Below the pieces are notes generated by a model. The model was not told the origin of the DNA. It did not search any database and was given only the letters and a program-made list of their open reading frames with translations. Source: Pedobacter aquae (GTDB lineage Bacteria > Bacteroidota > Bacteroidia > Sphingobacteriales > Sphingobacteriaceae). Taken from it: DNA of 64,000 nt. Positions 1-64,000 of the stretch are shown in pieces. Where the stretch lies: positions 2,480,001-2,544,000 of the forward strand of contig NZ_CP043329.1 of NCBI RefSeq assembly GCF_008195825.1, in the 5' to 3' direction. The position numbers and the translations under genes were made by a program. How positions within the stretch are numbered: position 1 is the first letter of the stretch; every line of letters begins with the position of its first letter.

Positions 1-77
1 TTGATTTTCATTTATAGCCCCAAATTAAGGCTTATCGCTTAAAGCGCAAAAACCTAGGGACTTTATTGTTACTAAAA

Positions 78-302
78 TTAAGAAATAGGCTTTTTCTCGC
101 CGTATCTTTTAAACATAAAAACAATATACAAGACGGTTGCTATGGCTAAACTTATTAAACCAAAACCTAAAATATACTTGCCAAAATCTGGATTAAACAA
201 GTATAACAAGATACTGGCAGCTACTATAATTGCCGAATATCTTAATGCGTAAATTGACCTTTTTAACATAAGCTTTTTTAACAATTGTAATACAATTTTC
301 AA
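78..302 (-). CDS. Small two-helix membrane protein, unknown function
   Basis: A 74-residue protein with a basic N-terminus (several Lys/Arg in the first 20 residues) and two hydrophobic stretches, roughly residues 22-36 and 43-63, ending in a basic tail. This suggests a small inner-membrane protein with two transmembrane helices. I recognise no family. It is transcribed divergently from ileS, with an 85-base gap between the two starts. It could be a spurious ORF, but the membrane-protein composition favours a real gene. Confidence 0.5.
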   Translation of the reverse strand: MKIVLQLLKKLMLKRSIYALRYSAIIVAASILLYLFNPDFGKYILGFGLISLAIATVLYIVFMFKRYGEKKPIS

Positions 303-351
303 ACCAGCTTTTGTTTTTCTCTTTCTATTACTATTTAAGCATCTAAATGCC

Positions 352-359
352 TAAATTTG
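352..359 (+). promoter_or_regulatory. Possible -7 box upstream of ileS
   Basis: TAAATTTG matches the Bacteroidota -7 consensus TAnnTTTG and lies 28 bases before the ileS ATG. I see no TTTG -33 element at the usual spacing, so the support is partial. Confidence 0.3.
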
Positions 360-387
360 CATCCTTAATTTTGGAGACAAAGCGCTG

Positions 388-3300
388 ATGTACAAAGAAT
401 ATAAGCAACTTAACTTATCACAAATAGGCAAAGAAGTATTAGAAAGCTGGAAGAGCAATCATATTTTTGAAAAAAGTATAGGCAATCGCCCGGCTTCTAA
501 ACCATACACATTTTACGAAGGTCCGCCGTCTGCCAACGGAATGCCTGGTATTCACCATGTTATGGCTCGTTCTATTAAAGATATTTTTTGCCGATATAAA
601 ACTTTAAAAGGTTTTCAGGTTAAAAGAAAAGGTGGTTGGGATACGCATGGTTTACCTATTGAGCTAGCTGTCGAAAAATCTTTAGGAATCACCAAAGAAG
701 ATATTGGTAAAAAAATTACTGTACAAGAGTATAATGATGCTTGCCGAAAAGAGGTGATGAAATATACCGATGTATGGAATGATCTTACCGAAAAAATGGG
801 CTATTGGGTTGATCTAGAGAACCCATACATTACTTACGAAAACGAATATATAGAAAGCCTTTGGTGGATTTTAAAACAATTACACAGTAAAGGTTTCTTA
901 TACAAAGGCTATACAGTACAACCCTACTCACCTGCTGCTGGTACCGGCTTAAGCTCACATGAGTTAAACCAACCGGGCACTTATCGTGATGTTAAGGATA
1001 CTTCTATTGTTGCGCAGTTTAGATTAAAGAAAAATCAGGTTCATCCGCTAATTTCAAAACTTTTTGAAACTGAGGAAGAAGATACCACCATTATCGCTTG
1101 GACAACCACGCCATGGACTTTACCGTCTAACTGTGCTTTGGCTGTTGGCGAGAAAATCACATATGTAAAAATCAAAACCTTTAACCAATACACTCACCTT
1201 CCGGTAAGCGTAATTTTGGCTAAAGATTTAATAGCTAAACATTTTAAAGCCGAAGCGCAAAATTTATCTTTTCAGGATTATAAAGCTGGTGATAAATTAA
1301 TCCCTTGGGAAATTGCGGCCGAGTTTACAGGTAAAGAACTTTTAGGCTTACGCTACTTCCAACTGATGCCTTATGTAAGCAATGAAAACTTAGAGGCCAA
1401 TGCTTTCCGTGTGATAGGTGGAGATTTTGTTACTACCGAAGATGGTACTGGTATTGTACACACAGCCTCTGTTTATGGTGCTGATGACTTTAGGGTTGCC
1501 AAAGAGAATGGCGTACCATCTGTTATGGTGACCGATGAAAAAGGAAACGAATTCCCACTGGTAAACAAACAAGGTAAGTTTGTTGATGAAGTAACAGATT
1601 TTGCAGGCAAATATGTAAAAGAAGAATATTATAGCGATGAAGAGCGTAAAGCTGCTGATTTTAAGCCAACAGATGTTTTAATTGCCATAAAACTTAAAGA
1701 AGAAAACAAAGCTTTTGATGTTAAAAAGTACGAACACAGTTACCCACATTGCTGGAGAACAGATAAACCCGTACTTTATTACCCTTTGGATAGCTGGTTT
1801 ATTAAAACCACTGCCGTTAAAGAAAAACTGGTAGCCCTTAATAAAACCATTAACTGGAAACCAGAAAGTACCGGGACAGGAAGATTTGGTAATTGGCTAG
1901 AGAATTTAGTGGATTGGAATTTATCTCGTTCTAGATATTGGGGAACGCCTCTACCAATTTGGAGAACGGAAGACGGGACTGAAGAAATTTGTATTGGCGC
2001 TGTTGCGGAGCTAAATATAGAAATAGAAAAAGCTATAAAAGCTGGTTTCATGCCAGAAGGCTTTTCTTTACAAGATATGCACCGTCCTTTTGTTGATGAT
2101 GTAATTCTTGTTTCTTCAACAGGTAAAAAAATGTTCCGCGAGCCAGATTTAATAGATGTTTGGTTTGATTCTGGAGCTATGCCTTATGCACAATGGCATT
2201 ATCCGTTTGAAAATAAAGAAGAATTTGAGAAAGCTTATCCAGCAGATTTTATTGCTGAAGGTGTAGACCAAACCCGTGGATGGTTTTTTACCTTGCACAC
2301 TATTGCCACTTTATTAAGCGAAACCAGCGATGATATAAAAGCCGTAAATATCAAAAATGCTAACCAAGGCATTGCATTCAAAAATGTAATTTCTAATGGT
2401 TTGGTATTAGATAAAAACGGCAATAAAATGTCTAAAAGGTTAGGTAATGCGGTAGATCCTTTTAGCACCATAGAAACCTATGGCGCTGATGCTACACGCT
2501 GGTACATGATTAGCAATGCATCACCTTGGGATAACTTAAAATTTAATTTAGATGGTTTAGATGAGGTTCGTCGTAAGTTCTTCGGTACCCTTTATAATAC
2601 TTATGCGTTTTTTGCTCTCTATGCCAATATAGATGGTTTTAAATACGCAGAAGAAGAAATTGCTAATCGCCCAGAAATAGACCGTTGGATCATCTCTTTA
2701 TTAAACACCTTAACTAAAGAGGTAGACGAGTTTTATGAGGATTTTGAACCTACAAAAGCAGCAAGAGCCATCCAAAACTTTGTTGATGAGCATTTAAGTA
2801 ACTGGTTTGTACGTTTAAGTCGTCGCCGTTTCTGGAAAGGCGATTATACAGCCGATAAAATATCGGCATACCAAACTTTATACACCTGTTTAATTGGAGT
2901 GTCTAAACTAATGTCGCCCATAGCTCCTTTCTTCTCAGACAGGTTATTTAATGATTTAAATAGCATCACTCAGAAAGAGCAAGTAGCATCTGTACATTTA
3001 ACAGATTTCCCTGTTTACCAGGCTAAGTTGGTGGATAAAGATTTAGAAGAAAGAATGCAACTAGCGCAAGATATTTCATCCATGATATTATCACTGCGTA
3101 AAAAAGTAGGCATTAATGTAAGACAACCGCTTAGTAAAATATTATTACCAGTACTAGATCAAAGTTTCCAGCAAAAAGTAGAAAAAGTAAGAGAACTCAT
3201 TCTTTCTGAGACCAATATCAAAGAAATTGAATTCATTACAGATACGGCGGGCATCATTAAAAAGAAAATAAAACCAAACTTTAAAGCACTTGGACCAAAA

Positions 3301-3780
3301 GTTGGTAAGAGCATGAAAGCTGTAGGAAATTTCTTAACTGCTTTAAATGATGAGCAAATTCAAACTTTAGAAACAAATAGAAATATTACGTTTAAAGTAG
3401 AAGAACAAACATTTACAATTGCTGTTGAAGATGTAGAGATTATTGCGGAAGACGTACCAGGCTGGCAGGTTACCAATCTAGGTCGTTTAACTGTAGCTTT
3501 AGATATTACCATTACCCAAAGCTTAAAAGAAGAAGGTATTGCCAGAGAGGTCATCAACAGAATACAAAACTTAAGAAAAGACAAAGGTTTTGAGGTTACA
3601 GATAAGATAAGTGTTACACTACAAAAGCTCCCTATTATTACGGATGCTGTTAGTAGCAATTTATTATATATTTGTGAGGAGACCCTTGCTGAGTCTTTAA
3701 TATTAAGCGATGAATTAACAGGTGGAGACACCATTGAAATAGAAGAAACTAATATTTTAATCTCACTAAAAAAGAACTAA
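388..3780 (+). CDS. ileS: Isoleucyl-tRNA synthetase
   Basis: Class I aminoacyl-tRNA synthetase that charges tRNA-Ile in the cytoplasm. The N-terminal HIGH-type motif is visible as GIHH at residues 54-57, and the KMSKR signature follows at about 680-684. Between them is the editing (CP1) domain, with the typical threonine-rich TTTPWTLPSN segment. The C-terminal third holds the anticodon-binding region. At 1130 residues it is longer than the Escherichia coli type (about 940). This suggests the eukaryote-like IleS2 class, known for lower mupirocin sensitivity, but that is inference from length only. A TraR/DksA-like gene begins two bases after the stop, so the two are very probably co-transcribed. 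Confidence 0.97.
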   Translation: MYKEYKQLNLSQIGKEVLESWKSNHIFEKSIGNRPASKPYTFYEGPPSANGMPGIHHVMARSIKDIFCRYKTLKGFQVKRKGGWDTHGLPIELAVEKSLGITKEDIGKKITVQEYNDACRKEVMKYTDVWNDLTEKMGYWVDLENPYITYENEYIESLWWILKQLHSKGFLYKGYTVQPYSPAAGTGLSSHELNQPGTYRDVKDTSIVAQFRLKKNQVHPLISKLFETEEEDTTIIAWTTTPWTLPSNCALAVGEKITYVKIKTFNQYTHLPVSVILAKDLIAKHFKAEAQNLSFQDYKAGDKLIPWEIAAEFTGKELLGLRYFQLMPYVSNENLEANAFRVIGGDFVTTEDGTGIVHTASVYGADDFRVAKENGVPSVMVTDEKGNEFPLVNKQGKFVDEVTDFAGKYVKEEYYSDEERKAADFKPTDVLIAIKLKEENKAFDVKKYEHSYPHCWRTDKPVLYYPLDSWFIKTTAVKEKLVALNKTINWKPESTGTGRFGNWLENLVDWNLSRSRYWGTPLPIWRTEDGTEEICIGAVAELNIEIEKAIKAGFMPEGFSLQDMHRPFVDDVILVSSTGKKMFREPDLIDVWFDSGAMPYAQWHYPFENKEEFEKAYPADFIAEGVDQTRGWFFTLHTIATLLSETSDDIKAVNIKNANQGIAFKNVISNGLVLDKNGNKMSKRLGNAVDPFSTIETYGADATRWYMISNASPWDNLKFNLDGLDEVRRKFFGTLYNTYAFFALYANIDGFKYAEEEIANRPEIDRWIISLLNTLTKEVDEFYEDFEPTKAARAIQNFVDEHLSNWFVRLSRRRFWKGDYTADKISAYQTLYTCLIGVSKLMSPIAPFFSDRLFNDLNSITQKEQVASVHLTDFPVYQAKLVDKDLEERMQLAQDISSMILSLRKKVGINVRQPLSKILLPVLDQSFQQKVEKVRELILSETNIKEIEFITDTAGIIKKKIKPNFKALGPKVGKSMKAVGNFLTALNDEQIQTLETNRNITFKVEEQTFTIAVEDVEIIAEDVPGWQVTNLGRLTVALDITITQSLKEEGIAREVINRIQNLRKDKGFEVTDKISVTLQKLPIITDAVSSNLLYICEETLAESLILSDELTGGDTIEIEETNILISLKKN

Positions 3781-3782
3781 AC

Positions 3783-4166
3783 ATGGAGACTAATAATAAA
3801 ACCCGCTACTCTGATTCTGAGTTACAAGAATTTAAAGAACTCATAACAGCAAAATTAAATAGTGCTAAGGAAGAGTTGGCCATGCTTGCAGGCTCTTTAA
3901 GTAATCCAAATGTAAATGGTACAGACGATACGGCTGGCACTTACAAAACTTTGGAAGATGGTTCTGCAACTCTAGAAAAAGAGCAAATTAACCAGCTTGC
4001 TGCTCGTCAGAAAAAGTTTATAGAAAACCTAGAAGCTGCTTTAGTAAGAATAGAAAATAAAACTTACGGTATATGCAGAGAAACAGGGAAATTGATACAA
4101 AAAGAGCGCTTAAAAGCTGTTCCACACGCTACTTTAAGTATGGAAGCTAAATTAAAACAGAATTAA
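3783..4166 (+). CDS. TraR/DksA-family protein with degenerate zinc finger
   Basis: A 127-residue protein with an N-terminal helical half and a C-terminal segment of DksA/TraR type (TYGICRETGKLI, then KERLKAVPHATL). Canonical DksA has four zinc-ligating cysteines; only one (Cys98) remains here, so zinc binding is unlikely. The acidic tip and coiled coil of true DksA are not clearly present. Members of this family bind RNA polymerase through the secondary channel, but that role is unproven for this degenerate form. It lies between ileS and lspA, two bases after ileS and overlapping lspA by one base (TAATG), so the three look like one operon. Confidence 0.85.
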   Translation: METNNKTRYSDSELQEFKELITAKLNSAKEELAMLAGSLSNPNVNGTDDTAGTYKTLEDGSATLEKEQINQLAARQKKFIENLEAALVRIENKTYGICRETGKLIQKERLKAVPHATLSMEAKLKQN

Positions 4167-4768
4167 TGAAAGGTTATACAAAGCCTGTATTTTTAATTAT
4201 ACTGGTACTTCTTACCGATCAAGTTTTAAAAACCTGGATTAAAACCAATATGTACATTGGTCAAGAATTTCAGATTATTCAAGACTTTTTCATTATCCAT
4301 TTCACAGAAAATAACGGAATGGCCTTTGGAATGGAGTTTGGCGGTGAGCTAGGTAAATTAGCGCTTTCTCTATTCAGAATTATTGCTGTTATAGGTATAG
4401 GCTATGGCTTACACCACTTAATAAAGCACAAATATCATAGAGGTTTAATCCTTAATGTATCTCTTATTTTTGCCGGAGCATTGGGTAATATTATAGATTC
4501 TGTTTTTTATGGTCTTATTTACGGATATGAAAAACTTTTTCATGGTCGTGTGGTTGATATGTTTTACTTCCCTATTTTTACAGGTGTTTTCCCAGAGTGG
4601 TTACCTGTATGGGGCGGCGAAGACTTCATTTTCTTCAGACCAGTATTCAACATCGCTGATGCAGCTATATCTGTAGGTGTTATTTTGATATTGATTTATC
4701 AGAAAGTTTACTTTAAAGAAGAGATTGTAGAAGCGCCAAGCACCAATAGTGAAGTAATTGAAGATTAA
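4166..4768 (+). CDS. lspA: Lipoprotein signal peptidase (signal peptidase II)
   Basis: Inner-membrane aspartic peptidase that cleaves the signal peptide of prolipoproteins after lipid modification of the conserved cysteine. The family motifs are visible: TENNGMAFGM near residue 47, GNIID with catalytic Asp111, and FNIADA with the second catalytic Asp165. Four hydrophobic segments are apparent. At 200 residues it is slightly longer than the E. coli enzyme, with an insertion around residues 115-155, common in Bacteroidota. Its substrates in this window would include SusD, the fasciclin lipoprotein, the FKBP isomerase and the efflux adaptor. Confidence 0.96.
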   Translation: MKGYTKPVFLIILVLLTDQVLKTWIKTNMYIGQEFQIIQDFFIIHFTENNGMAFGMEFGGELGKLALSLFRIIAVIGIGYGLHHLIKHKYHRGLILNVSLIFAGALGNIIDSVFYGLIYGYEKLFHGRVVDMFYFPIFTGVFPEWLPVWGGEDFIFFRPVFNIADAAISVGVILILIYQKVYFKEEIVEAPSTNSEVIED

Positions 4769-4789
4769 AAAAAAACATTAATTACATCC

Positions 4790-5482
4790 ATGAAGAAACA
4801 TATTTTACTCTTTTTAGCAGCCACTACTTTATCATTAGCGGCAACAGCACAAACGGTTAACCAACAATCTGGTTGGGCAGCTTGGTTTCATAGCCAAAAA
4901 TTTTCTAAAAAAACAGGTTTACATTTTGATTTTCAGGTGCGTTCTGCAGATGATTTAGCATATGTAAGAAATATCCTAATAAGACCTGGTTTTACTTATT
5001 TTATTAACGATAAGCTAAATGCAACAGTTGGTTATGCTTTAATTATTAGCGACCAACCCGGCGCAGATGCGCTAACGGAAAGTCGAATTTGGGAGCAATT
5101 TGTAGTTACTTACAAATTAGGCAAAATTCCTTTAACCCATCGTTTTAGATTAGAGCAAAGGTTTATTAACCAAGCTAATGGTGATGATGCTTTTTCACAA
5201 AGGCTACGCTACTTCTTTAGAAGTGTTATCCCACTACAAAAGCAAAGTACACCTGCATTTAGTAAAGGTGCTTTTGTTGCTTTACAAAATGAGGTTTTCT
5301 TAAGCATCCAAAACCAACCTAACGGTCATTTATTTGATCAAAACAGGTTGTATTTAGCCGCAGGTTATAGGCTAAATCCAAAAATGGATTTAGAAGCAGG
5401 CTATCTTAATCAATCTATCAAAGGTGCTGTTGTAAATACCAATAACAACATCTTCCAAGTAGCATTATATACAAGATTTTAA
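4790..5482 (+). CDS. DUF2490 family outer-membrane/periplasmic protein
   Basis: A 230-residue protein with a clear signal peptide (MKKHILLFLAATTLSLAATAQ, cleavage after about residue 20). It then has alternating hydrophobic and polar residues with many aromatics, and ends in an aromatic-terminated strand (YTRF), as in outer-membrane beta-barrels. The pattern matches DUF2490, a Bacteroidota family of unknown function. It lies 21 bases after lspA and may be the last gene of the ileS-lspA transcription unit. Confidence 0.8.
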   Translation: MKKHILLFLAATTLSLAATAQTVNQQSGWAAWFHSQKFSKKTGLHFDFQVRSADDLAYVRNILIRPGFTYFINDKLNATVGYALIISDQPGADALTESRIWEQFVVTYKLGKIPLTHRFRLEQRFINQANGDDAFSQRLRYFFRSVIPLQKQSTPAFSKGAFVALQNEVFLSIQNQPNGHLFDQNRLYLAAGYRLNPKMDLEAGYLNQSIKGAVVNTNNNIFQVALYTRF

Positions 5483-5644
5483 TATTTAAGAACAACCGTT
5501 CTCAGCTATACTATACGCGGGTAAGGATTTTAACCACTAAACATCCTGAGAAGAACTGAACTTTAAATTTGGTACTTTTCTGTCCAAAGAGGTTGGAAGC
5601 TCTTGCTTGTGTATAGATCTGATGTTAATCCTAGTGTTTCTTCA

Positions 5645-6658
5645 TTACCTTTTGTATGGGCCAAGAAATTTATCTCCATTGAAGTGAACTAAATGATCGG
5701 GGTTATCTGCAATCCAAACTTCTGTTTCCCAAGCAATGTCGGTGATAAATTGCCTAAACTTCGGTCTATTCAAAAATGCAGTTATATAAACAATGTCAGC
5801 TTTGCAGTCCTTAGTAAGCTTTTGAAGTTGGATCAACCTAAGCTCGCTTATTGGACCCGAAGAGTGAACAGCTTCTATCAAGTATAGCCAATTCTTATTC
5901 TTTGAGTAAGCAATTACATCTGGTAACTCTTCGTGAGAAATTTCAAAGAAATTCAGTTCTTCAAGTTTCTCTTTTTCAAGGTAAAGATATTTGTCAGAAG
6001 TATCTCCCACATAAAGCACTTCTGCACCGTGTCCATATCTTGGCAAGAAATCTTCAATAATCGCTTTTTGTAAATCATTATGTTCACCTGTGGAAAAAGT
6101 CAATTCACCGCCAGAAGGTAGTGTAACATTTACTTTTGCGATTTCTCTCTCCTTTTTCAGTTTTTTACTTAAAGGTTCGATATTTTTCAATTGCTCAAAG
6201 ACCATTTTCTCCCACCCTTTTGAGCCGAAATTTCTTATAAGTTCAGCATAGGTTGGATTGATTGAATAGCCACGTGTTGAATCGTTGGTCGCAGAATTAG
6301 GGCTTGATTGTAAGATTACTTCTGCAATAGTAAGAAGTTTTAAATCCTTTCTGCGGATATCATCATAAGAACCTGAACTTATATTTTCCCCAAAATGATT
6401 ATTGACGTATATAATTATATCTCTTGTCTTGAGAGCGTGTCCACTATTCAAATCTTTTACTTTTTTAAAGTCAGCAACTTTTTTAATGTCGCCACTTGCT
6501 AAAAACGTAATTGCCATTCTTTCCAATCTTCTTGGTGTTGCATTTAAAGGAATTCCAAAAGTATCAAGAATGTAAAGCGTTGTATTTATCAGTTCCTGAA
6601 CTTGAGGTGTTTTTTCGCTAAAAGTTTTTGATTTATCGGGACTGATATACTGCTTCAT
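5645..6658 (-). CDS. Type II restriction endonuclease, BsuBI/PstI family
   Basis: About 337 residues. The C-terminal half resembles BsuBI/PstI-type nucleases, which cut CTGCAG: a YVGDTSDKYLY segment, then LPDVIAY and LIEAVHSSGP. The latter two are the PD...E-x-[VK] catalytic elements (Asp near residue 247, Glu near 262). The N-terminal half is a helical family-specific domain. A TTG at 6664 is possible, but the ATG at 6658 is the likelier start; it overlaps the end of the methyltransferase frame by about 26 bases, a typical R-M arrangement. The cleavage site is inferred from family membership only. The nuclease looks intact while its partner methyltransferase is frameshifted, which would be lethal unless the frameshift is a sequence error or is bypassed. 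Confidence 0.88.
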   Translation of the reverse strand: MKQYISPDKSKTFSEKTPQVQELINTTLYILDTFGIPLNATPRRLERMAITFLASGDIKKVADFKKVKDLNSGHALKTRDIIIYVNNHFGENISSGSYDDIRRKDLKLLTIAEVILQSSPNSATNDSTRGYSINPTYAELIRNFGSKGWEKMVFEQLKNIEPLSKKLKKEREIAKVNVTLPSGGELTFSTGEHNDLQKAIIEDFLPRYGHGAEVLYVGDTSDKYLYLEKEKLEELNFFEISHEELPDVIAYSKNKNWLYLIEAVHSSGPISELRLIQLQKLTKDCKADIVYITAFLNRPKFRQFITDIAWETEVWIADNPDHLVHFNGDKFLGPYKR

Positions 6659-7663
6659 TTTCAAATAATTTAAGTTGTTCGTCTTCTGTGATGATATATT
6701 TGTTTTCTAATTCTCCTATTAGGTGATTTTTGATATTTAATGCTAAATGATATGCGAAGTTTGGAGCAACAGCATTGCCAATTTGATTATATTTATGAGT
6801 TTCTGTACCTGAAAATTCAAACCAATCAGGAAAACTTTGAAGTCTTGCGGCTTCACGAACTGTAATTCTACGTCTACGACCATCTTTTAATTTTACTCGG
6901 TGCATATCTCCCGTTGCACCTGCTAAATTCCTACAAGTCAAAGTTCTTGCTGGCTTGTGTAAGTACAAATCTCTTGGATTAATACATTTTGATGCTTTTT
7001 CATAGTTAGCAACATACCTGTCCATAGATTCAGTAAAAAATTTAGAATCTTCGTTAAATTGAAATGGCAGTTCTCCTAATGCTTGACCTGCGGTTACTTT
7101 TCGGTTAATTTTTCTAGGAAGATTGATTTTCTGTTTAGAACCAATAACTATGACACGTTCTCTATTTTGTGGAACTTCAAAGTTAACGGCATTTAAAAGT
7201 GAATAGTTTATAGAATATCCTAAACTCTCAAGTTCTTCTATTACTTCTTTTAAATACCATTTGTTTTTATAAAGCATTCCCCTAACATTTTCAAAAAGCA
7301 ATACCTCTGGGTCAAGCTGTCTTATTGCTGACAAAAAATCGGGAAACCGTCTCTTGAATCTTTTAAGCCAAGTTGTTTCCCACCAACGCTAAAAGGTTGA
7401 CAAGGTGGGCCACCAATCACAATATCGGCTTTCGGGTATTTTGTTTCAACTGTTAACTTTTCATTGAAGCACTCTCCAATTAAATTTTTGTTGTATGTGT
7501 TTGTTGCTTGCTCGTCCATTTCATAGCCAATAGTTTTAAACCCATTAGCTTCAAAACCAAGGGAAAGTCCACCGCAACCTGCAAAAAGGTCAACTACTGT
7601 TTTATCCAAATCAGTGTCAATCCAAGGCTTTAGTTTAATATTTATTTCTTCCCAATATTCCAT
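6633..7663 (-). pseudogene. C5-cytosine DNA methyltransferase, interrupted by one frameshift
   Basis: Two adjacent frames together give a complete m5C methyltransferase. The first (7663 to 7322) carries motif I (DLFAGCGGLSLGFE) and motif IV with catalytic Cys (GGPPCQPFS). The second (7334 to 6633) carries motif VI (ENVRG), motif VIII (QNRERVIVIG) and motifs IX-X (REAARLQSFPDWF; QIGNAVAP). The break is at a run of six A on the + strand (7333-7338). One more base there gives continuous reading (DGFPIFLSAIRQLDPE). Restored length is about 343 residues. The known PstI and BsuBI partners are N6-adenine methyltransferases, so a C5 enzyme is an unexpected companion. Either the sequence has a one-base error, or the gene is inactive or slippage-controlled. 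Confidence 0.85.
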
Positions 7664-7727
7664 ACTTCTAAGTTACAAATTTTTGTTGTTTTCACGGTTT
7701 CTTAACATTGGTGGTAAATTATAGAAT

Positions 7728-7863
7728 GAGGCTGTCTCAAATCACAATTTTGTGTCAAGCAGTGGAGTCGAAGCCTTTTTTAAGCATATCAGAGACCATT
7801 TCGACTTCGCTCAGGATGACAACGAAGGTACACTCAATGTGACAAATATGATTTTTGAGCCTC
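7728..7863. mobile_element. MITE-like element with imperfect terminal inverted repeats
   Basis: A 136-base non-coding block begins GAGGCTGTCTCAAAT and ends ATTTTTGAGCCTC, an imperfect terminal inverted repeat. Inside is a second inverted pair: GTCAAGCAGTGGAGTCGAAG against TTCGACTTCGCTCAGGATGAC. The same left end, with the same TTGTGTCA...GGAGTCGAAGCC interior, recurs at 45648. No target-site duplication is obvious. It lies just upstream of the methyltransferase start and downstream-facing of the SDR gene. Confidence 0.5.
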
Positions 7864-7936
7864 TTTCTTTTTACACCTATCATAAAAACTTCATCCACAG
7901 GTAAAACTGCTTTCGGTTTTAGGTGTTGATATAATT

Positions 7937-9381
7937 ATGAAGATTCTACTAACAGGTGCTAATGGCTATATTGGAACCAGATTATTACCTGTGTTACTAG
8001 AAAACAAACATGAAATAGTTTGTCTGGTAAGAGATAAAAGGCGTTTCCAACAAGATAACAATTGGGAAAATCAGGTAGAAATCATCACCGGAGATTTACT
8101 TCAGGAAGAGTCTTTACAAGAAATCCCTAAAGATATAGATGCTGCTTACTATCTGGTTCATTCTATGAGCAGTACAGATTTTAGCGATTTAGAAAAACTA
8201 TCTGCACATCATTTTATCAAAGCTTTAGAAAAAACCAACTGTAAGCAAATCATCTACCTCACAGGTATTGTTAATGATGAAAATTTATCAGTCCATCTAA
8301 AATCTAGATTAGGAGTAGAAGATATCCTAAAAACATCGCATATAGCGCATACTTACCTAAGAGCAGCTATTATTATTGGTTCTGGTAGTGCTTCGTTTGA
8401 GATTATTAGAGATCTAACAGAAAAGCTGCCTGTAATGATAGCGCCAAAATGGCTAAAAACCCGCTGCCAGCCCATTGCCATAAGAGATGTCTTGGCTTAT
8501 TTACATGGTGTTTTAGGGAACAGCAAAGCATTTAATAAAACCTTAGATATTGGTGGGCCAGATATACTTACCTACAAGCAAATGCTTTTACTTTATGCAA
8601 AAGAAAGGCATATTAAACGTTGGATTTTTACGGTTCCGGTTCTTACACCCAGATTATCATCATACTGGCTAAACTTGGTAACATCTGTAAACTACAGTAT
8701 CGCCAGTAGCTTGGTAGAAAGTATGCGTAATGAGGTGATTTGTAAAGATGATGAAATTAAGAAAATTGTTACGCATGAGTGTGTAAGCTACCAAACAGCT
8801 TTACAACTGGCCTTTGAAAAAATAGAACAAAACTCTATTGTATCTAGCTGGCGTGATGCCTTAAACCGTGGCTTTTTAGAAACCAGTTTTATGGACCAAG
8901 TTAAAGTACCACAAAACGGAACTTTAGCGTATAAAGTTAAACTCGACTTAAATCGGGATAAAAACGAAGTGCTTCAAAATATTTGGGCCATTGGCGGTAA
9001 AAGAGGCTGGTACTACCTAGATTGGCTTTGGAATTTAAGAGGTTGATTGATAAACTAGCTGGCGGTGTGGGCACTAGAAGAGGGAGAAGAAGTGATGTAA
9101 GTCTTAACGCTGGCGATGCTGTTGACTTTTGGCGTGTTATCTTAGCAGATAAAAAGAATGCTAGGCTTTTATTATATGCAGAAATGCGCTTACCCGGAGA
9201 AGCATGGCTAGAATTTAAAATTATTGATAGACCAACAGGAAGTATCTTAAGCCAAGTGGCTACCTTTAGGCCTAGAGGCCTTTGGGGCCGTATCTATTGG
9301 TGGATATTATGGCCTTTTCACTATTTCATTTTTAATGGAATGGCACTTAACTTAATGAATTACAAAGATAAAGTGCAATAA
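7937..9381 (+). pseudogene. SDR (NmrA-like) oxidoreductase with C-terminal DUF2867 domain, one frameshift
   Basis: The N-terminal part is an extended SDR/NmrA-type Rossmann domain: TGANGYIGTRLL at residues 7-18, then AYYLVHSM and a YLTGI segment. The C-terminal DUF2867 domain is split between two frames. Frame one stops after WLWNLRG at 9046. A second frame continues DKLAGGVGTRRGRRS to 9381, ending in LPGEAWLEF and a hydrophobic tail. One extra T at 9043-9044 joins them (LRG-LIDKL), giving about 481 residues, the usual length for this family. Substrate is unknown. Such genes often lie near photolyases, as here. Confidence 0.85.
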
Positions 9382-9452
9382 TTTTTGGCGCTTATATTTC
9401 ATTTGTAAATAAAATTTTACTAAATTTATTAGGCTCACAAAATTTTAAACAA

Positions 9453-9878
9453 ATGAAATCAGTAAGAAAAATCCTCAATCAAAAAAACAATCATTTGATA
9501 AAACTTAGTCCTAACGCGACTGTTTTTGAAGCGCTACAACTCATGATGGACCATAACATCAGTGCGGTTTTAATAGCTGATGAAAATCTAGAAGGAATTT
9601 TTACTGAAAGAGATTACGCCCGTAAAGTAGTACTGCAAGGCAAATCATCAAAAGAAGTTAAACTTAAAGAAGTGATGACTGCAAATTTGGTAACCATTTC
9701 TCCGCAAGACAGTGTTGAGTATTGTATGCAGATTATGACAGACAGGCATATACGCCATTTACCTGTTTTAGAATTTGAAAATCTGGTAGGTATGGTTTCT
9801 ATTGGTGATGTTGTAAAGTTTGTTATAGAAGACCAAAAACAAACCATCCAAGATTTAGAAAGCTATATCAAGAGCTAA
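9453..9878 (+). CDS. CBS-domain pair protein
   Basis: A 141-residue stand-alone protein with two tandem CBS domains (about residues 8-63 and 72-128). The typical segments are present: NISAVLIADENLEGIFTERD in the first and HIRHLPVLEFENLVGMVSIGD in the second. CBS pairs bind adenosine nucleotides and act as energy or ligand sensors, but the partner of such short stand-alone proteins is generally unknown. It lies between the SDR/DUF2867 gene and the TIGR01777 gene, all on the same strand. Confidence 0.92.
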   Translation: MKSVRKILNQKNNHLIKLSPNATVFEALQLMMDHNISAVLIADENLEGIFTERDYARKVVLQGKSSKEVKLKEVMTANLVTISPQDSVEYCMQIMTDRHIRHLPVLEFENLVGMVSIGDVVKFVIEDQKQTIQDLESYIKS

Positions 9879-9946
9879 TAAATTTAACCTCTTAAAATTA
9901 CAGGCTGTTAAAACTAAAATCTGGTATTTTGGTTAACTTAACAGCT

Positions 9947-10851
9947 ATGGCAAAAAAGATTCTTATTACTGGCGGCACAGGCTCTGTTGGTAAAGCACTA
10001 ACGCAATTATTACTCAGCAAAGGACATGAAGTTAGTCACCTTTCTAGAAGCAAAGGCAAAAACGCTACTGTTAAAACTTTTATCTGGGATGTAGAAAATC
10101 AAGTTATTGATGATGCTTGTATTGATGGTGTAGATACCATTATACATTTAGCTGGTGCTGGTATTGCAGATAGCCGCTGGACAGAAAAAAGAAAAGACCT
10201 TTTAATTAAAAGTCGTACAGACTCTATAAAACTGATTTATAATCTGCTAGACAAAAAACCACATCAGGTTAAAGAAGTTATTTCTGCATCGGCTTCTGGC
10301 TATTATAGCAACCGTGGTGATGAAATTTTAACAGAATCATCAAAACCTTTGGATGATTTCTTAAGTACCTGTTGTATTTTATGGGAGCAAGCTGTAGACC
10401 TAGGTAAAAAATACAATTTACGCATTGTAAAATTTAGAACTGGTGTTGTCTTAGATAAAGATTCCGGAGCTCTAGAAAAATTAGCACAACCTATCAAATT
10501 TGGTGTTGGCTCTCCGCTAGGTAATGGGAAACAATGGATCTCATGGTCGCACATAGAGGATGTTGTAAACATGTATGATTTTGCCATAGAAAATGAGCAA
10601 TTAGAAGGTGTTTATAACATGGGTTCGCCAATACCGGTTACCAATACAGCATTAACAAAGGCCGTTGCCCAACAATTTAAAAAGCCTATTTGGCTACCTC
10701 ATGTACCTGCTTTTGTTTTAAAACTATTGTTTGGCGAGATGAGTTTAGTAGTTTTAGGAAGCACCCGTATGGATGTAAAAAAATACAAGATGCTGGCTTC
10801 AAATTTAAATTCCCTGATATTAAATCTGCATTAAAGAATATATATGAGTAA
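9947..10851 (+). CDS. TIGR01777-family epimerase-like protein (YfcH/SulA-like), 3' end frameshifted
   Basis: An extended SDR-fold protein: ITGGTGSVGKALTQLL at the N-terminus, a TIIHLAGAGIADSRWT segment and SASASGYYSNRGDE. These match the TIGR01777 family, whose substrate is unknown. The ATG at 9947 is preferred over an upstream TTG (9929). As read, the frame ends at 10834 with an atypical tail (MLASNLNSLILNLH). One extra A in the A7 run at 10777-10783 restores a family-like ending (IQDAGFKFKFPDIKSAL, then KNIYE) with a stop at 10849-10851. The restored stop overlaps the photolyase start (ATGAGTAA), supporting translational coupling. Confidence 0.88.
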
Positions 10852-12157
10852 CTCTAAAATCAGTATCTTTTGGTTTAGAAGAGACCTTAGGTTAAAGGAT
10901 AACGCCGCACTATACCATGCTTTAAAAGGTAATCATCCGGTTTTACCGCTATTTATTTTTGATGAAGATATACTTTCCAAATTAGAAGATAAAGATGATG
11001 GTAGGGTAACTTTTATTCACCAAGAAATCATGAAAATAAGAGAACAACTTCATGGTTTAGGCAGTTCAATCATCATCAAATACGGGAAACCTTTAGAAAT
11101 TTGGTCGTCTCTTTTAAAAGAATATGATGTTGCTGAGGTTTATACCAATCATGATTATGAGCCTTATGCTAAAGAAAGAGATAAAAATTTAAATCAGCTA
11201 TTTCAGCAGTATCAGGTTTTATTTAAAACCTTTAAAGACCAAGCTATCTTTGAAAAAGATGAAGTTCTTAAAGATGATGGTTCAGCTTATGTGGTGTTCA
11301 CTCCGTATAAAAGGAAATGGTTTACTCAATTAAAATCTTACCATTATAAACCTTATCCAACAGAAAAATATTTTAATCGTTTATATCAAACGCAAGCGCT
11401 AGCCTCTATCGCTTTATCTGATATGGGCTTTATACCAAGTCAATTAAAATTTCCAGAAATAGCTTATACGGGTGCTTTAAAAGGATACGGAGAAAACAGA
11501 GATTATCCTGCAAAGGATGCAACTTCACGTATCAGTTTACATCTCAGATTTGGAACCATCAGCATACGCGAATTGGTAAAAAATGCTTTAGATGCTAAAA
11601 GCGAAGCTTGGTTAAATGAATTGATATGGAGAGATTTTTATTTTGCTATCATTTGGCACTTCCCACACTCGGCAACCCAAGCTTTTAGACCAGAGTACGA
11701 TTTAATACAATGGCGTAAAGACGAAGATGCTTTTAAAGCTTGGTGTGAAGGAAAAACAGGCTACCCCATTGTAGATGCAGGCATGCGAGAGCTTAACGAA
11801 ACTGGCTTTATGCATAACCGAATTAGAATGGTAGTGGCAAGCTTTCTTACTAAACATTTACTGTTAGACTGGCGTTTAGGAGAGCGCTATTTTGCCAGAA
11901 AACTTCTTGATTTTGAACTTTCTAGCAATGTTGGAGGTTGGCAATGGGCAGCAGGTTCTGGCGTTGATGCAGCACCTTATTTTAGGATTTTTAACCCTTA
12001 CGAACAACAAAAAAAGTTTGATAAAGAGCTTGTTTACATAAAAAAATGGGTGCCAGAAATTTCAGACCCTTTTAAATATCCTAAAGCTATTGTTGACCAT
12101 AAATTTGCTAGAGAAAGGTGTTTAAAAGTTTATCAGGAAGGCTTAGCTAAAAAATAA
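10844..12157 (+). CDS. phrB: Deoxyribodipyrimidine photolyase, class I type
   Basis: Flavoprotein that repairs UV-induced cyclobutane pyrimidine dimers using blue light. The N-terminal photolyase domain starts WFRRDLRLKDNAAL. The C-terminal FAD-binding domain carries WRDFYFAIIWHFP, GYPIVDAGMREL, HNRIRMVVASFL and WQWAAGSGVDAAPYFRIFNP, all characteristic of class I CPD photolyases. At 437 residues it is slightly shorter than the E. coli enzyme. It appears translationally coupled to the TIGR01777 gene. It is the first of three photolyase/cryptochrome genes in the window and is separate from the pair at 31-34 kb. Confidence 0.95.
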   Translation: MSNSKISIFWFRRDLRLKDNAALYHALKGNHPVLPLFIFDEDILSKLEDKDDGRVTFIHQEIMKIREQLHGLGSSIIIKYGKPLEIWSSLLKEYDVAEVYTNHDYEPYAKERDKNLNQLFQQYQVLFKTFKDQAIFEKDEVLKDDGSAYVVFTPYKRKWFTQLKSYHYKPYPTEKYFNRLYQTQALASIALSDMGFIPSQLKFPEIAYTGALKGYGENRDYPAKDATSRISLHLRFGTISIRELVKNALDAKSEAWLNELIWRDFYFAIIWHFPHSATQAFRPEYDLIQWRKDEDAFKAWCEGKTGYPIVDAGMRELNETGFMHNRIRMVVASFLTKHLLLDWRLGERYFARKLLDFELSSNVGGWQWAAGSGVDAAPYFRIFNPYEQQKKFDKELVYIKKWVPEISDPFKYPKAIVDHKFARERCLKVYQEGLAKK

Positions 12158-13162
12158 TTAGGTTGATGCTCTTTCTATTAGGATAGACGGTAAGATAATT
12201 TTCTCATCGTCTAGTTCTACTATATTCTTGTTTAAAGCATCTAATATAGCCTGGGCTGCGGCTTTGCCTATTTCATAAGCTGGCTGTGATATGGTAGTTA
12301 AAGGCGGACTTAATAATGCTGCTGCTGGCATATTAGAGAATGTCACCACCTTCACATCAACAGGGATAGATAGCCTTAAATCTCTACAAACGGTATAAGT
12401 TGTAATGGCTAATCTTTCTACGCAAGTAAATATAGCATCGGGTCTAGTAGGCGAGGATAACATCTTTTTGATGAGCTGATAATTCTCTTCATCATTGATA
12501 GTGCAACTTAAAACTCTCTTTTTATCTCCAGTATATTGATGATCTTCTAAAGCCTTTAAACAGCCTTGCATTCTTTTTTGATCTACCGATATATTGAGCG
12601 ATAGTGATATATAAGCGATTCTTTGAGCTCCTCTTGCTATTAAATGCTCCGTTGCCTTATAAGCGCTTTCTATATCATTGGTAATAACCTTTACGGTATT
12701 CAGTTTATTAGAAACCCTATCAAAAAAAACAATAGGAATTTTCTTTTCTTTAAGTCCTCTTAAATGAGAAATATCATGGGTTTCTGTAGCCATACAAATT
12801 AACACGCCATCTACCCTACCTTCTAATTTATTAACTATGCTTACCTCTTTTTGTTGATCTTCATGACTTAAATAAATAAGCAATTGATAACCTGCTGTTT
12901 GCATGATAGACTCTATACCATCTATGGCTAAAGCGAAGAAATTATTTGATAACTCTGGAATGATTACAGCAATGGTCTTAGTCTTTTGACTACGGAGACT
13001 CATTGCATGAGGATTAGGCTGATAATTTAATTTTTCTGCTAAATACTTTACTTTCTCCTTTGTTTCCTGACTAATTTCATGACTATTACTTAAAGCCCTT
13101 GAAACAGTTGAAACAGAAAGGTTTAATTCTTTAGCTAATTGCTTCAGATTAACTTTACTCAT
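12158..13162 (-). CDS. LacI-family transcriptional regulator
   Basis: A 334-residue regulator with an N-terminal LacI helix-turn-helix (VNLKQLAKELNLSVSTVSRAL, then LNYQPNPHAMSLR hinge). A periplasmic-binding-protein-like effector domain follows, with IAVIIPELSNNFFALAIDGIE and a C-terminal TTISQPAYEIGKAAA segment. These proteins bind palindromic operators and respond to sugars or related small molecules. It lies directly downstream of the SusC/SusD operon on the same strand, separated by a strong terminator, so it is a plausible but unproven local regulator of that operon. Confidence 0.95.
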   Translation of the reverse strand: MSKVNLKQLAKELNLSVSTVSRALSNSHEISQETKEKVKYLAEKLNYQPNPHAMSLRSQKTKTIAVIIPELSNNFFALAIDGIESIMQTAGYQLLIYLSHEDQQKEVSIVNKLEGRVDGVLICMATETHDISHLRGLKEKKIPIVFFDRVSNKLNTVKVITNDIESAYKATEHLIARGAQRIAYISLSLNISVDQKRMQGCLKALEDHQYTGDKKRVLSCTINDEENYQLIKKMLSSPTRPDAIFTCVERLAITTYTVCRDLRLSIPVDVKVVTFSNMPAAALLSPPLTTISQPAYEIGKAAAQAILDALNKNIVELDDEKIILPSILIERAST

Positions 13163-13230
13163 ATGACTTCTCTGATACCAATATAAGAATAAGTTAAGAA
13201 ATGTAGAATTGTTGATGAATGTTCAAATAA

Positions 13231-13260
13231 AAACGGGCGAGTTTTTAAGCTCGCCCGTTT
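13231..13260 (-). terminator. Rho-independent terminator of the SusC/SusD operon
   Basis: A perfect 11-base inverted repeat, AAACGGGCGAG and CTCGCCCGTTT, with an 8-base loop. On the minus strand it is followed by TTATTT. It lies just past the last operon gene (stop at 13279) and before the lacI-type gene. Confidence 0.85.
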
Positions 13261-13278
13261 AAAATTGGTTGAATAAGA

Positions 13279-14415
13279 TTATGGAGTGTTCAAAATAGTC
13301 CCGTCATTGTTAATGTAAACACTATTAACGGCTATAGTGGTACCAGTTTCATTAGCATTTGCTCTTGCTGGGAATGCTATTCTAAATTCTCTGCCAATTG
13401 GATCTTCAAAATCTGGCCATTGAGTTTTTGCTTTAGTAATCCAATCTTTAATACCATTACTTCTAAACCATTCTACCCCATCAACGTGAGCTATAAATGT
13501 ATAGTCACTGGTTAAAGAAAAAGTAAATGCTTTTTGCTGCCCATTAGCTAAAGCAAAAATCGCATTTCTACCACTATTTGCTGTAAAACCAGCAGAAGGA
13601 TTAAGTAAAGGATCTGGAGTTGGGAAAGCTCCAGCAGTATTACCACTGAAAACGGCTACGCCGGTAGCAGGGGTGAAAATCTCATACCTAATTTGAAAAT
13701 TATTTGTTGTGGTTGGATTAACAGTAGGGTTAAAAGACCATCTTACCTCTCTTATATGAGGACGGCTTGTATTTCTTGATGGCTGTACAAATAACATAGA
13801 AATGGTAATTGCTTGACCAGTTCTAAAAAAACCTTTCCAGCCAAGTTTTGTCTTTACAGAAAACGGCGCTTTAAGTTCAGCCAGATTCAACAGTCGTCTC
13901 ATGTTTGGAGCAGAAGTTCCACTTGCTACAATATCTGCGGTGCTTAACGATGGGTTATTAGCATTAGAAATTACAGGAATAAAATCAGATCCTGAGTTTG
14001 AGTTAACTAAGTTTGATTGTAGCCAACCATTACCTCTGAACATGTAAGTAGGATTCTGAAATTCATCAAAGAAATACTGCGTTACCCGCATAGAGGTAGT
14101 CTTAGTAGATGTAGACTTTCCATTTTTTGCAGTAGCAGTAACCTCGTAAGTTCCTGGTGTGGTTGGTGCTATCCAAACGTTTTCGAAACGATTTTGCGTC
14201 CTAAAACCATCGAAAGAACCACCTGTAGCTTTCCATTCATAGGTCATATCCTCGCGTTCTCCTTCTGTTGAAGCCCACATAAGTACTCTTTCTCCTAAAT
14301 AGAATTCATCTCCAAGTTTATTTAAAGAGGTCATTTCTATATTTGGATCTTTCTCACAACCGGAAATCAATATTGCCGCTGCAAGAATATAAAATATTTT
14401 GTTTTTAACTTTCAT
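13279..14415 (-). CDS. Surface lipoprotein with PKD-like domain, SusCD-associated
   Basis: A lipoprotein with a lipobox LISGC at about residues 14-18, counted from the ATG at 14415. The longer start at 14442 would add nine residues before the signal peptide and is less likely. Residues of about 45-115 look like an immunoglobulin-like/PKD domain (MTYEWKATGG, then TPGTYEVTATAKNG). The rest is beta-rich with no catalytic motif I can identify. As the last gene of a SusC/SusD operon it probably sits on the outer surface and binds ligand. It has no recognisable enzyme signature. Confidence 0.75.
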   Translation of the reverse strand: MKVKNKIFYILAAAILISGCEKDPNIEMTSLNKLGDEFYLGERVLMWASTEGEREDMTYEWKATGGSFDGFRTQNRFENVWIAPTTPGTYEVTATAKNGKSTSTKTTSMRVTQYFFDEFQNPTYMFRGNGWLQSNLVNSNSGSDFIPVISNANNPSLSTADIVASGTSAPNMRRLLNLAELKAPFSVKTKLGWKGFFRTGQAITISMLFVQPSRNTSRPHIREVRWSFNPTVNPTTTNNFQIRYEIFTPATGVAVFSGNTAGAFPTPDPLLNPSAGFTANSGRNAIFALANGQQKAFTFSLTSDYTFIAHVDGVEWFRSNGIKDWITKAKTQWPDFEDPIGREFRIAFPARANANETGTTIAVNSVYINNDGTILNTP

Positions 14416-14459
14416 AATTATAGTCTTTAATTTATGAGTCATACCATTACTCCTTAAAA

Positions 14460-15122
14460 TTAAGGTGTAGCTACTATGAACGCGTTTAATACATGAATAA
14501 CATTTCCTCCGTTAGCATATAAATTTGGTGTCCTTGGTGTTATAAATGTAGGACCATTTCCAATTTGAATGTTTCCATCCCTGTTATCAGTCATAAACAT
14601 CCTCATTTTATAAGTACCATCGTAAGTATCAAATAATTTTGGAGTTGATGATAAATTTGGAAAATCAGCTTTACCTTTTATCACGTGGCGTCTTAATAAT
14701 TTTGCTATATCCTCTTTTGGATACTGAGCCCAAGAACTACCCGCTACAAGTTGATTAAACGTTGGACTAGTAGGGTCTGTATCCGTCACTCTATTTTCGG
14801 GTCTACCCCAATAACTAGTTGTTGATGGGATAGTAGTTAAAGCGTCATTATGTAACAATAAAAAGGTATTGTTTTGAGACTGAAACATTTCCTTAATATC
14901 TGCATAAGCAGGATCAGCATCTAAATATGCTATTGCATCTATCAATCCTGAAAACAAATCAGGACGAGACTCAATAAATTCTAAAACAGTCTTATTGGTA
15001 TTATTTTGAAAAAATGAAGTTTCATACTTTCTAGATTTCTGTAGAGGAAACTTCTCACATCCTGTTATCAATACAACCGAAATTGTAAGTGCGATAACTA
15101 AAATTCTTTTTACTTTCATCAT
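14460..15122 (-). CDS. Fasciclin-domain lipoprotein, SusCD-associated
   Basis: A 220-residue lipoprotein: signal peptide with lipobox LITGC near residue 22. One fasciclin (FAS1)-like domain follows: FLLLHNDALTTIP, then LLRRHVIKGKADFPNL, then NGGNVIHVLNAFIVAT at the end. FAS1 domains mediate adhesion or ligand binding. Fasciclin lipoproteins are recurrent partners of SusC/SusD pairs in Bacteroidota. It lies 23 bases after susD and before the PKD-like lipoprotein gene. Confidence 0.82.
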   Translation of the reverse strand: MMKVKRILVIALTISVVLITGCEKFPLQKSRKYETSFFQNNTNKTVLEFIESRPDLFSGLIDAIAYLDADPAYADIKEMFQSQNNTFLLLHNDALTTIPSTTSYWGRPENRVTDTDPTSPTFNQLVAGSSWAQYPKEDIAKLLRRHVIKGKADFPNLSSTPKLFDTYDGTYKMRMFMTDNRDGNIQIGNGPTFITPRTPNLYANGGNVIHVLNAFIVATP

Positions 15123-15145
15123 TTATATAATTATAGTAAGTTAAA

Positions 15146-16690
15146 TTATTCAGAGTAAGGTGGATTTTGCTGACCTCTTAATAAAGGATTTGCATTAATG
15201 ATATCTGAATTTAATGGATATAAAATACGACCCATATTAAGATCAGAATCATAAGCTACTGCACCTACTCTACCTTGAAGAATTGGATTCATTACAGACC
15301 TCAAATAATCGTATCCAGTACTTGTAAAATCATACATTCTACCAATTCTGCATAAGTCAAACCATCTCTTACCTTCACCAATAAATTCTAACTGGCGTTC
15401 AGCTAAAATTGTTCTTTGAATAGCTATACCTACTTGTTCATCTGAACCTGTATAATCAGATCTTTGTGCTTGTACTGTAAATCCAACTCTTGCTCTTATT
15501 GCATTTAAGATGGTTAATGCTTCAGTAAAACGATTCAATCTTGCTAGAGCTTCTGCTCTAAGCAACATTACATCAGCAAATCTATAAATAGGAAGTTTAA
15601 CACTACAATCATTGTTATTAACGTAAGTGAAAGTGTTTGTAACAGGGTTAATAGCCATAAACTTACCATATTGTTCGTTTAGTAAATCATACTGAACTAG
15701 ATTGGGTGATTGTAAAGTATCGATAGACAACCATAATCTAGCATCTGCTTTTCTTCCATTAATTTGTCTGGTATAATAAGTTGAAACAACGCCAGGTCTT
15801 ATCCTATAATTACTTGTATTACTTCTCGAGCCAAGCCTTGCACAAACGCCAACACCTTGATTATTTCTTTCAGCAGAATTCCAAAATAAATTAAAGATAG
15901 TTTCTGTTGATAATTCTGGATCTACAAATATGGTTTTCCACTGTGCTGGTGTAGATATATAAGAATATCCAGTCACATTTGCAGAAGCGTCAACAGCAGC
16001 TTGATACTCTTGAAACCACATATGAACATCCGTTTTTAAAGCAAAAACCGCTGCTCTTTGGATGTAATACTTATTTGGAGTATTTCCTATGCTCAATAAA
16101 GATTTATCTATATCAGATAATATTTGCTTTTTCAAAGAATCAATAGGAGCTCTTGGATAATAAAGCTGTTGATCTGGCCTTGTTACTACCTCATTAACAA
16201 TAGGAACACGACCCCAAACTCTTAAAGCATAGAAGTACATTAAGCCTCTTAAAGCATAAGCTTGTCCTAATTGATCTCTGTATTGAGGTGATGCATTATC
16301 AAGATTACGATCTATTAATCCCGGGAATACCTCTATAGCCATATTACATAGAGAGATTGTTCTATATAAGTCAGACCAATTCGTAACTGCGTTTAAGTCA
16401 TTATCATTAGCTGCTAAAGCATTATTAACTAATTTAGCTTGAGCAGTACCAGTTCCTTCAGGTTCAACATTATCAGATCTAACTTCGCCCCAATCAAAAT
16501 AATTAGTTCTCAAGGTAGTTTGCATAGAATTATAAATACCTGCCATAAAAGCATTGGCATCATTTCTATTTTGAAAAAACTGCTCTGGCTCTATTGATGA
16601 TATAGGATCCTTTTCTATAACATTACAGCCAATAGTACCTCCAGTTATTAAGGCAGCTAATAAAAGGAATATATAATTTATCTTTTTCAT
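15146..16690 (-). CDS. SusD/RagB-family nutrient-binding lipoprotein
   Basis: Outer-membrane surface lipoprotein of 514 residues that captures substrate for its SusC partner. The signal peptide ends in lipobox TIGC (Cys22). Family hallmarks include YFYALRVWGRVPIV, the tetratricopeptide-like central helices, YRFADVMLLRAEAL, and ERQLEFIGEGKRWFDLCR near the C-terminus. It begins 8 bases after the SusC stop, so the two are co-transcribed. Substrate cannot be told from sequence. Confidence 0.96.
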   Translation of the reverse strand: MKKINYIFLLLAALITGGTIGCNVIEKDPISSIEPEQFFQNRNDANAFMAGIYNSMQTTLRTNYFDWGEVRSDNVEPEGTGTAQAKLVNNALAANDNDLNAVTNWSDLYRTISLCNMAIEVFPGLIDRNLDNASPQYRDQLGQAYALRGLMYFYALRVWGRVPIVNEVVTRPDQQLYYPRAPIDSLKKQILSDIDKSLLSIGNTPNKYYIQRAAVFALKTDVHMWFQEYQAAVDASANVTGYSYISTPAQWKTIFVDPELSTETIFNLFWNSAERNNQGVGVCARLGSRSNTSNYRIRPGVVSTYYTRQINGRKADARLWLSIDTLQSPNLVQYDLLNEQYGKFMAINPVTNTFTYVNNNDCSVKLPIYRFADVMLLRAEALARLNRFTEALTILNAIRARVGFTVQAQRSDYTGSDEQVGIAIQRTILAERQLEFIGEGKRWFDLCRIGRMYDFTSTGYDYLRSVMNPILQGRVGAVAYDSDLNMGRILYPLNSDIINANPLLRGQQNPPYSE

Positions 16691-16698
16691 AATATCAA

Positions 16699-19600
16699 TT
16701 AAAATGTTGCATTAAGACCAAATCCAAACTCTCTTCTCTTTGGAAATCTACCATTATCGTTACCCGGCTCAAGAACATTTCTTTGGCCAACCTCAGGATC
16801 AAAACCTGAATAACTAGTCCATGTAGCTAAATTATTGCTAAATGCGAACAAGGTTAAGTTCTTACTAAATACTACTTTAGAGTATTTCTGTGGTAACTGA
16901 TAGGTTAATCTTACAGTTTGTAAACGAATAAATGAACCCTCCTCTAAGAAGTAACTATTACCTGGGCGAGAGTTATTTAAAGCATTATTTCTTTGATAAA
17001 CGTCAGTAACTTGACCAGGATATTTCCAAATATTAGAAATAACATAAGGGAAAGGTGTTACGTTAACCGAACTAAACTGAGCATTACTTCTTGCTAAGCT
17101 GTTGTAGATTTTGTTTCCAAAACTTCCGAATACAAATACAGAAATACCAAACTGCTTGTAATTAAAGCTATTGTTAAGACCTAATGTTAATTTAGGAATA
17201 CCTGAACCTAGAATTTGTCTATCCTCAATACTAATATTTTCGTTATAAACACCATTTGCGTCTGGTAAATTCTCCCAAATTACATCTCCTGCCCTTGCAA
17301 TAGCACCATCTGTTCTTAATTGCGTAACAACTCCTGTATATGGAGTACCATTAGGAAGAGTATAACCAGTTAAAACAGGTTGAAAATCTCTACCAAAGAT
17401 CACATTACCTTGTGCATCTCTTTGGAACTGAGGAACAAGTCTTGTTCTGAAATCTTCAGTATAAGCATTAGACTCATTATAAGCATAAACACCTAAAGCT
17501 TTGTATCCAAAAAATCTACCTGCTTCTTCGCCTTCTCTAACAATATAAAGGTTGTTTAAAACTACTTCTTCACCAGGTAAATCAGTAATTACGTTTTTGT
17601 TATACCCAAGGTTTAAAGTAGTATTTAATGAAATCTTTTTAGAAGTATTTCTGATTGGGAAACCAGATAATTGAACCTCTAAACCTCTGTTTCTGATTGT
17701 ACCAGCATTTAAGAATACGTTATCGGGTCTTCCAAGCTCTCCTGGAAGATCTCTAGCCGTATCAGAAATTAAATCTTTAGTAATTCTTTGGTAATAAGAA
17801 GCCTCCATAGAAAGTCTTCCTCCAAAGAATATTAAATCTAAACCTATATCTGATTGCGTTTGTTCTTCCCAACGGATATTAGGGTTACCTAATAATGGAT
17901 TGGTAACTACACCACTAACACCATTATAAAAGTAATTACCAAATACAAGTTGATTTCTAGATGCAAAGTCTCCTAAATTCTCTGTTCCCTGCTTACCCCA
18001 GGTTGCTCTAAATTTAGCATCAGTTAAGAATTTTTTAGACCAGCCCATGAATTTTTCATCACTAAATCTCCAAGCAGCTGAAAAAGCTGGGAAATTACCC
18101 CATACATTTTCTCTACCAAAGCGAGAAGAAGCATCTCTTCTTAAAACTGCATTAAATAAGTATCTTTTTTTATAGTCATAGTTTACCCTAGTCCAGAAAC
18201 CTAATAAACCATTAGTAGTTCCTAATGAGTTTGTACTTCCAGGATTAAATAAAGCTACAGCATTTAAAGTATTTACACTTTCTGTAACAAAGTTTGTTCC
18301 TGCAACAGATACCGTTCTGGTAAGAGAATTATCTAATGAAGAAGCTATTTGTGCTGTTACAGTATGATCTTTATTAAATGTTTTGGTGTATCTAAGAATC
18401 GCATTAGCTTGTAGACGAGTAGTTCTACCTAAACTCTCGCTAGCACTACCAACACCTGAAGTATTCAAGAAACCCGAAATAAAGGTTCTATTTTGATTGA
18501 AGTTTAATGTTGCAGAACCATCTAAATGTAATTGAAGAGCATTATTGAAATTGTATTCAAATATCTGACCTAAAATACCATTATATCTAGCTCTTTGATT
18601 TCCTCTTAACCTAGCTTCTTCAATTGGATGCTTACGACCTCCATTATCAAAAATAGGTCTTCCATCTGGTAAATATAAAGCTTGAGAAGCTGGTCTTTGT
18701 GCCGTTTGTGATAATACCTGGCCATCATTAATTAAATTAGCATCGGTATAACCAAATGTTAATCTTGTAGCAAATAATATCTTCTTACTTGGCTTATAAT
18801 CAATATTTGTTCTAAAAGTAGCTCTTTGTTCCTGAGAAGCTAGGATGATACCTTTGTTATCAAGATACTGAATACCTGTGAAATATCTTAAATTTTCATT
18901 ACCTCCACTGATGTTGATGTCATATTGACCTCTTACACCTGTTTGAGTAATTAAATCTTGATAATCAAAATCATTATTACGACCGTATGCTGTTGAGTCA
19001 TTTCTTACTGGATACAAGCCAAAACGAGTAGGTAAAGTACCTTGATCAAAAATTTCTCTTTCCAGACGGTTAGCTTGAGGTAACTTACGAGCTAAATTAC
19101 TGTAACTATTTGTGTAAGAGAACCTAACTTGAGGCTTACCAGATTCACCTTGTTTGGTGGTTATCAAAATAACGCCATTTGCAGACCTAGCACCATAAAC
19201 AGCAGCCGATGCAGCATCTTTTAAGATTTCAATAGATTTGATATCATTAGGACTTATACCATTGATATTATCAACTAAGATACCGTCAACTACATAAATA
19301 GGAAGACCTCCTTCAGGAGAAATAGACGATACACCACGTATATTGATTGATGATTCATCTCCGGGAGCGCCAGAATCTGTTGCTACACGTATACCTGCAG
19401 CAGCACCCTGTAATACATCAAAAATATTTACTGGTACACGCTCTTCAATAGTTTTAGCATCAACAGAGCTAATTGCACCGGTGTTATCTCTTTTAGTTTG
19501 TGTTCCAAAGCCAATAACAACAACTTCATCTAACCTACTGATATCCTCCTTTAAGGTTACATTGATAGCCGTTCTTTTATTAACTGCTATCTCCTGAGAA

Positions 19601-19875
19601 ACAAAACCCAGATACTTTAGTTGTAAAACACCAGTCGCTGGTGCATTAAGCTTAAATTGACCATTTTCGTTGGTCATGGTACCTGAGGTAGTTCCTTTAA
19701 CAGTTACTGCTACACCGGGTAAAGGTAATCCACCTTCATCTTTGATGACCCCAGATACACTAATAGTTTGTGCATAAGCGCTGGCTACCATTAAAGGTAT
19801 TACCAACAAGCATAGCACTAACTTTTTTTGAAAAATTAACTTTTGGAAAAAGTCTAGTAGTACTCTTTTTTTCAT
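16699..19875 (-). CDS. SusC/RagA-family TonB-dependent outer-membrane transporter
   Basis: A 1058-residue TonB-linked porin. It has an N-terminal signal sequence ending VASAYAQ, then a carboxypeptidase-regulatory-like domain (about residues 40-112, ISVSGVIKDEGGLPLPGV). A TonB-box region (DEVVVIGFGTQTKRD) follows, then the plug with SINIRGVSS, PIYVVDG and IEILKDAASAAVYGARSANGV, and a long 22-strand barrel ending in an aromatic strand. It takes up oligomeric substrates using the proton-motive force. It heads the operon with SusD, the fasciclin lipoprotein and the PKD-like lipoprotein. No glycoside hydrolase, lyase or peptidase is present nearby. Confidence 0.97.
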   Translation of the reverse strand: MKKRVLLDFFQKLIFQKKLVLCLLVIPLMVASAYAQTISVSGVIKDEGGLPLPGVAVTVKGTTSGTMTNENGQFKLNAPATGVLQLKYLGFVSQEIAVNKRTAINVTLKEDISRLDEVVVIGFGTQTKRDNTGAISSVDAKTIEERVPVNIFDVLQGAAAGIRVATDSGAPGDESSINIRGVSSISPEGGLPIYVVDGILVDNINGISPNDIKSIEILKDAASAAVYGARSANGVILITTKQGESGKPQVRFSYTNSYSNLARKLPQANRLEREIFDQGTLPTRFGLYPVRNDSTAYGRNNDFDYQDLITQTGVRGQYDINISGGNENLRYFTGIQYLDNKGIILASQEQRATFRTNIDYKPSKKILFATRLTFGYTDANLINDGQVLSQTAQRPASQALYLPDGRPIFDNGGRKHPIEEARLRGNQRARYNGILGQIFEYNFNNALQLHLDGSATLNFNQNRTFISGFLNTSGVGSASESLGRTTRLQANAILRYTKTFNKDHTVTAQIASSLDNSLTRTVSVAGTNFVTESVNTLNAVALFNPGSTNSLGTTNGLLGFWTRVNYDYKKRYLFNAVLRRDASSRFGRENVWGNFPAFSAAWRFSDEKFMGWSKKFLTDAKFRATWGKQGTENLGDFASRNQLVFGNYFYNGVSGVVTNPLLGNPNIRWEEQTQSDIGLDLIFFGGRLSMEASYYQRITKDLISDTARDLPGELGRPDNVFLNAGTIRNRGLEVQLSGFPIRNTSKKISLNTTLNLGYNKNVITDLPGEEVVLNNLYIVREGEEAGRFFGYKALGVYAYNESNAYTEDFRTRLVPQFQRDAQGNVIFGRDFQPVLTGYTLPNGTPYTGVVTQLRTDGAIARAGDVIWENLPDANGVYNENISIEDRQILGSGIPKLTLGLNNSFNYKQFGISVFVFGSFGNKIYNSLARSNAQFSSVNVTPFPYVISNIWKYPGQVTDVYQRNNALNNSRPGNSYFLEEGSFIRLQTVRLTYQLPQKYSKVVFSKNLTLFAFSNNLATWTSYSGFDPEVGQRNVLEPGNDNGRFPKRREFGFGLNATF

Positions 19876-20233
19876 TTTATTGATTTATAGATTGATTAAT
19901 TGGTTTTAATTTTTAATGATTCTTTAATCGATGAAGAGATAAAACAGCGATGTTTAATCTTCCGTGATTTAACTTGCATAGTAATAAAATAGTAATGGTC
20001 TTTGGTTTACAATAAAGGATAGTGTTAACTTCCTATTTGGGTTAACTTCTATTTACAACCCCTTTATTCAAATATCGAATAAATAAAATGCAGATATATA
20101 TGGCAGATTGGCAAAAGAATATCTCATATTAACATAAACCTTTATGCCAATAGGAGATAATTTTTAAGAAGATAGTGTAGGAAGCCACCAATAAGTGGCT
20201 TTATGAGGATGAAAAGTAAAGTCTTACAGCTGC
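19876..20233. other. Intergenic region upstream of susC with a 17-base tandem repeat
   Basis: This gap separates the susC start from the ansA stop, so it must hold the susCD promoter. GTTAACTTCCTATTTGG (20024-20040) is followed directly by GTTAACTTCTATTTA (20041-20055), a tandem near-duplicate. I see no clear TAnnTTTG/TTTG promoter pair on the minus strand and no ORF. The repeat could be an operator, but this is unproven. Confidence 0.4.
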
Positions 20234-21256
20234 TTAATACTGGGTTAACTCGCCTCTTATAGAAGTACGCAGTCTACGCAATAAACGGTCTTTTGGATAG
20301 TTTCTTCCTAGTAAATACATCAATTTGGTAACGGCTGCTTCAAAGGTCATATCGTAACCGTTAACAACGCCCATTTTCAATAATTCGCTACTTGTTTCAT
20401 AGCGTCCCATTTCTACTGAGCCTACTTTACATTGTGAAATGTCTAGGATAATTTTTCCGTTTTTGATGGCATTGTCCAACCTATCTAAAAACCATTTTGC
20501 TGTTGTGGTGTTACCTGCGCCAAAGCTCTCCATAATGATTGCTTCTGCATCGGAGTTTAAAACGGCGTCTACTATTTGTGGGCTTATCCCTGGGTACAAC
20601 TTCAATACCCCTATGTTGTTATTTACATTAGAATGTACTTTTAAAATGCAATTTTCGCACTTTCCAATAGCAGCATCATTATATTTAATATGTACACCAG
20701 CTTCTACTAAAACAGGATAATTAGGTGATCTAAAAGCTTCGAATTTGGCAGAGTTATACTTGAAGGTTCTATTACCTCTAAAAAGTTTATTCTCGAAATA
20801 GATACACACTTCTGGAACCCGAGCTTTACCATCTGGTAACTTGGCCGATGCAATTTCTAAAGCGGTAATGAAGTTCTCCTTAGCATCTGTTCTTACTTCA
20901 GATATAGGAAGTTGCGAGCCTGTAAAAATAACTGGCTTAGTTAAGCCTTCTAGCATAAAGCTTAAAGCTGATGCAGAGAAAGCCATCGTATCAGACCCAT
21001 GAAGAATTAAAAAACCATCATGGTCATCATAATTATCTTCAATTAATTTTGCTAGAAATGCCCAAATTTCGGGCGTCATATCTGAAGAATCTATGATAGG
21101 ATTAAAGGAATGAACGGTTAATTGATAATCCATTCTTTTTAACTCGGGAACATTCTCAATAATTTGTTCAAAAGTAAATGGCTTGAGAGCGCCTGTTGCC
21201 GGATCGGTTATCATACCAATAGTACCGCCGGTGTATATGACAAAAATTTTGGTCAT
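20234..21256 (-). CDS. ansA: Asparaginase, type I (cytoplasmic)
   Basis: Hydrolyses L-asparagine to aspartate and ammonia. The first catalytic threonine motif is IFVIYTGGTIGMI at residues 4-16, and the second is FLILHGSDTMAFSASALSFML near residue 82. There is no signal peptide, and the 340-residue length fits the cytoplasmic type I enzyme. The gene is followed on the same strand by the TatD-family gene's upstream neighbour order (tatD, FKBP, DHH), each with its own spacing. Confidence 0.94.
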   Translation of the reverse strand: MTKIFVIYTGGTIGMITDPATGALKPFTFEQIIENVPELKRMDYQLTVHSFNPIIDSSDMTPEIWAFLAKLIEDNYDDHDGFLILHGSDTMAFSASALSFMLEGLTKPVIFTGSQLPISEVRTDAKENFITALEIASAKLPDGKARVPEVCIYFENKLFRGNRTFKYNSAKFEAFRSPNYPVLVEAGVHIKYNDAAIGKCENCILKVHSNVNNNIGVLKLYPGISPQIVDAVLNSDAEAIIMESFGAGNTTTAKWFLDRLDNAIKNGKIILDISQCKVGSVEMGRYETSSELLKMGVVNGYDMTFEAAVTKLMYLLGRNYPKDRLLRRLRTSIRGELTQY

Positions 21257-21309
21257 CAGGTTGATTTTAATTTTGAACGTTAATGGTTACAAAGAAAAAG
21301 AAATAGTTC

Positions 21310-22077
21310 TTATACACCAAAGATTTCTACGGAATTAGCCGTTGTAATTTCTGCAAGCTCTTCTATTGAAATCTGATGTAAATCTGCTACTTTTTGCGCA
21401 ACATGAATCATATAGGCACTCTCATTAGGCTTTCCTCTAAATGGTACCGGAGCCAAATAAGGTGCATCGGTTTCTAAAACGATATGCTTTAGATTTATTT
21501 GCTTTACCACTTCATCTAAACCAGACTTTTTATAGGTTACAACACCACCTATCCCTAAGAAAAAACCTAAAGAGATTACTTCTTTAGCTTGTTCTAAGTT
21601 TCCGCTAAAACAATGAAATATTCCTCTTAGCTTTTCGTCTTTCATTTCATGAAGTATGGCTAACACCTCATCAAAGGCATCACGACAGTGAATAACAATA
21701 GGTAAATCTAAATCTTTAGCCCATTGAATTTGCTGCTTAAATGCTTCTTGTTGTATACGAAGTGTGGTTTTATCCCAATATAAATCTATACCTATTTCAC
21801 CAATAGCATAAATTTTTGCATCATGTAGATAAGATTTTATTTTACTTAATTCATCCTCAAAGTCAATTTTAACATCGCAAGGATGCAAACCCAGCATAGG
21901 GAAACAATTTGCTGGATAGTGTTTACATAAATCAAAAATCATAGGAACAGATTCATGATCTACATTAGGTAAAAACAACCTACTCACATGGTTATTGAAA
22001 CAGTTATCTATTAACTGCTTTCTCTTTTCTATATCCTGCTCATAATAAATATGAGTATGGGTATCTGTTAATATCAT
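21310..22077 (-). CDS. TatD-family metal-dependent deoxyribonuclease
   Basis: A 255-residue TIM-barrel amidohydrolase-superfamily protein. Metal-binding motifs are visible: DTHTHIYY at residues 4-11, GEIGIDLYWD near 93, PIVIHCRDA, GIFHCFSGN and ETDAPYLAPVPFRG near 203. TatD enzymes are metal-dependent nucleases with a 3'-5' activity linked to DNA repair and turnover. It lies about 53 bases upstream of ansA and could be co-transcribed with it. Confidence 0.94.
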   Translation of the reverse strand: MILTDTHTHIYYEQDIEKRKQLIDNCFNNHVSRLFLPNVDHESVPMIFDLCKHYPANCFPMLGLHPCDVKIDFEDELSKIKSYLHDAKIYAIGEIGIDLYWDKTTLRIQQEAFKQQIQWAKDLDLPIVIHCRDAFDEVLAILHEMKDEKLRGIFHCFSGNLEQAKEVISLGFFLGIGGVVTYKKSGLDEVVKQINLKHIVLETDAPYLAPVPFRGKPNESAYMIHVAQKVADLHQISIEELAEITTANSVEIFGV

Positions 22078-22120
22078 TTCTAAAAATTACTTTCTTTATC
22101 TTTTAAAAAGGAACATAACA

Positions 22121-22150
22121 AAAACCCTTTCTAAAATTAGAAAGGGTTTT
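22121..22150 (-). terminator. Rho-independent terminator after the FKBP gene
   Basis: A perfect 12-base inverted repeat, AAAACCCTTTCT and AGAAAGGGTTTT, with a 6-base loop. It lies just past the FKBP stop (22157) and continues into a T run on the minus strand. Confidence 0.85.
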
Positions 22151-22156
22151 TGCTTT

Positions 22157-23116
22157 TTATTTTTTCGGCGCTTCCGGCGAAACCGGCGTTGCTACACCTT
22201 TACCCGGTACAACGTTAACCAATTCTATTTCAAACACTAAAGGAGTGAAAGGACCAATCATGCCACCTTGCATTCCTTGCTCTCCGTAAGCTAATGAAGA
22301 AGGAATCAATAAAACTGATTTACCACCTTTTTTCATTTTTAAAACACCTTCATCAAAACCTGGTATCACATTACCTTGACCAATTACTAAGTTTAATGTA
22401 GTATAAGGCTCTCTTCCTGGATTGTAAATGTTATTCTTTTTAGCAACTTCTGGTAAGCTAGTATCAAATACTTTACCTGAAACCAATTTACCTGTATAGT
22501 TTACCATTACGCTATCACCTGGTTTTGGTTGTACACCTGTACCTTCTGTTAAAGTAGCTACTTGTAAACCTGAAGGGTATTTTTGCGCTTTTAAGCTGTT
22601 GTCTTTGATGTATTTATCTAATTTAGGAGTTTCTGCTTTTTTAGCTCTATCACCTTCTGCTTTAAAGAAAGCCTCAATTTTAGATTGGAACTCTTGCTCT
22701 TTAGTAGTATCCTTTTTAATTACATCTTCAATTTTTACGGTGTAGATGATGTATTTTCCTTTGATACCTTGTGGTCGTGGCTGACCTTTTTTCTCAGCAG
22801 AATCAATATCTACTTTAATGGTAGCACTATCACCTTTGGTTAATTTCATAACAGCGGTAAATAAATCGCCATCATACATAGGTTTTGGCACAAAGGTTTG
22901 AGATGCTCTATCCATTTCATAAGAATTGTATAAAACAGAATCGCCATCGGTTTTTGCAATAATATTTAAGCTGATAAAATCTCCTTCTTTGATTGAATCT
23001 CCTTCAACATCTTCATGAATTTTATAAAGTAAGCCTGATGCACCTTTCTTAAATCCACCGTTACAAGCTGCGAATCCTAACGCTGCTATACTTAAAATCA
23101 ATAATCCTTTTTTCAT
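22157..23116 (-). CDS. FKBP-type peptidyl-prolyl isomerase lipoprotein
   Basis: A 319-residue lipoprotein: signal peptide with lipobox GFAAC (Cys18), so probably anchored in the periplasm. The C-terminal FKBP domain (about residues 180-305) has GDSVMVNYTGKLVSGKVFDTS, VIPGFDEGVLKMKKGGK and LIPSSLAYGEQG. The N-terminal part (residues 30-130) looks like a second, degenerate FKBP-like domain (EGDFISLNIIAK). It catalyses proline cis-trans isomerisation in secreted proteins. A TATATTTG -7-like box (minus strand, 23218-23211) lies about 95 bases upstream. Confidence 0.93.
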   Translation of the reverse strand: MKKGLLILSIAALGFAACNGGFKKGASGLLYKIHEDVEGDSIKEGDFISLNIIAKTDGDSVLYNSYEMDRASQTFVPKPMYDGDLFTAVMKLTKGDSATIKVDIDSAEKKGQPRPQGIKGKYIIYTVKIEDVIKKDTTKEQEFQSKIEAFFKAEGDRAKKAETPKLDKYIKDNSLKAQKYPSGLQVATLTEGTGVQPKPGDSVMVNYTGKLVSGKVFDTSLPEVAKKNNIYNPGREPYTTLNLVIGQGNVIPGFDEGVLKMKKGGKSVLLIPSSLAYGEQGMQGGMIGPFTPLVFEIELVNVVPGKGVATPVSPEAPKK

Positions 23117-23230
23117 TAATTTAATTTTGTTTAATGAGGCAATTTTGCCCTTTACTATTTTATAATCGTTTATCTGTTTTTAATGATTCAATATATAAAA
23201 AAATCGATGCCAAATATAAACTTATGTTTC

Positions 23231-24241
23231 TTATAGTAGCAATAGCTTTTTATATTCAGGCAATATACTTTTAAATTTTTGTACTACCTGCTCTAGGCTT
23301 TCTTCAGAATGGCCACCTGCAGCATTTCTATGCCCTCCGCCATCAAAATATTTTTTACAAATTTCATTTGCTGGAAAATCTCCGGTAGAACGTAAAGATA
23401 GCTTTACCCTATCTGATCTTTCTACAATAAATGCAGCTAATTTTATTCCGTTTATTGATAAAGCATAATTAACTATTCCTTCTGTTTCGCCGGTTTGAAT
23501 ATCAAATTTGGCAATATCACTTTTAGAAACACTAATTAAAGCTGTATTGTATTCTCTAAAAACTTCTAATTTATTGCTTAAGCAATAACCCAAGAATTTT
23601 AAACGCCCTTCTGTAGCATTATCATATACTTGCTGATGAATTCTCCAGTTTTCTGCTCCTGCATCAATCAAATCTGCAACTATACGGTGTAAGCCTGATG
23701 TTACGGTAGGAAATCTAAATGAGCCAGAATCTGTCATGATACCTGTATATAAACAAGTAGCTACATCTTTATTGATGTATTGCTTCTCGTCTAACTCATT
23801 TACAATAAAATCATAAACCAATTGGGCGGTAGCACAAGCGCCAATATTCCAATAACGATAATCATCAAAACCCTCTGGCTCTAAGTGATGATCTATCATG
23901 ATTTTAATTGCTGATGATTTTCTCACCTCATCTCCTAATTCATTGATACGAGATAAAGCATTAAAATCAAGGCAAAAGATAAGCTCAGCATCGGCTACTA
24001 ATTTTTTGCTTTCTTCTTGCTTTTCTGTAAAAATAATAACCTCTGGATTATTAGGTAGCCATTGTAAAAAGTACGGATAATCTGTTGGGGAAACTACTTT
24101 AACAAAGTGTCCTTTTTGGATTAAATAGTTATACAAACCTAATGAAGAGCCCATGGCATCTCCGTCTGGTTTGTGGTGAGTAGTAATTACAATACGTCTA
24201 GGCTCAGCAAGCAGCGCTTTAATAGCGGTTATATCAATCAT
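23231..24241 (-). CDS. DHH/DHHA1 phosphoesterase (NrnA-like)
   Basis: A 336-residue protein of the DHH family. Motifs are TTHHKPDGDAMGSSLGLYNYL at the N-terminus, ELIFCLDFNAL, the signature IMIDHHLEP near residue 116, and the DHHA1-domain glycine-rich YFDGGGHRNAAGGHS near the C-terminus. Family members degrade short oligoribonucleotides (nanoRNA) and can dephosphorylate pAp. It is divergent from ndk, with a 107-base gap. Confidence 0.92.
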   Translation of the reverse strand: MIDITAIKALLAEPRRIVITTHHKPDGDAMGSSLGLYNYLIQKGHFVKVVSPTDYPYFLQWLPNNPEVIIFTEKQEESKKLVADAELIFCLDFNALSRINELGDEVRKSSAIKIMIDHHLEPEGFDDYRYWNIGACATAQLVYDFIVNELDEKQYINKDVATCLYTGIMTDSGSFRFPTVTSGLHRIVADLIDAGAENWRIHQQVYDNATEGRLKFLGYCLSNKLEVFREYNTALISVSKSDIAKFDIQTGETEGIVNYALSINGIKLAAFIVERSDRVKLSLRSTGDFPANEICKKYFDGGGHRNAAGGHSEESLEQVVQKFKSILPEYKKLLLL

Positions 24242-24298
24242 CCAAAAATCTAATAATTGCGAAGTTACATAATTACCAACAAATTAAAGAGCTATAGC

Positions 24299-24328
24299 TT
24301 TTACATTAAGATTTTAAACGTATTTTTG
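24299..24328 (+). promoter_or_regulatory. Probable ndk promoter
   Basis: TATTTTTG (24321-24328) matches the Bacteroidota -7 consensus TAnnTTTG. TTTT (24299-24302) sits 18 bases upstream, at the place of the -33 TTTG. The ATG follows 20 bases after the -7 box. Confidence 0.45.
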
Positions 24329-24348
24329 CGGTCAAATTCAAAACAAAT

Positions 24349-24768
24349 ATGGCTACTAACAGAACTTTTACAATGATTAAGCCCGATGCCGTTGCAAACG
24401 GACATATTGGTGCTATTTTGAATGATATTACATCTGCCGGATTTAAAATTATTGCATTGAAATATACCCGTTTAAGCGAAGAGCTTGCTGGTAAATTTTA
24501 CGAAATCCATAAAGAGCGTCCTTTCTACAAAGATTTAGTTGATTTTATGTCTTCTGGACCTATTGTAGCTGCTATCCTTGAAAAAGATAATGCTGTAGAA
24601 GATTTTAGAAAATTAATTGGCGCTACAGACCCAACTAAAGCAGAGCCAGGAACTATCCGTAACAAATACGCAAAATCTATTGATGCAAACGCAGTACACG
24701 GATCTGATTCTGATGATAACGCTTTAATTGAAGGTAATTTCTTCTTTAACGCTTCAGAGAGATTTTAA
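24349..24768 (+). CDS. ndk: Nucleoside diphosphate kinase
   Basis: Transfers the gamma phosphate of ATP to nucleoside diphosphates to balance NTP and dNTP pools. At 139 residues it has the usual length. Visible motifs are [11 protein letters not shown] at residues 4-14, the [14 protein letters not shown] loop, and [12 protein letters not shown] with the phosphorylated active-site histidine. It is monocistronic with a terminator directly behind it. Confidence 0.98.
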
Positions 24769-24785
24769 TTAAAATAAAACTCCTA

Positions 24786-24824
24786 AAAAAGAGCTTTGGG
24801 ATCATTCTAAAGCTCTTTTTTTTT
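24786..24824 (+). terminator. Bidirectional terminator between ndk and the outer-membrane protein gene
   Basis: A perfect 12-base inverted repeat, AAAAAGAGCTTT and AAAGCTCTTTTT, with an 11-base loop, followed by a T tract on the + strand and preceded by an A tract for the opposite direction. It serves the convergent pair ndk and the gene ending at 24830. Confidence 0.88.
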
Positions 24825-24829
24825 ATAAA

Positions 24830-25837
24830 TCATTTCTTTAAAGCTTTGGAATTAAACAGATTATATCTTAAAGAAAAAGCTTGTTGACTATCAATTACAC
24901 CATCTACAAAATGTAAAGAACAAATAAATTTACCTTGGATATTCTTAAACATAATAGGTGTAAAACCAATATCTAAACGGTCATAAACATCAGAGGTATA
25001 AAACTTATCCCCATTAATTAAGAAATGACCTTGACCTGCGTAAAAGGTATTTTGTATATCAAACTTTTTGTAAGCTGCATACACATTGCTGATAAAACCT
25101 TTTGGTATTTCTATACCTGTTAAACCTCTGGTTCTTTCTATAGAAGCCATTGCTCCTGCTGAAATTGTTAAAGAATCAAGAAATAGAGGTTTGCCTAAAT
25201 CTAAACCCAATTGTACCAAAACAGCTCCATTGTCTTGCAGATATTGGTCGGTAGGTGGCATTTTAGAAAAAGCATTATGGAACATGTAAGCATGATGCGA
25301 TACAAAAAATTTACCCGGTTGGTACTTTCCAGAAAAACCAAATAAAAATGCCTCTCTGTTCTCATTGGTTTGCTTACTTGTCCAATCTATCCAGATATTT
25401 TGTTTAAACTTTGCTGTTTCATACTTTACTAGCATACCCTCTATATTGGGTCTGAAGTAATTTAAGGTATCGTTTAAAAGAATACGCGGATAATCATCCA
25501 ACAAATTAACCCTTGGGAAAGCACCTAAATAAAAATCCCAAGCTTTCTTTTGGTATTGATAATAGATTACCGGGTCTGCTTTTTCTATAAACTCTGATGA
25601 ACCAAATTCATGAAACAAGTTTACCCCTACCCTTAAACGATGTGTGCTATCTAATAAAACACCAATTTCTGGAGAAAACCGAGCACCAAATATCGTTTGA
25701 GATAAACGCCCTGATTTTGCATACTCTCTATTATCTGCAAAACCGTGGAAATTAAAATTCGTCTCTAATTGCTGTGTAAAGCCACTTAAAGAGCTTAAGA
25801 GAAGAACAGAAACGATTAAATACTTTTTGATACTCAT
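24830..25837 (-). CDS. Predicted outer-membrane beta-barrel protein, unknown function
   Basis: A protein of about 335 residues from the ATG at 25837; a GTG at 25849 would add four. A signal peptide (KKYLIVSVLLLSSLSGFTQ) is followed by many alternating amphipathic stretches rich in Tyr, Phe and Trp, for example VIYYQYQKKAWDFYLGAF and FFVSHHAYMFHNAF. This is typical of a porin-like barrel. I recognise no named family. It lies downstream of the odhB terminator on the same strand. Confidence 0.7.
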   Translation of the reverse strand: MSIKKYLIVSVLLLSSLSGFTQQLETNFNFHGFADNREYAKSGRLSQTIFGARFSPEIGVLLDSTHRLRVGVNLFHEFGSSEFIEKADPVIYYQYQKKAWDFYLGAFPRVNLLDDYPRILLNDTLNYFRPNIEGMLVKYETAKFKQNIWIDWTSKQTNENREAFLFGFSGKYQPGKFFVSHHAYMFHNAFSKMPPTDQYLQDNGAVLVQLGLDLGKPLFLDSLTISAGAMASIERTRGLTGIEIPKGFISNVYAAYKKFDIQNTFYAGQGHFLINGDKFYTSDVYDRLDIGFTPIMFKNIQGKFICSLHFVDGVIDSQQAFSLRYNLFNSKALKK

Positions 25838-25856
25838 AAATTTGCTCACTAAAAAA

Positions 25857-25889
25857 GAAAACCTCTGGAGATTATTCCCAGAGGTTTCT
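25857..25889 (-). terminator. Terminator of the sucA-odhB operon
   Basis: Inverted repeat AAACCTCTGG (25859-25868) and CCAGAGGTTT (25878-25887) with a 9-base loop. On the minus strand it is followed by TCTTTTTT. It lies 20 bases past the odhB stop. Confidence 0.85.
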
Positions 25890-25907
25890 TTAATTTATGG
25901 AAGAGGC

Positions 25908-27440
25908 TTAAATGCCTAATAATAATCTTGCTGGGTCTTCTAAAAGTTGCTTAACTCTTACTAAGAAACCTACAGACTCACGTCCATCAATAATACGATG
26001 GTCATAAGATAAAGCAACGTACATAATGGGTCTGATAACCACTTGTCCGTTTTCTGCAACTGGTCTTTCAACAATATTATGCATACCTAATATTGCCGAT
26101 TGTGGCGCATTAATAATAGGCGTAGATAACATAGAACCAAAAATACCACCATTGGTAATAGTGAAATTACCACCTGTCATTTCCTCAATAGTGAGTTTGT
26201 TTTCTCTTGCTTTTGTAGCTAAGCTGATAACTTCTTTCTCTATCTGAGCTAAAGACATTTTATCTGCATTTCTGATGATGGGTACAACCAAACCTTTAGG
26301 CGCAGAAACTGCGATAGAAACATCAGCAAAATCGCTGTAAACAATTTCATCGCCATCTATTTTAGCACCTACCGCAGGAAAATCTTTTAATGCTTCTGTA
26401 ACAGCTTTGGTAAAGAAAGACATAAAACCTAAGCCAACGCCATGTTTCTCTTTAAACTGATCTTTATATTTTTTTCTAAGCTCCATTACCGGTGCCATAT
26501 TAACTTCGTTAAAAGTAGTTAACATAGCTGTTTCATTTTTAACTGAAACTAAACGTTTAGCAATGGTTTTTCTTAGCGAACTCATTTTCTCACGACGTTC
26601 TACTCTATCGCCAGATGTAGTTGTACTTGGCTGACTAGTAGCAGCTGCCTTTGCCGGAGCGCTTGCTGGTTTAGCTGCTTGTGCGTTATGAGCATCCTCT
26701 TTTGTGATTCTGCCGCCAACACCAGTTCCGCTTACTGCACTAGGGCTGATGCCTTTTTCTGCTAAAATTTTAGCTGCTGCCGGAGAAGGTGTTTTATCTG
26801 CATAAGAAGCTCCTTCAGCTTTCGCTGAGCTAGCCGCTGGTGCTGCTGCCGGTGTAGAAGAAACAGTTTTTGCAGAAACACCTGCTGAACCACTAATTGA
26901 TGCTACTAAAGCGCCAATCTCTAATACATCGCCTTCTTTAGCTATAGTTTTTAAAATCCCTGCACTTTCTGCTGGTAGTTCAAATGTGGCTTTATCAGAT
27001 TCTAATTCTGCAATTACCTCATCCATAGCCACTTCATCACCATCTGCTTTTAACCATTTGGTTAAAGTAACTTCTGCAATTGACTCTCCAACTGCCGGAA
27101 CTTTTACTTCTACAACACCACCACCTGTTGAAGCTGGCGCAGCTGCCGGAGCCGCTTCTTCTTTAGCAACTTCAACAGAAGCCGCTTCTTTAGCCGGAGC
27201 AGAAGCTGAACCTTCTATTTTACAAACTAAAGCACCAATTTCTAAGGTATCGCCTTCTTTAGCAATCGTTTTTAATACTCCTGCACCCTCTGCAGTAAGC
27301 TCAAATGTAGCTTTATCTGATTCCAGTTCTGCAATAACTTCATCCATTTCTACATGATCTCCATCAGATTTGATCCATCTGGAAAGGATCACTTCAGTTA
27401 TAGATTCGCCTACTGCAGGCACTTTAATTTCTAAGCTCAT
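25908..27440 (-). CDS. odhB: 2-oxoglutarate dehydrogenase E2, dihydrolipoyllysine succinyltransferase
   Basis: TCA-cycle E2 component that passes the succinyl group from lipoyl-lysine to coenzyme A. Two N-terminal lipoyl domains are present, each with an ESDKATFEL lipoylation motif (lysines near residues 44 and 157). Ala/Pro-rich linkers join them. A peripheral-subunit-binding domain follows ([20 protein letters not shown], about residues 217-236). The C-terminal acyltransferase domain ends with the catalytic HRIIDGR motif. E. coli SucB has one lipoyl domain, so two is a lineage feature. The start lies 31 bases after the sucA stop. Confidence 0.96.
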
Positions 27441-27470
27441 AAATACGCTATTATATATTTTGATATATGA

Positions 27471-30275
27471 TTAATCTACTTTAGCAGTTTTAGCGGTCGA
27501 CGCTTTTTTTACTACTTCTTTAACTTGCTCTGTATTTTTTATCTCGAAAGCCTTAGCTACAATAGCAGCTTGCTCTGCTAAGTGTAATTTAGCGAAACCT
27601 GTTGCAGGGCTGCTGCTAGGTTTCCTAGAAATTACATCAAAATCAAATTTAGATTTTCTAAACACTCTGCTGATGAATGGCCAAGCTCCCATGTTTTCCG
27701 GTTCTTCTTGCACCCAAACAAACTCGGCATTGCTATATTTCTCTCTAATTTTATCTAACTGCGCAAAAGGAGTAGGATACATTTGCTCTAATCTTACTAC
27801 GGCAATATCCTTACTGTTTAATTTTTCTTTCTCCTCTTGTAAATCGTAGAAGATTTTACCTGTACAAATTAAAACACGCTTAACTTCTTTAGCTTTTGCT
27901 GTTGCATCATCTATAACTTCTTGGAATTTACTATTTGTAAAATCTTCTAAAGGAGAAACACATTTAGGGAATCTTAACAAACTCTTAGGTGTAAATACTA
28001 CTAAAGGCTTGCGAATTTCTCTTTTTAACTGGCGACGTAATACATGGAAGAATTGAGCTGGTGTTGTACAGTTTACAACGCTCATGTTATACTCGGCGCA
28101 AAGCTCTAAGAAACGCTCTACCCTTGCAGAAGAGTGTTCTGGACCTTGACCTTCGTAACCATGTGGCAATAACATGACCAAACCATTAGCTCTTTGCCAT
28201 TTGGTTTCTGCTGATGAAATATACTGGTCAATAATAATTTGCGCACCATTAAAGAAATCTCCAAATTGTGCCTCCCAAATGGTTAAAGCATAAGGATTAG
28301 CCATGGCATAACCATACTCAAAACCTAATACACCATATTCTGAAAGGTGAGAGTTATATATCTCAAAAGGAGCTTGTTTTTCTGATACTTGAGTTAAAGG
28401 AGTGTATTCTTCTTCAGAATCTTCTACTTTAACTACCGCATGACGGTGAGAGAAAGTACCTCTTTCAACATCTTGGCCGCTTATTCTTACTCGGTTACCT
28501 TCATTAACTAAAGAACCGTAAGCCATTAACTCGCCCATAGCCCAATCAAAAACTTGGGTTTCTTCAACCATTTTCTTACGCTCTTTAAACAAGCGGTCTA
28601 CTTTTGATAAGAATTTCTTATCAGTTGGTAAATCGGTAATTTTAGAAGCTATTTTTAAGAAAGTGTCTTTATCTACACTTGTATCAGGAGATGATGCAAA
28701 ATCTTCTTCTTTAGAGAATCTTACTTCTGTCCATGCACCAGAGAAAACTGGATTGATTGGAGCACCTTCATCTTCTTTTGATTCATTTAACCTTTCTTGT
28801 AAAAGATCTCTGAATTCTTTATCCATTTGCTTTGCCAAATTGGCATCAACAGCCCCAGAAACTTTAAGTTTTTCAAGATAAATCTCTCTAGGGTTTGGAT
28901 GCTTCTCTATGGTTTTATAAAGTAATGGCTGCGTGAATCTTGGCTCATCAGACTCGTTATGTCCATATCTTCTGTAGCATAAAATATCTATAAATACATC
29001 GTTATGGAAACGCTGACGATATTCCATCGCCATATTGATAGCATAAACTACTGCCTCAGGATCATCACCATTAACGTGAAATACTGGCGATAACGTAACT
29101 TTTGCAATATCTGTACAGTAAGTTGATGAACGAGCATCTTTAAAGTTAGTGGTAAAACCTACTTGGTTATTGATAACCAAATGGATAGTACCGCCTGTTT
29201 TATAAGCATCTAACTTTGCCATTTGTAAAACCTCGTAAACCAAACCTTGACCGGCTACAGAGGCATCACCATGTATCAAAATAGGAGCAATTTTTTTATA
29301 ATCGCTACCGTATTTCATATCCATTTTAGATCTTGATAGACCTTCTACAATAGCGCCAACAGTTTCTAAGTGAGAAGGGTTAGGACAAAGGCTTAAATGA
29401 ACTTTATTATTGTTAGACGTTTCTACATCGGTAGAAAAACCCATGTGGTACTTAACATCCCCACCAAAAGGTAAATCTTTATTGTATTTACCATCAAACT
29501 CAGAGAAAATGTCTTTATAAGTTTTACCCATAATATTGGCTAAAACATTTAAACGACCACGGTGAGCCATTCCAATAACAAATTCCTGAATACCTAAATC
29601 GGCACCTTTTTCTATAACAGAATCTAAAGCTGGTATTAAAGATTCTGCACCTTCTAAAGAAAAACGTTTCTGGCCTAAGAATTTAGTACCTAAGAAACTT
29701 TCAAAAACTACCGCTTGATTAAGTTTTTGTAAAATTCTTTTTTTCTTATCGGTATCAAAATTAGGAAGGTTACGACTAGATTCCATACGCTCCTCAAACC
29801 ATTTAAATTTGATAGGATTACGCATGTATCTGTACTCAACACCTATAGATTGGCAATAGGTATCTTCTAATAATTGATAGATGTCTCTCAGTTTTGCAGG
29901 GCCTAAACCAACCTCTACACCTGCATTAAATACGGTATCTAAATCAGCATCTGTAAAACCAAAAGTTTCTATTCCCTTACCAGGATAATATTTTCTTCTT
30001 TCTCTTACTGGGTTTGTTTTGGTAAACAAATGGCCTCTTGTACGATAGCCATTAATCATGTTTAAAACATTAATTTCTTTTAATACATGATCTGGTGTTG
30101 AATTTACAGATACGTTTTCGGTGTTGCTACCGTCTGCTGCCTGCTGACCAAAATCAAATCCTTCGAAAAATTTCTGCCAGCCAAAATCTACTGATTGAGG
30201 ATCTTCTTTATATGATTGATAAAGGGAATCTATATAGGCCGAATCTGCGTTACTTAGGTATGAAAAACTATCCAT
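27471..30275 (-). CDS. sucA: 2-oxoglutarate dehydrogenase E1 component
   Basis: Thiamine-diphosphate enzyme of 934 residues that decarboxylates 2-oxoglutarate and succinylates the E2 lipoyl group. Recognisable segments are SYLSNADSAYIDSLYQSYKEDP at the N-terminus, VIGMAHRGRLNVLANIMGK, HGDASVAGQGLVYEVLQMA, GDDPEAVVYAINMA, CYRRYGHNESDEP and, near the C-terminus, LLPHGYEGQGPEHSSAR. It is the first gene of a two-gene operon with odhB. The shared E3 subunit is not in the window. Confidence 0.97.
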   Translation of the reverse strand: MDSFSYLSNADSAYIDSLYQSYKEDPQSVDFGWQKFFEGFDFGQQAADGSNTENVSVNSTPDHVLKEINVLNMINGYRTRGHLFTKTNPVRERRKYYPGKGIETFGFTDADLDTVFNAGVEVGLGPAKLRDIYQLLEDTYCQSIGVEYRYMRNPIKFKWFEERMESSRNLPNFDTDKKKRILQKLNQAVVFESFLGTKFLGQKRFSLEGAESLIPALDSVIEKGADLGIQEFVIGMAHRGRLNVLANIMGKTYKDIFSEFDGKYNKDLPFGGDVKYHMGFSTDVETSNNNKVHLSLCPNPSHLETVGAIVEGLSRSKMDMKYGSDYKKIAPILIHGDASVAGQGLVYEVLQMAKLDAYKTGGTIHLVINNQVGFTTNFKDARSSTYCTDIAKVTLSPVFHVNGDDPEAVVYAINMAMEYRQRFHNDVFIDILCYRRYGHNESDEPRFTQPLLYKTIEKHPNPREIYLEKLKVSGAVDANLAKQMDKEFRDLLQERLNESKEDEGAPINPVFSGAWTEVRFSKEEDFASSPDTSVDKDTFLKIASKITDLPTDKKFLSKVDRLFKERKKMVEETQVFDWAMGELMAYGSLVNEGNRVRISGQDVERGTFSHRHAVVKVEDSEEEYTPLTQVSEKQAPFEIYNSHLSEYGVLGFEYGYAMANPYALTIWEAQFGDFFNGAQIIIDQYISSAETKWQRANGLVMLLPHGYEGQGPEHSSARVERFLELCAEYNMSVVNCTTPAQFFHVLRRQLKREIRKPLVVFTPKSLLRFPKCVSPLEDFTNSKFQEVIDDATAKAKEVKRVLICTGKIFYDLQEEKEKLNSKDIAVVRLEQMYPTPFAQLDKIREKYSNAEFVWVQEEPENMGAWPFISRVFRKSKFDFDVISRKPSSSPATGFAKLHLAEQAAIVAKAFEIKNTEQVKEVVKKASTAKTAKVD

Positions 30276-30366
30276 TAAAAACTAATTCTTTATAAGGGGC
30301 AAAAGTAAAAAATAGGTTTGTAAACCACTAATTTAAAGGCTTAAATATTCAAATAATTATTTGAAA

Positions 30367-31266
30367 TTAAGAAGCTATGCTCATATTTAACTTTTCTATG
30401 ATACTTGCAAACTCTCTAATATTTTTCACAATAATAATTTTCTCTGCCTTATTGGTCTCTTGATTAGTGATTAAACTGCCTGTAAGGATTAAAGGCGTTG
30501 TACCAATAGCGGTTTTAATTTTGGAAATTGCATCATCTACATCAGTATCTGTGTTTAATACAGTTAAAACCGACAAAACGAAATCGGGTTCGTAGTAGTT
30601 TACAACTTCTGTAAGACTCTCGTAAGGAAGGTTTTGCCCTAAGTATAAAACATGGTGACCATTGCTTCTTAGCATGTATTGCGCAAACAGCAAACCTACC
30701 TGATGATGCTCATTAGGGGGTAAAAATAATATGTATCTTTTACCTTGTTTATTTGTTTTTTTATTGAATTGGGTAGTACAATAAATGATTTTCTGTTCTA
30801 TTTTATGAGTAGCAAAGTGCTCATGGGCCGGATTAATGGTGCCAACCTGCCACATAAAACCTACTTTTCTTAAAAAAGGGAAAACGATTTCGGCTACAGC
30901 AGTTTCCATTCCCATCTCTCTTATACAGGTACTTAAAATTTCATCAAACTCATCATCATCCATTTTTAACATGGCGTTAGACAACATTTGAACCTGAATA
31001 TTAGTATTGTAATGGTTTTCTTTAAGTGAGGCAACCAGTAAATTGATTTCTTCACTATTCATTTTAGAAATCTTACTGATTTTATAGCCATTCTCATTTA
31101 ATGTGGCGATGTTTAAGAACATGCACAAATCCTGATCATCGTAATAACGGATATTTGTTTCTGTACGTTTTGGCGTAAAGAAATTATAACGCTGTTCCCA
31201 TACCCTGATGGTATGGGCTTTTATACCAGTTAAGTTCTCAATATCACTAATAGAAAATCTTTTCAC
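30367..31266 (-). CDS. MerR-family regulator with cobalamin-binding domain (CarH/LitR type)
   Basis: A 299-residue predicted B12-dependent photoreceptor. The N-terminal MerR helix-turn-helix is FSISDIENLTGIKAHTIRVWEQRY. A helical domain follows with the CarH signature W-x9-EH (Trp139, Glu149, His150). The Rossmann cobalamin-binding domain carries E-x-H-x-x-G (Glu186, His188, Gly191), where the His is the lower axial cobalt ligand. In known CarH, adenosylcobalamin-bound tetramers repress in the dark and dissociate in light. The residue after the Trp is Gln140, where Thermus CarH has His132, so photochemistry may differ. It lies next to photolyase genes on the same strand and probably controls them. 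Confidence 0.9.
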   Translation of the reverse strand: MKRFSISDIENLTGIKAHTIRVWEQRYNFFTPKRTETNIRYYDDQDLCMFLNIATLNENGYKISKISKMNSEEINLLVASLKENHYNTNIQVQMLSNAMLKMDDDEFDEILSTCIREMGMETAVAEIVFPFLRKVGFMWQVGTINPAHEHFATHKIEQKIIYCTTQFNKKTNKQGKRYILFLPPNEHHQVGLLFAQYMLRSNGHHVLYLGQNLPYESLTEVVNYYEPDFVLSVLTVLNTDTDVDDAISKIKTAIGTTPLILTGSLITNQETNKAEKIIIVKNIREFASIIEKLNMSIAS

Positions 31267-31322
31267 CTTACCTGTTTTATAGCTACTCCTGCTTTAGAGT
31301 TATTGCAGTAACAAGCTAATGT

Positions 31323-31372
31323 TAAATTTGTTTAAAGAAATACAAATTTACAAGCTGTTTAGACTTTCCAAA
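31323..31372 (-). promoter_or_regulatory. Candidate promoter and operator of the MerR gene
   Basis: On the minus strand, TTTG (31372-31369), 18 bases, then TAAATTTG (31350-31343) closely fits the Bacteroidota promoter TTTG-N19-TAnnTTTG. The -7 box is one arm of a perfect 9-base inverted repeat: TAAATTTGT (31323-31331) and ACAAATTTA (31342-31350), spacer 10. A repeat across the -7 region suits autorepression by a MerR/CarH protein. It overlaps the end of the upstream photolyase gene. Confidence 0.5.
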
Positions 31373-32883
31373 TATTTTTTTGCTTGTTCTGTGATTTTTT
31401 CTTTCTCTTCGGGCTCAATTTTTTCCAAAAGCTTATACATCATAGCTACTCGCTGATTGTTTTTTAGCTTTTCTTCATGCTCCATATAAAAGTTCCAATA
31501 CAAGCTATTGAATGGACAAGCTTTACTACCATGTCTCTTCCCCTTATCGTAAAAACAACTTTTGCAGTAATTACTCATCTTATCAATATAATTGGCTGAT
31601 GATACATAAGGTTTACTACCCACAATTCCTCCGTCTGCAAATTGGCTCATCCCTCTGGTATTGGTAATTTGAACCCATTCAACAGCATCAGCATAAGTAC
31701 CTAAAAACCAATAATCAACTTCAGTTGGATGTATACCTGCCAACAAGGTGAAATTTCCAATCACCATTAAACGCTGTATATGATGGGCATAAGCATTTTC
31801 TAAAGAATTAGATATGCAGTGTTTTAGGCAATTCATTTTTACTTTTCCATCCCAAAACCATTGCGGTAATGTGCCAGAATAATTGAAGAAGTTTTTTTCT
31901 TTGAAAGCAGGCATTTCTACCCAATATATCCCCCTCATATACTCTCGCCACCCTATAACCTGTCTTGTAAAACCTTCTACTTGAGCTATAGTAATACTAT
32001 GTTGGTGCAACTCCCAATACTTAATAACCTGTTGTACAACCTCGCTGGGGCTGATGATTTTTAAATTGAGTACAAAAGATAATCTGGAGTGGAAAAGTGT
32101 TACATGCTCTTTTAGCATAGCATCTTCATAAGTACCAAAAGCTGGCAAAAGTTCCTCGCAAAAATAATCTAATAGGGCAAAAGCTTCCTGCCTACCAACC
32201 GGATAATCAAATTCCTTTTTGTTGATTTCTCCCATATAGGGAACTTCCATTTTGTCTAGTACAGCCACCAACTCGGTTACATCTCTTTTGAAAAGTAATG
32301 GTTCTTTTAATGAAGTTTTGCCATCATATTTTTTCCTATTCTCCGCATCAAAATTCCATTGGCCTCCTATGGGATTTAGCTGGCTATCTACCAATATTTG
32401 GTGCTTCTTACGCATATAACGGTAGAAATTTTCCATCAGGTATTGCTTCTTTCCCCTAAAAAAATCTCTGACCTCATTTCTTGAAGTTAGGAAGTGGTGG
32501 GTATCGTAAACTTTGCTTTCTTTAAAGTCTTTTTGAATTTCTTTTAACGTTTCGTCTAGTCTTAATTCATCTGGTAATTGGTATTCTAACTTTTTAATAT
32601 TGAGCTTTTGCTTAAGCCAAAGTAGGTTTTCTTTAAAATCTTGCTGATTTTCTGTGCTATCCAGATAAAAGTAAATGACATGATGCCCTTGTTGTTTAAG
32701 GCTTAAGGCGAAATGCCTCATATTAAGGAAGAAGCCAATAATTTTTTGGATATGATGCTTCACATATAATTGTTCTGGCATAATTTCCATCATCACATAA
32801 GTGACATCCTTTTGCTTATCAGCAAACCAAGGATGTTGCAAATTGAGTTGATCTCCTAAAATTAACCTTAAGGTTTTAGACAT
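31348..32883 (-). CDS. Cryptochrome/photolyase-related protein, FeS-BCP type
   Basis: A 511-residue photolyase-superfamily protein of the iron-sulfur bacterial cryptochrome/photolyase class, members of which repair (6-4) photoproducts. It starts LRLILGDQLNLQHPWF, as this class does. The FAD domain carries GFTRQVIGWREYMRGIYW and THPTEVDYWFLGTYADAVEWV-like features. C-terminal cysteines (a MNCLKHC segment, YCKSC and KACPF) fit the [4Fe-4S] ligands. The gene follows the DASH cryptochrome in the same direction with a 207-base gap, and the MerR regulator is downstream. In the gap AATGCAA (32901-32907) and TTGCATT (32915-32921) form a perfect 7-base inverted repeat near the start. Confidence 0.93.
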   Translation of the reverse strand: MSKTLRLILGDQLNLQHPWFADKQKDVTYVMMEIMPEQLYVKHHIQKIIGFFLNMRHFALSLKQQGHHVIYFYLDSTENQQDFKENLLWLKQKLNIKKLEYQLPDELRLDETLKEIQKDFKESKVYDTHHFLTSRNEVRDFFRGKKQYLMENFYRYMRKKHQILVDSQLNPIGGQWNFDAENRKKYDGKTSLKEPLLFKRDVTELVAVLDKMEVPYMGEINKKEFDYPVGRQEAFALLDYFCEELLPAFGTYEDAMLKEHVTLFHSRLSFVLNLKIISPSEVVQQVIKYWELHQHSITIAQVEGFTRQVIGWREYMRGIYWVEMPAFKEKNFFNYSGTLPQWFWDGKVKMNCLKHCISNSLENAYAHHIQRLMVIGNFTLLAGIHPTEVDYWFLGTYADAVEWVQITNTRGMSQFADGGIVGSKPYVSSANYIDKMSNYCKSCFYDKGKRHGSKACPFNSLYWNFYMEHEEKLKNNQRVAMMYKLLEKIEPEEKEKITEQAKKYLESLNSL

Positions 32884-33090
32884 GTAAAGTCAACATGGAA
32901 AATGCAATTTGGTTTTGCATTATTTTATTGAAGTTAGAACAGGCGGATGATTAAATCTAAATTATTGATTTACGGTATTTTTTAGGCAAAATTCAGATTA
33001 AAGAATGACTCCTATCTTAATCGGGATGAGATGAAATAAGTAGGAATTGCTTCGCTTCATTCACAAGGAACAAGCTCATCAATAATTCAA

Positions 33091-34434
33091 TCACATATAA
33101 TTTTCATGTACAATTTCTGAGCTACGTTCAGAAAGTTCTGGTAGCCATAGCTTTACGTATTCGCCTTTGGGGTCGTATTCTTTAGCTTGCTTTGGAATGT
33201 TGAAGTACCTATCCTCTCTAGGGTCATTACCTACACCTGCAACATAAGCCCAATTTCCCCAATTACTTGCAGGACTATAATCTACCAGTTTCTCTTCAAA
33301 ATAGGCCGCTCCCCAAGTCCAGTTTACGTTTAAGTCTTTCACTAAATAAGAAGCTACATTTTGTCTTCCTCTATTACTCATGAACCCTGTTAAGTTCAAT
33401 TCTCTCATATTAGCGTCTACGAAAGGAACTCCGGTTTTACCGGCTTTCCATTTCTCAAAAAGCTCTTCTTGGTTAGGTGCTAAATCCTGAGATTTCCCCT
33501 TCACCCCTTCTTGAATAAAGTATTGTGTGCCATGTTTTTTAAACATGAAACGGAAATAATCTCTCCAAAGCAATTCAAAAATTAGCCAATAAGTAGAATC
33601 ATTAGCCCCACGTTCTTTCTCATATTTTTTTACTTCCCAATAAACTTCTCTAGGCGAAACGCACCCAGCAGCCAACCAAGGAGATAGTTTAGAACTATAA
33701 TCGGCACCTATTAAGCCATTTCTGGTGATTTTATATTGCTTTAGAAAATCGGTCTCCCACAAATAATAGTTTAACCTTTTTAAGCCTTCAGTTTCGCCAC
33801 CTATAAAATTTATAGCTCTGCGTTGATCTGGCTGAAACTCTTCAAAACCTAAATCTTGAAGCGTAGGAATCTCCGTTTGTTCTAAATGAAGAGGAACTAC
33901 AATTTTTTCTGGCGTAGCAAATACAGAACGTATTTGCCCTTCTTTTTCTGCTTTTTTCCTGAATTTGGTAAATACATCAGGAATATCTTTTATAGGAAAA
34001 GGTAAATCTTCTTTGTGATATAAAGTATGGCCAATAAAATGCTTCAGGTTGGTTTGGCTTTTCCATAGCGCATCTTCAACTAAAGAAGAAATTTTAGTTT
34101 CCTCAGAAGCTACCTCTCTATGGTGATAAACCTCATCTACTTGATGTTTTTTAACTATTTCTGGAAGTATTTCTTCCGGTAAACCGGTATACACCATTAA
34201 GTCTCCACCTAATTTTTGTAACGAAAGTCTTAAATCTGTAACGCTTTCAATGGTAAACTGAGCTCTAAAAACACCGGTTTTTTGTGTTTGATAAACAGAC
34301 TGCGTGTAATAACGAGTATCAAAAATATAGACAGGAAGAATTTTGGCACCTTTTAAAGTAGCTTCAAGCAATATTTCATTGTCATGAATACGTAGATCAT
34401 TCCTGAACCAAACTAATATCGTTTTACCACTCAT
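33091..34434 (-). CDS. DASH-family cryptochrome
   Basis: A 447-residue flavoprotein of the CRY-DASH class, which can repair single-stranded or looped DNA dimers and may also signal. The N-terminus is ILVWFRNDLRIHDNEIL. The C-terminal FAD domain has ELLWRDYFRFMFKKHG, GVPFVDANMRELNLTGFMSNRGRQ, VNWTWGAAYFEEKLVDY, WGNWAYVAGVGNDPREDRYF and NIPKQAKEYDPKGEY, diagnostic of CRY-DASH. The DUF2256 gene lies directly upstream on the same strand, with a 38-base gap, so they are probably co-transcribed. Confidence 0.96.
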   Translation of the reverse strand: MSGKTILVWFRNDLRIHDNEILLEATLKGAKILPVYIFDTRYYTQSVYQTQKTGVFRAQFTIESVTDLRLSLQKLGGDLMVYTGLPEEILPEIVKKHQVDEVYHHREVASEETKISSLVEDALWKSQTNLKHFIGHTLYHKEDLPFPIKDIPDVFTKFRKKAEKEGQIRSVFATPEKIVVPLHLEQTEIPTLQDLGFEEFQPDQRRAINFIGGETEGLKRLNYYLWETDFLKQYKITRNGLIGADYSSKLSPWLAAGCVSPREVYWEVKKYEKERGANDSTYWLIFELLWRDYFRFMFKKHGTQYFIQEGVKGKSQDLAPNQEELFEKWKAGKTGVPFVDANMRELNLTGFMSNRGRQNVASYLVKDLNVNWTWGAAYFEEKLVDYSPASNWGNWAYVAGVGNDPREDRYFNIPKQAKEYDPKGEYVKLWLPELSERSSEIVHENYM

Positions 34435-34472
34435 ATCAAGGTTTATAATTTAAAATGCCTGCAATTTGGTTA

Positions 34473-34625
34473 TTATTTCATATTTCGGCAACATTCTGAG
34501 CAATATTTTACTTCTTCCCAACATTTTTCCCACTTTTTACGCCAAGAGAAAGGCTTATGGCAAGAAATACAAAGCTTTGATGGTAAATGAGCCTTACTAA
34601 TAACTTTACCGCTTTTGTTCTTCAT
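34473..34625 (-). CDS. DUF2256 small zinc-ribbon-like protein
   Basis: A 50-residue ORF starting at the ATG at 34625 and stopping at 34473. The translation runs [19 protein letters not shown], then [17 protein letters not shown], then [14 protein letters not shown]. This matches DUF2256, small proteins with two Cys pairs (CxxC and CxxC/CC) that probably bind zinc. DUF2256 genes recur next to CRY-DASH genes, as here. Function is unknown. It is divergent from the TIGR03643 gene, with only 40 bases between the starts. Confidence 0.85.
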
Positions 34626-34665
34626 GATGTTTAAACAATAAAATACTTCGGATGTTTAAAACATA
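34626..34665. promoter_or_regulatory. Divergent 40-base control region with GATGTTTAAA repeats
   Basis: The whole gap between the divergent DUF2256 and TIGR03643 starts. GATGTTTAAACA (34626-34637, containing the palindrome TGTTTAAACA) and GATGTTTAAAACA (34651-34663) are direct near-copies 25 bases apart. The compact space suggests one shared regulatory site. Confidence 0.4.
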
Positions 34666-34953
34666 ATGAAACAAGATTTTAAACACTTTAGTCAAGTAGA
34701 TATTGATAGAATTATAGAGATGGCCTGGGAAGACCGCACTCCTTTTGAAGCTATAGCTTATCAGTTTAAACTATCAGAACAAGAGGTGATTAGGCTAATG
34801 AGAAGAGAGCTCAAACCGTCAAGCTGGAGACTTTGGAGAGAGCGAGCTCACCAGGTTTCTATCAAACATCAAAAGAAAAGAGAGCAAGACGTAAGCCGCT
34901 TTAAATGTTCATTGCAACGTCAAATTACGTTAAACAAAATCTCTAAGCGATAA
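34666..34953 (+). CDS. TIGR03643-family small basic protein
   Basis: A 95-residue basic protein. Residues 10-45 (DIDRIIEMAWEDRTPFEAIA, then FKLSEQEVIRLMRREL) form a helix-turn-helix-like unit, and SSWRLWRERAHQVSIKHQKKRE follows. This matches TIGR03643, a short family of unknown function often found near CRY-DASH and DUF2256 genes. A role in DNA binding is possible from the fold and charge, but is inference. The last 15 residues are basic. Confidence 0.8.
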   Translation: MKQDFKHFSQVDIDRIIEMAWEDRTPFEAIAYQFKLSEQEVIRLMRRELKPSSWRLWRERAHQVSIKHQKKREQDVSRFKCSLQRQITLNKISKR

Positions 34954-34964
34954 TCTATCGTACA

Positions 34965-34998
34965 TTTGTTTAAGAAATATCTATAAAAGTTAAACAAA
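34965..34998. promoter_or_regulatory. Inverted repeat TTTGTTTAA/TTAAACAAA upstream of PTPS
   Basis: TTTGTTTAA (34965-34973) and TTAAACAAA (34990-34998) form a perfect 9-base inverted repeat with a 16-base spacer, 27 bases before the PTPS ATG. TACATTTG (34961-34968) fits the -7 consensus and overlaps the left arm. A further TTAAACAAA lies at 34930-34938. The 9-mer also occurs upstream of the FKBP gene (23126-23134), so specificity is unproven. Confidence 0.35.
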
Positions 34999-35024
34999 AC
35001 TACATCCTTGATGTTAAACTTACA

Positions 35025-35438
35025 ATGAAACAGAAAATAGCCGTTTACAGAAAAGAACATTTTAATGCCGCACACAGACTTCATAACCCTTTGTGGAGTG
35101 ATGAAGAAAACAAAAAAGTTTTTGGCAAGTGTAATAATCCCAGCTTCCACGGCCATAATTATGAACTTATCGTAAAAGTTATAGGCTACACCGATGAGCA
35201 AACAGGTTATTTGGTAGATATGAAAATCTTATCAGACATTATCCAAGAGCATGTTGTAGAAAAATTTGACCATAAGAACCTCAATTTAGATGTGGCAGAG
35301 TTTAAAGACTTAAACCCTACTGCAGAAAATATTGCCATGGTAATTTGGAATATACTAAGAGCGCAAATAGACAATGCGCTAGATCTTTATGTTACACTTT
35401 TTGAAACTGAAAGAAACTATGTTGAGTACCCAGCTTAA
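35025..35438 (+). CDS. 6-pyruvoyl-tetrahydropterin synthase-like protein (PTPS/QueD family)
   Basis: A 137-residue zinc enzyme of the PTPS family that acts on dihydroneopterin triphosphate. HFNAAHRL gives the first zinc histidine. GKCNNPSFHGHNY holds the catalytic Cys and the HGH pair, and FDHKNLN is the Asp-His element. The C-terminal ETERNYVEY carries the substrate-binding Glu. The GKCNNP motif resembles the biopterin-type synthase more than typical QueD. With folE and an SDR directly downstream, a pterin cofactor pathway is likelier than queuosine, but this is inference. Confidence 0.88.
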   Translation: MKQKIAVYRKEHFNAAHRLHNPLWSDEENKKVFGKCNNPSFHGHNYELIVKVIGYTDEQTGYLVDMKILSDIIQEHVVEKFDHKNLNLDVAEFKDLNPTAENIAMVIWNILRAQIDNALDLYVTLFETERNYVEYPA

Positions 35439-36102
35439 ACCACTAAAAAAAGATTTACTAACCCATTTTGAGGAGTTAGGCGATGAACATATTGGCACTT
35501 CTTACGATACACCGCTAAGAGACGATGCCTTTGATTTAGATGATGATGTTAAAATAGACCAGATTGCCCATCATTTTAAGCATATTATGGATATTTTAGG
35601 TCTTGATCTTACTGATGATAGCCTAAGAGGTACTCCGCAAAGAGTAGCTAAAATGTATGTGAAAGAAATTTTCAAAGGTTTAAATCCGGCTAATAAGCCT
35701 GATATGAAGCTGTTTGATAATAAATACCAGTACAATCAAATGCTGGTAGAAAAAAATATCACTTTATACAGCAATTGCGAGCATCATTTTGTACCTATTA
35801 TAGGTAGAGCACATGTAGCTTACATTAGCAATGGTAAAGTAATTGGCTTATCAAAGCTTAACAGAATTGTTCAATATTATGCGCAAAGACCGCAAGTACA
35901 AGAACGCTTAACCATGCAAATTGCTAACGAGCTAAAGCAAGCTTTAGGTACAGAAGATGTAGCTGTTGTTATTGATGCTACACACTTATGTGTTTCATCT
36001 AGAGGGATTAAAGATGTGCAAAGTTCAACAGTTACTGCAGAATACGGTGGTAAGTTTTTGGATATTGATACCCGTAATGAATTTTTAAAACACATAGGAT
36101 AA
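35419..36102 (+). CDS. folE: GTP cyclohydrolase I
   Basis: Converts GTP to 7,8-dihydroneopterin triphosphate, the first step of folate and biopterin synthesis. Visible motifs are GTPQRVAKMYVKEIF, SNCEHHFVPIIGRAHVAYI with the zinc and catalytic Cys and His residues, GLSKLNRIVQYYAQRPQVQERLT and TATHLCVSSRGI-like DATHLCVSSRG. From ATG 35419 it overlaps the PTPS end by 20 bases; an upstream ATG at 35389 is less likely. The product length is about 227. Its pairing with photolyases suggests supply of a pterin antenna or related cofactor. Confidence 0.95.
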   Translation: MLSTQLKPLKKDLLTHFEELGDEHIGTSYDTPLRDDAFDLDDDVKIDQIAHHFKHIMDILGLDLTDDSLRGTPQRVAKMYVKEIFKGLNPANKPDMKLFDNKYQYNQMLVEKNITLYSNCEHHFVPIIGRAHVAYISNGKVIGLSKLNRIVQYYAQRPQVQERLTMQIANELKQALGTEDVAVVIDATHLCVSSRGIKDVQSSTVTAEYGGKFLDIDTRNEFLKHIG

Positions 36103-36103
36103 C

Positions 36104-36802
36104 ATGAATTATTTAGTAATTGGCGGCAGTACAGGTATAGGTTTAGCATTAGTTGAAAAGCTAATTGCTGATGGGCATGATGTTATTGCTGTTTCTAGGC
36201 ACAGAGGAGAACTACCTTTAGAAGCAAAATTTATTGAATTAGATATTTTAGGTGATGTTGCTGTTTTAAAAGATCATTTACCAGAAACTATTCATGGTTT
36301 AGCTTATTGCCCAGGCACTATTAATTTGAAGCCATTTTCTAGACTTACAGCAGACGATTTTAGAAAAGATTACGAAGTAAATGTTATTGGCGCTGTAAAA
36401 GTTATTCAGCAAGTTTTGCCACAACTTAAGGCATCTAAACAAGCTAGTATTTTAATGTTTAGCACTGTAGCTGCCAAAGCAGGGATGGGTTTCCATGCAT
36501 CTATAGCAGCTGCTAAAAGCGCTATTGAAGGTTTAACCGTTTCTTTGGCGGCAGAATTTGCAGCTTCAAACATAAGGGTTAATACTTTAGCGCCTTCTTT
36601 AACAGATACGCCTTTAGCTGCTAGCTTACTGGCTACACCAGAAAGAAGAGAAGCTTCGGAGAAAAGGCATCCTTTAGGAAGAGTTGGTACCGCAGAAGAA
36701 CTTGCAGAAGCTGCTTATTTCTTGCTATCAGAAAAAAGCTCTTGGATAACCGGGCAGGTTATAGGTATAGATGGTGGAATGTCTACTTTAAAATCATTTT
36801 AA
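36104..36802 (+). CDS. Short-chain dehydrogenase/reductase lacking the catalytic Tyr
   Basis: A 232-residue SDR: nucleotide-binding GGSTGIGLALVEKL at residues 7-20, LAYCPG and a FSTVAAK segment with the active-site Ser. The usual Tyr-x3-Lys is replaced by Ile-Ala-Ala-Ala-Lys within GFHASIAAAKSAIEGL, so the catalytic Tyr is missing. The C-terminus is SWITGQVIGIDGGMSTL. The gene begins two bases after folE, in the same operon. It could be a pterin reductase, but the absent Tyr makes a normal SDR reaction doubtful. Confidence 0.9.
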   Translation: MNYLVIGGSTGIGLALVEKLIADGHDVIAVSRHRGELPLEAKFIELDILGDVAVLKDHLPETIHGLAYCPGTINLKPFSRLTADDFRKDYEVNVIGAVKVIQQVLPQLKASKQASILMFSTVAAKAGMGFHASIAAAKSAIEGLTVSLAAEFAASNIRVNTLAPSLTDTPLAASLLATPERREASEKRHPLGRVGTAEELAEAAYFLLSEKSSWITGQVIGIDGGMSTLKSF

Positions 36803-36803
36803 G

Positions 36804-37445
36804 ATGAAGCATCTCACTTCAGAGCAAATTACAGAACTCCCATCCAGATATCGTACTACATTTATGAATAGTATTTCTGGGTTTAAGAGTTTACAAATGG
36901 TTGCTACCAAAAGTAAAACTACAGGTGCAACCAATATTGCTTTGTTTAACTCTATTTTTCATATTGGCGCCAACCCAGCATATATTGGCATGGTAGTAAG
37001 ACCAGATGGACCAGAGCATGAAACTTTAAAAAACATCAGCGAAAGCGGATTTTATACCCTTAATAATGTAAAAGAAGAGTTTTATAAAGCGGCGCACCAA
37101 ACAAGCGCTAGGTATAAAGCAGGCGAATCTGAATTTGCTGCCTGTGGTTTTTTGGAAGAGTATCTAGAAGGTTTTGATGCTCCTTTTGTTAAAGAATCAT
37201 CGGTTAAATTGGGCTTAAAGCTCAAAGAGATTATACCTATTACGCTAAATAATACCCGTATTGTAATTGGTGAAGTACTACATGTTTGTGTTGATGAAAA
37301 TTTAATTTCGGCAGATGGTTATATAAACCTAGCAGCAACAAATACGGTAACAGTAGCTGGTTTAGATGCTTACCACAGCACACAATTATTAGCCAGATTA
37401 AGCTATGCACAACCAGAAAAACATCCGGAAGAAATAAACGTTTAA
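36804..37445 (+). CDS. Flavin reductase-like (FMN-binding) domain protein
   Basis: A 213-residue protein of the flavin-reductase-like FMN-binding fold: YRTTFMNSISGFKSLQMVAT, then NPAYIGMVVRPDGPEHETLKNI, then GFYTLNNVKEEFYKAAHQTSARY. It starts one base after the SDR stop, so it is clearly in the same operon. It probably binds FMN and may reduce flavins for the photolyases, or belong to another redox function of the light cluster. The substrate is unproven. Confidence 0.87.
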   Translation: MKHLTSEQITELPSRYRTTFMNSISGFKSLQMVATKSKTTGATNIALFNSIFHIGANPAYIGMVVRPDGPEHETLKNISESGFYTLNNVKEEFYKAAHQTSARYKAGESEFAACGFLEEYLEGFDAPFVKESSVKLGLKLKEIIPITLNNTRIVIGEVLHVCVDENLISADGYINLAATNTVTVAGLDAYHSTQLLARLSYAQPEKHPEEINV

Positions 37446-37464
37446 GAATTAATTAATCTTGAAG

Positions 37465-38151
37465 ATGATGGAAAATAAAATCTCAGAAAAAAAGCCAAAA
37501 GCAATAGGTACCAAAGAAAAAATTCAGAACGCTTATATAGAATACCTATTAACCGAGGGTAAGCAGCCTGCATCGGTTTTTATTTTTGCGAAGAAGAATA
37601 AAATGGCCGAGGAAGAATTTTATAAATTTTATGCCTCTTTTAGCGCTATAGAAGCTGATATCTGGAATGATTTATTTTCTAAAACCATAGCCGAGATTAA
37701 AAGTCAAGAAGTTTGGGAACAATACTCGGCCAGAGAAAAAGCCCTTTCTTTCTTCTACAGTTTTTTTGAACTTTTAAAAAGCAAAAGAAGTTATGCTTCG
37801 CATAGCATAAGAAGCTTCAAAAAAGGTCTTAAAACACCTATAGCATTAAGTTTTGCCAAAGAAACTTTTAATGAATTTAGCACTCAAATTATACAAGAGG
37901 GTATAGAAAGCGGCGAGTTATCAGAAAGAAAGTTTATAAGCGATAAATATGTGGATGCGCTTTGGTTACAAGTAGCCTTCTTATTAAACTTCTGGACCAA
38001 AGATCAATCTGCAGGTTTTGAAAAAACCGATGAAGCTATAGAAAAAGGTATTAACGTAACTTTTGATTTATTCCAGCGCTCTCCTATTGATAATTTATTT
38101 GAATACGGAAAGTTTTTAGCACAACATGCAGGTATTAAAATGGCTTTTTAA
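37465..38151 (+). CDS. TetR/AcrR-like regulator
   Basis: A protein of about 228 residues from ATG 37465. Residues 15-60 (TKEKIQNAYIEYLLTEGKQP, then VFIFAKKNKMAEEEFYKFYAS) form a TetR-type helix-turn-helix. The rest is all-helical and includes AREKALSFFYSFFELL, consistent with a TetR ligand-binding domain. It may regulate the adjacent ABC1 kinase or the pterin operon, but no operator is evident. A heptanucleotide array follows directly. Confidence 0.8.
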   Translation: MMENKISEKKPKAIGTKEKIQNAYIEYLLTEGKQPASVFIFAKKNKMAEEEFYKFYASFSAIEADIWNDLFSKTIAEIKSQEVWEQYSAREKALSFFYSFFELLKSKRSYASHSIRSFKKGLKTPIALSFAKETFNEFSTQIIQEGIESGELSERKFISDKYVDALWLQVAFLLNFWTKDQSAGFEKTDEAIEKGINVTFDLFQRSPIDNLFEYGKFLAQHAGIKMAF

Positions 38152-38160
38152 CTAAATATT

Positions 38161-38328
38161 AAGGTGCAAGGATTAAGGAGCAAGGAATAAGGATTAAGGA
38201 GCAAGGATTAAGGAGCAAGGATTAAGGATTAAAGAGCAAGGAATAAGGATTAAGGAGCAAGGATTAAGGAGCAAGGAATAAGGATTAAAGAGCAAGGAAT
38301 AAGGATTAAGGAGCAAGGATTAAAGATT
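38161..38328. repeat. Heptanucleotide tandem array, 24 units
   Basis: Twenty-four heptamers in perfect register from 38161 to 38328. They are nearly all variants of AAGGATT, AAGGAGC, AAGGAAT and AAAGAGC, in mixed order. No ORF spans the array. It separates the TetR gene from the ABC1 kinase gene. Confidence 0.92.
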
Positions 38329-38403
38329 GAAAAATAAAGGATGGATTTGAGAATTAAAACCATAGAATCTTGTATCATCTAATCTATATACCCACATATA
38401 AAA

Positions 38404-39714
38404 ATGAAAGAGCAAAACAGTATTCCATCTAGTAAAGTAGCCCGTTCTGCAAAATTTGTAGGCACAGGTATAAAAATAGGTGGTAATTATATCAAGCATT
38501 ATTCTAAAAAACTTTTCAACCCAGATTTAAGTAAGGATGAATTGAATGAGGATAATGCAAGCGACATCTACAACTCTTTAAGTCAGCTTAAAGGTAGTGC
38601 TTTAAAAGTTGCACAAATGCTTAGCATGGATAAAAACATCCTGCCAAAGGCTTATGTAGACAAGTTTTCTTTATCGCAATACAATGCGCCACCTTTAAGC
38701 GGACCATTGATTGTACAATCTTTCAGAAAGCATTTTGGTAAAACGCCAGAAAAAATATACGATACTTTCAATTTAAAATCAACCAATGCAGCATCTATTG
38801 GGCAGGTGCACCAGGCAACATTAAATGGAAAAAAATTGGCTGTAAAAATCCAATATCCGGGTGTTGGCAGCTCTATTTCGTCAGATTTAAAATTGGTAAA
38901 ACCTTTCGCCTTTAGGTTGTTAGGCATGAGCGAAAAAGAGCTTGATATCTACATGAAAGAAGTTGAAGAGCGTTTGGTAGAAGAAACAGATTATGAATTA
39001 GAAGTAAAACGCTCTTTACAGTTTTCTAACGCTTGCGCTGATATTCCTAATTTGGTTTTCCCGGCATACTATCCAGAACTATCTGGCCCAAGAATTATTA
39101 CCATGGATTGGATAGAGGGCTTACACCTCAAAGAGTTTTTACAAACCAACCCTAGTCAGGAATTAAGAAACCAAATTGGCCAAGCACTTTGGGATTTTTA
39201 TAATTTTCAACAACATGAATTAAGAGCGGTACATGCCGACCCTCATCCGGGTAATTTCTTAATTACCCCAGAAGGTAAACTAGGTATTATTGATTTTGGA
39301 TGTATTAAAGAAATTCCAGATGACTTTTACTATCCTTTTTTCTCTACTACATCAACAGAATTATTAAATAATAAAGAAGAAACTATTAAAGCTTTTAGGC
39401 TTTTAGAGATGATTTTACCAAAAGATAACGCTCAGCAAATAGAGTTCTATTATCAAAATTATAAAGAGATGATTACCCTTTTTGCAGAACCTTATATGAC
39501 TGGCGAATTTGATTTTGGGCAAACCCATTTCTTTGATGCTTTATATACTTTTGGCGAGAAAATAGCTAAAATGCCTGAGTTTAAGCAGGCTCGTGGTGTA
39601 AAACATTTCATTTATGTTAACCGCACCAATTTTGGCTTGTACAATATTTTACACGAGTTAAAAGCAAATATCAGAACAGATACTTACAGGCCACATGTAC
39701 AATTGGCTTACTAA
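38404..39714 (+). CDS. ABC1/AarF (UbiB-like) atypical kinase
   Basis: A 436-residue ABC1-family protein. Early LKGSALKVAQMLSMDKNILP is the variant of the KxGQ motif (Lys-Val-Ala-Gln). ASIGQVHQATLNGKKLAVKIQYPGV holds the Ala-rich loop and the conserved Lys. HADPHPGNFLI and GIIDFGCIKE are the catalytic loop and metal site. Family members act in quinone or lipid metabolism. In Bacteroidota this type often follows a TetR gene, as here. It lies 252 bases after it, with the heptamer array between. Confidence 0.92.
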   Translation: MKEQNSIPSSKVARSAKFVGTGIKIGGNYIKHYSKKLFNPDLSKDELNEDNASDIYNSLSQLKGSALKVAQMLSMDKNILPKAYVDKFSLSQYNAPPLSGPLIVQSFRKHFGKTPEKIYDTFNLKSTNAASIGQVHQATLNGKKLAVKIQYPGVGSSISSDLKLVKPFAFRLLGMSEKELDIYMKEVEERLVEETDYELEVKRSLQFSNACADIPNLVFPAYYPELSGPRIITMDWIEGLHLKEFLQTNPSQELRNQIGQALWDFYNFQQHELRAVHADPHPGNFLITPEGKLGIIDFGCIKEIPDDFYYPFFSTTSTELLNNKEETIKAFRLLEMILPKDNAQQIEFYYQNYKEMITLFAEPYMTGEFDFGQTHFFDALYTFGEKIAKMPEFKQARGVKHFIYVNRTNFGLYNILHELKANIRTDTYRPHVQLAY

Positions 39715-39725
39715 GGCAATAAACA

Positions 39726-39756
39726 AAAAAGCTCTGGCGAAAATCCAGAGCTTTTT
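39726..39756 (+). terminator. Terminator after the ABC1 kinase gene
   Basis: A perfect 12-base inverted repeat, AAAAAGCTCTGG and CCAGAGCTTTTT, with a 7-base loop, ending in a T tract (CTTTTTATTTT). Confidence 0.88.
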
Positions 39757-39808
39757 ATTTTATATAGCTTTCATATATTTTTAAAATTTGTTCAGAATCT
39801 TGTCTTAC

Positions 39809-40111
39809 TTAAACTTGAAGAGTTAGTTTTAAATGCCCTCCCAAACCTTTTTGAATGATTTTCATTAAAGTAGAAAGTCTGATATCAGAAGCATCATTCT
39901 CAATTCTGGAAATATAGGATTTATTAGTACCGCATTTTTTTGCAAGTTCTTCTTGTGTCATTCCTAACTTAGTTCTGGCTTCTTCAAGTAATGCACCAAG
40001 TCTGAAAGCTTCAAATTGTTGTTCCCATTCTTCTCTTTTTGGATTTCCCTTTTTTCCGTATTTTTTATCTAGAATTTCGTCTAAAGTTGTGATATTTTTT
40101 TTAGTTATCAT
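39809..40111 (-). CDS. Antitoxin, XRE/HigA-type helix-turn-helix
   Basis: A 100-residue protein with a C-terminal XRE helix-turn-helix: EARTKLGMTQEELAKKCGTN, then KSYISRIENDASDIRLSTLM. It overlaps the toxin gene's end by 11 bases, with the toxin first, the order of higBA-type systems. It should bind the operon promoter and neutralise the toxin. The N-terminal part (Lys-rich, YGKKGNPKREEWEQ) is probably involved in toxin contact. Confidence 0.88.
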   Translation of the reverse strand: MITKKNITTLDEILDKKYGKKGNPKREEWEQQFEAFRLGALLEEARTKLGMTQEELAKKCGTNKSYISRIENDASDIRLSTLMKIIQKGLGGHLKLTLQV

Positions 40112-40438
40112 TTTGATATTCCTCCATTATTCTTAGTGCCTTTTCAATTTCCTGTTTCGGTGTCTTTTGGCTTTTTTTCTGAAAAGCGTTTCCAAGAACA
40201 ACTAAATTTCCTTTATCGAAAAATGAAAATATGCGATAAATATTATTTCCAACCTCTACTCGTATTTCATAAAGTCCTTTTGTTCCCTGTAGATGCTTAA
40301 AAAGCTTTTCAGGAACTTTAGGAGTAACTTTTATCAGATTCAAAGTCCTTCAATTTTAGCTTGAACTTTCTCGTTCTGACTTTCATAAAAGTCTAGAAAG
40401 TAGTTTTTGTAAACTATTACTTGTCTCTCATCGCTCAC
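40101..40438 (-). pseudogene. RelE/HigB-type toxin, one frameshift
   Basis: The frame from TTG 40343 gives LIKVTPKVPEKLFKHLQGTKG, then LYEIRVEVGNNIYRIF and AFQKKSQKTPKQEIEKA, matching phage Gp49/HigB-like toxins, but lacks the N-terminus. The missing part is in another frame: GTG 40438, SDERQVIVYKNYFLDFYESQ, then NEKVQAKIEGL. One extra base at the AAA of 40342-40344 joins them (EGL-LNLIKV). Restored it has about 112 residues, the normal length. It is a ribosome-dependent mRNA interferase by family. Confidence 0.82.
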
Positions 40439-40618
40439 ATAACAAAGTTAACTATTGAGACAACAAGTTCAAAATGTTTTAGACTCAATCCTATCCAACA
40501 ATATTAGTTATCACAATAATCTTAAAAAAAATTTCATCCCCTTTATGGAATTGGTATAATTATTACATCTTAGAGAAAAACAAATATCAATTACATGATT
40601 ATCCAAAAAAGAAAGAAT

Positions 40619-41307
40619 ATGAAAAAGCTAGTTTTAACCTTTGTAGCCTTAGTTTTAGTAGCACAGGCTTTTGCTCAAGCAGATTTAAGAAAAAAATAGA
40701 AGTAAACGGTAGCGCAGAAATGGAAATCACTCCAGATGAAATCTATGTAGGTATTTCTTTAAAAGAGTATATGAAAGATGCTAAAAGAAAAGTAAGCATC
40801 AGTACTTTAGAAAAGCAATTACAAGCGGCCGTTTTAAAAGCGGGTATTCCATCAGAAGATTTCATGATTAACAACATGAGCAGCTATACCAATTACTGGG
40901 AAAAGAAAAAAGACCCAGCTTTTTTAGCCAGCAAACAGTATCGTTTAAAAGTAAAAGATCTATCTAATTTAGATGCTATTATTGCCGCTGTTGATGCACA
41001 AGGAATTGCCTATACCAACATAGAAAGCTTTTCGCACTCTAAAATAGAAACTTATAAAAACGAGCTTAAAACCAAAGCCTTAAAAAATGCCAAAGAAAAA
41101 GCTACGGCATTGGTAGAAAGTATTGGCGAAAAACTAGGCGGCGTACTTTTAATACAAGACCATAACAGTGATTTTACCCCACAACCTATGCTTTATAAAA
41201 CTATGGCTGTAAGAGCAGAAATGGCTGATGCTGGTGCTATGCCTGATATAGATTTTAAGAAAATAAAATTGAATTATACCATTAATGCTGCTTTTGAGAT
41301 TAAATAA
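40619..41307 (+). pseudogene. SIMPL-domain (DUF541) periplasmic protein, one frameshift
   Basis: ATG 40619 starts a clear signal peptide (KKLVLTFVALVLVAQAFAQ) that runs into a stop at 40697 after a run of seven A (40690-40696). One more A restores LRKKIEVNGSAEMEITPDEI and the remaining frame to 41307. The body has the SIMPL features: EITPDEIYVGISLKEY, ALKNAKEKATALVESIGEKLG. Restored length is about 229 residues. Family members are exported and of unclear function. Confidence 0.85.
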
Positions 41308-41328
41308 GCATCATTATTAAAACGTACT

Positions 41329-41361
41329 AAGCCCATTCTTCATTCAGGATGGGCTTTTTTT
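41329..41361 (+). terminator. Terminator after the SIMPL gene
   Basis: Inverted repeat AAGCCCAT (41329-41336) and ATGGGCTT (41349-41356), followed by TTTTTTATTTT. Confidence 0.8.
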
Positions 41362-41415
41362 ATTTTCAAGAGCCACTAAATATTGATAAATTACCAACAG
41401 AAAGAGCCTGATGAT

Positions 41416-42462
41416 ATGAATATTATTGAAGAACGGAATGATGTGCCTTCTAAAAAGAAGATACTTTACGCTGTTAATCCAACTTTAAAACAATACCTTA
41501 TTAAATATGATAGGGAAATAAAACTCCCTGTTTTATATGCTGATATGCTGCGCTTTAATCTTTCTACACCGCTGTTAGATAAAAATAACCAAGATACTTT
41601 GTGGCAAACGGTTTATTATGACGAATCTGAGATGAAAGAGCTTTATCCGGGTTTGAAATATATTTATGCTTTGTTGCATACATCGGGCCGTATGGAGGTG
41701 ATGGACCATCTTTCTGTTTCCAGAATAGACTACTGCACCTTTGGTAATTCTAAACCTTTTAGGGTAAGAATCATCAATAGGTTAAATGACAATTACGACC
41801 ATTTTTACGTTAAAATTGCCGATGCTAGCCGGGTTTACGGCTTAGAATTAGAGCATATTCTATCCCCAAACAGAATAAATTATTTAACAGACGATAATAC
41901 TTTAATAGAAGAGCATATTCCCGGTTTACCCGGAGACCTTTTCTTAAACAGTTACCTCAATGATAGTAGCTTTAACCAAACCCGTATCAGCAAAGAATTT
42001 GTAAAATTTAACGAACGTTGTTTTGTAAGGCTTTTAGGCGATATGCGCTCTTATAATTTTGTGGTAGATATTACACCAGATATTGAAGGTAACCAATACC
42101 GTATTAGAGCTATAGATTTTGATCAGCAATCTTATGAAAGTAGATTAAAGCTGTACCTCCCGCATTATTTTAAGGAGAATAACAATATTGTTTTTATGGG
42201 TATGGAGCATATGAACGAAAAATCTATGCTGCAATACCAACAAGAAGAACGCAGCTTAATTAGTCACCGAGTAAAACTAGCCCATTACAGGCTAAAAGAA
42301 ATTTTTGGTGTGATGGTTCAGGATGATATAGCGCCAGAAGAAAAAATAATAGCTTTAAGAGAAGAGCTGGCAAAATACCATAAAATGCCCAAATTTAAGA
42401 AGATGACCACCATGGGTATGTTGGTAAAAGAGCATTTACATGCCTGTTTATTTCTAAAATAA
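41416..42462 (+). CDS. Unrecognised conserved-looking protein, 348 residues
   Basis: I do not recognise a family. The start is set at ATG 41416; a TTG at 41383 would add 11 residues. It has no signal peptide and no membrane segment. The segment YRIRAIDFDQQSYESRLKLYL and CFVRLLGDMRSYNFVVDI recall the metal-binding and catalytic parts of kinase-like folds, but this is weak. It lies 7 bases before a DUF389 membrane gene, so they are probably co-transcribed and may act together. Confidence 0.6.
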   Translation: MNIIEERNDVPSKKKILYAVNPTLKQYLIKYDREIKLPVLYADMLRFNLSTPLLDKNNQDTLWQTVYYDESEMKELYPGLKYIYALLHTSGRMEVMDHLSVSRIDYCTFGNSKPFRVRIINRLNDNYDHFYVKIADASRVYGLELEHILSPNRINYLTDDNTLIEEHIPGLPGDLFLNSYLNDSSFNQTRISKEFVKFNERCFVRLLGDMRSYNFVVDITPDIEGNQYRIRAIDFDQQSYESRLKLYLPHYFKENNNIVFMGMEHMNEKSMLQYQQEERSLISHRVKLAHYRLKEIFGVMVQDDIAPEEKIIALREELAKYHKMPKFKKMTTMGMLVKEHLHACLFLK

Positions 42463-43297
42463 TTATAATATGTATTCTGCCGATTTTATTAAAAACTACG
42501 TAAAGAAAATATTTCATTTACAAGACACCACAGACCAAGAGGGTACGGTAAATAACATCAATGAAAATATAGATTTAAAAGGCTATAACATCTGGATTTT
42601 AATATGTTCTGCCGTTTTGGCTTCTATTGGTTTAGATGTTAATTCTGCCGCTGTCATTATTGGTGCCATGCTTATATCGCCCCTAATGTCGCCCATATTA
42701 GGTGTAGGTTTATCTTTTGGTATTAATGATAAAGAAATGCTTACCCGCTCTTTACGCAATCTGGGTATGGCAACTTTTATCAGCTTAATTACGGCTTATA
42801 TATACTTTACCATAACGCCTTTAGGCGATGCTACTGCAGAAATTTTAGCTCGTACACAACCTACCTTATTGGATGTTATGGTAGCATTTTTTGGTGGTAT
42901 TGCAGGTATTGTATCTGGTTCAAGAAAAGAAAAAACAAATGCTATACCTGGTGTTGCTATTGCTACCGCTTTAATGCCGCCACTTTGTTCGGCAGGTTTT
43001 GGGCTTGCAACCGGGCAGTTGATGATTTTTGCCGGAGCCTTTTATCTTTTCATCATTAACGCCATCTTTATCAGTTTATCTACCTATTTGGTTATTAAGT
43101 TTTTACAGTTCCCACTAAGGCAATACATGGATGTAAAAACCCGTAAAAGAGTAAGCAGAATTATGTCTTTTGCCTTGCTTTTTGTAGTGATACCAAGTGG
43201 CTATTTCTTATGGGAAGTTTATCTTAAAAATAAAATGAACAGGCAGGTGCAAAACATCATTATCAATAAAATTAGTAATGATGAAACAGAGGTATTA

Positions 43298-43306
43298 AAA
43301 TGGAAT
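43298..43306. repeat. Left target-site duplication of the IS4-family element
   Basis: AAATGGAAT directly before the IS left end; the same 9 bases recur at 44643-44651 directly after the right end. Confidence 0.85.
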
Positions 43307-44642
43307 CAATAGCGTCCTAAACGAATAAAAAAGGAGAAAGGAAAGTTTTAACTCATCGTTACCTTTGAGGTGCAAAAAAACAAACCCTTTCTCAATGGTA
43401 AATGTAACACTATTCTCCCAAATCATATCAAAACTTGAGCGTTCAAAGTTCAACAAACTGGTATCTACATCTCAGAGCGACAAACATAATAAAGGTTATA
43501 CAAGCTGGACACATCTAGTATCGATGTTGTTCTGCCAGTTTGCCAAAAGCCAATCGGTACGTGATATTAGTAACGGTCTTCGTTCAGCTACTGGCAACCT
43601 CAATCATTTAGGTATTCAAAAAGCTCCATCTAAATCTAGTGTAAGCTATCAGAACAAGCACAGGGACTATAACATCTTCAAGTCCTATTATTTCATACTG
43701 TTAGAAAGTTTGGGACAGCAGGCAGGCTTTAAACAAATAAAGTTCAGGATTAAGTCCAAAATCTTCCTGTTAGACTCCACTACTATCAGTCTGTGTCTTT
43801 CTCTATTTGATTGGGCCAGGTACAAAACAGCTAAAGGAGCGGTTAAACTGCATACTCTGCTTGATTATGATGGCAATCTACCAGCATATGTCAATATTAC
43901 CAACGGCAAAACTGCGGATAACAAAGGAGCTTATGATGTGCCTTTACACAAAGGAAGTGTTATTGTTGCAGACCGATTCTATAATGACTTTGCCCTGCTG
44001 AATGTTTGGGACAGCAACGGCGTATTTTTTGTGATCAGACATAAAGAAAACCTCCAATATACTACAGTTAAGGAAAATATATTGCCGGAGAACAGGCATA
44101 AGAATATCCTGATTGACGAGATTATTGAGCTTAAAACCACAAAATCAAAGGACAGCTATCCCAAAAACTTAAGAAGAGTGGCTGTTTGGGATGATAAAAA
44201 TGAACAAACTATAGAAATTATTACCAATCAAATGTATTGGACAGCAAACACCATCAGTGAGCTTTATAAAAGCAGATGGCAGATTGAAATCTTTTTTAGA
44301 GAGATCAAACAGAACCTGCATATCAAATCATTTATCGGAACCACAGAAAATGCCGTGATGATACAGATATGGACAGCGCTAATTACCATCCTCATCCTTA
44401 AAGCACTTAAAGCAATGGCTAAATATGGATGGCAGCTCTCCAACCTTATCGCATTTATCAGACTTAACATATTTGTGAAAATAAATCTACAGAATTGGCT
44501 CGATAGGCCTTTTGAAGAACCCGATGAGCTAAAAGATAAACAAGTTATTCAAGGGGTTCTTTTCTGAAATCTATTTTTATCTCATAAATTTTAAGCTATT
44601 GCGTTACTTTTGATGTTTTCATAAACGTTTAGGACAGTATTG
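43307..44642 (+). mobile_element. IS4-family insertion sequence, 1336 bases
   Basis: The ends are 17-base terminal inverted repeats with two mismatches: left CAATAGCGTCCTAAACG, right (reverse complement) CAATACTGTCCTAAACG. It carries one transposase gene and is flanked by the 9-base duplication AAATGGAAT. It is inserted into a DUF389 gene in the same direction. Confidence 0.9.
43395..44567 (+). CDS. IS4-family transposase (DUF4372 N-terminus)
   Basis: A 390-residue DDE transposase from ATG 43395; an upstream TTG at 43365 is less likely. The N-terminal DUF4372-like part is TLFSQIISKLERSKFNKLV, then YTSWTHLVSMLFCQFAKS. The catalytic acids fit FLLDSTTISLC (first Asp), GSVIVADRFYNDFAL (second Asp) and the IS4 Y-x2-R-x3-E-x6-K signature YKSRWQIEIFFREIKQNL (Glu). 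It appears intact, so the element may still move. Confidence 0.93.
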   Translation: MVNVTLFSQIISKLERSKFNKLVSTSQSDKHNKGYTSWTHLVSMLFCQFAKSQSVRDISNGLRSATGNLNHLGIQKAPSKSSVSYQNKHRDYNIFKSYYFILLESLGQQAGFKQIKFRIKSKIFLLDSTTISLCLSLFDWARYKTAKGAVKLHTLLDYDGNLPAYVNITNGKTADNKGAYDVPLHKGSVIVADRFYNDFALLNVWDSNGVFFVIRHKENLQYTTVKENILPENRHKNILIDEIIELKTTKSKDSYPKNLRRVAVWDDKNEQTIEIITNQMYWTANTISELYKSRWQIEIFFREIKQNLHIKSFIGTTENAVMIQIWTALITILILKALKAMAKYGWQLSNLIAFIRLNIFVKINLQNWLDRPFEEPDELKDKQVIQGVLF

Positions 44643-44651
44643 AAATGGAAT
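44643..44651. repeat. Right target-site duplication of the IS4-family element
   Basis: AAATGGAAT directly after the IS right end, identical to the left copy. Confidence 0.85.
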
Positions 44652-45169
44652 ATAGAAAATAGAGACTCTTTAAAATACATACAGGTTGTTATTGCTGGTA
44701 AACCAGTTTCTGAAAAAGAAATAGCCAGTTATGATAGTTTATTAAAAGCCAGTGGTTTTGATGATTTAAGAATAAAGCTTTCTAGAGTAAATGTTTCTAA
44801 AGAAGAAATTGCAGATATGAGCCGTGAGGTAGCAGCCAGTATGCTAAATGCTATCAATTTAAAAGCGGCCACTCCTATTAACAATAAAGATAATGTTTAC
44901 GCAACATCTGATATCTCTAAAGAACTTGCAGTTTTATACCCAGAAGCTAGTCAGATTAGTATAGGTGAAATGGTTAATTTAAGGCAAAGTGGTAATTCAA
45001 ATGATACGCTAACTCATGTAATCATCAGTTGGAAGAAAAAAACTTCTTTAAGCAATCAGGAAGCAAAAAAACTTTACGCTTTTTTAAAGTTGAGGCTTAA
45101 TAAAGATACTTTAATTATCCTTAACAAATAATGAGGTATATAAATTGCTTATTGAACTAAAACAACAGC

Positions 45170-45643
45170 ATGAACCAGCAGCCATTTAAGAACGATAAAT
45201 TAAGATGGGTAGAACGCATCTCAAAATTAATGGACGAACAGTTTAGCATAAAAGGTTATCGTTTTGGTTTAGACCCTATTCTAAATTTCATCCCCTATCT
45301 CGGAGATTTAGCAGGTTTTAGTGTTTCATTAGCCCTTATTGCTACCATGCTGAAAAATGGCGCCAGCAAAAAAGTGGCTCTTAAAATGTTTGGAAATGTT
45401 TTAATAGATACCATCTTAGGTGCTATCCCTGTTTTAGGTTTTTTCTTTGATTTCGGCTTTAAAGCCAACAGTAGGAATATTAAATTATTAAGAGAACACT
45501 ATACAGAAGGTAAACATACTGGCAGTATAATGGGTATCATCATCGGTTTTATACTTATTGCTGTAGTGGTGTTAGGCTTAATTGCTATTGCTCTGTACTA
45601 TTTGTTTGCTTATTTGTATACGCTGATTCAAAATTGGTTATAA
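45170..45643 (+). CDS. DUF4112 membrane protein
   Basis: A 157-residue protein. Residues 10-105 match DUF4112: WVERISKLMDEQFSIKGYRF, GLDPILNFIPYLGDLAG, then LIDTILGAIPVLGFFFDFGF and KANSRNIKLLREHY. Hydrophobic segments, including one at about 120-157, suggest an inner-membrane protein. Function is unknown. It begins 38 bases after the DUF389 gene and may be co-transcribed with it. Confidence 0.88.
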   Translation: MNQQPFKNDKLRWVERISKLMDEQFSIKGYRFGLDPILNFIPYLGDLAGFSVSLALIATMLKNGASKKVALKMFGNVLIDTILGAIPVLGFFFDFGFKANSRNIKLLREHYTEGKHTGSIMGIIIGFILIAVVVLGLIAIALYYLFAYLYTLIQNWL

Positions 45644-45647
45644 AAAA

Positions 45648-46118
45648 GAGGCTGTCTCAAATTACTACTTTGTGTCAGGCTGAGCGGAGTCGAAGCCTTT
45701 TCTGAGTATATCAGAGAACTATAAATGTTTAAAAATCAAGCATTCACCCACTGGCTTTCCGGCCTCTTGACCGGCCACATCAAGGTACTTTTATTCAAAG
45801 TATTAGTTTTATGTTTTGGCCTTCATGAATGCTACGCATGTTTCCGCAAAAAGTACCCAAACCCGAGCTAAGCGAACACATGAAAGCCTTAAAAAAACAA
45901 TAAGCTAATTGAATAAACTCTCCGCTGCGCCGCTTGCTTCTAAAGGTTCTACTAAGGCTAATCCTGTAGAAGCCGCAACCGCCAAGGCGGAATTTGGCGT
46001 AAACGGTCGTTAATGCTTGGGCAAGACTATCGAACTACTTAAACACGTCATTTCATATTGATTTATATGAAGTATATTAGACCTTAATTTGACAGATACG
46101 ACTTTTGGAGACAGCTTC
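45648..46118. mobile_element. Second MITE-like element, degenerate, filling the DUF4112-serS gap
   Basis: The left end GAGGCTGTCTCAAAT is identical to that at 7728, and the right end TTTTGGAGACAGCTTC is its imperfect inverse (reverse complement GAAGCTGTCTCCAAAA). The interior near the left end shares TTTGTGTCAGGC...GGAGTCGAAGCC with the element at 7728. The middle holds fragments (GGCTTTCCGGCCTC; GTCATTTCATATTGATTTATAT) that recur, inverted, in the 55.9-57.3 kb region. No gene is visible. Confidence 0.45.
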
Positions 46119-46140
46119 TTCTCTCTTAAGCTTTTTTCCC

Positions 46141-47412
46141 TTATTTAATGATATCAAAACCTGTATAAGGAACCAATACATCAGGAATTTTAATTCCTTC
46201 TGGCGTTTGGTAATTCTCTAAAATAGAAGCTACAATTCTTGGTAAAGCTAAAGCACTTCCGTTTAAAGTATGTGCTAACTGTGTTTTACCCTCGCTACCT
46301 TTAAATCTTAATTTTAAACGATTGCTTTGGTAAGTCTCAAAATTAGAAACAGAAGAAACCTCTAACCAACGCTGTTGTGCAGCACTCCATACTTCCATAT
46401 CGTAAGTTAAGGCCGATGTGAAGCCCATATCGCCACCGCATAATCTTAAAACGCGATAATGTAAGCCTAAATTTTGTAATAAGCTTTGTACATGTAAGCT
46501 CATTTGTTCTAGCACATCATAAGATTTATCTGGATGTACCACTTGAACAATCTCTACCTTATCAAATTGGTGTAAACGATTTAAACCTCTTACATGTGCG
46601 CCATAAGAACCCGCTTCTCTTCTAAAACATGGTGTATAACCACAGTTTTTAACAGGTAACTGTTCTTCTTTTAAAATAACATCTCTGTATAAATTAGTAA
46701 TAGGCACTTCAGCAGTAGGTATTAAATATAGGTTATCTAAGCCTACATGATACATCTGCCCCTCTTTATCTGGTAATTGCCCGGTACCAAAACCTGATGC
46801 CTCATTTACCAAATGTGGTAACATCATTTCTTCGTAACCAGCTTTATCAGCCTCGGCTAAAAAATAATTAATTAGTGCTCTTTGTAGTTTAGCTCCTTTG
46901 CCTTTATAAACCGGGAAACCAGCACCAGTAATTTTAACACCCAATTCAAAATCAATCAAATCGTATTTTGCGGCTAAATCCCAATGTGGCAAAGCATTTT
47001 CTGCCAAGTTTGGCACCTCACCATAGGTTAATACCACTTCATTTTCTTCTGGAGTTTTGCCTTTAGGCACAGATGAATGAGGTAAATTTGGTAACTGTAC
47101 CAATTTTAGGTGCAGCTCTTGCTCTATAACTGCAAGCTCTTCATGTAATTTTTTTATTTCTTCTTTGGATGATGCCGTTTTTGCTTTAAAAGCTTCAGCT
47201 TCTTCTTTTTTACCTTGCTTCATCAACTCGCCAATTTGCTTGGCTGCTGCATTTGCTTCTGCTTGCAAAGCGTCTCCTTTGGATTGCGTAGAACGTCTTC
47301 TCTCATCTAAACTGATGATTTCATCTACCAGTTCTGGCTGACTAAAATTTCTTACACTTAAACGTTCTAGAACCTGCTCTTTATTTTCGCGGATATAACT
47401 AACTTGCAGCAT
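46141..47412 (-). CDS. serS: Seryl-tRNA synthetase
   Basis: Class II synthetase of 423 residues that charges tRNA-Ser and also tRNA-Sec where present. The N-terminal coiled-coil tRNA-binding arm is visible at about residues 28-105 (Lys/Glu/Ala-rich). The catalytic core has LIPTAEVPITNLYRDVIL, YTPCFRREAGSYGAHVRGLNRLHQF (motif 2), EVSSVSNFETYQSNRLKLRF and HTLNGSALALPRIVASILENY (motif 3). It is divergent from rsmI, with a 194-base gap. Confidence 0.98.
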   Translation of the reverse strand: MLQVSYIRENKEQVLERLSVRNFSQPELVDEIISLDERRRSTQSKGDALQAEANAAAKQIGELMKQGKKEEAEAFKAKTASSKEEIKKLHEELAVIEQELHLKLVQLPNLPHSSVPKGKTPEENEVVLTYGEVPNLAENALPHWDLAAKYDLIDFELGVKITGAGFPVYKGKGAKLQRALINYFLAEADKAGYEEMMLPHLVNEASGFGTGQLPDKEGQMYHVGLDNLYLIPTAEVPITNLYRDVILKEEQLPVKNCGYTPCFRREAGSYGAHVRGLNRLHQFDKVEIVQVVHPDKSYDVLEQMSLHVQSLLQNLGLHYRVLRLCGGDMGFTSALTYDMEVWSAAQQRWLEVSSVSNFETYQSNRLKLRFKGSEGKTQLAHTLNGSALALPRIVASILENYQTPEGIKIPDVLVPYTGFDIIK

Positions 47413-47606
47413 GATTTTTATTTTTTCTGCAAAGATATTAAAAGGATGTACGATTTACGATTTTTAAGGATAGATATTTTATAAGCCGAAAAAAGAGAAA
47501 ACCAGCTAGAAGATTAAATAAAAAACGGATAACGTTAAATAGGAAAACAAAACACAGGTCCAAAATTCACGCTCTTTTTAGAGAGGATTGAGGGTAAGGC
47601 TAAACA

Positions 47607-48323
47607 ATGAACGGAAAACTATACCTCGTACCTACGCCCATAGGGAATCTTGATGATATGACTTTTAGAGCTGTTAAAGTTTTAAAAGAGGTAGATATTA
47701 TTTTGGCAGAAGACACCAGAAACTCTTCTCCTATGCTGAAACATTTTGGTATTGATAAAAAACTTTTTTCGCACCACCAACATAATGAGCATAAGGCCGT
47801 TAATGAAATTATCAGGTTTTTAAAAGAAGGGCAAAACATAGCTTTAATTTCTGATGCTGGTACGCCGGCTATATCAGACCCGGGCTATTTGTTAACTCGT
47901 GAGGCTATAAAAAACGATTTAGAAATAGAATGTTTGCCAGGCGCTACAGCTTTTGTACCGGCTTTGGTAAACTCGGGCTTACCTAATGATAGATTTGTAT
48001 TTGAAGGATTTTTACCCGTAAAAAAAGGTAGACAAACACGTTTAAAAGAATTGGTTTTAGAAGAAAGAACCATGATTTTTTACGAATCGCCACACCGTTT
48101 ATTAAAATCTTTAGAAGAATTTATCACTTTTTTTGGTGCAGATAGAGAAGTTTCTGTTTCCAGAGAGCTTACTAAAATGTACGAAGAAACCAAAAGAGGA
48201 AGTTTAGCCGAGGTTAAAAACTATTTTGAAACCCATACTATAAAAGGTGAATTTGTAATTTGTTTAGCCGGGAAAATATCAGGCAAAGCTGTAAAAGAAA
48301 AATTTAGAGACCAAGAAGTTTAA
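47607..48323 (+). CDS. rsmI: 16S rRNA (cytidine-1402-2'-O)-methyltransferase
   Basis: SAM-dependent enzyme that 2'-O-methylates C1402 in the ribosomal decoding centre. Family motifs are LYLVPTPIGNLDDMTFRAV at residues 4-22, LAEDTRNSSPMLKHFGI, ISDAGTPAISDPGYLLTREA, CLPGATAFVPALVNSGL and FYESPHRLLKSLEE. The 238-residue length is close to usual. It lies upstream of lnt, with a 40-base gap. Confidence 0.96.
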   Translation: MNGKLYLVPTPIGNLDDMTFRAVKVLKEVDIILAEDTRNSSPMLKHFGIDKKLFSHHQHNEHKAVNEIIRFLKEGQNIALISDAGTPAISDPGYLLTREAIKNDLEIECLPGATAFVPALVNSGLPNDRFVFEGFLPVKKGRQTRLKELVLEERTMIFYESPHRLLKSLEEFITFFGADREVSVSRELTKMYEETKRGSLAEVKNYFETHTIKGEFVICLAGKISGKAVKEKFRDQEV

Positions 48324-48363
48324 TAAAGTTAAATTCTTCATCAAATCAAGAAATTACTATTCA

Positions 48364-49971
48364 ATGAAAAAGCATATCCAATACGCACTTATATCTGCCA
48401 TTATACTTTTTATAGCTTGGCCACCTATTCCATACACCTCACTATTGTTATTGATAGGCTTTTTCCCGCTATTAGTAGCTATAGAAAATATCAACAAAAG
48501 TGACACTAAACAAAAGGGCAAAAAAGTATTTATTACAGCAGGTTTAACCTTTTTATTATGGAATACAGCTAGTATCTATTGGATTTGGAATGCATCGCCA
48601 GAAGGCTCTATTGTGGCTTATGTATTAGGCGCTTTGCTCATGACTTTCAGTTTTTTCTGCTATCATAAACTTAAAAATATTACCAAGCCCATTGTAGCTG
48701 ATATAGCCCTCTTGGGATTTTGGATTTCTTATGAATATTTACACCAAAGTTGGGATTTAAATTTCCCTTGGATGACTTTAGGAAACGGTTTTGCTAGCAG
48801 TCCGCAGTTTATCCAATGGTATGAGTATACAGGTGTATACGGAGGCTCTTTATGGATTTTAGGAAGTAATATTTTATTATTTAACATCTGGAAACAATTA
48901 AAAAATAGTGAAAAACAGCAAAAAAACACATTCAAGCTTTTAGCAGGTTTAGCTTGCTGGGTGCTCATCCCGATAGGTTTTTCTACCCTAACCTACATGA
49001 ACTATGAAGAAGAAAATAACCCCGCCCATGTAGTAGTGGTACAACCCAATATAGACCCTTATGCCAAATATGAAAGTTATACTACCAACCAGCAACTAGA
49101 TCATTTAATTGCTTTAAGTACTAAGGCAGCAAAAGTTAGTACCGAGTTTATCATTTGGCCAGAAACAGCTATTCCAGAATATGTAAATGAAGATTATATT
49201 AGGCAAGGGAACATATTTTACCGCTTACAACAATTTATGCAGCCTTATGCCAATGCAACTTTAATTACCGGTGCAGAAACATATTTAACTTATCAAAACC
49301 CAAAAACTAAAACAGCAAAATTTAACGCCCAAAGTAACGAGTATTGGGATAGTTTTAATACCGCTGTGGCGATAGAAAACTCTGCCAAAGTACAATTCTA
49401 TCATAAATCTAAACTGGTGCCGGGGGTAGAGAAAATGCCTTTTATTAATGCGCTTGCTTTCTTAAAACCCGTGTTTGCCAAATTTGGTGGCACTACTGGT
49501 GGTTATGGCTATCAGGATGAGCCTTCTGTATTATTTTCGCAAAGTGGTATTGGCGTTGCGCCTGTCATTTGTTACGAATCTATTTGGGGTAATTGGGTTG
49601 CGGGTTATGTTAAAAAAGAAGCACAGTTTATAGCCATTATCACCAACGATGGTTGGTGGGGCAATACATCAGGTAAAGACCAACATTTACACTACGCCAG
49701 ATTAAGAGCTGTAGAAACAAGACGTTGGGTAGCCCGTTCTGCAAATACCGGAATATCTGGCTTTATTAACCAGCGTGGAGATTTGGTACAGCAAACATCA
49801 TGGTGGCAACCTGCTGTTATAACGCAGGATATTAATCTAAATTCTGAACTTACTTTTTACGTTAAACATCCAGATATTATAGTTTATCCATTTTTACTGA
49901 TAGGTATTTTTGGGCTATTATACCTTTTAACGCAGAAAATCAGAAACAAAGCAGCTAAACCTAGTGCTTAA
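48364..49971 (+). CDS. lnt: Apolipoprotein N-acyltransferase
   Basis: Inner-membrane enzyme that adds the third acyl chain to the N-terminal Cys of lipoproteins, the step after LspA. There are six hydrophobic segments in the first 210 residues, then a nitrilase-like periplasmic domain. The catalytic triad is visible: Glu in IIWPETAIPEY, Lys in HKSKLVPGVEKMPF and Cys in APVICYESIWG. NDGWWGNTSGKDQHL and RARSANTGISG-like VARSANTGISGFI are further hallmarks. Length is 535 residues. Confidence 0.97.
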   Translation: MKKHIQYALISAIILFIAWPPIPYTSLLLLIGFFPLLVAIENINKSDTKQKGKKVFITAGLTFLLWNTASIYWIWNASPEGSIVAYVLGALLMTFSFFCYHKLKNITKPIVADIALLGFWISYEYLHQSWDLNFPWMTLGNGFASSPQFIQWYEYTGVYGGSLWILGSNILLFNIWKQLKNSEKQQKNTFKLLAGLACWVLIPIGFSTLTYMNYEEENNPAHVVVVQPNIDPYAKYESYTTNQQLDHLIALSTKAAKVSTEFIIWPETAIPEYVNEDYIRQGNIFYRLQQFMQPYANATLITGAETYLTYQNPKTKTAKFNAQSNEYWDSFNTAVAIENSAKVQFYHKSKLVPGVEKMPFINALAFLKPVFAKFGGTTGGYGYQDEPSVLFSQSGIGVAPVICYESIWGNWVAGYVKKEAQFIAIITNDGWWGNTSGKDQHLHYARLRAVETRRWVARSANTGISGFINQRGDLVQQTSWWQPAVITQDINLNSELTFYVKHPDIIVYPFLLIGIFGLLYLLTQKIRNKAAKPSA

Positions 49972-50007
49972 AAATTTGAATCTATATTTTTTTATATTTG
50001 TAATGAT

Positions 50008-50394
50008 TTGAAAAAGATAATTGCCATATCGTTATTAAGCATCCATTTGATAGCCACTACAGAACTGTACCAGCTATTAAAATTGCCTATTTTGGTAGAG
50101 CACTTGATAGAGCATAAATTACAAGATAACAATATCACCATCTTTGAATTTTTAAGTATGCATTATGCTTTAGAAGATATTAGAGATGCTGATTATGACC
50201 GCGATATGCAGCTGCCTTTTAAAACCCACAACCACTTAAACCAGGTTGATTGTAATGCAAGTTTGCCGCAAAATCATGTATATGTAGTTGCTCTTCCAGA
50301 CATTATACATCAACAAAAAACACCTGTTTATAATAGTTTCTTCATCAATTCTGTTTATCTATCTTCTATTTGGCAGCCTCCAAAAACTTGCTAA
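50008..50394 (+). CDS. Small exported protein upstream of the metal efflux operon
   Basis: A 128-residue protein starting at TTG 50008, with no in-frame ATG upstream. The N-terminus (KKIIAISLLSIHLIATTELY) is a signal peptide or anchor. The body is His-rich: LVEHLIEHKLQD, FLSMHYALED, KTHNHLNQVDCN. It ends in PPKTC. I do not recognise a named family, but small proteins of this kind precede CusA-type genes in Bacteroidota. Metal binding is possible, inferred from the histidines and position (60 bases before cusA). Confidence 0.65.
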   Translation: MKKIIAISLLSIHLIATTELYQLLKLPILVEHLIEHKLQDNNITIFEFLSMHYALEDIRDADYDRDMQLPFKTHNHLNQVDCNASLPQNHVYVVALPDIIHQQKTPVYNSFFINSVYLSSIWQPPKTC

Positions 50395-50453
50395 TTCTTT
50401 TCTCTACAAACTAATACATTACTATTTTTTTCATAAAATTTAGCAATACTGAT

Positions 50454-53400
50454 ATGTTAAATAAGATTATTGAGTTTTCCATCAGGAATAAACTCATCAT
50501 TGGCTTATTTACCCTTGCCCTTATTGGCTATGGTATTTACCAAACTACACGCTTACCCATAGATGCTGTTCCAGATATTACCGATAATCAGGTTCAGGTG
50601 ATTACCGTGGCCCCATCCTTTGGTGCTACTGATATTGAAAGACTGGTAACTTTCCCAATAGAGCAAGCAAACAGCAATATAGATGGGATGAAAGAAATCC
50701 GTAGTTTTTCACGATTTGGATTATCCTTAGTTACCCTAGTTTTTACTGATGAGACAGATATTTATTGGGCCAGACAGCAAGTAGCAGAACGCTTACAAAA
50801 AGTACAAACAGAAATCCCTAAAGGTATAGGTACGCCAGAACTAGGTCCGGTTTCTACCGGTTTAGGCGAGATTTACCAATACGTAGTAAAGCCAAAAAAA
50901 GGCTTTGAAGATAAGTACGATGAAACAGAACTAAGAACCATTCAAGATTGGATAGTAAGGCGCCAGCTTTTAGGCGTTAAAGGCGTTGCCGAAGTAAGCA
51001 GTTTCGGGGGTAAGCTTAAACAATATGAAATAGCACTTAACCCTAACAAATTACAAGCTTTAAATCTTAGTATAGACGATGTTTTCACAGCCTTAGAACA
51101 AAACAACCAAAATACAGGTGGTGCTTATATAGAGAAAGGCGCTAGCGTATTATTCATCAGAAGTGAAGGCTTAATTGGTGGCATCAGCGATATTGAAAAT
51201 ATTGCTGTAAAAACGACGGGGCCAACTACTTTATTTATTAAAGATATTGCTGATGTTAAAACAGGTTATGCAACACGTTATGGCGCTATGTGTTATAATG
51301 ATGAAGGCGAAGTTGCAGGTGCCATTGTAATGATGCTTAAAGGCGCTAATAGTAACGAGGTAATTAAAAACGTAAAAGACCGTGTAGCCCAAATACAAAA
51401 AACCTTACCAGAAGGTGTAGAAATCGAACCTTTTCTAGACCGCACTAAAATGGTAAACAATGCCATTAAAACGGTGGAGACAAACTTGATGGAAGGCGCT
51501 TTAATTGTAGTTTTCATATTGGTACTTTTCTTAGGAAATTTTAGAGCTGGTTTAGTAGTGGCTTCTGTTATTCCCCTTGCTATGCTTTTTGCCATTATCA
51601 TGATGAATACCTTCGGCGTAAGCGGAAATTTAATGAGTTTAGGCGCTTTAGATTTTGGTTTAATTGTGGATGGTGCTGTGATTATTGTAGAAGCCGTTAT
51701 GCATCAGCTTAAGCATAGCAATAAATTTGGAGCTGTTTTACAACTTAACCAAAAACAAATGGATGAAGAAGTAAAAACGTCAGCAAGTAAAATGATGAAT
51801 AGTGCTGTCTTTGGGCAAATCATCATCCTGATTGTTTATTTACCCATTTTTACACTACAAGGTATAGAAGGCAAAATGTTTAAACCAATGGCGCAAACTG
51901 TTGCTTTTGCCTTGATAGGTGCTTTTATACTATCCCTCACTTACATCCCTATGATGAGTGCTTTATTCTTAAATAAAAAGATAGCGCATGAACCCAATTT
52001 CTCTGATAAATGGATGTTTAAATTAGAACGTGTTTACCAAAAGGCCTTAGCTCGTGTATTAAAATACCCTAAAATGGTTTTAAGCGGTGTGGCAGCATTA
52101 TTTGTTATGGCATTGCTGGTACTTTCTACTTTGGGTGGCGAGTTTATCCCGGCACTGGAAGAAGGCGACTTTGCGGTTGAAACCCGAGTTTTAACCGGCA
52201 GTAATTTAAGCACTACCATAGAAAGCACTCAAAAAGCTGCTCATATCTTAAAATCTCGTTTTCCGGAGGTAGAAAAAGTAGTTACTAAAATTGGAAGTGG
52301 CGAAGTGCCTACAGACCCAATGCCTATGGAAGCTAGTGATATGATGGTGATTTTAAAAGATAAAAGCGAGTGGACTTCTGCTAAAACTTTTAATGAACTG
52401 GCCGATAAAATGGGCGAAGCTTTAGAAGAAGTACCGGGCATTACAACAGGCTTTCAGTACCCTGTACAAATGCGTTTTAACGAGCTCATGACAGGTGCCA
52501 GACAAGATGTGGTTTGTAAAATATTTGGTGAAGATTTAGATACTTTATCGCACTATGCACATAAGCTTGGTAAAATTATCAATACGGTAGATGGCTCTCA
52601 GGATTTATATGTAGAACCTGTTACAGGTATGCCACAAGTTATCATCAATTACAATAGGGCAGCAATAGCTCAGTATCAATTAAACATTGCTGATGTCAAT
52701 AGAATTGTAAATACGGCCTTTGCTGGCCAAAGTACAGGTTTAGTTTTTGATGGAGAGAAACGCTTTGATTTGGTTGTAAGACTAGGAAGCGAGCAGCGTA
52801 AGAATTTAGAAGATATCCAAAACTTGTTGATACCAACGCCAAAAGGTCCACAAATTCCTTTACAGCAATTGGCAGATGTAAGTATCCAAAACGGCCCCAA
52901 CCAAATACAACGTGAAGATGCCAAAAGAAGAATTATAGCAGGTTTTAATGTTAAAGGTAGAGATGTGCAAAGTATAGTAGATGAATTACAAAAAAAGGCA
53001 GAAACACAGCTTAAATTACCAGCCGGCTACTATGTTACTTATGGCGGTGCTTTTGAAAATTTAAACGAAGCCAAACAACGTTTAATGATAGCGGTACCAG
53101 TTTCGCTTGCGCTGATATTTGTATTGCTATTTTTCGCTTTTAACTCGGTTAAACATGGCTTGTTGATTTATTCTGCCATTCCGCTTTCTGCTATTGGTGG
53201 GATATTATTTTTAGCCTTAAGAGGGATGCCTTTTAGCATTAGTGCCGGAGTTGGTTTTATTGCGCTATTTGGCGTTGCTGTGTTAAATGGTATTGTATTG
53301 ATAGCCGAATTTAATCGCTTAAAAGCATCGGGTTTAAAAGATTTAAACCGAATTGTATTAATGGGGACTAAAGTACGATTAAGACCTGTTTTAATGACAG

Positions 53401-54779
53401 CCTTTGTGGCATCATTGGGCTTTTTACCTATGGCTTTAAGTCATGGTGCTGGTGCCGAGGTACAAAGGCCATTAGCAACTGTTGTTATTGGCGGTTTAAT
53501 GATAGCTACTTTCCTTACCTTGTTTGTACTTCCTATTTTGTATATCATTTTTGAAAAAGGTGGTAAAATAAAAGTAAATCCAAAACTTGGTGCTTTAATA
53601 TTGGTGTTAGGCTTAGGCATTTCATCAGCGCAAGCGCAACAAAATATCAGTTTAAAAGCAGCTATAGATACCGCTATAAAAAACAATACGTTGGTAAAAA
53701 ATGAGCGTTTAAAAGCCACTTATCAAGAAAAATTGATTAAAACTGGCGCTGGCTTACCATCAACCAATTTTAATACAGATTTTGGCCAAGTAAACAGTGT
53801 TTATAACGATTTAAGGTTTGGTGTATCGCAATCTTTCCAGTTCCCTACGGTTTATGCTAGGCAAAAAAACCAACTGAAAGAAGAAGCTAAAACGGCAGCT
53901 TTAAACATTGCTGTTAAAGAGGCCGAACTTACTAAGGCTGTTTCTTTAACGTACTATCAAATTATAAATTTGAAAGAGCAGGAAAACTTACTTAAAACTA
54001 GTGATAGTATTTATGCCGAGTTTCTTAAAAAAGCACAATTAAGACTAGCAAAAGGCGAGACCAATGCTTTAGAAGCAGCTACAGCATCAAGCCAAAGAGG
54101 CCAGATATTGATGCAATTAAAACAGCTGAAACAAGATTTAGAGCTATCCGAACTACAATTTAAACTCTTGTTAAACAGTAATTTAGATTTCAATCCTGTA
54201 AAAGAAAATCTTAAACCAGAAATTGGCTTAAGCCAGATAAATAAAGCAGAAGAGCATCCGCAACTTAAAATGTTGGAGCAACAAAAGGCAGTAAGTTTGG
54301 CACAAACTAAAACAGAAAAATCTAAACTATTACCAGAAATAACTTTGGGTTATTTTAATACGAATTTCCAAGGTGTTGGACCCGATGAAGTTTTTTACGA
54401 CCGTAGCAAACGTTTTAACTCTGGACAAATAGGTTTAGGAATACCTATTTTTAGCTCGCAAAATAGTAGGATTGCTGCTTCTAAAATTAACCAAGAAATT
54501 GTTTCGCAAGAGTACGAGATACAAAAGCAACAACTTGAAAATCAATATCAAGTAATATGGGTGCAATATCAAAACAGTTTAGAAATTGTTCAGTATTTTG
54601 AAGATAAAGGCTTAGCCGATGCTGATACGATTTCTAAAACTGCCCAAAAACAATTTGAGAATGGCGATATCAATTACCTAGATTGGGTAATGCTGATGCA
54701 GCAAAGTATCGGTATTAAAAGTCAATATCTACAAGCTTTGAAAATTTGGATGAGCAAAGCATTCAGTTACAATATTTAA
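50454..54779 (+). CDS. CusA/CzcA heavy-metal RND pump fused to a TolC-type outer-membrane factor
   Basis: A 1441-residue fusion. Residues 1-1035 are a heavy-metal RND transporter: N-terminal TM1, TRLPIDAVPDITDNQVQV, proton-relay segment GALDFGLIVDGAVIIVEAVMH in TM4, GVAVLNGIVLIAEFNRL in TM10. Residues of about 1040-1060 form a signal-peptide-like stretch (LGALILVLGLGISSAQAQ). Residues 1065-1441 are a TolC/CusC-like outer-membrane factor with helical coiled-coil repeats. It expels metal ions such as Cu(I), Ag(I), Zn or Co; specificity is unproven. The adaptor gene follows 13 bases later. Confidence 0.95.
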   Translation: MLNKIIEFSIRNKLIIGLFTLALIGYGIYQTTRLPIDAVPDITDNQVQVITVAPSFGATDIERLVTFPIEQANSNIDGMKEIRSFSRFGLSLVTLVFTDETDIYWARQQVAERLQKVQTEIPKGIGTPELGPVSTGLGEIYQYVVKPKKGFEDKYDETELRTIQDWIVRRQLLGVKGVAEVSSFGGKLKQYEIALNPNKLQALNLSIDDVFTALEQNNQNTGGAYIEKGASVLFIRSEGLIGGISDIENIAVKTTGPTTLFIKDIADVKTGYATRYGAMCYNDEGEVAGAIVMMLKGANSNEVIKNVKDRVAQIQKTLPEGVEIEPFLDRTKMVNNAIKTVETNLMEGALIVVFILVLFLGNFRAGLVVASVIPLAMLFAIIMMNTFGVSGNLMSLGALDFGLIVDGAVIIVEAVMHQLKHSNKFGAVLQLNQKQMDEEVKTSASKMMNSAVFGQIIILIVYLPIFTLQGIEGKMFKPMAQTVAFALIGAFILSLTYIPMMSALFLNKKIAHEPNFSDKWMFKLERVYQKALARVLKYPKMVLSGVAALFVMALLVLSTLGGEFIPALEEGDFAVETRVLTGSNLSTTIESTQKAAHILKSRFPEVEKVVTKIGSGEVPTDPMPMEASDMMVILKDKSEWTSAKTFNELADKMGEALEEVPGITTGFQYPVQMRFNELMTGARQDVVCKIFGEDLDTLSHYAHKLGKIINTVDGSQDLYVEPVTGMPQVIINYNRAAIAQYQLNIADVNRIVNTAFAGQSTGLVFDGEKRFDLVVRLGSEQRKNLEDIQNLLIPTPKGPQIPLQQLADVSIQNGPNQIQREDAKRRIIAGFNVKGRDVQSIVDELQKKAETQLKLPAGYYVTYGGAFENLNEAKQRLMIAVPVSLALIFVLLFFAFNSVKHGLLIYSAIPLSAIGGILFLALRGMPFSISAGVGFIALFGVAVLNGIVLIAEFNRLKASGLKDLNRIVLMGTKVRLRPVLMTAFVASLGFLPMALSHGAGAEVQRPLATVVIGGLMIATFLTLFVLPILYIIFEKGGKIKVNPKLGALILVLGLGISSAQAQQNISLKAAIDTAIKNNTLVKNERLKATYQEKLIKTGAGLPSTNFNTDFGQVNSVYNDLRFGVSQSFQFPTVYARQKNQLKEEAKTAALNIAVKEAELTKAVSLTYYQIINLKEQENLLKTSDSIYAEFLKKAQLRLAKGETNALEAATASSQRGQILMQLKQLKQDLELSELQFKLLLNSNLDFNPVKENLKPEIGLSQINKAEEHPQLKMLEQQKAVSLAQTKTEKSKLLPEITLGYFNTNFQGVGPDEVFYDRSKRFNSGQIGLGIPIFSSQNSRIAASKINQEIVSQEYEIQKQQLENQYQVIWVQYQNSLEIVQYFEDKGLADADTISKTAQKQFENGDINYLDWVMLMQQSIGIKSQYLQALKIWMSKAFSYNI

Positions 54780-54792
54780 ACGCAAAATAAAC

Positions 54793-55940
54793 ATGAAAGC
54801 ATTCATATATTCCGCTAAAGTATTTCTTCTGCTTACTAGCATTGTCCTTTTTACGGGCTGTAATAGCACCAAAGAAGAACAAGCAACAAATGAAGAAACT
54901 AATGAGCAAGTAGTAACTTTAACCAACCAACAGCTTAAAAACGTAACTATAGCTACCACGCAGCTCATTAAAAGAAATATTTCATCGGTAGTGAAAGTTA
55001 CCGGAACTATAGATGTACCACCGCAAAATATGGTATCGGTAAGTACTCCTTTAGGCGGTTATGTGGCTAGTACGAAATTGTTACCCGGTATGCATATCAA
55101 TAAAGGAGAAGTTATTGCCAAAATGGAAGACCAACAGTACATCCAATTGCAGCAAGATTACCTCATTACAAAATCTAAATTGGCTTATGCAGAGCAAGAA
55201 TATCAAAGACAAAAAGAGCTAAATTTAAATAAGGCTAGTAGCGATAAAGTTTTACAGCAAACAGAGGCCGAATATAAAACTCTGCGAATTAGTTTAAACG
55301 CTTTGGCAGAGAAGTTAAGACTCATCAATATCAACCCTGCGAAACTTAGTGAAGGCAATTTATCTAGGCAAATAAACATCTACTCGCCTATTGATGGCTA
55401 TGTTTCTAAAGTGAATGTAAATATTGGTAAATATGTTAATCCTACCGATGTTTTATTTGAATTGATAGACCCTAGCGATATCCATTTAAACTTAAAAGTT
55501 TTTGAAAAGATATTAATAAACTGGCTATTGGACAAAAATTAGTGGCTTATACCAATAATAATCCTGATAAAAAGTACCATTGCGATATCATACTCATCAG
55601 TAAAGATTTTGATGCTGATAAAACTGCCGAAGTACATTGCCATTTTGATGAGTATGATAAAAGCTTACTTTCTGGCATGTACATGAATGCCGAAATAGAA
55701 ATCAAAAATCATGAAGCTTATACCTTACCAGAAGATGCCATTGTAAATTTTGAGGGTAAAGATTATGTATTTGTAGCCAACAACAAACAAGCATTTAACA
55801 TCCAAGAAGTACAGTTGGGTGTTAAAGAAAATGGCTATATAGAAATTAAAAATGCTGCTTCATTAAGCGGAAAAGACATCGTAAACAAAGGCGCTTATAC
55901 TTTACTCATGAAAATGAAGAATAAAGCTGAAGAAGAGTAA
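54793..55940 (+). pseudogene. RND efflux periplasmic adaptor (CusB/CzcB type), one frameshift
   Basis: Membrane-fusion protein linking the pump to the outer-membrane channel. The N-terminus is a lipoprotein signal with lipobox LFTGC (Cys23). A barrel-sandwich domain (VSVSTPLGGYVASTKLLPGM), an alpha-hairpin and the second half IYSPIDGYVSKVNVNIGKYV follow. The frame breaks at 55505-55508 (AAAA); one more A restores FEKDINKLAIGQKLVAYTNN and the frame to 55940, about 382 residues. As read, it ends at 55542 with an atypical tail. Confidence 0.88.
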
Positions 55941-55981
55941 ATAGTAATAAGGTTCGTGTCAAAAATCTTATTTTTTAAATT

Positions 55982-56017
55982 AACAACTCTGCTTTTATCT
56001 TAAGTAGAGTTGTTTTT
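55982..56017 (+). terminator. Terminator of the metal efflux operon
   Basis: Perfect 9-base inverted repeat AACAACTCT (55982-55990) and AGAGTTGTT (56006-56014), followed by a T run, 42 bases past the adaptor stop. Confidence 0.8.
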
Positions 56018-56097
56018 GTAATTCTAAGACATCATAACTGCCCGCTATATGATATAAATTAATATGAAATGACATGCTTAAGTTTGAAGTGACGCCT

Positions 56098-56444
56098 AAG
56101 TACAGAGTATAAAGTAGGTAGACTTTTTAAGTCGGATATTTAGGAACTTCCAATAATATTAAACCCAACTTTCCGAAGAACGAAGGACGGCCTATGAAGA
56201 TTTAGAAGTGAAGTCAAATAAATCTGTAGTATAAACTTTCATTAAACAGTGTCGGAAAACAATCCGACGGGTGTTGTAAATACTTTCACAAAGCAAAAAC
56301 AATCACACCACTCAGGATTGTAGATGAAGATTTATTTAGACGAAACAACAAATATTCATGAGCCTTGATTTTTTGTTCACTTTTTTATCAAGAAAAAAGT
56401 GAATAGGGTTGGCCGCCTATGAGGCCGGAAAGCCTTGAGCGTAA
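56098..56444. repeat. Long direct repeat, copy 1
   Basis: Starts AAGTACAGAGTATAAAGTA and contains CTTTCCGAAGAACGAAGGA (56169), GTCGGAAAACAATCCGAC (a perfect 6-base hairpin) and GGCCGCCTATGAGGCCGGAA near the end. Nearly identical to copy 2 over about 200 bases (56169-56360), with looser similarity outside. Confidence 0.85.
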
Positions 56445-56846
56445 TTGCCAATTAATTCAATATTTTTAATGATTCTCCGCCTCTATCGCCGGCGAGGCTC
56501 GTTCCTTTTGAGGGACCAAAAGGAACCAAAATGAAGCTTTAGCGAATTCATGAATACCTTTTATAATCAATAAAAAATAATGAATAAAGTCCTGAACAAT
56601 CCCCGCTGGAGCCTTTGCCGCACATACCTTACCCACACTCAAAAACAATTAGCGCTTATTTTTGCTCGTTTATGCTTTATGAAAGTTTTTACAAACTCGA
56701 ACGCAAAACCGCATTCGCTATAGGCTTGTTGGTGCAAGATTTTTAATTTCTGCTTCTGTTTTTTCGCCTTTCCGGCTCTGGGGGATTGCCCATGCGCTTC
56801 GGTTTAGACTGTTTTTTATGAATGGTTGTTCCTATCTAGAAGTAGA

Positions 56847-57247
56847 AAGTACAGAGTATAAAGTAAAAAGAACCTGTAAGGCGATTATTAAGGAACTGCC
56901 TTTAAACATTAGACTCATCTTTCCGAAGAACGAAGGATGGCCTATGAAGATTTAGAAGTGAAGTCAAATAAATCTGTAGTATAAACTTTCATTAAACAGT
57001 GTCAGAAAACAATCCGACGGGTGTTGTAAATACTTTCACAAAGCAAAAACAATCACACCACTCAGGATTGTGGATAAAGATTTATTTAGACGAAACAACA
57101 AATATTCATGAGCCTTGAATTATTCATTTTTTGTTTATGGTTTTTCTTAGGTATTCATGAACTCGTTCCTCGTTTTTTGGGCACTTTTTTTCAAGAAAAA
57201 AGTGAATAGGGTTGGCCGCCTATGAGGCCGGAAAGCCTTGTGCGAAT
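56847..57247. repeat. Long direct repeat, copy 2
   Basis: Same block as at 56098, offset by about 750 bases. It differs by point changes (for example GTCAGA for GTCGGA in the hairpin arm) and by an insertion of about 60 bases before the GTTGGCCGCC end segment. Confidence 0.85.
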
Positions 57248-57332
57248 GCCTGATTTTGAAATACAAGAAGATAATACATACACTCACGCCTGAGCCAAAA
57301 GTGTTGTTGAAACAACCATTTTTTCTAATTTT

Positions 57333-58202
57333 TTAATGATGCCCAATAGAAGCAGCCCCTATTAAAGGTGCTCTTTCACCATGTACAGCAATATGAATAG
57401 GAATGCTGTAAAACATTTTTTCGTAGAGGTACTGTGCTGTTTTTCTCCAAAAATATTTCTGAGCAGGGATAATTAAGCCGCCTATAACAATACTTAAAGC
57501 ATCTTTTTTCCTCACGAAAGTATAAAGAAAATCGGCCAAATTAACAGAAAACTCTTCAAAAATAGCCTCAAAAGCGGGGTCTTGCGTATCAGTAGCTAAT
57601 AAAGCTCTAATATCTTTAACAGAATTACCCGTTAGCTCTTTATATCTTTTAACAAACCAACGGGTAGATAAATAATCCTCCGCCTTACCTTTTAGGAAAG
57701 GTGTTTTCCAAAGTTTACAGTCTTCCGTTACACCATCTTTATAATGCGCAGTTCCTAAACCTGTGCCAATGGTAATGCCAATGGTATTGTTGCAACCTTC
57801 TAAATCCCTTTTAAATAATTCGCCAGTTAAAAAACAAGCAGCATCATTCATCATTTTAATAGAAGCTTTAGGGTAACCTAACTCTTCGGCCAATAGGCTC
57901 TTGATATTTAAACCATACAAAGCTTCGTATTTGCCATTATCCTTTAATAAAGAAATACCATCTTCGTAGTTAAAGGGGCCGGGGAATGCCATACCAATAC
58001 CGCTAACCGGCCGATAGCTAGAATTGATAATATCTTTTATAACGATGCCCCAATTTTTAATGATATTTTCTGCAGAATCCTTAGCGTTTATTCTTTCTCT
58101 TCTATAACTATCATCTAAGATATGACCAGATCTTAAATCAACCAGTGCAGCGGTAATATGAGACCTACCAATATCTACACCTAACGTAATGTGCTTTTCC
58201 AA
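57333..58202 (-). CDS. ROK-family sugar kinase-like protein
   Basis: A 289-residue protein of the ROK family. The N-terminal ATP-phosphate motif is LGVDIGRSHITAALVD. GIGMAFPGPFNYEDGI, MMNDAACFLTGELF (substrate Asn-Asp) and GITIGTGLGTAH follow. The Cys-rich zinc motif of typical ROK repressors and glucokinases is absent, and there is no N-terminal helix-turn-helix. It therefore looks like a kinase, perhaps a glucokinase or hexokinase. The substrate is unproven. Confidence 0.9.
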   Translation of the reverse strand: MEKHITLGVDIGRSHITAALVDLRSGHILDDSYRRERINAKDSAENIIKNWGIVIKDIINSSYRPVSGIGMAFPGPFNYEDGISLLKDNGKYEALYGLNIKSLLAEELGYPKASIKMMNDAACFLTGELFKRDLEGCNNTIGITIGTGLGTAHYKDGVTEDCKLWKTPFLKGKAEDYLSTRWFVKRYKELTGNSVKDIRALLATDTQDPAFEAIFEEFSVNLADFLYTFVRKKDALSIVIGGLIIPAQKYFWRKTAQYLYEKMFYSIPIHIAVHGERAPLIGAASIGHH

Positions 58203-58504
58203 AATAATTAGTTTAGCTTTTAAAGAGTATCAAAAATATTAAAATTCTTAGGTATTTAAGTTTTTAATATCAAAAGGAAATGAAGGTTATTTGGGTAATA
58301 ACTTTTTGTAAAGTTATTATTCTTATACTAAATTTTAAATTATCAAAGGTTAACAATATTTTAATATTTATTTATAATTTAAAGAAAGCCTTCAAAAAAC
58401 TAAGACTTATTCTAAAATTAAATCAGATGAAGAATTATAGGCGCTTAAATTGTATATTTCCCCTCGTAAACGCACACTAAACTACTCATTTTAGGCTTTT
58501 ATAT
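58203..58504. other. AT-rich divergent gap with a 10-base hairpin
   Basis: Gap between the ROK gene and the PAS kinase. TAATAACTTT (58296-58305), loop TTGT, AAAGTTATTA (58310-58319) is a perfect 10-base stem. ATATTAAAA (58236-58244) and TTTTAATAT (58262-58270) form another inverted repeat. A 66-codon open frame (58280-58480) is hydrophobic and basic but looks like AT-rich chance. The stem could be a terminator-like or regulatory structure. Confidence 0.4.
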
Positions 58505-61120
58505 ATGAGCTACTTAAAAGACGAACTATATCAATTGATAAAAGAAGACTCGTCTATATTTGATTTTCTTCAAGATGCAGCCCTTGATGGCTTGTGGTAT
58601 TGGGATTTAGAAAACCCAGACCACGAATGGATGAACCCTAAATTTTGGGCTACACTTGGCTATAAAGCAGAAGAAATGCCTCATTCGCCATCATCTTGGC
58701 AAAACATTATACACCCAGATGATTTAAAACTTGCCGTAGAAAGTATTCAACGCCATTGTGAGAATCCGGAAACTACTTTCGATATAGTTGTTAGATATTT
58801 TCATAAAAATGGTTCTATAGTTTGGGTTAAATGTAGAGGGCTATCTATAAGAGATAAGAATGGTAAGGCAAAAAGAATACTTGGTGCCCATACAGATATT
58901 ACAGAATTAAAAGTTAAAGAAGACCTTTTAGAGCGTTGTAATATGGCAGCTTCTGTAGGCTTTTGGGAGGTTAACTTGAATACCATGCAGCCGCATTGGA
59001 GTCATGTTACCAAACTTATTCATGAAGTACCAGAAGATTATAAGCCTGATATACACTCGGCCCTAAACTATTATAAAGAAGGCGACAAAGTCCTTATTGA
59101 AAAAGCGTTTACAGCAGCCTTAAAACATGGCACTCCTTATGATTTAGAGCTACAGATTATCACCGAAAAGGGAAATTTAAAATGGGTAAGAGCCATAGGC
59201 TTATCAGAATTTAAAGACGGTGTTTGCACCAGATTATACGGTACTTTTCAAGACATTCAAGAACGCAAAACACTAGAACTAGCCTTAATTGCAGAGAGAG
59301 AAAAACTGGCTAATATACTCATAGGTACTCATGCAGGTACATGGGAATGGAATATACAAACAGGAGAAACCATTTTTAATGAACGCTGGGCAAATATTAT
59401 AGGTTATACCCTTGAAGAATTACAACCTATAAGCATAGAGACATGGGTTAACCTCACGCATCCAGATGACATTAAAAACTCTAATGAAAAAATAAACGAA
59501 TGTTGCGAGAAGAAATCTGAATATTACCATTGCGAATGTAGAATGCGTCATAAAGACGGACATTGGGTTTGGGTATTAGACCGCGGAAAAATAACCTCAT
59601 GGACAGCAGATGGTAAACCTCTCATGATGTTTGGTACACATACTGATATTACCGAGCAAAAAACAGCTTTTGAACGTAGCCAACAATTTATTGAACAAGC
59701 ACCAAGCGCTATAGCCATGTTTGATACCCATATCCATTATTTAGCAGCTTCTAATAAATGGATAGATGATTATAAGCTTAACGGTTTAGATATCATAGGA
59801 AAATCTCATTATGAAATTTTCCCTGAAATAGGTGAGGATTGGAAAAGAATACACCAAGATTGTTTAAAGGGTAAAAGCCAGAAATGTGATGAGGATAAAT
59901 TTATTAGACAAGACGGCACCCTACAATGGATAAAATGGGGCGTAAGGCCGTGGTATATAGATAAAAATACCATTGGTGGTGTTGTGATGTATACAGATGA
60001 TATTACCGAACGTAAAAAAGCACAAGAGCAGCTGGGCATAAGTGAACAAGCTTTCAGAGGGAATTTTGAAAATGCGGCTATTGGGATGGCTTTACTAGAC
60101 AGAGATGGTAAATGGCTAAAAATTAATAAGACTTTACATGATATGCTTGGTTATGATGAGGAAGAACTTCAGCATTTAACCTTTAGAGACATCACGCATC
60201 CAGATGATTTAGATATAGATGTTAGCTTATATCTAGATTTACTCCATGGAAAAATTAACCATTACCAACTTGGTAAAAGGTACATCCATAAAAATGGAAG
60301 TATTGTTAACATTATCTTGACCGCCTCTGTAGTAAAAGATAGCCATGATGAAATCTTATATTTCATCACTCAAATTATTGATATTACGGCGCTAAAAAAT
60401 GCAGAAAAAGAAATTCAGGCTTTATTAGACGTTACAAAAGACCAAAATAAAAGGCTTAAAAACTTTGCTCATATTGTGTCTCATAATTTAAGATCGCACT
60501 CTAGTAACATAGAAATGCTCATTTATCTTTTATTTAAAGAGCATCCAGAACTGGAGGAAAACAACATTTTACAATTGGTAAAAACTGCTTCAGATAATTT
60601 AAAGGGCACCATATCCCATTTAAATGAGGTTGTACAAATGAATTTAGAGACATCATCTAATTTAGTTGAAATCAATTTATATCATTTTGCAGAAGCTGCT
60701 ATTAATAACTTAAATCTTTTAGCTAACGATGCTCAAGTTAAAATCATCAATAACATCAATCCTAAAGATGAAGTAAAGGGCATCTCCGCATACATAGATA
60801 GTATCTTACTTAATTTCTTAACTAATGCAATCAAATATGCTGCGTCAGAAAGAGAAAGCTTTGTTGAGCTTAAAACCTATCAAAAAGAGCAATACTTAGT
60901 TTTAACCATTACGGATAACGGAATGGGTATAGATTTAAAAACACAAGGCTCTAAATTATTTGGGATGTACCAAACTTTCCATGGCAATACCGATGCCAGA
61001 GGTATTGGATTATTTATCACAAAAAATCAGGTGGAAACCATTGGCGGTAAAATAGAGGTGCAAAGCGAAGTAAATAAAGGAACTACGTTTAAAGTTTATT
61101 TACTAAATGCACAAAAATAA
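58505..61120 (+). CDS. Multi-PAS sensor histidine kinase
   Basis: An 871-residue predicted cytoplasmic kinase with no membrane segment. There are about five PAS/PAC units (roughly residues 15-136, 140-255, 265-388, 392-512, 517-640), four with a recognisable ending such as GAHTDITELK or MFGTHTDITEQK. The histidine box is FAHIVSHNLRSHSSNIEML (His near 665). The ATPase domain has NFLTNAIKYA (N), ITDNGMGID (G1) and RGIGLFITKNQVETIGGKIEV (G2). No receiver domain or response regulator is adjacent, so it is an orphan kinase. Ligands are unknown. Confidence 0.94.
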   Translation: MSYLKDELYQLIKEDSSIFDFLQDAALDGLWYWDLENPDHEWMNPKFWATLGYKAEEMPHSPSSWQNIIHPDDLKLAVESIQRHCENPETTFDIVVRYFHKNGSIVWVKCRGLSIRDKNGKAKRILGAHTDITELKVKEDLLERCNMAASVGFWEVNLNTMQPHWSHVTKLIHEVPEDYKPDIHSALNYYKEGDKVLIEKAFTAALKHGTPYDLELQIITEKGNLKWVRAIGLSEFKDGVCTRLYGTFQDIQERKTLELALIAEREKLANILIGTHAGTWEWNIQTGETIFNERWANIIGYTLEELQPISIETWVNLTHPDDIKNSNEKINECCEKKSEYYHCECRMRHKDGHWVWVLDRGKITSWTADGKPLMMFGTHTDITEQKTAFERSQQFIEQAPSAIAMFDTHIHYLAASNKWIDDYKLNGLDIIGKSHYEIFPEIGEDWKRIHQDCLKGKSQKCDEDKFIRQDGTLQWIKWGVRPWYIDKNTIGGVVMYTDDITERKKAQEQLGISEQAFRGNFENAAIGMALLDRDGKWLKINKTLHDMLGYDEEELQHLTFRDITHPDDLDIDVSLYLDLLHGKINHYQLGKRYIHKNGSIVNIILTASVVKDSHDEILYFITQIIDITALKNAEKEIQALLDVTKDQNKRLKNFAHIVSHNLRSHSSNIEMLIYLLFKEHPELEENNILQLVKTASDNLKGTISHLNEVVQMNLETSSNLVEINLYHFAEAAINNLNLLANDAQVKIINNINPKDEVKGISAYIDSILLNFLTNAIKYAASERESFVELKTYQKEQYLVLTITDNGMGIDLKTQGSKLFGMYQTFHGNTDARGIGLFITKNQVETIGGKIEVQSEVNKGTTFKVYLLNAQK

Positions 61121-61166
61121 ATACTTAAACTTTAAAGCTTTTTATCTATCCAAACATAAAAAATAG

Positions 61167-61946
61167 ATGATGCTTAAAAAGTTACTTTTATTAATCATAG
61201 GGCTTTGCTTAATGCATGATACTTCTGCACAGGTCCAACTTCAAACTTTGGAATTTACGGTAGCTCAACAGCAACGTAAAGCTTTAGCTTACATACCCGC
61301 TTCTGCAAAAAATAAAGTTACGCCCGTGGTATTTGCATTTCATGGGCATGGTGGCACTATGAACCACGCTTACCAAGGTCGCAAATTTGAACAGTTATGG
61401 GCTGATGCTATTTATATTTACCCACAAGGCTTGCCTACTCCTGGACAAATTACAGATAAAGAAGGTAAGAAAAATGGTTGGCTTGTAGACCCTCAAGAAC
61501 AAAACAGAGATTTGATTTTCTTTGATACCCTATTAGCCTATATCAAAAAAGAATATCAAGTAGATACGGATAGAATTTTTGCTACCGGGCATTCTAACGG
61601 AGGTTCTTTCACCTATTTACTTTGGGCTACCAGAGGCGATATTTTTAAAGCCTTTGCCCCAACAGGTGCTGCCGCATTTAAAACACTGCATTTAATGAAG
61701 CCAAAACCTTTTTTTCATTTAGTTGGAGAAAAAGACCCCTTAGTAAAACCAGCTTGGCAAAAAATCACCTATCAGGCTTTATTAAAGAAAAATAAATGTG
61801 AGGCGGTAGGTAAAAAAATCAATGAATTTGCAAGGCTCTATCCATCATCAAGTGGAAATAATAGTATCATTTACAGCTACCCTGGTGGGCATGAATATCC
61901 TCAGGAGGCTAATGAGGTTTTGATAGACTTTTTTAAATCGTTCTGA
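61167..61946 (+). CDS. Secreted alpha/beta-hydrolase esterase (PHB depolymerase/LpqC-like)
   Basis: A 259-residue hydrolase with a signal peptide (LKKLLLLIIGLCLMHDTSAQ). The oxyanion segment is PVVFAFHGHGGTMNH, the nucleophile elbow is ATGHSNGGSFTYLLW (Ser), and the C-terminal acid and base lie at GEKDPLVK (Asp) and YPGGHEYP (His). The pattern fits polyhydroxybutyrate depolymerase/feruloyl-esterase-like enzymes. Substrate is unknown. It begins 46 bases after the kinase and ends at a clear terminator. Confidence 0.88.
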   Translation: MMLKKLLLLIIGLCLMHDTSAQVQLQTLEFTVAQQQRKALAYIPASAKNKVTPVVFAFHGHGGTMNHAYQGRKFEQLWADAIYIYPQGLPTPGQITDKEGKKNGWLVDPQEQNRDLIFFDTLLAYIKKEYQVDTDRIFATGHSNGGSFTYLLWATRGDIFKAFAPTGAAAFKTLHLMKPKPFFHLVGEKDPLVKPAWQKITYQALLKKNKCEAVGKKINEFARLYPSSSGNNSIIYSYPGGHEYPQEANEVLIDFFKSF

Positions 61947-61972
61947 AAAAGCACAAAAAGCTTATAAAAGAC

Positions 61973-62009
61973 AAAACCCTCTGTAAAATTTACAGAGGGT
62001 TTTATTTTT
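61973..62009 (+). terminator. Terminator after the esterase gene
   Basis: Perfect 13-base inverted repeat, AAAACCCTCTGTA and TACAGAGGGTTTT, with a 5-base loop and a T-rich tail (ATTTTT). It also lies directly downstream of the minus-strand tRNA genes. Confidence 0.88.
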
Positions 62010-62010
62010 G

Positions 62011-62082
62011 TAGCCCGTAGGGGAATCGAACCCCTGTTTCTAGAATGAAAATCTAACGTCCTAACCCCTAGACGAACGGGCC
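62011..62082 (-). tRNA. tRNA-Glu (anticodon TTC)
   Basis: On the minus strand the 72-base molecule starts GGCCCGTTCGTCTAGGGG and ends ACGGGCTA. The acceptor stem pairs GGCCCGT with ACGGGCT (a G-U pair at the end). The anticodon loop TTTTCAT sits between TTAGA and TCTAG, giving anticodon TTC. The T-loop arm is AGGGG-TTCGATT-CCCCT. CCA is not encoded. Confidence 0.95.
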
Positions 62083-62133
62083 ATTTGAAAGCTTGCCTAA
62101 ATTATTTTCAAACAATTCTTTAGCTTTCTTAGG

Positions 62134-62206
<73 letters not shown>

Positions 62207-62349
62207 CTATATTTTTATGGTTAAATCTTCAATTTTAGAACACAATCGCTGTGTTTTTTTTCGGTTTAGAATTTAAATCCTGTTCCGAATTGGACTGCAA
62301 AGATATAATTCGTTTCTTTGTACTCCAAATAAAATTTAAAAAAAATTAA

Positions 62350-63228
62350 ATGTCGCATAAAGCAGGCTTTGTAAGCATTATTGGGAAACCAAATGCGGGT
62401 AAATCTACCTTAATGAACGCACTTGTTGGAGAGAAAATGGCTATCATTACGCCTAAAGCTCAAACCACCAGACACCGTATTATTGGTATTGTAAATGAAG
62501 AAGACTATCAGATTGTTTTTTCTGATACCCCAGGCATCATCAAACCAAATTATAAACTGCAAGAAAACATGATGCATGCAGTTGATGATAGCTTAGAAGA
62601 TTCTGATATTTTAGTATTTGTTACCGATATTAATGAAAAGCATGACGAGCAAGACGTTTTAGACAAGATTAAAAAGTCTAAAGCTCATCTCATGATTTTG
62701 ATTAATAAGATAGATGAATCTAACCAAGACCAGGTAGAAGAAAAAATCAACTACTGGAAAGAAAAACTAAACCCCGATGCTATCATAGGCATTTCTGCCC
62801 TACACCAATACAATGTAGATAAGGTGATGCAGTACATTGTAGAAAAACTACCTGTACACCCACCCTATTACGAAAAAGATGAGCTAACTACTCGTTCTGA
62901 ACGATTCTTTGTATCAGAAATGATTCGTGAAAAAATATTTAAACTCTACAAAAAAGAAATCCCTTACAGTACAGAAGTTATTGTAACCGCTTTTAAAGAG
63001 GCTAAAGACATTATCCGTATTAGTGCAGAAATTGTGGTAGAAAGAGACTCGCAAAAAAATATCATCATTGGCCCTGGAGGCTCTATGCTAAAAAGAGTAG
63101 GTACTTATGCCAGACAAGACATGGAAGAATTTTTACAAAAGAAAGTTTTCCTAGAAATGTTTGTTAAAGTAATACCCGATTGGCGTAACCGCGAAAACTA
63201 CCTTAAAAGCTTCGGCTACGCAGAGTAG
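62350..63228 (+). CDS. era: Ribosome-maturation GTPase Era
   Basis: GTPase of 292 residues that binds 16S rRNA during small-subunit assembly. G1 is GKPNAGKSTLMNALVG, G2 region TPKAQTTRHRI, G3 DTPGI, G4 NKID and G5 SAL. The C-terminal KH domain has the IIGPGGSMLKRVGTYARQDME loop. It follows the two tRNA genes on the opposite strand, about 140 bases away. Confidence 0.98.
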   Translation: MSHKAGFVSIIGKPNAGKSTLMNALVGEKMAIITPKAQTTRHRIIGIVNEEDYQIVFSDTPGIIKPNYKLQENMMHAVDDSLEDSDILVFVTDINEKHDEQDVLDKIKKSKAHLMILINKIDESNQDQVEEKINYWKEKLNPDAIIGISALHQYNVDKVMQYIVEKLPVHPPYYEKDELTTRSERFFVSEMIREKIFKLYKKEIPYSTEVIVTAFKEAKDIIRISAEIVVERDSQKNIIIGPGGSMLKRVGTYARQDMEEFLQKKVFLEMFVKVIPDWRNRENYLKSFGYAE

Positions 63229-63243
63229 ATTTCTATCTTGGAT

Positions 63244-63660
63244 CAGTTATCAGTTCTTAGTTACCAGTTGTCAGTTCTGGGTGGTGAGTTTTATTAATTG
63301 ATTTTGAATCAGTTACCAGTTGTGCGTTTTCAGTTCCCAGTTCTAGATGCTTAGTTTCCTGTTTTTGAATTTTGATTTTTCACTTTTGAATTTTTAATTC
63401 AGTTATCAGTTGGTGGTTACCAGTTATCAGTTCTGGGTGGTGAGTTTTCTGTTTTTCTTTTTTAACTTTTCCTTTTGAATTTTTCATTCAGTTACCGGTT
63501 GTTGGTTACCAGTTTCCAGTTCTGGGTGGTGAGTTTTATTGAGTGATTTTGAATCAGTTACCAGTTGTGCGTTTTCAGTTCCCAGTTCTAGATGCTTAGT
63601 TTCCTGTTTTTGAATTTTTAATTTTTAATTTTCACTTTTTAATTTTTAATTTTTAAAAGA
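63244..63660. repeat. Degenerate heptanucleotide repeat field (CAGTTAC-type) with a 104-base duplication
   Basis: Much of the era-queA gap reads as 7-base units: CAGTTAT, CAGTTCT, TAGTTAC, CAGTTGT, GGGTGGT, GAGTTTT. A block of about 104 bases (63272-63375) recurs at 63517-63620, offset 245, exactly 35 units. The rest of the gap is T-rich (TTTTTGAATTTTTAATTTT). No gene is visible. Confidence 0.85.
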
Positions 63661-63732
63661 TTGATTAAGCCTCCCAATTTTAGTAATCACTAACATTAAT
63701 CTAACTTATATTCGCATACAAATTATTAATAG

Positions 63733-64000
63733 ATGGAATTGAATAATAAATTAGAAGCACAGCAATTTGAAATAAAAAATTTCACTTACGATTTACCTGA
63801 AAACCGAATAGCAAAATACCCATTAGCTGAAAGAGATTTAAGTAAATTATTAGTTTATCATAATGGGGAAATTTCTGAAGATATTTACAGAAACCTTGAC
63901 AAATATATTTTCGAAAAATCAATATTTATTTTCAATAACACCAAGGTTGTACAATCACGTCTTTATTTTAACAATTCCACAGGTGGTAAAATTGAAGTTT
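63733..64000 (+). CDS. queA: tRNA preQ1(34) S-adenosylmethionine ribosyltransferase-isomerase, 5' part
   Basis: The first 89 codons; the gene runs off the window. The translation has NFTYDLPENRIAKYPLAERD, LSKLLVYHNGEI and FNNTKVVQSRLYF, matching the QueA N-terminus (YDLPEELIA, PLAERDxSRL, NTKVIPARL). QueA transfers ribose from SAM to preQ1 in tRNA during queuosine synthesis. A TATATTCG -7-like box lies at 63707-63714. Confidence 0.92.
   Translation, partial: MELNNKLEAQQFEIKNFTYDLPENRIAKYPLAERDLSKLLVYHNGEISEDIYRNLDKYIFEKSIFIFNNTKVVQSRLYFNNSTGGKIEV

Follow-up and report, generated by a model that had tools for sequence, protein, structure and literature searches.

In Pedobacter aquae, a gene cluster at positions 30367-39714 of the analyzed stretch of DNA (the window, 64,000 nucleotides of a 3.85-Mb single-contig genome) appears quite likely to be the core of a coenzyme B12-dependent light regulon with TAAACAA-based operators, repressed in the dark and freed by light. 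In the dark, the MerR-family regulator encoded in this island would bind adenosylcobalamin (AdoCbl) and assemble, and the AdoCbl-bound protein would then occupy operators composed of TAAACAA half-sites, typically TTTGTTTA-N18-TAAACAAA, at or near promoters to keep expression of the genes low. Light would cleave the Co-C bond of the cofactor, the regulator would leave the DNA, and the genes would be expressed. The units thereby released are proposed to be a DUF2256-cryDASH-(FeS photolyase) group, the gene of the small protein TIGR03643, the PTPS-folE-SDR-flavin reductase-TetR-ABC1 group, and merR itself, together with an ECF sigma factor gene approximately 50 kb away which would probably switch on a crt carotenoid cluster. 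Binding of the motif and of AdoCbl by MerR, repression, and relief by light are steps that we infer, and the mechanism is likely by analogy with CarH. The strongest support is indirect and derives from sequence comparisons, namely the co-occurrence of the operator with MerR among genomes and its presence at targets separated from merR.

The named light and pterin genes had been placed here, in two divergent groups, by an earlier sequence-only reading, and both the open reading frames (ORFs) and the family assignments agree with it. The minus strand encodes a DUF2256-like small Cys-rich protein of 50 aa (34476-34625; the name is based on its sequence and on its conserved position in relatives), a DASH cryptochrome (33091-34434; TIGR02765, 579 bits with a cut-off of 317), an FeS-type (6-4) photolyase/cryptochrome (31348-32883; PF04244, 1.5e-69; closest solved structure 7ykn, FeS-BCP, 1e-150), and the MerR-family regulator with a CarH/LitR-type cobalamin-binding module, a predicted B12 photoreceptor recognized from its ORF and a family match (30367-31266). 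A candidate operator half-site, TAAACAA, lies in the merR upstream region (31328-31334, minus strand) with no full inverted pair there. The divergent promoter gap of 40 bp (34626-34665) contains TAAACAA at 34632-34638, and a further TGTTTAAAAC is found near the TIGR03643 gene. On the plus strand, the TIGR03643/DUF2805 small protein (34666-34953; family match) is followed by the candidate operator TTTGTTTA-N18-TAAACAAA (34965-34998; the genome has one more exact copy), which ends 26 bp upstream of a 6-pyruvoyl-tetrahydropterin synthase-like (PTPS) gene (35025-35438; PF01242; closest solved structure 1b66, PTPS, 1.3e-32; C-x5-HGH). Further along are GTP cyclohydrolase I FolE (35389-36102; family match), distinct from folE-type frames at 2996 kb, an SDR-family protein without the catalytic Tyr (36104-36802; family match and sequence reading), a flavin-reductase-like protein (36804-37445; PF01613), a TetR-family regulator of the TetR_C_23 type (37459-38151; PF17931), and an ABC1/UbiB-type atypical kinase (38404-39714; PF03109). 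Beyond the kinase, a small two-gene pair including an XRE-type HTH (39809-40343, minus strand) resembles a toxin-antitoxin module. The nearest named relatives are P. glucosidilyticus and P. puniceum, with a MerR protein identity of approximately 95%, and the MerR protein has a single match in its own genome.

This MerR is a probable vitamin B12 light switch, as judged from its residues and predicted fold. It possesses the N-terminal winged HTH (PF13411, 6.6e-16), a four-helix bundle (PF02607) in which the Trp and Glu-His of the Ado pocket are kept as W139, E149, and H150, and a Rossmann cobalamin domain with its axial His. The predicted model matches the CarH domains; structure comparison of the model returned B12 proteins of many kinds and did not tell light sensors and enzymes apart. 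Nearly all of the aligned MerR sequences retain the pocket Trp and Glu-His of CarH, and the position of CarH His132 is mostly occupied by Gln. The photosensor residues and model fold thus favor the CarH/LitR-type B12 photoreceptor call of the sequence-only reading. The score against the CarH equivalog of NCBIfam, NF052513, was 105.8 bits with more than 400 bits required, and hence the protein is filed as a CarH/LitR-type relative and not as that equivalog. A class II LitR identity, which would mean no B12-binding Rossmann part, does not agree with the Rossmann part and the axial His. One relative encodes a MerR (L016, 10001-10897) in which the Trp and both the pocket and the axial His are lost, and the half-site is missing upstream of it; this protein may be B12-independent or decaying.

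The TAAACAA/TTGTTTA half-site recurs in upstream regions of the genus. Upstream of PTPS, it forms an inverted pair in 15 of 16 genus loci (13 N18 and two N19; none at L122), and the candidate operator accompanies the PTPS operon in three of the four relatives in which operon and merR are on different contigs. TAAACAA was also found within 110 bp upstream of TIGR03643 (13 of 15 genus loci) and of merR (10 of 17), and the N18 pair was absent upstream of both genes in these loci; it was not found upstream of lone folE (0/2) or of the cry gene of L114 (0/1). Given that 6 of the 52 window ORFs, merR and PTPS included, have a half-site within 110 bp upstream, single half-sites constitute weak evidence. 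The notion that the whole set forms one B12-controlled regulon survives in part: a candidate operator that tracks MerR precedes PTPS-folE, merR and the DUF2256/TIGR03643 gap have half-sites only, the FeS photolyase has its own half-site in just 1 of 10 genus loci, the window not being that one, and the sole link of SDR, flavin reductase, TetR, and ABC1 to the operator is here their position further down the PTPS operon. Within the 39 stretches that were selected in other genera solely for MerR, 40 inverted TGTTTA..TAAACA pairs with spacings of 0-40 were detected, 24 of them at N18 and 10 at N19, as against 0.19 pairs per spacing in Markov shuffles; the 14 direct TAAACA pairs reached a count of three or more at no spacing. 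Only 0-26 bp separate the full operators from the start codons of ECF and PTPS, so that the operators should overlap the promoter or sit just downstream of it. Looser N18 matches in the P. aquae genome number six, with two for the control; two of them, at 179389 and 3542420, fall within ORFs and were not counted. The plain palindrome TGTTTAAACA was uninformative, occurring at 20 genome places versus 12 for its backwards control. A weaker operator-like site (2368303-2368332 of the genome; L135, 3304-3333) is located 38 bp before a lipoprotein-like ORF of 350 aa without a Pfam match, and the looser N18 match at 3307780 is 218 bp upstream of a 132-aa ORF.

Across the phylum, the exact TTTGTTTA-N18-TAAACAAA operator was found in 33 of 247 sampled Bacteroidota genomes (70 copies), and the backwards control pattern in five (5 copies). 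With MerR presence defined by E <= 1e-15, the operator occurs in 33 of 56 MerR genomes vs. none of the 191 others (Fisher, 3e-26); the association amounts to 17/36 vs. 0/86 by genus (3e-11) and to 32/49 vs. 0/12 within the same class (3e-5), these p-values being inflated by relatedness and pertaining to a motif that was first read in this genus, the phylum being searched afterwards. The exact form is missing in 23 of the 56 MerR genomes. In genus g9, all 13 MerR genomes have the operator and the sole MerR-less genome (G202) does not.

Forty of the 70 exact copies were fetched with their flanks; these were picked away from merR, such that copies beside merR and others, e.g., the three of G021, were left out. 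Thirty-nine are not within any ORF of 100 aa or more, though 87% of the DNA is such ORF, and the fortieth (L201) is close to the 5' end of an ORF, the start codon of which was perhaps called too early. As assigned by tblastn and Pfam, with some sites flanked by a second, unrelated gene such that the target is not always certain, 18 of the 40 adjoin homologs of the light set, a rhodopsin, or an ECF gene. These neighbors are rhodopsin (3/40: L166, with a beta-carotene dioxygenase on the opposite side, L182, and L196), flavin reductase with FeS photolyase further down (4/40: L167, L169, L176, and L181), DUF2256-cryDASH-FeS photolyase (1/40: L172), TetR-ABC1-DUF2256-cry (1/40: L189), folE or PTPS-folE (4/40: L177, with MerR adjoining folE, L197, L198, and L199), ECF sigma (3/40: L200, L203, and L204), and the first ORF of an SDR-photolyase group (2/40: L171 and L201). 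The commonest single class comprises fasciclin (FAS1) genes, confirmed by Pfam at all 12 of its sites (L168, L175, L178, L179, L180, L183, L185, L188, L190, L191, L192, and L202); a light-controlled surface fasciclin lipoprotein would be unexpected. DUF2452 accounts for three copies (Pfam on L165, the rest by by-eye similarity) and DUF2867-SDR for two (Pfam on one, L187), and five have no neighbor assignment. The shared operator suggests one light-response circuit in much of the phylum, in which a single operator would serve MerR, and carotenoid, photolyase, pterin, rhodopsin, and fasciclin genes would be drawn upon in changing combinations. That rhodopsin, carotenoid (via ECF), photolyase/cryptochrome, pterin, and fasciclin genes stand phylum-wide under one cobalamin photoreceptor is considered slightly better than an even chance. 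Sites in relatives also precede a CHASE3 protein (L144) and, named by eye, an alcohol-dehydrogenase/transporter pair (L161), a nitroreductase-like ORF (L162), and a response-regulator-like ORF (L163). In another genus, a TetR-ABC1 kinase pair adjoining a photolyase-like gene is conserved (L074, L076, L078, L079, and L080), and from the N18 pairs at all of these loci except L078, the ABC1 kinase may belong to the light response.

No carotenoid gene had been noticed in the window, which was taken as a departure from classic CarH loci. The absence stands, as tblastn of the window with the organism's own crtI, crtB, crtZ-like, cyclase, and ECF sequences and a relative's rhodopsin gave no match; the departure is one of position only, since a crt cluster begins approximately 16 kb outside the window, some 50 kb from the island. 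This stretch contains an ECF sigma gene, a crtI-like gene, and crtB (2460381-2461103, approximately 19 kb beyond the window), along with a lycopene cyclase and a hydroxylase-like gene. Directly at the called ECF start codon is the other exact operator copy of the genome (2463342-2463375), with a further pair, TTGTTTA-N19-TAAACAA, upstream of it. An N18/N19 pair was present in 13 of 13 genus stretches with an ECF homolog of at least 40% (one per genome, own included); the stretches taken from G252, G255, G260, and G261 showed no ECF gene, and in the MerR-less G254 the crt stretch has crtB and no ECF match. In other genera, crtI-, crtB-, or crtZ-like matches occur in 31 of the 39 MerR stretches and ECF matches in 16, two of them weak. 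With the operator carried by the ECF/crt cluster, the classic CarH carotenoid target is probably retained in trans, and the persistence of the operator where the regulator is apart from its crt neighbors argues for such control. In the LitR-LitS system of Streptomyces, a MerR-B12 regulator acts via an ECF sigma factor on carotenoid genes; the same chain is proposed here, and we infer ECF control of the crt genes from their position and from this parallel. The P. aquae arrangement differs from that of Streptomyces in that merR does not adjoin the ECF/crt cluster and that PTPS-folE has the operator directly in front of it. In P. cryophilus (L015) and the MAG of L008/L130, a rhodopsin gene with its own N18 pair upstream lies just beyond ABC1, and in G252 and G260 a rhodopsin with an N18 pair is on another contig than merR.

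Conservation of the island order, which the sequence-only reading had named as a check, was found in part. All genes of the set are contiguous in 5 of the 18 genus genomes (own, G248, G253, G262, and G263), sub-blocks remain together in most of the others, and elsewhere the set is split or, where contig ends interrupt (G260 and G261), its order cannot be judged; on these comparisons the arrangement exceeds what chance would give. In G249 and G250, the cry-to-ABC1 block and FeS photolyase-merR are apart on the same contig, PTPS-to-ABC1 is on another contig than merR in G252 and G255, and the block is outside the merR stretch in G256-G259 (in G257, approximately 20 kb off on the same contig), where no FeS photolyase was seen. 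G247 has cry-DUF2256 by merR and TIGR03643-PTPS-folE-SDR-TetR-ABC1 on another contig. It is these breaks that make a test of the operator at separated targets possible. MerR is present in 17 of the 18 genomes, and island-type folE (at least 64% identity) in the same 17; the MerR-less G254 has only a more distant folE (43% identity). In P. glucosidilyticus (L006, L014, upstream of 8384), an ArsR-like regulator, an arsenate-reductase-like protein, and a transporter, all named by eye, occupy the place that the rest of the light island has in relatives.

With respect to an animal-type tetrahydrobiopterin route, PTPS and FolE are present and an SDR with Tyr-x3-Lys is not: the catalytic Tyr is replaced by Ile, Val, or Thr in all 17 sequences read, that of the window included. 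Sepiapterin reductase is consequently not claimed, and the island SDR may not be a normal reductase. A second PTPS-folE pair is located at 2996442-2997475 of the genome (L091, 9440-10479), its folE being in two frames here and in one open frame in most relatives; the island folE as sole folE is thereby ruled out. A study on class II LitR of Pseudomonas (PplR/PmlR) describes a light-induced set of phrB, cryB, folE, and, at the pmlR1 locus, an SDR, a different pterin operon, folM-folE-folX, the use of a LOV protein with no B12 sensing, and the operator T(G/A)TACA-N12-TGTA(C/T)A (PMC9758184). The photolyase/cryptochrome, folE, and SDR gene set resembles the island, whereas the pterin branch is FolX/FolM there and PTPS here; from this parallel, a tetrahydropterin may be required under light, where it might serve as a cofactor, an antenna precursor, or a quencher.

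For CarH, the literature describes an AdoCbl-bound protein that binds promoter-overlapping operators in the dark and blocks transcription, cofactor cleavage by light that frees the DNA, and the operator consensus nAnnTnnACAn (PMC8156234). The island MerR resembles CarH of Thermus thermophilus and Myxococcus xanthus (class I LitR) in its MerR HTH, four-helix bundle, B12 Rossmann domain, and model fold, and in keeping the W..EH and ExHxxG residues. The candidate half-site is compatible with the TnnACA core of the consensus as given there (PMC8156234); the further A is found in 79 of 154 arms, where the core was preset by the search pattern and the figure thus signifies compatibility only. In contrast to the three to four 11-bp direct repeats of the T. 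thermophilus/B. megaterium-type operator, the arrangement here is the inverted TTGTTTA-N18-TAAACAA, with N18 and N19 dominating, and the wider neighbor set, the mostly Gln residue at His132, and the NCBIfam score below the equivalog cut-off also differ from CarH.

Four other explanations have to be weighed against a B12 light regulon. The MerR might sense B12 as a nutritional or redox signal, its regulon answering cobalamin or oxidative state instead of light; the residues indicate cobalamin binding without proving photochemistry, and His132 is mostly replaced, but the conserved pocket Trp and Glu-His together with neighbors that are photolyases, cryptochromes, rhodopsins, and carotenoid control make this very improbable. 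Also very improbable is a palindrome that serves the island TetR, with MerR a bystander. TetR proteins usually bind palindromes, the TetR gene lies inside the operator-led operon, and the N18 pair is found approximately 30-60 bp before TetR in four of the five Flavobacterium-type TetR-ABC1 stretches (L074, L076, L079, and L080, not L078). The operator, however, does not follow TetR across genomes, and TetR is disfavored as its owner: 8 of the 33 operator genomes (G029, G064, G091, G115, G126, G150, G156, and G158) have no TetR match at E <= 1e-12, the exact operator is absent in five MerR-less TetR genomes (G012, G080, G095, G099, and G214), and 14 of the 39 stretches have MerR beside an ECF gene (at least 40%) and no TetR, with pairs before ECF in many.

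The motif might otherwise act as a promoter element for the ECF sigma factor and not as a repressor operator. ECF factors often control their own promoter, and the motif precedes the ECF gene itself as well as other light genes. Against this stand its inverted form, its narrow N18/N19 spacing, its frequent tandem occurrence, and its varied distances from start codons, whereas ECF promoters are asymmetric; in addition, 23 of the 39 MerR stretches contain no ECF match within their bounds, and some of these have the motif, so that this explanation is highly improbable. The same low standing is accorded to the view that the light genes are mere neighbors with separate regulation of each unit, for which units scattered in several genomes and several units without the motif would speak, since the PTPS operon and the ECF gene still bear the motif when located apart from merR. 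A B12-dependent light regulon centered on the island remains the preferred reading.

Light-exposed Bacteroidota commonly possess rhodopsins, carotenoids, and cryptochromes. A word search of open-licence PMC articles found no regulator named for these as a set, no article treating a CarH/LitR operator or regulon of this phylum, and no paper on DUF2256 and TIGR03643 with cryptochrome. The candidate operator offers a short, testable DNA sequence predicting B12-photoreceptor targets, by which the light response would be mappable from genomes. If the phylum-wide regulon holds true, vitamin B12 supply would gate the use of light in these bacteria, and, where B12 is scavenged, the model predicts that B12-poor cells would act as in permanent light.
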